From: Eubacteriales bacterium
GTDB lineage: Bacteria; Bacillota; Clostridia; Oscillospirales; CAG-272
Reading direction: 5' to 3'
DNA length: 35,877 nt
Assembly (NCBI GenBank): GCA_018383975.1
Contig: JAHAZT010000021.1
Location: 1 to 35,877, forward strand
Part shown: positions 1-35,877 of the stretch, piece after piece
Layout of the letters: each line of letters begins with the position of its first letter
How positions within the stretch are numbered: position 1 is the first letter of the stretch
Notes under the pieces: model-generated
Database searches by the model: none
What the model was told of the DNA's origin: nothing
Seen by the model: only the letters and a program-made list of their open reading frames with translations
Made by a program: the position numbers and the translations under genes

Positions 1-1191
1 AGCAACAACGCCGGAACCAACTGTTCTGCCGCCTTCACGGATAGCGAAGTTAAGTCCCTTCTCGATAGCGATAGGTGTGATAAGCTCAACTGTCATATCA
101 ACGTTATCGCCGGGACGGCACATTTCAACGCCTTCGGGAAGCTCGATAGTACCTGTAACGTCTGTTGTTCTGAAATAGAACTGAGGACGATAGCCGGGGA
201 AGAAGGGTTTCTTACGTCCGCCTTCTTTTTCCGTAAGAACGTAAACCTGTCCTACGAACTTTGTGTGAGGATGGATGGAGCCGGGTTTGCAGAGAACCTG
301 TCCTCTTTCGATTTCGGTCTTCTGAATACCACGGAGAAGCGCGCCGATGTTATCGCCTGCTTCAGCCTGATCAAGAAGTTTCTTGAACATTTCAACGCCT
401 GTAACAGTTGTGCTCTTCTTTTCATCGGAGAGACCAACGATTTCAACTACGTCGCCAACCTTAACTGTACCTCTCTCAACTCTACCCGTAGCAACCGTAC
501 CACGACCTGTGATGGAGAATACGTCCTCGACAGGCATAAGGAACGGAAGATCGGATTTTCTTTCGGGAGTAGGAATGTATTCGTCAACAACGTGCATGAG
601 TTCAAGAATAGACTTGTACTCGGGAGCGTTGATGTCTGTGGATGTGCTCTCAAGAGCTTCTCTTGCGGAACCACGAATGATGGGTATGTCGTCGCCGGGG
701 AACTCGTACTGGTTGAGAAGGTCACGAATGTCCATTTCAACGAGTTCAAGAAGTTCGTCGTCGTCAACGAGGTCGCACTTGTTGAGGTAAACTACGATTG
801 CGGGAACGCCAACCTGACGGGCAAGAAGAACGTGCTCGCGTGTCTGCTGAAGGGGACCGTCGGAAGCAGCAACAACAAGGATAGCACCATCCATCTGAGC
901 TGCACCTGTGATCATGTTTTTAACGTAGTCTGCGTGTCCGGGGCAGTCAACGTGCGCATAGTGACGCTTCTCTGTCTCGTACTCAACGTGTCTTGTGTTG
1001 ATTGTAATACCACGAGCCTTTTCCTCGGGAGCGTTATCGATCTGGTCGTAAGCAAGGAATTCGTTCTTGCCGTTTGCAAGAGAAAGCACCTTTGTGATAG
1101 CTGCCGTGAGAGTTGTCTTACCGTGGTCAACGTGTCCGATCGTACCAATGTTTACGTGCGGTTTGGTTCTTTCGAAATGAGCCTTTGCCAT
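1..1191 (-). CDS. tuf: Translation elongation factor Tu, 3' end runs off the window
   Basis: Reverse complement from 1191 reads ATGGCAAAGGCTCATTTCGAAAGAACCAAACCGCACGTAAACATTGGTACGATCGGACACGTTGACCACGG ([29 protein letters not shown]), the EF-Tu N-terminus; AAGGAGG upstream of the ATG. Not in the ORF track because it is open at the window edge. Confidence 0.97.
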
Positions 1192-1257
1192 TATAAAATC
1201 CTCCTTGTTTTGCGGGATTTTTCCGTCCCGCATTTATTTTTTTAATTTTTGTTTTGA

Positions 1258-3339
1258 TTAGTTACCGGATTTTCTTCCGTTCATTATCTCTTCCGCAATG
1301 TTCTTCGGGACCTGAGCGAAGTGGCTCGGCTCCATTGAATACTGTCCGCGACCCTGCGTTCTGGAACGGAGGTCGGTTGCGTATCCGAACATATTTGAAA
1401 GAGGTACCGATGCCGTTACCTGCGTTGCGCCGTTGAGCGGATCCATTGACTGAATGTTTCCGCGGCGCGAGTTGATATCGCCGATAACATCTCCGAGATA
1501 ATCGTCAGGCGTAATTACGACGACCTTCATGATCGGTTCCGTAAGTATCGGTGAAGCTTTTCTCATGGCATTTTTGAAGGCCATCGAACCCGCTATCTTA
1601 AATGCCATTTCAGACGAGTCAACTTCATGATAAGAACCGCCCGTAAGGGTTACTTTTACGTCGACTACGTTGTAGCCGGCAAGAATACCGGACTGCATCG
1701 CACCCTGAATGCCCGCATCAACCGCGGGAATATATTCCTTGGGAACTTCTCCGCCTACTACTTTGTTGATGAATTCGTAGCCCTTGCCGGGTTCGTTCGG
1801 TTCAATCGTTATCTTGACGTGACCGTACTGACCCTTACCGCCGGACTGACGTGCATACTTGCAGTCTTCATCAGCTGAGGCTGTGATGGTTTCCTTATAT
1901 GAAACCTGAGGCTTGCCCACGTTCGCCTCAATCTTGAATTCGCGCAGAAGTCTGTCAACGATGATTTCAAGATGAAGCTCACCCATGCCGGCGATGATTG
2001 TCTGACCCGTTTCTTCATCCGTATAGGTTCTGAAGGTCGGGTCTTCCTCTGCCAGCTTTGCGAGGGCTATGCCCATTTTTTCCTGACCCGCTTTTGTTTT
2101 CGGTTCGATTGCAACCTTGATAACGGGCTCCGGAAATTCCATCGATTCGAGGATGATAGGATGCTTTTCATCGCACAGTGTGTCGCCTGTTGTCGTGTTT
2201 TTCGTGCCGACAACGGCAGCAATGTCACCTGCGTAGCAAGCGTCTATATCCTTTCTCTCGTTTGCATGCATCTGGAGAATACGACCGAAGCGTTCTCTCA
2301 CGTTCTTTTCGGTGTTCAGAGCGGTTTCGCCCGCCTTGATGCATCCCGAATAAACACGGAAGAAGCAAAGCTTGCCCACATAGGGGTCGGTCATAATCTT
2401 GAATGCGAGAGCCGCGAACGGAGCGTTATCGGAAGAAGGTCTCTCCTCTTCCTCCTCCGTATCGGGGTTTATACCTCTTATATGAGGAATATCGGTAGGT
2501 GCGGGCATATAATCGACAATCGCATCAAGCAGTTTCTGAACGCCCTTGTTTTTATAGGACGTGCCGCACGTCACGGGGACAATCTTGTTTGCGATTGTTT
2601 CCCTTCTGAGCGCGCGCTTGATTTCTTCGGTTGTCAGTTCTTCCCCGCCGCAATACTTTTCAAACAGCTCCTCATCGGATTCGGCGATAGCCTCAATCAT
2701 GTTCTGTCTGTACTCGTTTGCAAGATCTACCATGTCTGCAGGGATAGGCTCGACGCGCATATCCTTGCCCAAGTCGTCATAATAGACGTCCGCTTCCATA
2801 TTGATAAGGTCGATAATTCCTCTGAAGGTATCTTCCTTGCCAATGGGAAGCTGAATCGGAACGGGATTCGCCTTAAGGCGTTCCTTCATCATTCTGATTA
2901 CGCGATAGAAGTCCGCGCCGTTTATGTCCATCTTGTTGACATAAGCCATTCTCGGGACTCCGTATTTGTCAGCCTGACGCCATACGGTTTCAGACTGCGG
3001 CTCAACACCGCCTTTGGCACAGAATACCGTTACGGAACCGTCCAGAACTCTGAGCGAACGCTCAACCTCGACCGTGAAGTCAACGTGTCCCGGCGTGCCT
3101 ATGATGTTGATTCTGTTTCCTTTCCAGAAACAAGTGGTGGCAGCGGAGGTAATTGTGATACCTCTCTCCTGCTCCTGCTCCATCCAGTCCATGGTGGCAG
3201 AGCCGTCATGGGTTTCGCCAAGCTTGTGTGTCTTACCGGTGTAATAAAGGATTCTTTCTGTGGTAGTCGTTTTGCCGGCGTCGATGTGAGCCATGATACC
3301 AATATTTCTTGTATGTTCAAGCGTATATTCTCTTGGCAT
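1258..3339 (-). CDS. fusA: Translation elongation factor G
   Basis: [35 protein letters not shown]... through [17 protein letters not shown]; the track start at 3372 is upstream of the conserved [14 protein letters not shown] start. Confidence 0.98.
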
Positions 3340-3409
3340 ATTTAAGCTCCTTAAATAATAGATGTTGTTCATTTGATACTCGCTGCGAACAATTTCGTCG
3401 GCAAAATAA

Positions 3410-3880
3410 TCAATATCTGTAGTGTGCGAATGCCTTGTTGGCTTCTGCCATCTTGTGCATTTCGTCTTTCTTCTTGACGGATGCGCCCGTATTGTTTACG
3501 GCGTCCATTATTTCTCCGGCAAGCCTTTCGGACATACTGCGCTCGCCGCGTTTTCTTGCGAAAAGCACGAGCCATCTGAGTCCCAGAGTCTGTCTTCTTT
3601 CGGGGCGAACCTCCATCGGGACCTGGTAAGTCGAACCGCCGACTCTGCGAGCCTTGACTTCAAGAACGGGCATGATGTTGTTCAATGCTTCCGTAAATGC
3701 GTCAAGTGCAGGCTTTCCCGTTTTGCTTTCAACCGTTGCGAATGCGTCGTAAACGATTTTCTGAGCTACGCCCTTTTTGCCGTCTTCCATAACGTTGTTT
3801 ATGAGCTTTGTAACCACTTTGGAGTTATAAAGCGGATCCGGCAAGACATCTCTTTTGGAAATCTGACCTCTTCTTGGCAC
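3410..3880 (-). CDS. rpsG: 30S ribosomal protein S7
   Basis: [30 protein letters not shown]...; GTG start at 3880 preceded by GGAGGG, in preference to the track's upstream ATG. Confidence 0.96.
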
Positions 3881-4074
3881 TGTTATTCCCTCCTTCACAT
3901 ATAATGAATATCATAGGTACTCGAAAGTTTTCCTCCCGCTGTGCTTTGTCATTTTGAAAAGATGCTCTGCTGTCCGCCCGCGCATATTTGCGCAGGTAAT
4001 ATAAACATATTATCTATCAAAAGCAAAAGCGCTTGCGATAAGATTTTAATACCTTTTTTCCGCCTTATGCGGAC

Positions 4075-4497
4075 TTACTTTGCGGCTTTCTTGCCGCGCT
4101 TTGCGCCATACAGAGAACGTCCCTGTTTGCGGTTTGCAACGCCCTGTGCATCAAGCGTACCGCGGATAATGTGGTAACGTACACCGGGCAGGTCACGTAC
4201 TCTGCCGCCTCTGATGAGAACAACCGAGTGTTCCTGAAGGTTATGGCCTATACCGGGGATGTAGCAAGTCGCTTCGAGACCGTTTGTAAGTCTTACTCTG
4301 GCAATCTTACGGAGAGCCGAGTTCGGCTTTTTCGGGGTCTGTGTCGTAACCTTTGTACATACGCCTCTCTTCTGCGGCGAGCTGAGATCGGTTGTCGACT
4401 TCTTGATGGAGTTGAAACCTTTCTGAAGCACGGGAGCTTTGGACTTGTACTGGCGTTCCTGACGACCGTTGCGAACAAGCTGGTTAAAGGTAGGCAT
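4075..4497 (-). CDS. rpsL: 30S ribosomal protein S12
   Basis: [13 protein letters not shown]...[20 protein letters not shown]...; ATG at 4497 preceded by AAAGGAGGAAAAG. Confidence 0.97.
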
Positions 4498-4625
4498 TAA
4501 ACTTTTCCTCCTTTCGTTTTTAATAAATAAAATGTTTATATATCGTTTCCTCAAGCGGTTTTGAGAAATTGATACCGTCTTTCGCGGAGCGCGCATACTT
4601 TCCATCGCACACTCACACATCTTAT

Positions 4626-4654
4626 ATCTTATCATTAAAAAGTCAATTTGTCAA
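4626..4654 (-). promoter_or_regulatory. Sigma-70-type promoter for rpsL-rpsG-fusA-tuf
   Basis: Minus strand TTGACA (4649-4654), 17-nt spacer, TAAGAT (4626-4631). Confidence 0.75.
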
Positions 4655-4704
4655 CGGATAATTCGCAAATTTTATCCCTTATAAAGAGTATTATTTCCGT
4701 TTTT

Positions 4705-4748
4705 TTGCACAAAAATCACAGGCACGCGCTTTTGAAGCGGGTGCCTGT
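4705..4748 (-). terminator. Intrinsic terminator of rpoBC
   Basis: Minus strand ACAGGCACCCGCTTCAAAAGCGCGTGCCTGT followed by GATTTTTGTG, just after the rpoC stop. Confidence 0.7.
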
Positions 4749-4769
4749 AAATTCAGACCGATTTTCCGG

Positions 4770-7700
4770 TCATGCCGTTGCGGTGTTTTCTTCGCCGGAG
4801 CTTTCCTCTTCGGCGTGCTCCGCACGTCTGACCTCAACGTCGCGATAGCATGCAAGTCCCGTTCCCGCGGGAATGAGCTTGCCGATAATGACGTTCTCCT
4901 TGAGACCGATGAGATTGTCAACCTTGCCTCTGATTGCGGCGTCCGTGAGAACCTTTGTCGTCTCCTGGAAGGAAGCGGCGGAAAGGAAGGACTCTGTCTG
5001 CAATGCTGCCTTGGTGATACCGAGAAGAACGGGCGTTGCGGTTGCGGGGCGGAGCGTTCTCTCTCCTGCCGCAATTCTGCGCTCGATTTTCTCGTTTTCG
5101 ATGATAAACTCGGTGACGTCGGTCATGCTTCCCATAAGAAGATCCGTATCGCCGCCGTCCTCAATTCTGACCTTCCTCGTCATCTGACGGGCAATAACCT
5201 CGATATGCTTATCGTTTATCTTGATGCTCTGAGAGCGGTAAACTCTCTGAACCTCGCGGATGATATAGTCATAAACGGCGTCAAGACCGTTGACTCTCGT
5301 GATATCCGCAAGACTCATGTTACCCTCTGTGATAGCGTCGCCTCTGACAACGAAATCACCCTCGGAAACGAGTATCTTTGTTCCTATCGGAATGGGATAT
5401 GCCGTTTCCTCGCCCTCCGCCGTCGTTACGATGACGTTTCTCGTCTTCTTCGCGTCGACAATTCTGACAGTACCGCTTACCTCGGCAATCGTTGCCGTTT
5501 TCTTCGGTCTGCGGGCTTCAAAGAGCTCTTCAACTCTCGGAAGACCCTGCGTGATATCCGATCCCGCGATACCGCCGGTATGGAACGTTCTCATCGTAAG
5601 CTGTGTGCCGGGCTCGCCGATCGACTGAGCGGCGATTATACCGACAGCCTCGCCTACGCTGACCGTCTTTCCGGACGCCATATCCGAGCCGTAGCAATGG
5701 GCGCACACGCCGTGCTTTGCCTTACATTTGAGTATCGAACGGACGTGTACCTTTTCCACGCCGGAGGCAACAATCTTCTTCGCCATATCGGGAGTGATGA
5801 AGTCGCCGTCATGAGCGATGATCTCGCCCGTTTTTTCGTTTACGATGTCGCCGATGAGATATCTGCCGGGCAGACGGTCTTCAAGCGGCTCGATGACGGA
5901 GTTTCCGTCCTTTACGTCGCTCACCCAGATGCCTTCTCTCGTGCCGCAGTCGTCCTCTCTTACGATGACATCCTGAGAAACGTCGACAAGACGTCTTGTG
6001 AGGTAACCGGAGTCGGCTGTTTTAAGAGCCGTATCCGAAAGCGATTTACGCGATCCTCTTGCGCCGATGAAATATTCAAGAACGTTAAGACCTTCGCGGA
6101 AGTTCGATTTGATCGGTATTTCCATTGTTTTACCGGTTGCCGAGAACATAAGTCCGCGCATACCGGCGAGCTGCTTCATCTGCGCGATAGAACCACGCGC
6201 GCCGGAGTCAGCCATCATCTTTATCGGGTTGTATCTTGAGAGGCAGTCAAGCAGCGCCTCCTCAACCTTCTTCGTCGTATCTTCCCAAACCTTGATTACG
6301 CTGTCATAGCGCTCTTTGTCGGAAAGAAGACCGCGACGGAAGTTCTTTGATATCTGTTCAACCTCGTGCTCTGCGGCTGCAATAAGCTCCTTCTTCTCCT
6401 CCGGAACCGTCATGTCGCTTACTGAAATGGAGATGGACGCCTTTGTTGAATATTTGAAGCCGTTTGCCTTGATATCGTCAAGCACCTGCGCCGTGACCGT
6501 CGGTCCGTGCTTCTTTATCGTGCGGTCAACTATATCGCCGAGTTGCTTCTTTGCCGTCGGGAAAGCAACTTCAAGGTCAAGGAGTTTTGCGGGGTCGCTT
6601 CTGTCAACAAAGCCGAGATCCTGAGGAATGGGCTGGTTGAATATGAGTCGACCGAGCGTAGCGTCTATTATTCCCGTGTGAACGACGCCGTCTATCTCTC
6701 TTGAAACTCTGACCTTTATGGGCGCATGAATTCCGAGATAGCCGTTTTCATAAGCCATCATGGCTTCGTCGAAGTCGCGGTAGAAGCCGCCCTCGCCCTT
6801 TTCGCCCGCGCGGTCTATCGTCAGATAGTAAGAACCGAGAACCATGTCCTGCGAAGGAACGGTAACGGCTTTACCGTCTGCGGGTTTGAGGAAGTTGTTT
6901 GCCGAAAGCATAAGGAATCTTGCCTCCGCCTGCGCCTCGCTCGAAAGCGGAACGTGAACAGGCATCTGGTCGCCGTCGAAGTCGGCGTTGAACGCCGTAC
7001 ACACGAGCGGGTGGAGCTTTATCGCTCTGCCCTCGACGAGTATCGGCTCGAACGCCTGAATTGACAGACGGTGAAGCGTCGGCGCGCGGTTGAGCAGCAC
7101 GGGGTGATCCTTTATTACGTTTTCAAGAGCGTCCCATACTTCGGGGCTTACTCTTTCGACTTTCTTCTTTGCGTCCTTGATGTTCGATGCGTTCTGCGTC
7201 TCGACAAGGCGCTTCATAACGAACGGCTTGAAAAGCTCAAGCGCCATTTCTTTCGGAAGTCCGCACTGATAAATCTTGAGCGACGGACCGACAACGATAA
7301 CGGAACGGCCGGAATAGTCGACACGTTTTCCGAGCAGGTTCTGACGGAAGCGTCCCTGCTTACCGCGGAGCATTTCGGAAAGCGATTTGAGCGGACGGTT
7401 GCTTGAACCGCCCGTAACGGGCTTTCCGTGTCTGCCGTTGTCGATAAGCGCGTCGACGGCTTCCTGAAGCATACGCTTCTCGTTCTTTATGATTATTTCG
7501 GGAGCCATAAGCTCCGTGAGCTTTTTGAGACGGTTGTTTCTGTTGATGACCCTGCGATAAAGGTCGTTCAGGTCGGAGGTTGCGTATCTGCCGCCGTCAA
7601 GAGGAACCATCGGTCTGATTTCCGGCGGGATGACGGGGATAACGTCAAGCACCATCCATTCGGGCTTGTTTCCGGAGCGACGGAACGCTTCGGCAACCTC

Positions 7701-8327
7701 AAGTCTCTTTATGACCTTAATTTTCTTCTGACCTGAAACGTTGTTGAGCTCTTCTTTAAGCTCTTCGGAGAGCTTTTCAACGTCTATCTCGCGGAGCAGT
7801 TCTTTTATAGCCTCCGCTCCCATGCCGACGCGGAAATCGTTTTCGTATTTTTCATACATATCGCGATATTCGCGTTCGGAAAGCACCTGCTTCTTTTCAA
7901 GCGGAGTGCTGCCCGGATCGAGAACTATATACTGCGCAAAGTAAAGCACCTTTTCAAGCGCGCGGGGAGAAATGTCAAGCATGGTTGCCATTCTTGAAGG
8001 AATGGCTTTGAAATACCAGAGATGAGACACGGGGGTTGCAAGCTCTATATGACCCATTCTCTCGCGACGAACCTTTTTCGTCGTCACCTCAACGCCGCAC
8101 TTTTCGCAGACTTTGCCCTTATAACGCACGCGCTTGTACTTTCCGCAGAGACATTCCCAGTCCTTTGTCGGTCCGAATATCTTCTCGCAGAAAAGACCGT
8201 CCTTTTCGGCGCGAAGCGTGCGGTAGTTTATGGTCTCCGGCTTTGTAACCTCACCGTGCGACCAACTTCTTATCATTTCGGGAGAGGCAAGCCCGATTTT
8301 TATTGAATCAAAAACGTTTTTTGCCAT
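4770..8327 (-). CDS. rpoC: DNA-directed RNA polymerase subunit beta'
   Basis: Contains [40 protein letters not shown] and [16 protein letters not shown]. Confidence 0.98.
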
Positions 8328-8345
8328 ATGTCTTTCTCCCCTCTC

Positions 8346-11300
8346 TTATTCATCATCGCCGAAACCGTCATCGTTTTCGCTGTCGTAGGCTTCCGGAAAT
8401 TCGTCCGAGAAGTCGTCTTCATTTTCAACAATGCCGTTTTCGTCTTCAACGAGCATATCGTCCGTTTCGCCCTCGCCCGCGACGGTCGCGCCGATATCGT
8501 CCTCCGTAACGTATACGGGACCTGCATCGTCGTCATTTTCGCCGAGCTGCGAAAGCTCGATTTCGTTTCCGTCCTCATCGAGAACGCGGATATCAAGCGC
8601 AAGGGACTGAAGCTCTTTGACAAGCACCCTGAATGACTCCGGAACACCCGGCGTGGGTATATTCTGACCCTTTACGATAGCCTCGAACGTCTTTACTCTT
8701 CCCGTTACGTCATCTGACTTGACGGTGAGTATTTCCTGAAGCGTGTATGCCGCGCCGTATGCTTCAAGCGCCCATACTTCCATTTCGCCGAAACGCTGAC
8801 CGCCGAACTGCGCCTTGCCGCCGAGCGGCTGCTGCGTGATGACGGAGTAGGGTCCCGTGCTTCTTGCGTGAATTTTATCGTCAACGAGGTGATGGAGCTT
8901 GAGATAGTACATTATGCCGACGGTTACGGGGTTGTCAAACGGCTCGCCCGTTCTGCCGTCATAGAGTATTCTCTTTCCGTCCGGACGGAGACCCGCTTCC
9001 TTGAGGGCTTCCGTGATGTCCGCTTCCTTCGCTCCGTCAAATGCGGGAGTCATAACCTTGACTCCGAGCGTCTTTGCCGCAATGCCGAGGTGAACTTCAA
9101 GCACCTGACCGATATTCATTCGGGAAGGAACGCCCAGAGGGTTGAGAACGATGTCAAGAGGTGTGCCGTCCGCCATATAGGGCATATCCTCGGGCGGAAG
9201 TATTCTCGATACAACGCCCTTGTTGCCGTGACGTCCCGCCATCTTGTCGCCGACGGAAATCTTACGCTTCTGCGCAACATAAACTCTGACCGTTTTGTTT
9301 ACGCCGGGAGAAAGTTCATCGGAATTTTCACGCGAGAAAACTCTCACGTCGACAACTATTCCGGATTCACCGTGACGCAGGCGGAGAGATGTGGCGCGCA
9401 CTTCCCTTGCCTTTTCGCCGAATATCGCGCGGAGAAGTCTTTCCTCTGCCGTAAGCTCCGTTTCGCCCTTCGGCGTAACCTTGCCGACAAGTATATCTCC
9501 GGCGCGCACTTCCGTACCGTTGCGGATAATACCGTCCTGATCAAGATCCTTGAGAGCCTCCTCGCCGCAGTTCGGAATTTCACGCGTGATTTCCTCCGGT
9601 CCGAGCTTTGTGTCTCTGGCTTCGATTGTGTATTCTTCTATATGGATTGAGGTATAAACATCGTCTCTGACGAGTCTTTCATTGAGAAGTACGGCGTCCT
9701 CGTAGTTGTAGCCTTCCCATGTCATAAAGCCGATGAGCGCATTCTTACCGAGCGAAATTTCTCCGTTCGACGTTGCGGGACCGTCGGCAACGACGTCGCC
9801 CTTTTCAATCTTTTCGCCAACGCTGACGATAGGTCTCTGGTTTATGCACGTGCCTTGGTTTGAACGCTTGAATTTCAGCATTTCATAGGTATCTTTTATG
9901 CCGTTTTCACGTCTGACAACAACCTTGTCCGCGCTGACGTATTCAACCGTTCCCGCCTCGTTTGCGAGAATGCATATTCCGGAGTCGATTGCGGCTCTGT
10001 GCTCCATACCCGTTGCAACTATCGGAGACTCGGTTGTGAGAAGCGGCACCGCCTGCTTCTGCATGTTCGATCCCATCAGCGCACGGGAGTTGTCGTCGTT
10101 GTCAAGGAACGGGATAAAGCCCGTCGCGACGGAGATTGCCATTCTCGGAGAAACGTCGACATAGTCAACCTTGCTTGCGGGAACCTCTATAATTTCGTTT
10201 CTTTCTCTGACAAGCACTCTGCGGTTGATAAAGCGACCCTCTTCGTCAACAGGCTCGTTTGCCTGCGCGATGATATAGTCGTCCTCAATGTCAGCCGTCA
10301 TATATTCAACGATATCCGTCAGCCTGCCGGTCTCTTTATCAACCTTGCGATAAGGAGCCTCTATAAAGCCGTAATCATTGAGCTTTGCATAGCATGCGAG
10401 ATACGAGATAAGACCGATGTTCGGACCTTCAGGCGTTTCAATCGGGCAGATACGTCCGTAATGCGTGTAGTGAACGTCACGCACCTCAAACGACGCCCTG
10501 TCACGGGAGATACCGCCGGGACCGAGAGCGGAAAGACGACGCTTGTGAGTCAGCTCGGCAAGCGGGTTGTTCTGATCCATGAACTGGGAAAGAGGAGACG
10601 ATCCGAAGAATTCTCTTATCGCGCCGACAACGGGACGGCTGTTGATAAGCGCCTGCGGCGTGAGGGACTCTGCGTCCTGAATGTTCATTCTTTCCTTTAT
10701 GTTCTTATCCATTTTAGAGAAGCCTATTCTCATCTGGTTCTGGATAAGCTCGCCGACGGCGCGGATACGACGGTTGCCGAGATGGTCAATGTCGTCCGTG
10801 GTGCCTATGCCGTGCGAAAGGCATATGAGATAGTTTATGGAAGCGAAAATATCTTCCTTTGTTATGTGACGGGGGGAGAATTCGTTTATTCTCGTCTTTG
10901 CCGCGTTTATGACAGCTGCCTTGAAATCGTCAAAGTCGCCGTCCGCCTGCTCCTGCATTTCGAGAAGCATCGCAAGGCTGACCTTCTCTCCGAGTCCCGC
11001 CTCTTCCTTAAGGTCTATACCGAATATTTTCTTGCAGTCGACCATTCCGTTGGAAATGACCTTGCACTCTTTGTCATCGCCGACCTTTACGTATGCTTCC
11101 GTTACGCCGGCGTCCTCGATTGCAAGAGCTTCCTCGCGCGAAAGCTCCTTGCCCGCATCGAACATGAGCTCTCCCGTGATGGGATTTATAACGGGTCTTG
11201 TGAGGGTGCGTCCCGCAAGTCTTCTGCCGAGGGCTGTTTTCTTATCAAACTTATATCTGCCCACCGCGCCGAGATCGTATCTCTTGGGATCGAAGAATGT

Positions 11301-12107
11301 ATTTGTCAGCTGGATCTGCGCGCTTTCCATAAGCGGAGGCTCGCCCGGACGGAGTTTTCTGTAAATCTCCTTGAGCGACTCCTCATAGGGCGTCGTGCCG
11401 TTTTTGTCCGCCTCTTCCTGCATACCGTCCTTTGCGATGGTTGCGGTTATCTTGGGGTCGTCGCCGAAAAGAGCCTTTATGCCGGTTTCCGTCGACGTTT
11501 CCTCTTCAAGAGCGCGGATGAGAATTGTTACGGGAATTTTGCGGTTCTTGTCGATACGGACGTAGAAAACGTCGTTTGCGTCCGTCTCGTATTCAAGCCA
11601 TGCGCCGCGGTAAGGGATTACCTGCGCGGTATAGACGGGTTTTCCCGTCTTGTCGATAGCGGTGTCATAATACATGCCGGGGGAACGGACGAGCTGCGAA
11701 ACGACAACTCTCTCCGCGCCGTTGATAACGAACGTACCGCTGTCCGTCATGAGCGGGAATTCGCCCATAAAGATGTCCTGCTGCTTTACCTCGCCCGTCG
11801 ACTTGTTTGTCAGACGAACCGTAACTCTTAAGGGGGCAGCATAGTTTGTGTCGCGTTCCTTGCATTCTTCAACGGGATATTTCGGCTCCGCGTCGATGGA
11901 ATAGCCGACAAATTCTATAACGAGATTGCCGGAATAGTCCACGATGGGCGAAACGTCCGCCAGAACTTCGGAAAGACCTTTATCCAGAAGCCATTGATAA
12001 GACTTTTTCTGGATTTCAAGAAGGTCGGGCATATCGAGTATTTCATCGATTTTGGCGAAACTCTGTCTCACCACGTTCTTACCGAGCTGCTTGGTTTTGG
12101 TTCTCAA
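8346..12107 (-). CDS. rpoB: DNA-directed RNA polymerase subunit beta
   Basis: Contains [32 protein letters not shown] and [24 protein letters not shown]. Likely TTG start at 12107 ([17 protein letters not shown]) with GGAGTG upstream; the track start at 12335 reads through the 5' leader. Confidence 0.97.
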
Positions 12108-12294
12108 TGTACGATCACTCCATTCAAGTTTTCTGCGGCAGGGCCTCCGCCATGGGCGGATATCCTCGTCCTGCCTTTTGTTTTTATTCTTTCCACTCCG
12201 CAAAAGCACGCCGTTTTTCGGGCTTCGGACGCCGCCTGATATATGCGTCAGCCCAAAAAAAGGCACTGTTGCGAGCATTGTAATGCAATTTACA

Positions 12295-12323
12295 AGTATA
12301 TCATCTGTTTTTCCGTCTGTCAA
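12295..12323 (-). promoter_or_regulatory. Promoter for rpoB
   Basis: Minus strand TTGACA (12318-12323), 17-nt spacer, TATACT (12295-12300). Confidence 0.75.
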
Positions 12324-12352
12324 GCATTTTTTCATTATTTTCTTTGTGAATG

Positions 12353-12381
12353 TTGACTTTTTTTCGTAAAGGCAATATAAT
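12353..12381 (+). promoter_or_regulatory. Promoter for alaS
   Basis: TTGACT (12353-12358), 17-nt spacer, TATAAT (12376-12381). Confidence 0.75.
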
Positions 12382-12434
12382 AATTATAACTTGCCGCGAA
12401 AATCGCGGTAAATCAAGTTTTATCGGAAGGTAAA

Positions 12435-15068
12435 TTGATAATTATGAAATGGACATCACTCAACGACCTGCGCGCTTCATTCCTCTCGTTTTTTGAGTCG
12501 AAGGGACACCTCTGCCGCGGCAGTTACCCCCTCGTCCCCGAAAACGACAAATCGCTTCTTTTGATAGTCGCCGGAATGGCGCCGCTTAAAAAATATTTCA
12601 CGGGTGAGCTCACCCCTCCCTGCCGACGCATGGCAACGTGTCAGAAGTGCATCCGCACAAACGATATCGAAAACGTCGGCTATACCGCCCGTCACGGCAC
12701 ATTCTTTGAAATGCTCGGCAATTTTTCCTTCGGCGACTATTTCAAGCAGGAGGCTCTGCCCTGGGCTTGGGAATATCTGACGAAGGTTCTCGAAATTCCG
12801 GAGGACAGGCTCTGGCCGTCCGTTTACGAGGAGGATGACGAGGCATATTCAATCTGGCGCGACAAAATCGGCGTAAGAGAGGATCATATCGTCCGCCTCG
12901 GCAAAGAGGACAACTTCTGGGAGCACGGCTCCGGTCCCTGCGGTCCCTGCTCGGAGATCTATTTTGACCGCGGCGAAAAATACGGCTGCGGAAAGCCCGA
13001 TTGCAAGCCCGGCTGCGATTGCGACCGCTATATGGAAATCTGGAACAACGTTTTCTCGCAGTTCAATAATGACGGCAACGGCAATTATACGGAGCTTGCC
13101 TCCAAAAACATAGACACCGGTATGGGTCTGGAACGTCTTGCGTGCGTTATGCAGGACGTCGACAGCATGTTTGAGGTTGACACGATAAAGAACATCATCA
13201 CCGCCATAAGCGAAAAGGCGGGCATAAAATATCACGATGACCCGAAGGCAGACATCTCCCTGCGTATCATCGCAGACCATTCAAGGGCGTCGGCTTTCCT
13301 CATCGCGGACGGCGTAATGCCGTCAAACGAAGGCAGAGGCTACGTTCTCCGCAGGCTTCTCCGCCGCGCCTGCCGTCACGGAAAGCTCCTCGGCATAAAG
13401 GGTGCATTCCTTGCGGACATCATCAAGGTCGTTGCGCACGAAAACCTCTCCGCATATCCGGAACTGACGGAAAAATTCGATTATATAAGCAAAATCGCGT
13501 CAATGGAAGAAGATCGCTTCGACGCAAACGTCGAGGCGGGAATGAACCTTCTCGACGCGCTTACGGAAAAAGCAAATGCGTCGGGCGCGAAAACGCTTGA
13601 CGGTGCCGACGTTTTCAAGCTCTCGGACACATACGGCTTCCCTATCGACCTCACCCGCGAAATTGCGGCTGAAAGAGGGCTCGGCATAGACGAAGACGGC
13701 TATAAAAAGTGTCTCGACGAGCAGAAGGCGCGTGCGAGAGCCGCAAGAGGAAACATCAGCGGCTGGCAGGACAAGTCCCTTTTCTCCGAATTTGAAAAAA
13801 CGGTATTCACGGGCTACGAAAAGATTACAGACGAAAGCGAGATCATCGCAATAGTCGATCCCGACACGCACGAGCCGACCGACGTTTCCGGCGAAAACGC
13901 CGTAATCATAACAAAGTCAACCTGCTTCTACGGCGAAGGCGGCGGTCAGGTCGGCGATACGGGCACAATCGAAAGCGAAAACGGCACGGCAACCGTCACA
14001 GACACAAAAAAGGCAGACGGCGTATATCTGCACATCTGCCATGTTGAAAGCGGTTCCTTCTCCGCAGGCGATAAGGTCACAATGAAGGTTGACGGCGAAC
14101 GTCGCGCGGCAACCGCAAGAAATCACAGTGCGGTTCATCTCCTTGACGCCGCTCTGCGCAAGGTTCTCGGAGATCATATCCGTCAGGCGGGATCCATGGT
14201 CGACGCCGAAAGAGGACGCTTTGACTTTACGCATTTCTCCGCAGTAACCGCGGACGAGCTGGACAAGGTCGAACGCATTATAAACGAAAAAATTCTTGAA
14301 AATATACCTGTTACGACGGTTGAAACAGACCTTGAGTCTGCGAAAAAGTCGGGCGCGATTGCGCTCTTCGGCGAAAAATACGGCGATACGGTACGCGTTG
14401 TGAAAATGGGCGACTTCTCAAGCGAGCTTTGCGGCGGCACGCACGTTTTTGCAACGGGCAGTCTCGGCTGTGTCAGACTCGTCTCCGAAAGCTCCGTTGC
14501 GGCGGGCACGAGAAGAATCGAGCTTATTTCCGGAATGGGCGCATATTCGCTTGCAAAATCCGACAGCGCGACGGTAAAGTCCGCTCTCTCCGCTCTCAAA
14601 ATAAGCGAAGAAGGCGAAATCGCGACAAAAATATCCGCTCTCCAGAGCGATATAAAGCAGGCAAAAAAAGACCTTGAGGCAATGTCAATCAAGGCGGCGT
14701 CGGCAGGCGTTGCGGAAATGCTTGCAAAGGCGGAAACCGTCGGCGCGATAAAGGTTGCGTCAATGCAGACCTCCCTCCCGGTCGACACGGTGAGAAGTCT
14801 TTCCGATGATATAAAAGCCAATCACCCCGATACGGTAGCCGTCATTTATACCGACTGCGGCGGCAAATATTCTCTCGTCTGCGTATGCGGCAAGGACGCT
14901 CTTGCGGCAGGTGTCAAGGCACCGCTCGTTCTCCGCGAGCTGTCGACCTTCGTCGGCGGCGGTGGCGGCGGCCGTCCGGACAGCGCCATGGCGGGCGGCA
15001 TCAAATATCCCGAAAAACTCGGCGACGCGCTCTCTGCGCTCCCCGAAATTATAAAAAATCTTATTTAA
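12435..15068 (+). CDS. alaS: Alanine--tRNA ligase
   Basis: MKWTSLNDLRASFLSFFESKGH..., ATCQKCIRTNDIENVGYTARHGTFFEMLGNFSFGDYFK, ...SELCGGTHV. Start is either TTG 12435 (GGAAGG close upstream) or ATG 12444. Confidence 0.97.
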   Translation: MIIMKWTSLNDLRASFLSFFESKGHLCRGSYPLVPENDKSLLLIVAGMAPLKKYFTGELTPPCRRMATCQKCIRTNDIENVGYTARHGTFFEMLGNFSFGDYFKQEALPWAWEYLTKVLEIPEDRLWPSVYEEDDEAYSIWRDKIGVREDHIVRLGKEDNFWEHGSGPCGPCSEIYFDRGEKYGCGKPDCKPGCDCDRYMEIWNNVFSQFNNDGNGNYTELASKNIDTGMGLERLACVMQDVDSMFEVDTIKNIITAISEKAGIKYHDDPKADISLRIIADHSRASAFLIADGVMPSNEGRGYVLRRLLRRACRHGKLLGIKGAFLADIIKVVAHENLSAYPELTEKFDYISKIASMEEDRFDANVEAGMNLLDALTEKANASGAKTLDGADVFKLSDTYGFPIDLTREIAAERGLGIDEDGYKKCLDEQKARARAARGNISGWQDKSLFSEFEKTVFTGYEKITDESEIIAIVDPDTHEPTDVSGENAVIITKSTCFYGEGGGQVGDTGTIESENGTATVTDTKKADGVYLHICHVESGSFSAGDKVTMKVDGERRAATARNHSAVHLLDAALRKVLGDHIRQAGSMVDAERGRFDFTHFSAVTADELDKVERIINEKILENIPVTTVETDLESAKKSGAIALFGEKYGDTVRVVKMGDFSSELCGGTHVFATGSLGCVRLVSESSVAAGTRRIELISGMGAYSLAKSDSATVKSALSALKISEEGEIATKISALQSDIKQAKKDLEAMSIKAASAGVAEMLAKAETVGAIKVASMQTSLPVDTVRSLSDDIKANHPDTVAVIYTDCGGKYSLVCVCGKDALAAGVKAPLVLRELSTFVGGGGGGRPDSAMAGGIKYPEKLGDALSALPEIIKNLI

Positions 15069-15081
15069 GGAGAACTGACCG

Positions 15082-15651
15082 ATGAAAGACAAAACAAAAG
15101 GCTTCTGGGCTGAATTCAAGAAGTTCATCTCAAAGGGCAACGTTGTCGATATGGCTGTCGGTGTTGCCGTTGCAACAGCCTTCACGGCAATCGTAACGGC
15201 GTTCACAAAGGGCTTTATCGCCCCGATTATTTCCCTTCTCTCTCACGACGCGTCCCTTTCCGATATGAAATGGGTCATTCGTCCCGAGGAGGCGGAAGTC
15301 GCCGCCGACGGCACCAAAACAATTCTTACTCCCGAGGTTGCAATTCTCTGGGGTTCATTCCTTCAGTCGATAATCGACTTCCTTATTATTGCGTTCGTTA
15401 TGTTCATATTCCTCAAAATCGTTATGAGCGTGACCAAAAAAGCCGAAAAAATGCGTATGGAGCTGACGGGCGAAGACAAAGAGCGTGCAAAAGCGGCGGC
15501 GGAAGCCAAAGCCAAGGAAGAAGCGGAAAAGAAAGCCGCAGAGGAAGCAAAAGCCGCGGCGGAAGCCGAGCTTGCCGCGGAAAAAGCAAGAAAGGCGAGA
15601 GAGCTTGAACTGCTTGAACAGATTGCGGCTTCTCTCAAGGAGTCGAAATAA
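15082..15651 (+). CDS. mscL: Large-conductance mechanosensitive channel with extended charged C-terminal region
   Basis: FWAEFKKFISKGNVVDMAVGVAVATAFTAIVTAFTKGFIAPII matches the MscL N-terminus and TM1; second TM at LWGSFLQSIIDFLIIAFVMFIFLKIV; then a Lys/Ala/Glu-rich stretch. Confidence 0.92.
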   Translation: MKDKTKGFWAEFKKFISKGNVVDMAVGVAVATAFTAIVTAFTKGFIAPIISLLSHDASLSDMKWVIRPEEAEVAADGTKTILTPEVAILWGSFLQSIIDFLIIAFVMFIFLKIVMSVTKKAEKMRMELTGEDKERAKAAAEAKAKEEAEKKAAEEAKAAAEAELAAEKARKARELELLEQIAASLKESK

Positions 15652-15992
15652 TGGAAAATTGCATTTTCTGTATGATTTGCGATGGGAAAATCCCTTCCAA
15701 AAAGGCATATGAGGACGATAGAATCCTTGCGTTTTATGACATAAATCCGCAGGCACCTGTCCATATTCTCGTCATTCCCAAGGAGCATATTCCCTCAGTT
15801 GACGCAATAACGGCGGAAAACAGCGGCATCGTTTCGTACATTTTCGAGCACATTCCGCAGATTGCAAGAGCCGCAGGACTCACCGGCGGTTATCGCATAA
15901 TATCGAACTGCGGCGCCGACGCATGTCAGACCGTTCCGCACCTGCATTTTCACATTCTCGGCGGCGCAAAACTCGCCGATCGCATGGCATAA
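15651..15992 (+). CDS. HIT (histidine triad) family protein
   Basis: CIFCMICDGKIPSKKAYEDDRILAFYDINPQAPVHILVIPKEHI...HLHFHILGG. The start overlaps the mscL stop (TAATG). Confidence 0.95.
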   Translation: MENCIFCMICDGKIPSKKAYEDDRILAFYDINPQAPVHILVIPKEHIPSVDAITAENSGIVSYIFEHIPQIARAAGLTGGYRIISNCGADACQTVPHLHFHILGGAKLADRMA

Positions 15993-16175
15993 CCTACTTT
16001 TCTTTGAAAAGAAAAGTAGGCAAAAGAAACTTCAATTATCGGGAAGTTTGTGCGGAGTTTTAATTATCTGCACGGACAGAGCTTGCACAAAAGGCAAAAT
16101 AAACTTCAATAATTGATTTTACAAAACCTGATAAAAAAGAAAACAGAGGTGGTTTCCCATCTCTGTTTTTTTGTT
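15993..16175 (+). repeat. Structured intergenic repeat, copy A (direct orientation)
   Basis: Starts with palindrome CCTACTTTTCTT-TGAA-AAGAAAAGTAGG, then GCAAAAGAAACTTCAATTATCGGG, TTTTAATTATCTGC, AACCTGATAAAAAA, and ends with ACAGAGGTGG..CATCTCTGTTTTTTT. The same ordered blocks occur in reverse orientation at the right edge of the window. Confidence 0.8.
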
Positions 16176-16176
16176 T

Positions 16177-16872
16177 TCAGTTTTCGGGGGTATCTTCCGT
16201 TTTGTCCTGCTTTTTCTTTATCCACAACTGATATACGATGAGGGTAATTGCGGTAAACACAATTCTGCACGCGATGGCTATCCAGAAAGTTTTCGAGCGA
16301 TAATTGCTTATCTCCGCTCCGATAATCGTTTCAAGTATCAGGTCGGGGGCGGCGCCGAGAAGGCTTGCCACAAGAAATTTCGGATAATTTATCTTTGATG
16401 CTCCCATATACATACTGACAACGTCCATCGGCAAAATGCCTATAATTCGCAGTGCAAACACGGAAAAGATGCTGTTCCTTTTTATAAGCGAATAGAAATC
16501 GTTGAATTTCGGATATTTTTCCCGCAGTTTATCAACCATTATGCTGCCCGAGCATCTGCCGACAAGATACGCCGCGGAAAATGTTGCGGCTATTGCCGCG
16601 GCATTTGCCAGTATCGCCGCGACCTTATCCTTGAAAATCAGCGTGCCGATAAGCTCAATCAGCACGAACGGGCAAAATACGGAAAGCCCTTTTGCCGCTC
16701 CGAGAATCATCATGAAAAGCACAGCGGGCGCCACGGTTTTCGGTGCAAGATCCTTGATTATATCCGCCGTAATTCTATCCCTGAAAATAAAATAAAGTAC
16801 GGCAAAAGCGATTATTATCAGAAGCGGCAGACACCTGACGATTTCAAGTGCCGTGCTTTTTTTATTCTTCAT
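16177..16872 (-). CDS. TVP38/TMEM64 (SNARE-associated / DedA-like) family membrane protein
   Basis: Multiple TM segments; SAAYLVGRCSGSIMVDKLREKYPKFNDFYSLIKRNSIFSVFALRIIGILPMDVVSMYMGASKINYPKFLVASLLGAAP is typical of this family. Confidence 0.8.
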   Translation of the reverse strand: MKNKKSTALEIVRCLPLLIIIAFAVLYFIFRDRITADIIKDLAPKTVAPAVLFMMILGAAKGLSVFCPFVLIELIGTLIFKDKVAAILANAAAIAATFSAAYLVGRCSGSIMVDKLREKYPKFNDFYSLIKRNSIFSVFALRIIGILPMDVVSMYMGASKINYPKFLVASLLGAAPDLILETIIGAEISNYRSKTFWIAIACRIVFTAITLIVYQLWIKKKQDKTEDTPEN

Positions 16873-17704
16873 TTACAGTCGTCTCCGATGTGTCTCCGCC
16901 GTCGGTATCGTCTGTGCGGAGCGTGGGAATAAAGTTCTTTGCTATTTTTCCCTTGCCGCGATGTTTTATGTAGAAATAGCCGATTATACAGAACACAAGC
17001 GCGCCGAGGAAGTTGACAAAAAGATCCTCCATGGTGTCATAAAGTCCTATATCGAGATATCCGTTTATTCCGAGCGACGTTCCGTTGACCGCCGTATCCG
17101 TAATTCCGGAAACGCTTATCGGGATATTGCTTTTTGTCGGGTCGAGAAGGGTTGAATTGAAGGAATTTATTATAGTGTCCTTCTGCATGTCCTTGCCGAA
17201 GAATCTGTCCATTCCGAATTCAAAAAACTCCCAGAAAACGCCGACAGTCATTGAAAAGCAGAACGCCGATGCCGATACATAGAAGGGGGAAACCGCGAAT
17301 TTTATCTTATCGTCACGGTTCAGCACGTCTATAAGACAAAAACCGAGAGCGGCGCAGATAAAGCCCCATGTTGTATGAAGCATTGTGTCCCAGAAAGAAA
17401 TATTAACGAAAAAGCTCGCGATTTCTCCGAGTATCTCCGCGGCGAAAATATAGATAAGCACAAGTATTTCAAGCACGTTCGGAATATCGAGATGGAACTT
17501 TCTTTTCACAAAACTCGGTATTGAAAACATGACGAAAACAAGCAAGCAAAGGAATGCGTTTTCGTAGTTTCCGAGCATAACGGCACGCACAAGACTGAAC
17601 ATGACAAGCACACCGAGAATGATATATGTGATTTTCAGTCCGCGGCTCATTTTTTTCATTTCTTCAAGCCTTTCGGCTCTTTCCCGTCTGATACTTTTTT
17701 TCAA
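16862..17704 (-). CDS. Hypothetical multi-pass membrane protein (possibly YjdF/DUF2238-like)
   Basis: 280 aa with several hydrophobic segments, WDTMLHTTWGF and GVFWEFFEFGMDRFF; overlaps the downstream TVP38-like gene by 11 nt, suggesting co-transcription. Confidence 0.7.
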   Translation of the reverse strand: MKKSIRRERAERLEEMKKMSRGLKITYIILGVLVMFSLVRAVMLGNYENAFLCLLVFVMFSIPSFVKRKFHLDIPNVLEILVLIYIFAAEILGEIASFFVNISFWDTMLHTTWGFICAALGFCLIDVLNRDDKIKFAVSPFYVSASAFCFSMTVGVFWEFFEFGMDRFFGKDMQKDTIINSFNSTLLDPTKSNIPISVSGITDTAVNGTSLGINGYLDIGLYDTMEDLFVNFLGALVFCIIGYFYIKHRGKGKIAKNFIPTLRTDDTDGGDTSETTVNEE

Positions 17705-17754
17705 AACCGTTTCTCCTTTTGTTTTATTTCAATTGGCTTCGCCATGATTTTTTA

Positions 17755-17789
17755 CGAAAAAAACTCCGCGGTCTATGCCGCGGAGTTTT
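17755..17789 (-). terminator. Intrinsic terminator of rplS
   Basis: Minus strand AAAACTCCGCGG-CATAGA-CCGCGGAGTTTTTTT. Confidence 0.85.
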
Positions 17790-17794
17790 CGCAA

Positions 17795-18136
17795 TTAGAT
17801 CTGTTCTTTTACCTTAGCTGCTTTGCCGACTCTGTCGCGTACATAGTAGAGCTTTGCGCGTCTTACTTTACCGTGGCGGATAACTTCGACCTTAGCAACC
17901 TTCGGGGAATGCAGAGGGAACGTCTTTTCAACGCCTACGCCATAAGCAATTCTTCTTACGGTGAATGTCTCGGAAATACCGCCGTTTCTCTTGGCGATAA
18001 CCGTTCCTTCAAAGAGCTGAATTCTCTCGCGTGAACCCTCAACTATCTTGTTGTGAACCACGACCGTGTCACCTATTTCGAACTTAGGGAGTTCGGTCTT
18101 TAATTGCTCGCTGACAAAAGCTGAAATCTTATCCAT
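17795..18136 (-). CDS. rplS: 50S ribosomal protein L19
   Basis: [65 protein letters not shown]. Confidence 0.98.
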
Positions 18137-18157
18137 TGCTTTTTTCCTCCTTTTGAA

Positions 18158-18208
18158 TTACAGAGCGTTCATGCGAGCATGCAGCGGACCGCCCCATTTG
18201 CAGTACAG
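18158..18208 (-). ncRNA. Probable L19 leader RNA (cis-regulatory)
   Basis: Minus strand GTACTGCAAATGGGGCGGTCCGCTGCATGCTCGCATGAACGCTCTGTAA between the promoter and rplS; position and GCGG/CCGC plus GCATG/CATGAACGC elements resemble the Firmicutes L19 leader. No covariance model was run. Confidence 0.6.
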
Positions 18209-18215
18209 CTCCATC

Positions 18216-18244
18216 ATTATATCAGCCTTTTTTGATAATTGCAA
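18216..18244 (-). promoter_or_regulatory. Promoter for rplS
   Basis: Minus strand TTGCAA (18239-18244), 17-nt spacer, TATAAT (18216-18221). Confidence 0.7.
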
Positions 18245-18330
18245 TAGTTTTTTGAAATTTTTATTCACTTTTTTATTTTTTTCGCGTAAAATCCTGCTTG
18301 CGAATTAAAAGTGCCGGCTGCGAAATCAAA

Positions 18331-18357
18331 ACGTCCCGCGGAAAACCCGCGGGACGT
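18331..18357 (-). terminator. Terminator hairpin after the metallophosphoesterase gene
   Basis: ACGTCCCGCGG AAAAC CCGCGGGACGT perfect stem, then TTTTGATTT on the minus strand. Confidence 0.65.
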
Positions 18358-18371
18358 CGTTGCCTTTGAAT

Positions 18372-20606
18372 TTATTTTGAAAGATTTGCAACCGCGTTTG
18401 CATAAGCCGTCGAAGCTTCTTCGGCGGTCAGCGCACCCTTGTAAATCTTTGCGTCGGTAATGAGCATATTCCCTGCGGGGAAATCGCCGCCGACAAGAGA
18501 CGCTGTTATATCGTCGCCGAGGCAGAAATAATTGAAGGTGCTGCCCGCGCCGACCTTGAAGTCCTCATTTATGGGAGCGGAAGCCGAAAGCTTGCCGTTG
18601 ACATAAATATAGCTTTTCTTCTCCGCGAAGTCATAAGTTGCGACAACGTGCGTAAGCTCTGTTCTCGAAGCGGCAGCTCCCGCAATAACGCTCGGGTTGT
18701 AGCCGTTCAGTCCGCCCGATCCTCCGGTGATGAAATAGGGCTGACCGGACGCCTGCTCTGCAAGTCCCCAGCCGCCTGCCTGCGTTCCGCAGACAATGCC
18801 CTGAACCTTGCCCGTCGACGATTTTGCAACATAGAACGCCTCAACGGAGAAGTTGCCCTCTGCGAATTTTCTGAATTCGGAAGTGCTTGAAAGAGAATTG
18901 AATTTGCAGATTGCATACTTGCCGGAGGTCGCGCGGAGCGCGTCCACCGTATATTTCTTTCCGGCGTGCGTAACCTCGAATTTTCCCGTTTCCGCGCCGT
19001 GATTTGTCACGGTGACGTTGCCCTTCGTATCTGTCATTCCGCTGCTCGGAAAATCTATATCGACATAAAGCTCCGTCTTGTTTACTTCCGCAGGCTTGCC
19101 GCCTTCGGCTGTGACCTTTGTCGTTACCTTGTTGCTTTCCTTGCCCCAGGAGTCGACCGCGACGAGCGAAACCTCATATTCGTTGCCGATTGTGAGATTG
19201 CCGAGGTTAACCTCCCATTCCTTCTTCATATCGGCGGGCTTTCCGTGACGATAGAAGTCGGCAAGGACTTTTTTCTCCGTCTTCTTCTGCGAGCCGACGC
19301 GGTTGACCGTAAGAACGTAGTGATGAGCGAATTCGTCATCGGTTGCGGACTTGAATTTAACCGTTGTGCTTACGCTTGTCTTTCCCGCCGTGCCGAATTC
19401 AAAGCTTATTGCGTCCTCTGCGAGAACGGGAGCAGCATTCTTTTCGGAGCGGTCTTTTCTGTAAGCGTCAAGGTGCGATTTGTCGGCTTTCGGAGCGCTT
19501 ATTTCCCACGTCTCGCCGATGGTCGTCTTGTTATAGAAGTCCATTCGCGTAAATCTTATGTTGCCGTTTGCGTCAACCTGAACGAGAAGTCCCTGAGAGA
19601 ACTCGTTGCAGTCCTTCATAACGGTTTTGCCCGACATATCGATATAATTGCCGTCTTCGATTGCCATATAACGGACGGAGCCGCAGCCGAGGGACGTGAA
19701 GTCCGTCTGCATTATGCTTCTCGGGTCGTTGAGCGGGAAATGAAGGTGACCGCTGAACGTAACGACCTGCGGATACTTGGAGAGAATGTCCGTAAGGTCG
19801 GTTGTGTACCACATGAGGTTGTCGGCGGTGTAAAGGTCGCTTCCGTAAACCGTGTTGTGAATCATCGGGTGAGTGAAGAGGAATACGGATTTTCCGGGGT
19901 CTTTTTCCGTAAGAGTTTTGAGGGTGTTGTCCAGCCACTCTTTTGTCGAAGCGGCATAGGGCGCCGCAACGCCGTTTACTTTATAATATTTGCCGTTGCT
20001 GTCCGGATTTATAAAGATGAAATAGTAGTCTCCGACCTTGCAGAGACGGCTGCCGTTTTTGAAATCCGTCGCGTATTCCGTGAGGTCGCTTTCAAAGAAC
20101 GATTTTCCGAATATGCTGAGCATATCGCTCATAAGCAATACGCCGCCGTAGAGCTCCTCGTGGTTACCCGTTGTGAAAATGAGGGGCACTTCCGTCTCGT
20201 TGAAAACCTTCTTGTATGTGTCCTTCACCATTCTTGCCTCGCTCACGCGTCCGGACTGTGTAAGGTCGCCGGCGATCGCAACGGCGTCAAGACCGTTTTT
20301 ATCGCCCGACTTTACGGCGTAGTCCTTGAGCTGATTGAGCGCGCTCAGAAATTTGCTTGTGGGCATTGTCTGTCCGTCCTGACAGTGCACGTCGGAAAGT
20401 GCGCCGAAAGAAAGGACGATGTTGTCGGCGTCAAACTTTGCGTCCGGCTCGACGACCGTTGTGCCGCCCTTTGTTGTGGTCACTTCGGTTCCGCCCTGTG
20501 TGCCGGTGCCTTCCGTCGTCGTGTCGACGGGGTCCTTGGGACCGCACGCGCAGAGGACAGCCGCCAGCATCATAACGGCAAGCGTCAATGCGAGTATTTT
20601 CTTCAT
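18372..20606 (-). CDS. Secreted lipoprotein: calcineurin-like metallophosphoesterase with C-terminal LamG/concanavalin-like domain
   Basis: Lipoprotein signal MKKILALTLAVMMLAAVLCACG with Thr/Gly-rich linker; GALSDVHC, AGDLTQSG, TTGNHEELYGG, FSGHLHFPL phosphoesterase motifs; C-terminal YAICKFNSLSSTSEFRKFAEGNFSVEAFY...HVVATYDFAEKKSYIYVNGKL typical of LamG-like domains. Confidence 0.88.
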   Translation of the reverse strand: MKKILALTLAVMMLAAVLCACGPKDPVDTTTEGTGTQGGTEVTTTKGGTTVVEPDAKFDADNIVLSFGALSDVHCQDGQTMPTSKFLSALNQLKDYAVKSGDKNGLDAVAIAGDLTQSGRVSEARMVKDTYKKVFNETEVPLIFTTGNHEELYGGVLLMSDMLSIFGKSFFESDLTEYATDFKNGSRLCKVGDYYFIFINPDSNGKYYKVNGVAAPYAASTKEWLDNTLKTLTEKDPGKSVFLFTHPMIHNTVYGSDLYTADNLMWYTTDLTDILSKYPQVVTFSGHLHFPLNDPRSIMQTDFTSLGCGSVRYMAIEDGNYIDMSGKTVMKDCNEFSQGLLVQVDANGNIRFTRMDFYNKTTIGETWEISAPKADKSHLDAYRKDRSEKNAAPVLAEDAISFEFGTAGKTSVSTTVKFKSATDDEFAHHYVLTVNRVGSQKKTEKKVLADFYRHGKPADMKKEWEVNLGNLTIGNEYEVSLVAVDSWGKESNKVTTKVTAEGGKPAEVNKTELYVDIDFPSSGMTDTKGNVTVTNHGAETGKFEVTHAGKKYTVDALRATSGKYAICKFNSLSSTSEFRKFAEGNFSVEAFYVAKSSTGKVQGIVCGTQAGGWGLAEQASGQPYFITGGSGGLNGYNPSVIAGAAASRTELTHVVATYDFAEKKSYIYVNGKLSASAPINEDFKVGAGSTFNYFCLGDDITASLVGGDFPAGNMLITDAKIYKGALTAEEASTAYANAVANLSK

Positions 20607-20674
20607 TATGGAGTTCCTCCTGTGATTTTTTTGTTTCGTTATTTATTTCAAGGTGCCTTGACGACACATTAAAA

Positions 20675-21604
20675 TCATTTTAATTTTCTCGTGCTTACCT
20701 CGGCAAGCACTCTTCTGATGTCATCCGTCCGCGGCGGAGTCGTTCCCGGCGTCAGACAAGCCGCCGTTCCGTACGCAACTGCCGAGCGCAGACATTCCTC
20801 CTTGCTCTTCCCCTCCGAAAAAGCCGCGACAAACCCCGCGATTGCGCTGTCGCCGGCGCCGACTGTCGAAACGGCGTCAGTTTTCGGCGGCTCGGCTGCA
20901 AAAGCTCCCTCGTCGCACACGAGAAGCGCGCCTCTGCCTCCGAGACTTATCATAACGTTTTCCGTGCCGCTTTCGCGCGTCCGCGCGGCAAAATCAATCA
21001 GTCCCCCGATATCGCCCGCCGACACTCCGGAATAACGGAAAACCTCCTCCTCGTTCGGCTTTATCAGCCACGCGCCGACGTCGATAACGTCGCCGATTTC
21101 AAACGAGCTTGAATCAAGGCTGACCTTCGCCCCCGTCGATTTCACCTTCTTTATAAAGGCTTTTATATCGGAAATTTCAATTCCCTTCGGATTTTTCCCC
21201 GCAAAGCAAACGACGGTGTCGCCGTCCGTTTCGCCGATTGCGGCTTCAAAATCGGAAAGGAGGGCTTTGTCCGCTTCAAATCCGGCAAAGCTGATTCTTG
21301 TCTCCACGTCGTCCGCGGAATGGATTGTTATATTTTCTCTTATCCTTCCGTCGACGGATACCGCCGTAAAGTCGACGCCGCCCGCGGAAAGCTGCTTTTT
21401 GTAGTCATCGCCGTTTTCCCTGCCGACCGCAACAACGGCACGGCTCGCTTTTCCTCCCGCCGCAAGCGCACGTGAGGTGTTGACGCCTTTTCCGCCCGCG
21501 TCGCACCTTGTGACCGTGGCAAGATTTTCTTTTCCCGCCGCAAACCCGTCACACCGGCAATGGATATCGAAAGCGGGATTGAGCGTTACGGTAATAATTT
21601 TCAT
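20675..21604 (-). CDS. PfkB-family sugar kinase, 1-phosphofructokinase-like
   Basis: MKIITVTLNPAFDIHCRC...AGGKGVNTSRALAAGG...STVGAGDSAIAGFVAAF. ATG at 21604 preceded by GGAGAG; the track start at 21631 is upstream. Confidence 0.88.
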   Translation of the reverse strand: MKIITVTLNPAFDIHCRCDGFAAGKENLATVTRCDAGGKGVNTSRALAAGGKASRAVVAVGRENGDDYKKQLSAGGVDFTAVSVDGRIRENITIHSADDVETRISFAGFEADKALLSDFEAAIGETDGDTVVCFAGKNPKGIEISDIKAFIKKVKSTGAKVSLDSSSFEIGDVIDVGAWLIKPNEEEVFRYSGVSAGDIGGLIDFAARTRESGTENVMISLGGRGALLVCDEGAFAAEPPKTDAVSTVGAGDSAIAGFVAAFSEGKSKEECLRSAVAYGTAACLTPGTTPPRTDDIRRVLAEVSTRKLK

Positions 21605-21645
21605 ATTCTCTCCATAAGAAAACAATTTCACTTTCAGATTGAAAT

Positions 21646-21674
21646 ATTATATCATAAATGATGCAGTCCGTCAA
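21646..21674 (-). promoter_or_regulatory. Promoter for the PfkB-family kinase gene
   Basis: Minus strand TTGACG (21669-21674), 17-nt spacer, TATAAT (21646-21651). Confidence 0.7.
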
Positions 21675-21802
21675 CGGATTTGGCATCCGCACCATGTACA
21701 AAAAAACGGCGGTTTTTTGTGAATTTCGCTCATACAGTCCGCCGTTTCCGCAAAATAAACGTCAAAATCCGCCCGCAAATTCAAAATAAATCGTCAACCG
21801 AA

Positions 21803-21831
21803 TTGACAACAGCCCGCGCTTGGGTTATAAT
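21803..21831 (+). promoter_or_regulatory. Promoter for nusB and the downstream cluster
   Basis: TTGACA (21803-21808), 17-nt spacer, TATAAT (21826-21831). Confidence 0.8.
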
Positions 21832-21868
21832 TTATTCTGTGAATATATTTAATCGGAAGGTAGAAACA

Positions 21869-22273
21869 ATGCAGAACATTTCAAGGAGAGCCGCAAGAGA
21901 ATGTGCGCTTAAAGCGCTGTACGGCTTTGAATTTTCAAGAGAGGCAGACCCTGCCGACTTTTTTGAGCTTTCGTGCTCCGAATTTGAAACGGCGTCGGAC
22001 GAATTTTCAAAAAAGCTGTTTATGACAGCCGCCTCCAATCTCGACGCAATCGACGAAACAATAGCGCGCAACGCAAAGGGCTGGAAGGCGGAGAGACTCT
22101 CAAAAATGACGCTCTCCATTCTCCGTCTCTGCGTGTGCGAGATGAAATATTTTGATGACATTCCCTCCGCCGTATCCATGAACGAGGCGGTTGAGCTTGC
22201 GAAAATCTATGACGGCGACGACGCTCCCTCGTTTATAAACGGCATAGTGAACGCCGTTTCAAAATCGCTATGA
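21869..22273 (+). CDS. nusB: Transcription antitermination factor NusB
   Basis: SRRAARECALKALYGFEF...LSILRLCVCEMKYFDDIPSAVSMNEAVELAKIYDGDDAPSFINGIVNAV. Start ATG 21869 follows the promoter and GGAAGG. Confidence 0.93.
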   Translation: MQNISRRAARECALKALYGFEFSREADPADFFELSCSEFETASDEFSKKLFMTAASNLDAIDETIARNAKGWKAERLSKMTLSILRLCVCEMKYFDDIPSAVSMNEAVELAKIYDGDDAPSFINGIVNAVSKSL

Positions 22274-23211
22274 ACATTCTCGGAATAGATACAAGCAATT
22301 ATACAACCTCCGTTTCGGTGGTTTCGGATACGGGCTTCCGTCACGAAAGACAGATACTTGAGGTGGCGGACGGAGAGCGTGGACTTAGGCAGAGCAACGC
22401 TCTCTTTTTGCATACGAAAAATCTTCCGGTTTTAATGGAAAAACTCGCTCCCATCGGCACAATCGACGCCGTCGCGTACAGCGACAGACCGCGTGACGAG
22501 GAGGGCTCGTATATGCCGTGCTTTCTCGCCGGAGAGGCTGTCGCAAGGTCGGTTGCGGCGGCTCTGAACGTCCCCGCTCTGCGGTTTTCTCATCAGGCGG
22601 GACACATAATGGCGGCGGCAAAAACCTGCGAAAATCCCGAAATTATCGGCTCGCCGTTCCTCTGCTATCACGTTTCCGGCGGCACGACGGAGCTCGTTCT
22701 GGCACAGCCAGACGACACGCTCGGCTTTGCCGTAAAAATCGTCGGCGGCACGACGGATATAAGCGCGGGACAGCTCATCGACCGCGCGGGCGTGCTTATG
22801 GGGCTGAAATTTCCCTGCGGAGGAGAACTCGAAAAGCTGGCAGCCGACACGGAAAAACAAAAGGTGAAAATATCCGCAGTCGGAGCGAAATGCAATTTTT
22901 CCGGCGCGGAAAACAAGGTTATAAAGGCGCTGCACGACGGGAAAAGCAAATCCGAAGTTGCGCGCTATGCGCTCGACTACTGCGCGGAGTCCCTTATTGC
23001 ATCGGTTGACGCTGCAAGAAAAGAGTTGGGAGAATTCCCCGTCCTGTTTGCGGGCGGCGTTATGCGGAACGCAATTATCCGATCGGAGCTTGAAAAAAGA
23101 CTCGAAAATATATATTTCGGCTCGGTTGAGCTCTCGTCGGACAATTCCGTCGGCACGGCGTGGCTCGGCAAAGAAAAGCTCGAAAGGAGCGGCAAATGGA
23201 ACGGCAGATAA
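22270..23211 (+). CDS. TsaD/Kae1-like protein (divergent O-sialoglycoprotein endopeptidase-like paralog)
   Basis: MNILGIDTSNYTTSVSVV, SHQAGHIMAA (HxxxH), VSGGTTELVL, FAGGVMRNAIIRSELEKR correspond to the ASKHA and metal motifs of TsaD, but the protein is divergent. Confidence 0.82.
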   Translation: MNILGIDTSNYTTSVSVVSDTGFRHERQILEVADGERGLRQSNALFLHTKNLPVLMEKLAPIGTIDAVAYSDRPRDEEGSYMPCFLAGEAVARSVAAALNVPALRFSHQAGHIMAAAKTCENPEIIGSPFLCYHVSGGTTELVLAQPDDTLGFAVKIVGGTTDISAGQLIDRAGVLMGLKFPCGGELEKLAADTEKQKVKISAVGAKCNFSGAENKVIKALHDGKSKSEVARYALDYCAESLIASVDAARKELGEFPVLFAGGVMRNAIIRSELEKRLENIYFGSVELSSDNSVGTAWLGKEKLERSGKWNGR

Positions 23212-24419
23212 TTTCCGTTACGGAACTTAATTTATATATAAAAGCCAAACTGGACGGCGACCCGCTTCTCTCCGGACTGCTCGTCCGCGGCGAAATTTCA
23301 AATTTCAAGCGGTATTCAAGCGGTCATTGCTATTTCACCTTAAAGGACGCCGGCGGAGCCGTTCGTGCCGTTATGTTCAATTCGTCTGCGCAGAGACTGA
23401 AATTCGACCCGACGGACGGAATGAGGGTCATAGCGGGCGGCAGGGCTTCCGTTTATGAACGGGACGGTCAATACCAACTGTACATTACATCGCTTGAGCC
23501 GGAAGGGGTCGGCGCGCTTCATCTTGCGTATGAACAGCTTAAAGAAAAGCTGGCAGGCGAAGGACTTTTCGATGAGTCGATCAAAAAGCCCGTTCCCCGC
23601 TATCCGAAACGTATCGGCGTCATCACATCGCCGACGGGAGCGGCTGTCCGCGACATAATAAATATTGCGGGCAGGAGATTTCCTCTTGCGGAGATCTGCG
23701 TTTATCCTGCGGTCGTTCAGGGAGAAGGCTCCGTGCCGACTCTCCTTGCAGGGCTTGAATATTTCGGTTTTACGTCACCTGCCGACGTAATAATCATCGG
23801 GCGGGGCGGCGGCTCGATTGAAGACCTCTGGTCTTTCAACAGCGAAGATCTCGCAAGAAAAATACGCTCCTCTCCCGTGCCTGTGATATCGGCAGTCGGG
23901 CATGAAACAGACTTTACAATCTGCGATTTTGCAGCCGATATGCGTGCGCCGACGCCCTCTGCGGCAGCGGAGTGTGCAACGCCGGATAAAAGCGAAATCA
24001 TTACTTTGCTCTCTTCGCAGTCGGCGCATATGCGAAAAGCAGTGCAAAGACGGGTTGACATTATGCGCGAACGTCTGGAAAGGGTTTCTTCATCGAATAT
24101 GATGAAAAACCCGATGAATTTCATAGATGACAGACGCATTTATCTCGATACGCTTTCCGAAAAAATCGTCGCCGGAGCGCAAGCTGGCATCGAAAACAAA
24201 AGGTTGTCGCTGCGCGGAGTCGCCGCCGCACTCGGCGCGTTGAATCCGCTGGCGGTACTCTCAAGGGGCTACGGAGCCGTCTTTTCCGGGAGCGGCTCGC
24301 TCATAAAAAGCACGGACGATATAAAAATCGGAGAAACACTCAAAATAAAAATTTCCGACGGCGAAATCGACGCCGCCGTTACGGGAAAACGTCACAAAGG
24401 AGGAAAAAATAATGGCTGA
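23196..24419 (+). CDS. xseA: Exodeoxyribonuclease VII large subunit
   Basis: ISVTELNLYIKAKLDGDPLLSGLLVRGEISNFKRYSSGHCYFTLKD...RIGVITSPTGAAVRDI...GRGGGSIEDLWSFNSEDLAR. ATG 23196 with AAAGGAG upstream. Confidence 0.96.
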   Translation: MERQIISVTELNLYIKAKLDGDPLLSGLLVRGEISNFKRYSSGHCYFTLKDAGGAVRAVMFNSSAQRLKFDPTDGMRVIAGGRASVYERDGQYQLYITSLEPEGVGALHLAYEQLKEKLAGEGLFDESIKKPVPRYPKRIGVITSPTGAAVRDIINIAGRRFPLAEICVYPAVVQGEGSVPTLLAGLEYFGFTSPADVIIIGRGGGSIEDLWSFNSEDLARKIRSSPVPVISAVGHETDFTICDFAADMRAPTPSAAAECATPDKSEIITLLSSQSAHMRKAVQRRVDIMRERLERVSSSNMMKNPMNFIDDRRIYLDTLSEKIVAGAQAGIENKRLSLRGVAAALGALNPLAVLSRGYGAVFSGSGSLIKSTDDIKIGETLKIKISDGEIDAAVTGKRHKGGKNNG

Positions 24420-24630
24420 AAAGAAAATGAGCTTTGAGGAAGCTCTTGCAAGGCTTGAAGAAATAGTCGGCGAGATGGACAGCGGCAAAGCCGAGCTTGA
24501 CAAGCTGCTTGAGCTTTTTGAAGAAGGCACGACGCTCGTCCGCAAATGCAAAAAAGAACTCGACAACGCCGAAAAAAAGATAAAGCTCGTAACGGAGGAC
24601 GGGGAAACGGACTTTCCCCCTATGAAATAA
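24412..24630 (+). CDS. xseB: Exodeoxyribonuclease VII small subunit
   Basis: MSFEEALARLEEIVGEMDSGKAELDKLLELFEEGTTLVRKCKKELDNAEKKI. Confidence 0.94.
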   Translation: MAEKKMSFEEALARLEEIVGEMDSGKAELDKLLELFEEGTTLVRKCKKELDNAEKKIKLVTEDGETDFPPMK

Positions 24631-25517
24631 TGGATATACGCACAAAAATGAGCGAATACGCGGAAAAGGTCACGGCGGAGCTTGAGAAATACCTCGCAAC
24701 CCCCGACCCCGACCTTGAAACGCTCTATTCTTCGATGAGATACAGCGCACTTTCCGGCGGAAAAAGAATACGTCCATTTCTCTGCGACGCCTTCTGCCGA
24801 CTTTTCGGCGGCAATGCCGAAGCGGCAATGCCGTTTGCCTGCGCCATCGAAATGGTACACGCATCCTCCCTTGTCCACGACGATATGCCCTGTATGGACA
24901 ACGACGATCTCCGTCGCGGCAAGCCGACAAATCACAAGGTCTACGGGGAGGATATTGCCCTTCTCTGCGGCGACGCATTGATAACACGGGGATACGAGAT
25001 TGCGGCGCTCAACCGCTTCGTTTCGCCGGAAGCGGCGAGAAGCGCCGTCGCAATGCTGACAAGGCTCGCAGGCGCAACGGGAATGATGGGCGGACAGGAG
25101 ATTGACCTGCTCGGCGAGAAAACAAAGCCCGATTTTCCGCTGCTTCTCAAAATGCACGACAAAAAAACCGGCGCGCTGATGAAGGCGTCCGTCCTGCTAG
25201 GCTGTCATGCGGCGGAAATAACGGACGAGAGCGACCCCCGCTCCGTCGCCGCCGTAAAATATGCAAGCGGTATCGGCACGGCTTTTCAGATAATAGACGA
25301 TATTCTTGACGTTGAAGGCGACCCCGCCCTGCTCGGCAAAGCCACCCATGCGGACGCCGCCGAGGGCAAGACGACGTTTATATCGTTTATGTCCGTCGAA
25401 GATGCAAGAAAATACGCAAAAAAGCTGACAGACTCCGCCATAGACGCGATAAGGTCATATGACGGCTCCGATGACCTCATCTCCCTTGCGGAATTTCTTC
25501 TTTTGAGAAACAAATAA
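24630..25517 (+). CDS. ispA: Polyprenyl (farnesyl/geranylgeranyl) diphosphate synthase
   Basis: SGGKRIRPFLCDAF, SSLVHDDMPCMDNDDLRRGKPTNH (DDxxxD) and FQIIDDILD. ATG 24630 overlaps the xseB stop (TAATG); the track start 24546 is inside xseB. Confidence 0.93.
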   Translation: MDIRTKMSEYAEKVTAELEKYLATPDPDLETLYSSMRYSALSGGKRIRPFLCDAFCRLFGGNAEAAMPFACAIEMVHASSLVHDDMPCMDNDDLRRGKPTNHKVYGEDIALLCGDALITRGYEIAALNRFVSPEAARSAVAMLTRLAGATGMMGGQEIDLLGEKTKPDFPLLLKMHDKKTGALMKASVLLGCHAAEITDESDPRSVAAVKYASGIGTAFQIIDDILDVEGDPALLGKATHADAAEGKTTFISFMSVEDARKYAKKLTDSAIDAIRSYDGSDDLISLAEFLLLRNK

Positions 25518-25519
25518 CG

Positions 25520-25560
25520 AAATCACCCCTTTTTCATAAGATAAAAAGGGGTGATTTTTT
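25520..25560 (+). terminator. Intrinsic-terminator-like hairpin between ispA and yunB
   Basis: AAATCACCCCTTTTT-CATAAGAT-AAAAAGGGGTGATTT followed by TTT: perfect 15-bp stem. Confidence 0.8.
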
Positions 25561-26199
25561 ATGGAATGTACTTTTCGCAAACGAAAAAAGGGGAAGAAAA
25601 TTCTCATTTTCCTTGCGTGCGTTATGATATTTGCCGTCTTCTCCGTCATATACCTCAATCATAAGCTCGACCCGCTCGTATGCGCCGCCGCAACACCGCA
25701 GATAAAAGCGGAAATGACGCGCGTCATAAACGAGGCAATAAGCGAAGCGATGACCGGATATGAGGAAAAACTCGTCAGCATCAGATACGGCACGGACGGG
25801 AAAATTCTCTCAATAGAAACCGACAGCACAAAAATAAATCTTCTCCGCGCGCTCGTCACGGAGAAGATAAACGAAAAAATCAAGGCATACGGAGAATACG
25901 GCGTCACGATTTCCCTTTCAAACATTCTTGATGACGAAATCATCCTCGGCAGGTTTCCGTCCATGAGAATTCCGGCAAGCGTTGAGCCAAGCGGCAGCGC
26001 GGAGACGACCGTCAAAAGCTCGCTTGCGTCGGCAGGGATAAATCAGAGTCTGCACAAAATAACGCTCTCCGTCCGCGTCAGCGTGACGGCAATGCTGCTT
26101 ATATCAACGGTCGACGTCGACACGGAGACGGACGTCTGTATTGCGGAAACTGTAATAATCGGCGATGTACCGAAGGTTTTTCTCGGAGGAAAAAATTAA
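25561..26199 (+). CDS. yunB: Sporulation protein YunB
   Basis: Single N-terminal TM; LDPLVCAAATPQIKAEMTRVINEAI...VSIRYGTDGKILSIETDSTKINLLRALVTEKI, G..LSNILDDEIILGRFPSMRI match YunB. Confidence 0.9.
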   Translation: MECTFRKRKKGKKILIFLACVMIFAVFSVIYLNHKLDPLVCAAATPQIKAEMTRVINEAISEAMTGYEEKLVSIRYGTDGKILSIETDSTKINLLRALVTEKINEKIKAYGEYGVTISLSNILDDEIILGRFPSMRIPASVEPSGSAETTVKSSLASAGINQSLHKITLSVRVSVTAMLLISTVDVDTETDVCIAETVIIGDVPKVFLGGKN

Positions 26200-27080
26200 A
26201 CGCCGGTATAGTCAAAGTCGGGGATAAAGCTCTCATCCGCGGCAGCGCCTTCCTGAACATACGCAAGAGAAATGCCGATTTTGTCCGCATGATCGACGAC
26301 CTTTGAATATTCGTATTTCGTCAGCTTCCGGCAAAGCTCGGGATAGCCTGAAAGGCGGGCTTTGTCCGGCGTGAACTGGCTCATTATGCTTATGACGATG
26401 TCATCCCCGTATTCGGAATGAAGATAATCCATTATGCGGATCGAATCGTCCGTGCAGCCGGGCAGAACGAGATGGCGGACAACAACTCCGCTCTTCATCA
26501 GCCCGTTTTCGATTACGGGACGTCCCTTTGTGCGCACCATTTCTGCAAGCGCAGACTTTGCAAATTCGGGATAATCCCTTGCCGTGGAATACTTTTCGGC
26601 AAGCGAAGATGACATATATTTGAAGTCTGTCAGATAAATGTCGACTGTTTTATCAAGCGAGGTTATCATCTCGGATTTTTCGTATCCGCCCGTGTTCCAT
26701 ACAACGGGAAGGTCAAGTCCCTTTGACCTTGCGTCGGCGACGGCGCGCTTTATCTGCTCTGAAAAGTGCGTAGGCGTGACAAGGTTTATATTGCACGCGC
26801 CCTTTTCTTTCAGCTCAAAGAATATTTCGCAAAGGCGCTCCTCCGTCACCTCCCTGCCGACCTCGCCGCGCGAAATGCCGTAATTCTGGCAATACACGCA
26901 ACGGAGATTACACCCCGAAAAGAACACCGTTCCCGACCCTTTTTCACCCGATATGCATGGCTCCTCCCAATAGTGAAGCGCGGCACGGGCAAGGCGAACG
27001 GTGTTTTTTTCGCCGCAGAAGCCGGTTTTTATATTTCTGTCGACCCCGCACCCGCGGGGACAAATATTGCATTTTTCCAT
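26196..27080 (-). CDS. Radical SAM protein, pyruvate formate-lyase-activating-enzyme-like
   Basis: CNICPRGCGVDRNIKTGFCG N-terminal Cys cluster plus CNLRCVYCQNYGIS (CxxxCxxC). Confidence 0.88.
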   Translation of the reverse strand: MEKCNICPRGCGVDRNIKTGFCGEKNTVRLARAALHYWEEPCISGEKGSGTVFFSGCNLRCVYCQNYGISRGEVGREVTEERLCEIFFELKEKGACNINLVTPTHFSEQIKRAVADARSKGLDLPVVWNTGGYEKSEMITSLDKTVDIYLTDFKYMSSSLAEKYSTARDYPEFAKSALAEMVRTKGRPVIENGLMKSGVVVRHLVLPGCTDDSIRIMDYLHSEYGDDIVISIMSQFTPDKARLSGYPELCRKLTKYEYSKVVDHADKIGISLAYVQEGAAADESFIPDFDYTGV

Positions 27081-27081
27081 T

Positions 27082-27759
27082 TTATTTTATAACAAGTCCG
27101 CCGAGCGAAAGCGCATACATTATCTGCGCCGCAAAATATGTTGAAAGATTGAAAACATTCATTTTTGTCGTGTCCTTTTCTCCGAAAAGTATGAAAAGAA
27201 TTATAAAATCGGATATAAAGAACAGCACCGCGCCGATTGCAAGCGTCACCGCAAGTCCGCCGAGGACAGCCATAAGAATATAATATGCCATTGTTGCCGT
27301 CAGCAGGGAGGCATATATCGCCGAGGGATAAAAAAGCTCGCCGAAGTTCATATTTTTGCGGACGGCAAAGAGCACCGCAAACGCAGTCACAGCGCCGAAG
27401 GCAAGAGAAATTCCGAAATACAATATATGAAATCCGCAGGCGACAGTTACCGCGCAGAACACGGCAATATGCTCGATTGCGAACGCCGCCATTCCGAGCG
27501 GAAGAAACGCCTTCTCCTCCGGACAGACGTGCGAAGCGTCAAGAAAAATATCGCCGACCATTCCGAGCACAAGCCCGAAAAGCATTATCAGTCCGGCATT
27601 CGCGGGCGATTTTGAAACCATTACAAATCCCAGCGAAACAAAGCTCAACGCCGCAATGGCTTTTGTCGCCGTGACGATTCCTCCCCGCCTTCTGACCTTG
27701 AAAAAGATAAAAATCGTTGCAAAGATTGCCGTCATCGCTATGAGAATATACTTAATCAT
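27082..27759 (-). CDS. YhhN-family (lysoplasmalogenase-like) membrane protein
   Basis: Multi-pass; LVLGMVGDIFLDAS...FLPLGMAAFAIEHIAVF matches the YhhN/TMEM86 pattern. Confidence 0.75.
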   Translation of the reverse strand: MIKYILIAMTAIFATIFIFFKVRRRGGIVTATKAIAALSFVSLGFVMVSKSPANAGLIMLFGLVLGMVGDIFLDASHVCPEEKAFLPLGMAAFAIEHIAVFCAVTVACGFHILYFGISLAFGAVTAFAVLFAVRKNMNFGELFYPSAIYASLLTATMAYYILMAVLGGLAVTLAIGAVLFFISDFIILFILFGEKDTTKMNVFNLSTYFAAQIMYALSLGGLVIK

Positions 27760-28067
27760 AAAATGTCCTCCGTTGAATTGTTTCCGTTCCGCAAACGCCT
27801 GCGTTTTTTTGCCGTTTCCGGCCCGACAGTTGCGGAGGTATCGGGTGCGGCACTTATAAATTATCTTTGCTTAATTATATCACGGATATTCCGTTTTATC
27901 AATGACTTTTTTCCATAGCACGGCAAATCCCCCGCGGAAACGCGGAGGATTTGTGTACGTCGGCTTGTTGCGCCGTTTTCTTTCCGCGAATGATGGCTGA
28001 GACAGCGGCAGGCAGAGCAATCTTATGAATCTCTCCCTTTATAACGACGTTCCTTCCCGTGATATAA

Positions 28068-28478
28068 TCAATTGTTTTTTTCCTTTTCCAGACCGTCCAT
28101 CAGCTTCATGAGCGTCGGGAGAATACATCTGTCCCATTCTCTCATGCTCGGAATGGATATCTGTCCCTCCAGAAGTCCGAACGGAGTCTCCCATATGAAA
28201 AAGCCGTAGCTGTTCATCGGGTCGTCGTCTTCACGGACACAAAGCACAACGCTGAGCGTCCTGTCTCCCTTTGAGCAGGAGTATCTGCGGAATTTCGGGT
28301 CGTCGCGACATCGATCGAAGCAGTCAAGTCCGCTTTCAAAGCTGAAAAGGAATCTTTTCAGTTTGTCGTCGATAAATAAAAAGTTGCAGCCGTGAATATC
28401 CGTATCGGAAAAATAATCGGCATCGGAAAGAATAGGTATATAATAGCCGTCAAACTTTCTTTTCTCTTTCGTGAGCAT
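28068..28478 (-). CDS. Hypothetical protein
   Basis: 136-aa ORF with AGGAGG close to the ATG; no family recognised. Confidence 0.6.
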   Translation of the reverse strand: MLTKEKRKFDGYYIPILSDADYFSDTDIHGCNFLFIDDKLKRFLFSFESGLDCFDRCRDDPKFRRYSCSKGDRTLSVVLCVREDDDPMNSYGFFIWETPFGLLEGQISIPSMREWDRCILPTLMKLMDGLEKEKNN

Positions 28479-28785
28479 CAGCCATCCTCCTGTTTACATA
28501 TCTTCAAAAGCCCATGTATACACCGCAGGAATATTTCTTTTGCGAATATACCTTTGCTCTTTGAGGTTATCATATTTTCCGGCGCTTGTCCCCACCCTTT
28601 TTGCCCAAACGGGTAGGAAAAGCGCAAAAAAATTTTTATTTTTTTGCATTTTCAGTCTCCACGCGCGGAATTTTCCTCCGTCGTCGGCAAAAATCCGGAA
28701 AAGCGCGCATCGCAATGCAAAAACAGGCAAGCCCCGCCGCGGCGTTTTCCGACAAATATTTTTCGGTTTCCCGCTTTTTTCGCTA

Positions 28786-28814
28786 TTGATTTATCAGCAT
28801 CCGTATGGTATAAT
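28786..28814 (+). promoter_or_regulatory. Promoter for the solute-binding lipoprotein gene
   Basis: TTGATT (28786-28791), 17-nt spacer, TATAAT (28809-28814). Confidence 0.65.
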
Positions 28815-28983
28815 GAAAGATACTCAAAAGGCAGAGTGCCGGCAGTATCCGCGCCGATTTGCAAAGGCTGCGTGCCGCTTACGATACATCATAGCCGTAC
28901 CCCGCATATCTCACCGCCCTTTTGCGAAAAGGACGGTAAAACAAAAATCAACCGAACTTCATTCAAAAGGAGGATACCCAAAA

Positions 28984-30315
28984 ATGAAAAAAACGCTTGC
29001 GCTGATTCTTGCCGCAACTTTTACCCTCTTTTGCCTTTCCGGCTGCGGAAAGCAGTCGCTGCTCAACCCCCGCGACCCCGTCGTGCTGACAATGTGGCAC
29101 ACCTACGGCGAGCAGACGGACTCCCCCATGAACCGGCTGATAGACGAATTCAATTCCACCGTCGGCAGAAAGCGCGGCGTCATCATAAAGACAACCCTCA
29201 TGACCGTCGCCGCAAAAATAAGCGACCGCCTTTCCGAGGCGCAGAGCGGTGCGGCGGGCACGGTACCCCTTCCCGACCTGTTTTTCTGTCACAACAACGA
29301 CGCGGCTGCGTTCGGTGCGGACAAGCTCCTTGATTGGAGCGAATACTTTTCGTCATCCGAAATTTCCGCCTTCGTTCCGGATTTTCTTGCGGACGGCAAG
29401 GTTGAAAGCCGTCTCTCCGTGCTTCCCGTTTCAAAGTCGACCCATGTGCTTTATCTCAGCGGAAGCGAATTCGACCGCTTTTCCGCATCGACGGGCGTAA
29501 CCTATGAAAGTCTTGCCACGTGGGACGGCTTCTTCTCCGCGGCTGAAAAATATTATGTATATTCGGGCGGAAAGCCCTTCTGCGCCTTTGACTATCTCCT
29601 CCGCGCAGTTGAACTCTATGCCGTTTCAAATGGAGCGGACGTCGATTCTTTCTATAAGGACGGCTGGTATGACTTCTCCTGCGAGGCTCTGAAATCGGCA
29701 TATCTGCGCTTTGCGGAGGCTATCGCAAAGGGATATATCGTCGTTGCGGATATGTATTCCAATACTCAGGTTATGACGGGCGAAACCCCCGCCGGCATGG
29801 GCTCTTCGGCAGGTATTCTCTATTACAACGACACCGTTACATATCCGGACAACACCTCCGAGCCGATGAAGCTCAAGGTCCGCCCCATGCCCTATGCGGA
29901 CAGCACAAAAAAGGTTGCTACGCAGGCGGGCGTCGGACTTTGCGCCGTCAGAACCGACGACAAAAAAGCGGAGGCGGCGTCTGTCTTTGCGCACTGGCTC
30001 ACCGAGGGCACGCGCAATCTTGACTTCGTTTCCGAAACGGGCTACATGCCCGTCACCGCCGAGGCTTACGCAAAGCTCGGCGAGCATAATTTCCGCGATG
30101 AGGGCTATCGCAATCTCTATGACGTTCTGAATACCGTCAAAAACGAATATACACTCCTGCGCGAGCCTGCATATACAGGCTATTACGGCAAAGTAAACGG
30201 GCTGTATGCGGAAATCCGCAAGGTGCAGTCGTCACTGCCGATGAGAGTCAAAGACGGCGAAAACGCCGCCGCGATTGCCGCGGAGCTCTGGGGACTGTTC
30301 CTCGAAGCGCAATAA
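28984..30315 (+). CDS. Extracellular solute-binding lipoprotein (family 1, sugar-type)
   Basis: MKKTLALILAATFTLFCLSGCGK lipobox; VVLTMWHTYGEQTDSPMNRLIDEFNSTVG...; AAGGAGG upstream of ATG 28984. The track ORF start at 28471 is an upstream extension. Confidence 0.9.
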   Translation: MKKTLALILAATFTLFCLSGCGKQSLLNPRDPVVLTMWHTYGEQTDSPMNRLIDEFNSTVGRKRGVIIKTTLMTVAAKISDRLSEAQSGAAGTVPLPDLFFCHNNDAAAFGADKLLDWSEYFSSSEISAFVPDFLADGKVESRLSVLPVSKSTHVLYLSGSEFDRFSASTGVTYESLATWDGFFSAAEKYYVYSGGKPFCAFDYLLRAVELYAVSNGADVDSFYKDGWYDFSCEALKSAYLRFAEAIAKGYIVVADMYSNTQVMTGETPAGMGSSAGILYYNDTVTYPDNTSEPMKLKVRPMPYADSTKKVATQAGVGLCAVRTDDKKAEAASVFAHWLTEGTRNLDFVSETGYMPVTAEAYAKLGEHNFRDEGYRNLYDVLNTVKNEYTLLREPAYTGYYGKVNGLYAEIRKVQSSLPMRVKDGENAAAIAAELWGLFLEAQ

Positions 30316-30358
30316 CGCGGAATGAAATGATACAAAGAAAAGGAAAGGAGGCGTCGGC

Positions 30359-32005
30359 TTGAATAAACTACCCATACGTCTGCCGCGACGGAGTATGCGG
30401 ACAAAGCTCGCTTTGTATATGCTTGTCCCCGTTGTGCTTATTCTGATAATGCTTGCCGTGTGCCTTTCGCTTTTCGGTCGGTTCAAAACTCCGAAGGATA
30501 CGCTCTCCGAGCGGCTTGACACGCAGGCGATGAGTTTTGAAAAGGAGTTGCTTTCGCATCGCAACAGTCTTGTCACGGTCGGCACGCATCTTTCCGAGGA
30601 TTCGGCGGCTCTCATTGAGGGCTATCTCCTCAAAGCCGGAATCCCCTTGGACGCCCTCTCCGACGGCGTGCATCTTGCCGCGCTTCAGGAGCGGATAATA
30701 GAACCTTTGCGGCAGTATCTTCTGCAGGCGGACTGTTCAGGCGCATTCGTCCTGTTCAACGCGACGGTGGGCATAAATTCCGATGAGCCTTCATACAGCG
30801 GTCTTTATCTTCAGGTCAACGGCTACGAGTCCGACCGCCGCGAGATGATTTTATATCGCGGCATTTCTTCCGTCGGCAAAGCGCACGGCATTATGCCGCA
30901 CAGAAAATGGCGCCTTGAGACGAGGAAAAACGTCATTCCCGGCTGGGACGAAAGCAAAACGGATCCTTCCCTGCCGCTCGCGCTTACATATCGCTTTACC
31001 GATATTTTCACCCTGCCCGGCATGTCCGAAAAGGCAACGCTCATTATGCTTCCCATACGTGACGGCGAAGGAAAAACCCTCGGCGTTTGCGGCTTTGAGA
31101 TATCGGAAAGCTGCTTTGCCCGTCTGCACAGTCAGACGACAAAGCTCCCGCATTTCACGGGGATCATAACGCACGGCGACAGCAACAGTATATCGTCATT
31201 CCTCTCATGCGGCTCCGACGACGGCTATTATTATGCTCCGTCCGGCACGCTCTCCGTATCCGATTCCGATGGCAAAATCATCACCCTGACCGACGATAAC
31301 AATACATATCTCGGCATGAAACGCTCGTATACAGACGCCGGCACGGGCGGCGGCTTTACAATAATAGTTATGACGAATAAAAGCAGCTACGACCGCGAAG
31401 CAACGGACGCCGTTGTCAAAAACATGCTGCTGATAGGACTTATCATCGCACTTTCCGTTGCGTTCTGCATATTTTTCAGCCGAAGTTATCTTTCTCCCGT
31501 GCTGAAAGCGCTTGAACAACTGAAAAAAGACGAGCGACTTTCTCATCGCGGCGCGCCTGCCGAAATAGGCGACCTTTTCGCTTTTCTTGCGGAAAAGGAT
31601 AAAAGCAGGCAGTCGGTAATCGACGGGCTGAAGCGCGAAATGGCCGATGCGGGAAGCGAGCTTTCAAAGCTGCAAGCCGAACAGAGCAAGCTGCAGGAGG
31701 AATACGAACGCGCCAGAACGCAGATATCCCGTCTGACAACCTCCGCAATGCAGGAGGTCAGCCCGGAGGGCTACGCGCATTTTACGTCAAACCTCTGTAA
31801 GCTGACGCCGAAGGAGCGCGAAATATTTGATTTTTACCTTGCGGGCAAAAACGGCAAGGAAATTCAGGAAACCCTCAGCATAAGCGAAAACACGCTTAAA
31901 TATCACAATAAACACATCTATCAGACGCTGAACATAACCTCCCGCAAGGAGCTGCTCCGCTACGCCGCAATGATGCAGGAAAGCGATGCGGCAAAGCCGG
32001 ATTGA
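30359..32005 (+). CDS. Membrane-anchored sensor/regulator: TM, extracytoplasmic domain, TM, coiled coil, C-terminal LuxR-type HTH
   Basis: TM1 LALYMLVPVVLILIMLAVCL; TM2 MLLIGLIIALSVAFCIFF; coiled coil EMADAGSELSKLQAEQSKLQEEYERARTQ; HTH LTPKEREIFDFYLAGKNGKEIQETLSISENTLKYHNKHIYQTLNITSRKELL. TTG start 7 nt after AAAGGAGG. Confidence 0.88.
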   Translation: MNKLPIRLPRRSMRTKLALYMLVPVVLILIMLAVCLSLFGRFKTPKDTLSERLDTQAMSFEKELLSHRNSLVTVGTHLSEDSAALIEGYLLKAGIPLDALSDGVHLAALQERIIEPLRQYLLQADCSGAFVLFNATVGINSDEPSYSGLYLQVNGYESDRREMILYRGISSVGKAHGIMPHRKWRLETRKNVIPGWDESKTDPSLPLALTYRFTDIFTLPGMSEKATLIMLPIRDGEGKTLGVCGFEISESCFARLHSQTTKLPHFTGIITHGDSNSISSFLSCGSDDGYYYAPSGTLSVSDSDGKIITLTDDNNTYLGMKRSYTDAGTGGGFTIIVMTNKSSYDREATDAVVKNMLLIGLIIALSVAFCIFFSRSYLSPVLKALEQLKKDERLSHRGAPAEIGDLFAFLAEKDKSRQSVIDGLKREMADAGSELSKLQAEQSKLQEEYERARTQISRLTTSAMQEVSPEGYAHFTSNLCKLTPKEREIFDFYLAGKNGKEIQETLSISENTLKYHNKHIYQTLNITSRKELLRYAAMMQESDAAKPD

Positions 32006-32080
32006 CTGTCATTTTTCCGGCACGGTCACCCGTCATAAAAATTCACCCGAACGCTGTATTTTTTCGGGAATACGGACAAA

Positions 32081-32112
32081 AGAAAAGGCTCCCATTCCGG
32101 GGAGCCTTTTCT
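32081..32112 (+). terminator. Intrinsic terminator after the LuxR-type regulator gene
   Basis: AGAAAAGGCTCCC-ATTCCG-GGGAGCCTTTTCT, 13-bp stem with T-rich 3' arm. Confidence 0.8.
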
Positions 32113-32173
32113 TTGTGCTTTCGCACAGGAAAAATGTAAAATATTTAAGGAGAGTTTGCGGGGGGGTTAATAC

Positions 32174-32455
32174 TTACTTGCTCGTTACAGTCCACGTAGT
32201 AATGCTTCCGGTCATTTGGAGGTTGTCTGCGAGGAAGTATTTGGCTGTGTCGTCGGTAAATGTAACGGGCGCGTCTGCAACTATATCAAGCTTGAAGAGA
32301 GGATAATTGTATTTTGCTTCCATAGAATAGATCGGATTGGTGATCTTGCCTTTTACGAGCTTGATTGTCGGAAGCTCTGTCTTTACGCCGCTTGACTCAA
32401 ATTTGATGCCTTTTACAGTGGGAACCGTTTCGATGTCCAATGAGCCGATAGTTAT
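32174..32455 (-). pseudogene. Possible truncated remnant of a larger gene (C-terminal ~90 aa only)
   Basis: Open frame ..SITIGSLDIETVPTVKGIKFESSGVKTELPTIKLVKGKITNPIYSMEAKYNYPLFKLDIVADAPVTFTDDTAKYFLADNLQMTGSITTWTVTSK is protein-like, but is preceded in frame by TGA TAA with no ATG/GTG plus SD at its 5' end. Confidence 0.45.
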
Positions 32456-32527
32456 GCTTGCCTGCTTTATTTATCATTTATATTTATTTGTGCAACAAAA
32501 GAACCGTTTACAAAGCGGCAAATACAG

Positions 32528-32546
32528 GTCTGTCTGTCTGTCTGTC
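32528..32546. repeat. Tetranucleotide microsatellite (GTCT)4.75
   Basis: GTCTGTCTGTCTGTCTGTC. Confidence 0.9.
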
Positions 32547-32693
32547 AAGCGATTGTACACGACCTGCGCCTCCTTTGTCAAGTCTTTTTCAGAGCTTTTC
32601 GCGCTCTCTTTTATTTCCGCCCCGCATTATATCACCGACGACGGGTTTTGTCAATGATTTTTTTGTGTTTTTTCGGAAATTCTCACAAAAGAA

Positions 32694-32715
32694 GTCGGGG
32701 GAAAATTCCCCCGAC
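32694..32715 (-). terminator. Hairpin downstream of the surface protein gene
   Basis: GTCGGGGGAA AA TTCCCCCGAC, followed on the minus strand by TTCTTTTGTG. Confidence 0.55.
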
Positions 32716-32727
32716 CGGATTTGATTT

Positions 32728-35190
32728 TTATATGCTTGTATCCTGCAGGTGTTCGTCATTCTTTTTGTTCTTAAGAACAACAAATGCAACAACGCCCGCC
32801 GCTATGATAAGCGTCAGAACAACTATAACTATCGGAACCGCATAATTGGCTTTCTTTGTGCCCGCGTTGAAGAGGACTATGGAGTTTGCCGGATATTTGA
32901 ACGTGCCGGAGCCGATTGTTATTGTCAGAACTGTGCCCTTGCGCTTTATATAGTCGGGAGAAACGGTTTTGAGCGCGCCGTTCTCGTCCACATAGCATAT
33001 GTTGAACGCCGTGTTCTTATATTCTTCTCCCAGGTCTATCGTCAATTCCGCGCCCGTGTTGAGCGTGGACTCCGTGCCGTCGATAACAAGTCTGTAAATA
33101 TATGCGGATTCAACGGTGCCGTACTGTGCCGCAAGAGAAACATTTGCGTTTATCTGGTCGACAAACGGCTTTACTTTTTCATTGAATTCTTCGTTCGTCA
33201 TCTGTCTGACGTTGAAGAAAACATCTTTATCCGTCGCAGCGTTTGCCGCAAACGTGAGCGTGTAGCCGTTGCTTCTGACGGAGACAACGTTTCCGTTTTT
33301 CGTTTCCGTAACGATGTATCTCATGTGACAATGGTTACACTCGCTGACCGTTGTTCCCTTTTTGGTTTCGATAACGGCAAAGTCGTGACCCTGCGCCGCA
33401 ACAAGTCTTGTTTCGGACTTTCCGCAGAGCTTGCAGACTCTTTTGCTTTCACCCTCTGTAATGCAGGTCGCCTCTCTTGTGACGTTCCACTCGCCGAAGG
33501 AGTGAGCGTCGGGATTGACGGGGATAGGTCTGCTTTGCGGCTCCTTTTTGCAGACGGAGCACAGACATGTTTCCAGTCCTGTATCGCTGCAGGTTGCCGG
33601 TCTGATTACGGTGTAATCGCTTTCGAGATATACATGGGCGACGGTCGATTTAGATACCGTGCGCGTTTCCGTATAGTTACATGCGCTGCACGTGCGTTTT
33701 TCCAAGCCGTCACTTGCGCAGGTCGCCGCCGTTACGGTGACCCAATTGCCGAAGCTGTGACCCTTTGCCGCAATTGTTTCCGTTTCAACCTTGCCGCATA
33801 CGGAGCAGGTATGCGTTTTCGAGCCTGCCGTCGTGCATGTCGCGTCTGAAATCTTCCATTCGCCGAATTTGTGCGTGTTGCTTACGGGCAGAACAGCCTG
33901 CTTCGTTTCCGAGCAGCCGGGCACCGTGCATTTATAAACGATAACGCCGGTGTTCTTGCAGTCGGGGCTCTTCGTCACCGTGCCCGTATCCCATACGTGC
34001 TCGTGGCTTGCGAGCTTCGGAACAACTCTCACTTCCTCGCTGTTACATACGGAGCACTTGTAAAGGTCTGCTCCTTCTTCGGTCTTTGTCGGCTCTTTCA
34101 GTCTCTTGACAAACGCATATTTGTGGCTTGCCTTCAATGTGATAACCTCTGTCTTGCCGCATATTTTGCATTTGTATGATCCGTAGCCGTCCTCTGTGCA
34201 CGTGGGTTTTTTCGTCTCGACAAGAAGCTCATAGCTACCAAAACCGTGTTCGCACTGAACCTCGGATATTATGTCGTGTCCGCACTTCTTGCAGATTTCG
34301 TGCCACTTGCCGTCTTCCTCGCGCGCTTTGCTCTCTCTGACATATTCGTGACCCAATGCGGGAACCTCTCTCGTTTCGATCTTTCCGCATACTCTGCATA
34401 TGTAATCCGCTTCTCCGCTTCTTGTACATGTCGGTTTTACCGTGTATTTTGCGGGGGTCGCGGGGAAATCGTGTGCGCCGACCGGTGTGTCTTTGACCTC
34501 AAGCGTAATTCCGCATTTTGTGCAGACAACCTTCTCCGATCCGCCTTTTTTACACGTTGCCGCCGTGATGGTTTCGGTGTATGTAACGGAATGGTCGCAA
34601 TACCATACATCCGTCTGCGTGCTCATGCTATAAAGCGTGGGCTTTTTGATTTCTTCATCAAGATATTCCGCCTCTGCCTCACCGGATACGAGCACGCGCG
34701 TTCTCGTATCGGGATTTTTGACATCAAAGGTAATCGCAACATATCCGCTCAGAACATAGAGGTTTGAAGAAACGCTCGGATATGATATTGTGATGCTGTT
34801 TTCGGTGAATCCGCCGGCAAGGTCAACTCCCTTTTTGCCGAAGAGGTCGCCGTCTATACTTTTATATGTAAGATAGTTTCTGTCATAGAAAATCTGCACG
34901 GTTGCCTTGCTGGCTCTTGAAGCCGATCCTATAAAGTGGAATACAACCGTTGCCGTTTTTCTGTCGCTTGAAAAGCTGACATCGCCGACAACGAGTATCG
35001 TTTCTCTGTTTATAAGCTCCTCTCCTGCGTGGTCATGATCGCTTTTGATCGTGCAACCCTCTATTCCGCAGTCCGAATGGACATGTTCCGTCTCGCCCGA
35101 AGCGTCTGCCACAGTCGCAAGACAAGGAATGACCGCGCTTGTCAGGCAAAGGACTATCGCAAACATAAGAGCAATGAGTTTTCTTTTCAT
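32728..35190 (-). CDS. Large surface protein: signal peptide, cohesin-like N-terminal domain, ~11 Cys/His repeats, C-terminal TM anchor
   Basis: Signal MKRKLIALMFAIVLCLTSAVIPCLA; SFSSDRKTATVVFHFIGSASRASKATVQIFYDRNYLTYKSIDG...NSITISYPS; repeats of type ATC..G...YxCxxCGKxETxxVxALGH; C-terminal YAVPIVIVVLTLIIAAGVVAFVVLKNKK. Confidence 0.85.
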   Translation of the reverse strand: MKRKLIALMFAIVLCLTSAVIPCLATVADASGETEHVHSDCGIEGCTIKSDHDHAGEELINRETILVVGDVSFSSDRKTATVVFHFIGSASRASKATVQIFYDRNYLTYKSIDGDLFGKKGVDLAGGFTENSITISYPSVSSNLYVLSGYVAITFDVKNPDTRTRVLVSGEAEAEYLDEEIKKPTLYSMSTQTDVWYCDHSVTYTETITAATCKKGGSEKVVCTKCGITLEVKDTPVGAHDFPATPAKYTVKPTCTRSGEADYICRVCGKIETREVPALGHEYVRESKAREEDGKWHEICKKCGHDIISEVQCEHGFGSYELLVETKKPTCTEDGYGSYKCKICGKTEVITLKASHKYAFVKRLKEPTKTEEGADLYKCSVCNSEEVRVVPKLASHEHVWDTGTVTKSPDCKNTGVIVYKCTVPGCSETKQAVLPVSNTHKFGEWKISDATCTTAGSKTHTCSVCGKVETETIAAKGHSFGNWVTVTAATCASDGLEKRTCSACNYTETRTVSKSTVAHVYLESDYTVIRPATCSDTGLETCLCSVCKKEPQSRPIPVNPDAHSFGEWNVTREATCITEGESKRVCKLCGKSETRLVAAQGHDFAVIETKKGTTVSECNHCHMRYIVTETKNGNVVSVRSNGYTLTFAANAATDKDVFFNVRQMTNEEFNEKVKPFVDQINANVSLAAQYGTVESAYIYRLVIDGTESTLNTGAELTIDLGEEYKNTAFNICYVDENGALKTVSPDYIKRKGTVLTITIGSGTFKYPANSIVLFNAGTKKANYAVPIVIVVLTLIIAAGVVAFVVLKNKKNDEHLQDTSI

Positions 35191-35315
35191 TTTTTACCTC
35201 CCATAAGGCTGTGCGCCTTGGTTTTAAGTGATTTTCCCGGATTGAACTGTTGCCTGCTTTTCACCGTTGAAAGCAAGCGGCTGTTTTTGGGGACAATTTT
35301 AGATTGTACTATTTA

Positions 35316-35343
35316 ATTATATACTTTTTTGAGTTTTTGTCAA
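35316..35343 (-). promoter_or_regulatory. Promoter for the surface protein gene
   Basis: Minus strand TTGACA (35338-35343), 16-nt spacer, TATAAT (35316-35321). Confidence 0.7.
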
Positions 35344-35435
35344 GGCAGAAACGGCTCTTTCAATAAATTTGCCGATTTTGACATATTTCGTTTACAATTA
35401 TTATTTATTTTTTCGCTGAAACGCAAAAATTCCCC

Positions 35436-35464
35436 TTGACTTAATTAAAATTTTGTGATAGAAT
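35436..35464 (+). promoter_or_regulatory. Promoter for tRNA-Ser
   Basis: TTGACT (35436-35441), 17-nt spacer, TAGAAT (35459-35464), about 10 nt before the tRNA. Confidence 0.7.
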
Positions 35465-35474
35465 ACTACCCGAT

Positions 35475-35566
35475 GGAAAGATGGCTGAGCTGGTCTAAGG
35501 CGCACGACTGGAAATCGTGTTTGGGCTAATACCCCAACTAGGGTTCGAATCCCTATCTTTCCGCCA
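35475..35566 (+). tRNA. tRNA-Ser(GGA), CCA encoded
   Basis: Acceptor GGAAAGA/TCTTTCC, anticodon arm CACGA-CTGGAAA-TCGTG (anticodon GGA), long variable arm, GGTTCGAATCC T-arm, discriminator G and CCA. Confidence 0.95.
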
Positions 35567-35602
35567 AAGCAAAAGAGCACCCATTGGGTGCTCTTTTGCT
35601 TT
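35566..35602 (+). terminator. Terminator-like hairpin directly after tRNA-Ser
   Basis: AAAGCAAAAGAGCACCC-ATT-GGGTGCTCTTTTGCTTT, perfect 17-bp stem with 3-nt loop. Confidence 0.8.
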
Positions 35603-35650
35603 GCGATAGGGATTCGAACGGGCTCGGTAGTGAATGACAGCCTTGGACGG

Positions 35651-35705
35651 CTGTCAGAGCCGAGCCTGACCGAGCCGCAGCGAGACTGTCAGAGCCGAGC
35701 CTGAC
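35651..35705. repeat. 20-bp direct repeat CTGTCAGAGCCGAGCCTGAC, two copies with a 35-bp period
   Basis: Copies at 35651-35670 and 35686-35705 are identical. Confidence 0.9.
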
Positions 35706-35719
35706 GGCGTTTGATTTGC

Positions 35720-35862
35720 TCAAAACAAAAACAGAGATGAAAAATTCACCTCTGTTTTTTATTTTTTATCAGGTTACGTCTGCGCAGATAATTAAAAATC
35801 TGTATATCGTCCCCGATAACTGAAGTTTCTTTTGCCTACTTTTCTTTTCAAAGAAAAGTACG
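35720..35862 (-). repeat. Structured intergenic repeat, copy B (inverted relative to copy A)
   Basis: Minus strand reads TACTTTTCTTTGAAAAGAAAAGTAGGCAAAAGAAACTTCAGTTATCGGG...TTTTTAATTATCTGC...AACCTGATAAAAAAT..ACAGAGGTG..CATCTCTGTTTTT, same blocks and order as 15993-16175. Confidence 0.8.
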
Positions 35863-35877
35863 GTCAGAGTATTGTGA

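Follow-up and report, generated by a model that had tools for sequence, protein, structure and literature searches.

A dispersed A/T-rich repeat with a predicted intrastrand triplex, located behind native stop codons in an Eubacteriales genome

The window, a DNA stretch of 35,877 nt from an Eubacteriales bacterium, contains two intergenic repeats with conserved hairpins, one of which (copy A) begins directly behind a HIT-domain gene. This locus raises the question of what kind of element the two copies represent, what is conserved in them, and how a repeat comes to start at the first base after a stop codon.

Copies in the window and in their genome

The two copies had been described as an inverted pair, and we confirmed this over 105 nt with 80% complementarity (Table 1). 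Folding compared with shuffled sequences gave z-scores of -6.8 for copy A and -6.2 for copy B, and the core pattern had no occurrence in 300 simulated windows. The native TAA stop of the HIT gene (15990-15992) is followed by copy A with a gap of 0 nt, and the stop of the convergent VTT-domain gene lies just past the other end of the copy. Similarly, the TGA directly 5' of copy B is a possible stop of a gene truncated by the contig end. Hairpin 2 of copy A qualifies in the terminator scan, in agreement with its suggested terminator-like role; hairpin 2 of copy B is not listed by the scan, and hairpin 1 has no T-run. The only Rfam match in the window at the gathering score is a tRNA. Two other repeats are seen near the tRNA-Ser gene: a perfect 19-bp inverted repeat, terminator-like, directly after it (35565-35603), and a direct repeat CTGTCAGAGCCGAGCCTGAC, with two copies 35 nt apart, between it and copy B (35651-35705).

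Table 1. Features of the two repeat copies and adjoining genes (window coordinates)
Feature	Position	Strand	Sequence, evidence or remark
HIT-domain gene	15651..15992	+	Pfam HIT 1.3e-26; 4 element-free congeners share its C-terminal end
Copy A	15993-16175	+	repeat
Copy A, hairpin 1	15993..16020	+	CCTACTTTTCTT / TGAA / AAGAAAAGTAGG
Copy A, arm of predicted triplex core	15998-16005	+	TTTTCTTT; within hairpin 1
Copy A, purine arm	16008-16015	+	AAAGAAAA; within hairpin 1
Copy A, putative third strand	16021..16029	+	CAAAAGAAA, mirror of purine arm; triple covariation
Copy A, genome-specific 3' part	16030..16080	+	CTTCAATTATCGGGAAGTTTGTGCGGAGTTTTAATTATCTGCAC...; 19-copy alignment, little covariation
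Copy A, degenerate second unit	16093..16116	+	GGCAAAATAAACTTCAATAATTG; other copies with tandem partial units
Copy A, hairpin 2	16137..16172	+	intrinsic-terminator-like (16 bp, T-run); terminator scan
Convergent VTT-domain (DedA-like) gene	16177..16872	-	Pfam VTT_dom 8.5e-16
Copy B, repeat proper	35720-35863	-	repeat
Copy B, hairpin 2	35724..35758	-	ACAGAGGTG/CATCTCTGT; sequence, folding
Copy B, predicted triplex core	35826..35859	-	ACTTTTCTTTGAAAAGAAAAGTAGGCAAAAGAAA; pattern search
TGA directly 5' of copy B	35864..35866	-	sequence; contig ends at 35877

The genome (1.48 Mb in 90 contigs, 92.6% complete) contains about 45-54 copies, as counted from searches and individually retrieved stretches: BLAST with copy A returned 123 pieces at about 45 places, and the exact core pattern detected 54 cores. 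Several copies are found at the ends of contigs; they probably interrupt the assembly, and the genome may hold more of them than were counted. The aligned copies start with CC[G/T]TACTTTTCTTTGAAAAGAAAAGTAGG, continue through CAAAAGAAAC into a genome-specific CTTCAGTTATCGGG..., and often have a second GGCAAAAGAAACTTCA unit about 75 nt further on. Beyond the region of this second unit they diverge into the ACAGAGGTG hairpin, different terminators, or further repeats, and no 3' end shared among them is seen in the alignment. The 3' part starting with CTTCAATTATCGGGAAGTTTGTGCGGAGTTTTAATTATCTGCAC is conserved across the copies of this genome and absent from the relatives examined. Further units of 15-16, 22-23 or 30-31 nt may be added at the 5' end, in every case toward the upstream gene. 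A degenerate second GGCAAAAGAAACTTCA unit makes up part of the additional length of copy A, and tandem units are present in many copies.

The original prediction of a selected, dispersed, non-coding element well beyond chance, with constant stems and variable loops, is upheld, and dozens of copies together with many other taxa (see below) contradict the possibility that the two copies stand alone without relatives. Some details have changed. The AACCTGATAAAAAA segment and the ACAGAGGTG hairpin, regarded as parts of the element, are such in the window, and genome-wide they belong to a minority of copies (the hairpin to 7 of about 39). The block described as near-invariant is real, and CAAAAGAAA inside it forms the conserved third strand after hairpin 1; this mirror strand, the zero-nt attachment to stops and the distribution over phyla had all escaped that prediction. 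A coding role of TYFSLKRKVGKRNFNYREVCAEF was rejected, as CCTAC copies and CCGTAC copies do not have it in the same frame. The proposed spurious C-terminal tails are real in part: four or five genes of this genome, besides those whose stop directly precedes a copy, end in ..TFL* within the 5' arm.

A third strand that varies with the hairpin

The core of the repeat is formed by an arm CTTTTCTTT, an arm AAAGAAAAG, and a segment CAAAAGAAA that mirrors the second arm. The mirror relation of the post-hairpin segment to the 3' arm first became evident from relatives. Cores were identified in Paraburkholderia, Burkholderia, Stenotrophomonas, Lysobacter, Pasteurella, Desulfobacterales, Nitrospirae, Lentisphaerae, Saprospiraceae/Chitinophagales, Selenomonadales, and many Clostridia, and BLAST detected a relative in Ilyobacter (Fusobacteriota). 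The distribution is sporadic: a class-wide sample has cores in 2 of its 388 genomes, and a broader pattern detects them in 21 of 396 genomes of the same order; one genome (G459) has 75 copies, and Paraburkholderia replicons have BLAST relatives at about 40 places each. Phage records gave no match and the IMG/VR viral contigs a single contig, and spread by phages was rejected on these grounds. One gammaproteobacterial copy had no Rfam match at E<1.

Two architectures of relatives are worth recording. At four Paraburkholderia loci (L078, L081, L122, L144) a convergent pair of copies encloses a few hundred nt of partly inverted-repeat DNA, and the outer ends are common to such pairs (CTATTAGCGTTGCCCCTGTGCGGGGC or a similar sequence). 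The whole resembles a large palindromic element; a 608-bp contig consists of one of them. At L051, L058, L059, L065, L071, L291, L329 and L330 the stretch after the hairpin is a tandem array with units of 40-100 nt, some of which contain a terminator.

Examination of the three strands revealed concerted changes. The T-run of the 5' arm and the A-run of the third strand are equally long (n = 2 to 6) in 235 of 247 copies, and two copies in genome G460 combine an additional C in the arm with a corresponding G added to the third strand (TTTTCTTCTTTT / AAAAGAAGAAAA). The C/G position was then left open in all three strands in a search of 369 Gammaproteobacteria and 396 genomes of the same order (765 in total). 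The 130 copies among the matches listed, which are samples consisting of the first places per genome, include 91 of the TTTTCTTT/AAAAGAAA type, 33 of the TTTCTTTT/AAAGAAAA type, no swapped combination, and 6 with another base. Counted as distinct sequences among the matches listed, the distribution is 53/0/0/22 (Fisher 2e-19), a value overstated by the non-independence of related copies, as the 2x2 test counts copies and not independent events and the two types could be two old lineages. Both types are present in Gammaproteobacteria and in the same order, and together in genome G040. The same pattern read backwards had no matches in these genomes. Run length, the extra C/G and the shifted C/G agree as lines of evidence. 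One copy of the shifted C/G type (L388, genome G844) starts just after an apparent tRNA 3' end (TTCGAGTCCC...CCACCA).

Since Watson-Crick pairing cannot yield mirror covariation, these changes point to a triplex. At the level of sequence, covariation of this kind is the hallmark of a class II intrastrand triplex (PIT/BoxC/TM motif), in which CAAAAGAAA of copy A would be the reverse-Hoogsteen strand, and a third strand changing with its duplex in distant bacteria implies selection for such a predicted fold. The class II order of pyrimidine arm, purine arm and mirror purine strand is present, and the mirror strands of 8 nt, the loop of 2-4 nt and the second loop GTAGGC (6 nt) in the window fall within the ITxF rule (stem 6-15 nt, loops 1-6 nt); some proteobacterial loops have 8 nt. 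Covariation between third strand and duplex, which we took as our own criterion for selection on the fold, was likewise found.

An additional pairing is observed in variants with loops of at least 5 nt, where the 3' side of the loop forms base pairs with the segment immediately 3' of the third strand. Such pairing of at least 4 bp occurs in 47 of the 69 distinct long-loop elements, compared with 10.5 expected and a maximum of 21 in 2000 permutations, and in G459 the pairs GGCAGC..CTGC and GGCGGC..CCGC covary. The long-loop variants are mostly from Proteobacteria, and also from Bacteroidota, Desulfobacterota and Selenomonadales. Short-loop copies (clostridial, those of the window included) have no loop-flank pairing of that length, and a pseudoknot in the window's own copies is unsupported.

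Attachment to native stop codons and the origin of copies

The position of copy A directly after the HIT stop, noted before, turned out to be the rule. In this genome, the gap between the stop codon of a codirectional ORF and the start of the copy is 0 nt for about 22 copies and 1 nt for one, and the 0-nt start is near-universal for copies behind codirectional genes; the count is measured from the outermost unit, as the automatic neighbour scan measures from the innermost hairpin unit and gives larger values for some copies. One of the flanking stops (L016) may itself sit in a decayed unit. About 8-9 copies are located upstream of divergent genes or elsewhere; copies with such other neighbours are approximately 56-127 nt upstream of divergent genes or beside another copy, and the one at L017 is preceded by a terminator. 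The protein ends agree with those of congeners for HIT, ProRS, GlnQ, a GTPase, MutS2 and others, and same-genus orthologues are mostly element-free, often with a terminator close behind their stop; the stops are thus native and the insertions recent. PFK is an exception, with a diverged copy also at the PFK gene of G001. Unchanged C-termini of orthologues reject a stop codon borne by the element. A simple TRA sequence target was also rejected, as the copies away from stops lack TRA at the junction and those trailing genes sit on in-frame stops. The flanking stops (about 9-10 TAA, 15 TGA, 0 TAG) track the stop usage of the genome (48/72/3 by approximate ORF calls), with no preference beyond it, and the adjoining genes have no obvious common function.

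Elsewhere in Clostridia, and in Selenomonadales, most copies that trail a codirectional gene are 0-30 nt from its stop; in G460-G462 (L286-L336) short GGGACGCG-type repeats lie between stop and hairpin, starting 0 to a few nt from the stop. Near-zero junctions are found in other genera too, and the independently annotated dapF gene of P. multocida is separated from its copy by about 5 nt. Greater distances are usual in Paraburkholderia, with 60-250 nt in a mainly proteobacterial set. The zero-nt rule is not universal.

The above comparison shows three covarying strands in a dispersed, recently spread element attached to native stops. It is probably best explained as an A/T-rich intrastrand-triplex (PIT/BoxC/TM) repeat, non-coding and selfish, that is selected as folded DNA. 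In a single strand, arm CTTTTCTTT would pair with arm AAAGAAAAG, and CAAAAGAAA would fold back antiparallel to the purine arm as the third strand (A*A-T, G*G-C); the loop of long-loop variants would also pair just 3' of the third strand and lock the fold. Single-stranded DNA can adopt class II triplexes; for RNA, triplexes of the purine motif are reported not to form and those of the pyrimidine motif to form (PMC4666352), which suggests single-stranded DNA as the site of the selected fold, or else a pyrimidine-motif RNA triplex of the opposite strand. E. coli PITs (BoxC/PIT) block DNA polymerase in vitro and showed no promoter or terminator activity, and stable BoxC triplexes were undetected in double-stranded DNA or in vivo (PMC4666352). 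The present repeat probably arrests DNA polymerase, its copies may arise by replication-linked template switching or tandem slippage, and they would be tolerated between stop codon and terminator. Random insertion followed by selection does not account for the exact 0-nt placement. We propose very tentatively, as an idea of low probability, that new DNA is added at the first base after in-frame stops by a mechanism recognising stops as such, for which the triplex-forming single strand would serve as substrate or recognition end.

An mRNA 3'-UTR element, whose hairpin at the stop would delay termination, shield the 3' end or insulate genes from one another, would agree with the orientation and position behind stops, the terminator-like second hairpin, the PFK copies in both this species and G001, and the precedent of E. 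coli REPs, for which ribosome stalling is reported when they lie within 15 nt of stops (PMC12306157). We consider it unlikely, given the lack of a common function among the adjoining genes, the many orthologues without the element, the 8-9 copies upstream of divergent genes or elsewhere, the variable spacing in other genera, and a third strand that in sense RNA would be of the purine motif, reported not to form there (PMC4666352).

The exact native-stop junction of 22-23 copies, near-zero junctions in other genera and at P. multocida dapF, empty orthologous sites, and growth of arrays at the 5' junction are what one would expect if a dedicated mobile-element enzyme inserted the repeat beside stop codons, with the hairpin-triplex as recognition end. 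Such an enzyme is nevertheless distinctly unlikely. Among the only transposase and reverse transcriptase families searched, Y1_Tnp is absent from this genome (92.6% complete) and from G001, G035, G459, G460 and G464, and RVT_1 from this genome and G459; no constant 3' end is seen, nor, in the absence of a close empty site, any target duplication, and phages have no occurrence beyond the one viral contig. For this genome, mobilisation by RAYT/Y1 is rejected by the missing Y1_Tnp, and with it the REP-like reading in the RAYT sense; origin by reverse transcription or from a group II intron is rejected by the missing RVT_1. No shared terminal inverted repeats were seen, and the MITE reading is unsupported.

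An RNA from the opposite strand could instead form a pyrimidine-motif (U*A-U, C*G-C) class IV triplex in an H-type pseudoknot, a layout resembling the telomerase RNA pseudoknot. The same covariation suits that strand, and RNA is reported to form triplexes of the pyrimidine motif (PMC4666352). No Rfam family matches at the gathering score, however, and this option, which would require transcription of that strand, is very improbable.

Comparison with known repeat systems

The BoxC/PIT/TM-ECO motif, described in E. coli and 262 proteobacterial genomes (PMC4666352), shares with the present family the class II arrangement (pyrimidine arm, loop, purine arm, short loop, mirror purine strand), the intergenic location with up to dozens of copies, the sporadic presence among relatives, and the occurrence of inverted pairs, here in Paraburkholderia. 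By anatomy, the repeat has the class II PIT/TM features tested and would be assigned to this class as a predicted triplex. In contrast to BoxC/PIT/TM-ECO, which is G/C-rich in E. coli, it is A/T-rich, occurs in several phyla, has loop-flank pairing, and possesses a species-specific 3' part with tandem units. The A/T-rich window sequence does not match the BoxC/TM-ECO consensus CCCTCNCCCN3-6GGGNGAGGGN3GGGNGAGGG. Likewise, TM-ECO motifs have no distance trend (10-310 nt, more often upstream), whereas the spacing to stops is zero or near zero in the present family.

REP/BIME repeats with RAYT (Y1 transposase) are also short dispersed palindromes near gene 3' ends that form arrays; they differ by the third strand and its covariation in our family, and by the lack of a Y1 transposase in this genome. 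The G4-forming heptamer repeats of Xanthomonas and Nostoc (PMC4692102) are similarly intergenic, with a non-B fold near or overlapping stop codons, but they are G-rich heptamers forming a quadruplex and have no hairpin. The predicted Burkholderia sRNA Bp1_684 (Rfam RF02421) overlaps the Burkholderia relative below the gathering score; the match is limited to the upstream hairpin and first arm, where it takes in positions 1-49 of a model of 113. Some sequences of the present family are probably included among the A/T-rich hits of the ITxF database, and no paper describing the family was found among those searched. The new features are the A/T-rich family in several phyla, the comparative evidence for the third strand, the loop-flank pairing of long-loop variants, and the placement at stop codons.

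The case for bacterial intrastrand triplex motifs previously relied on counting motifs and on folding in vitro, and the main survey mostly left out A/T-rich ones, as they are numerous in scrambled genomes too. Natural variation offers a test of the triplex, with the third strand tracking the duplex in distant bacteria. The attachment to native stops is a sharp, testable placement rule, present in this exact form in no repeat compared here, and the mechanism of spreading as well as effects on translation termination or mRNA 3' ends become open to experiment.

Finally, nested dispersed repeats were observed downstream of the element at L004, L010, L014, L020, L022, L026, L031, L035 and other loci. 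They are of four types, GGCTCCCTTGTGTAAAGGGAGC-hairpin-TGAGGGATTG, GCCTTCCCC..GGGGAAGG-hairpin-GGATGAGG, CCTCCCC..GGGGAGG-hairpin-GGAAGGG, and CCCTCTCTTG..GAGAGAGGG-hairpin-GGGTGAG, and all have the appearance of G/C-rich pyrimidine-purine-purine triplex motifs whose second loop contains an additional hairpin.
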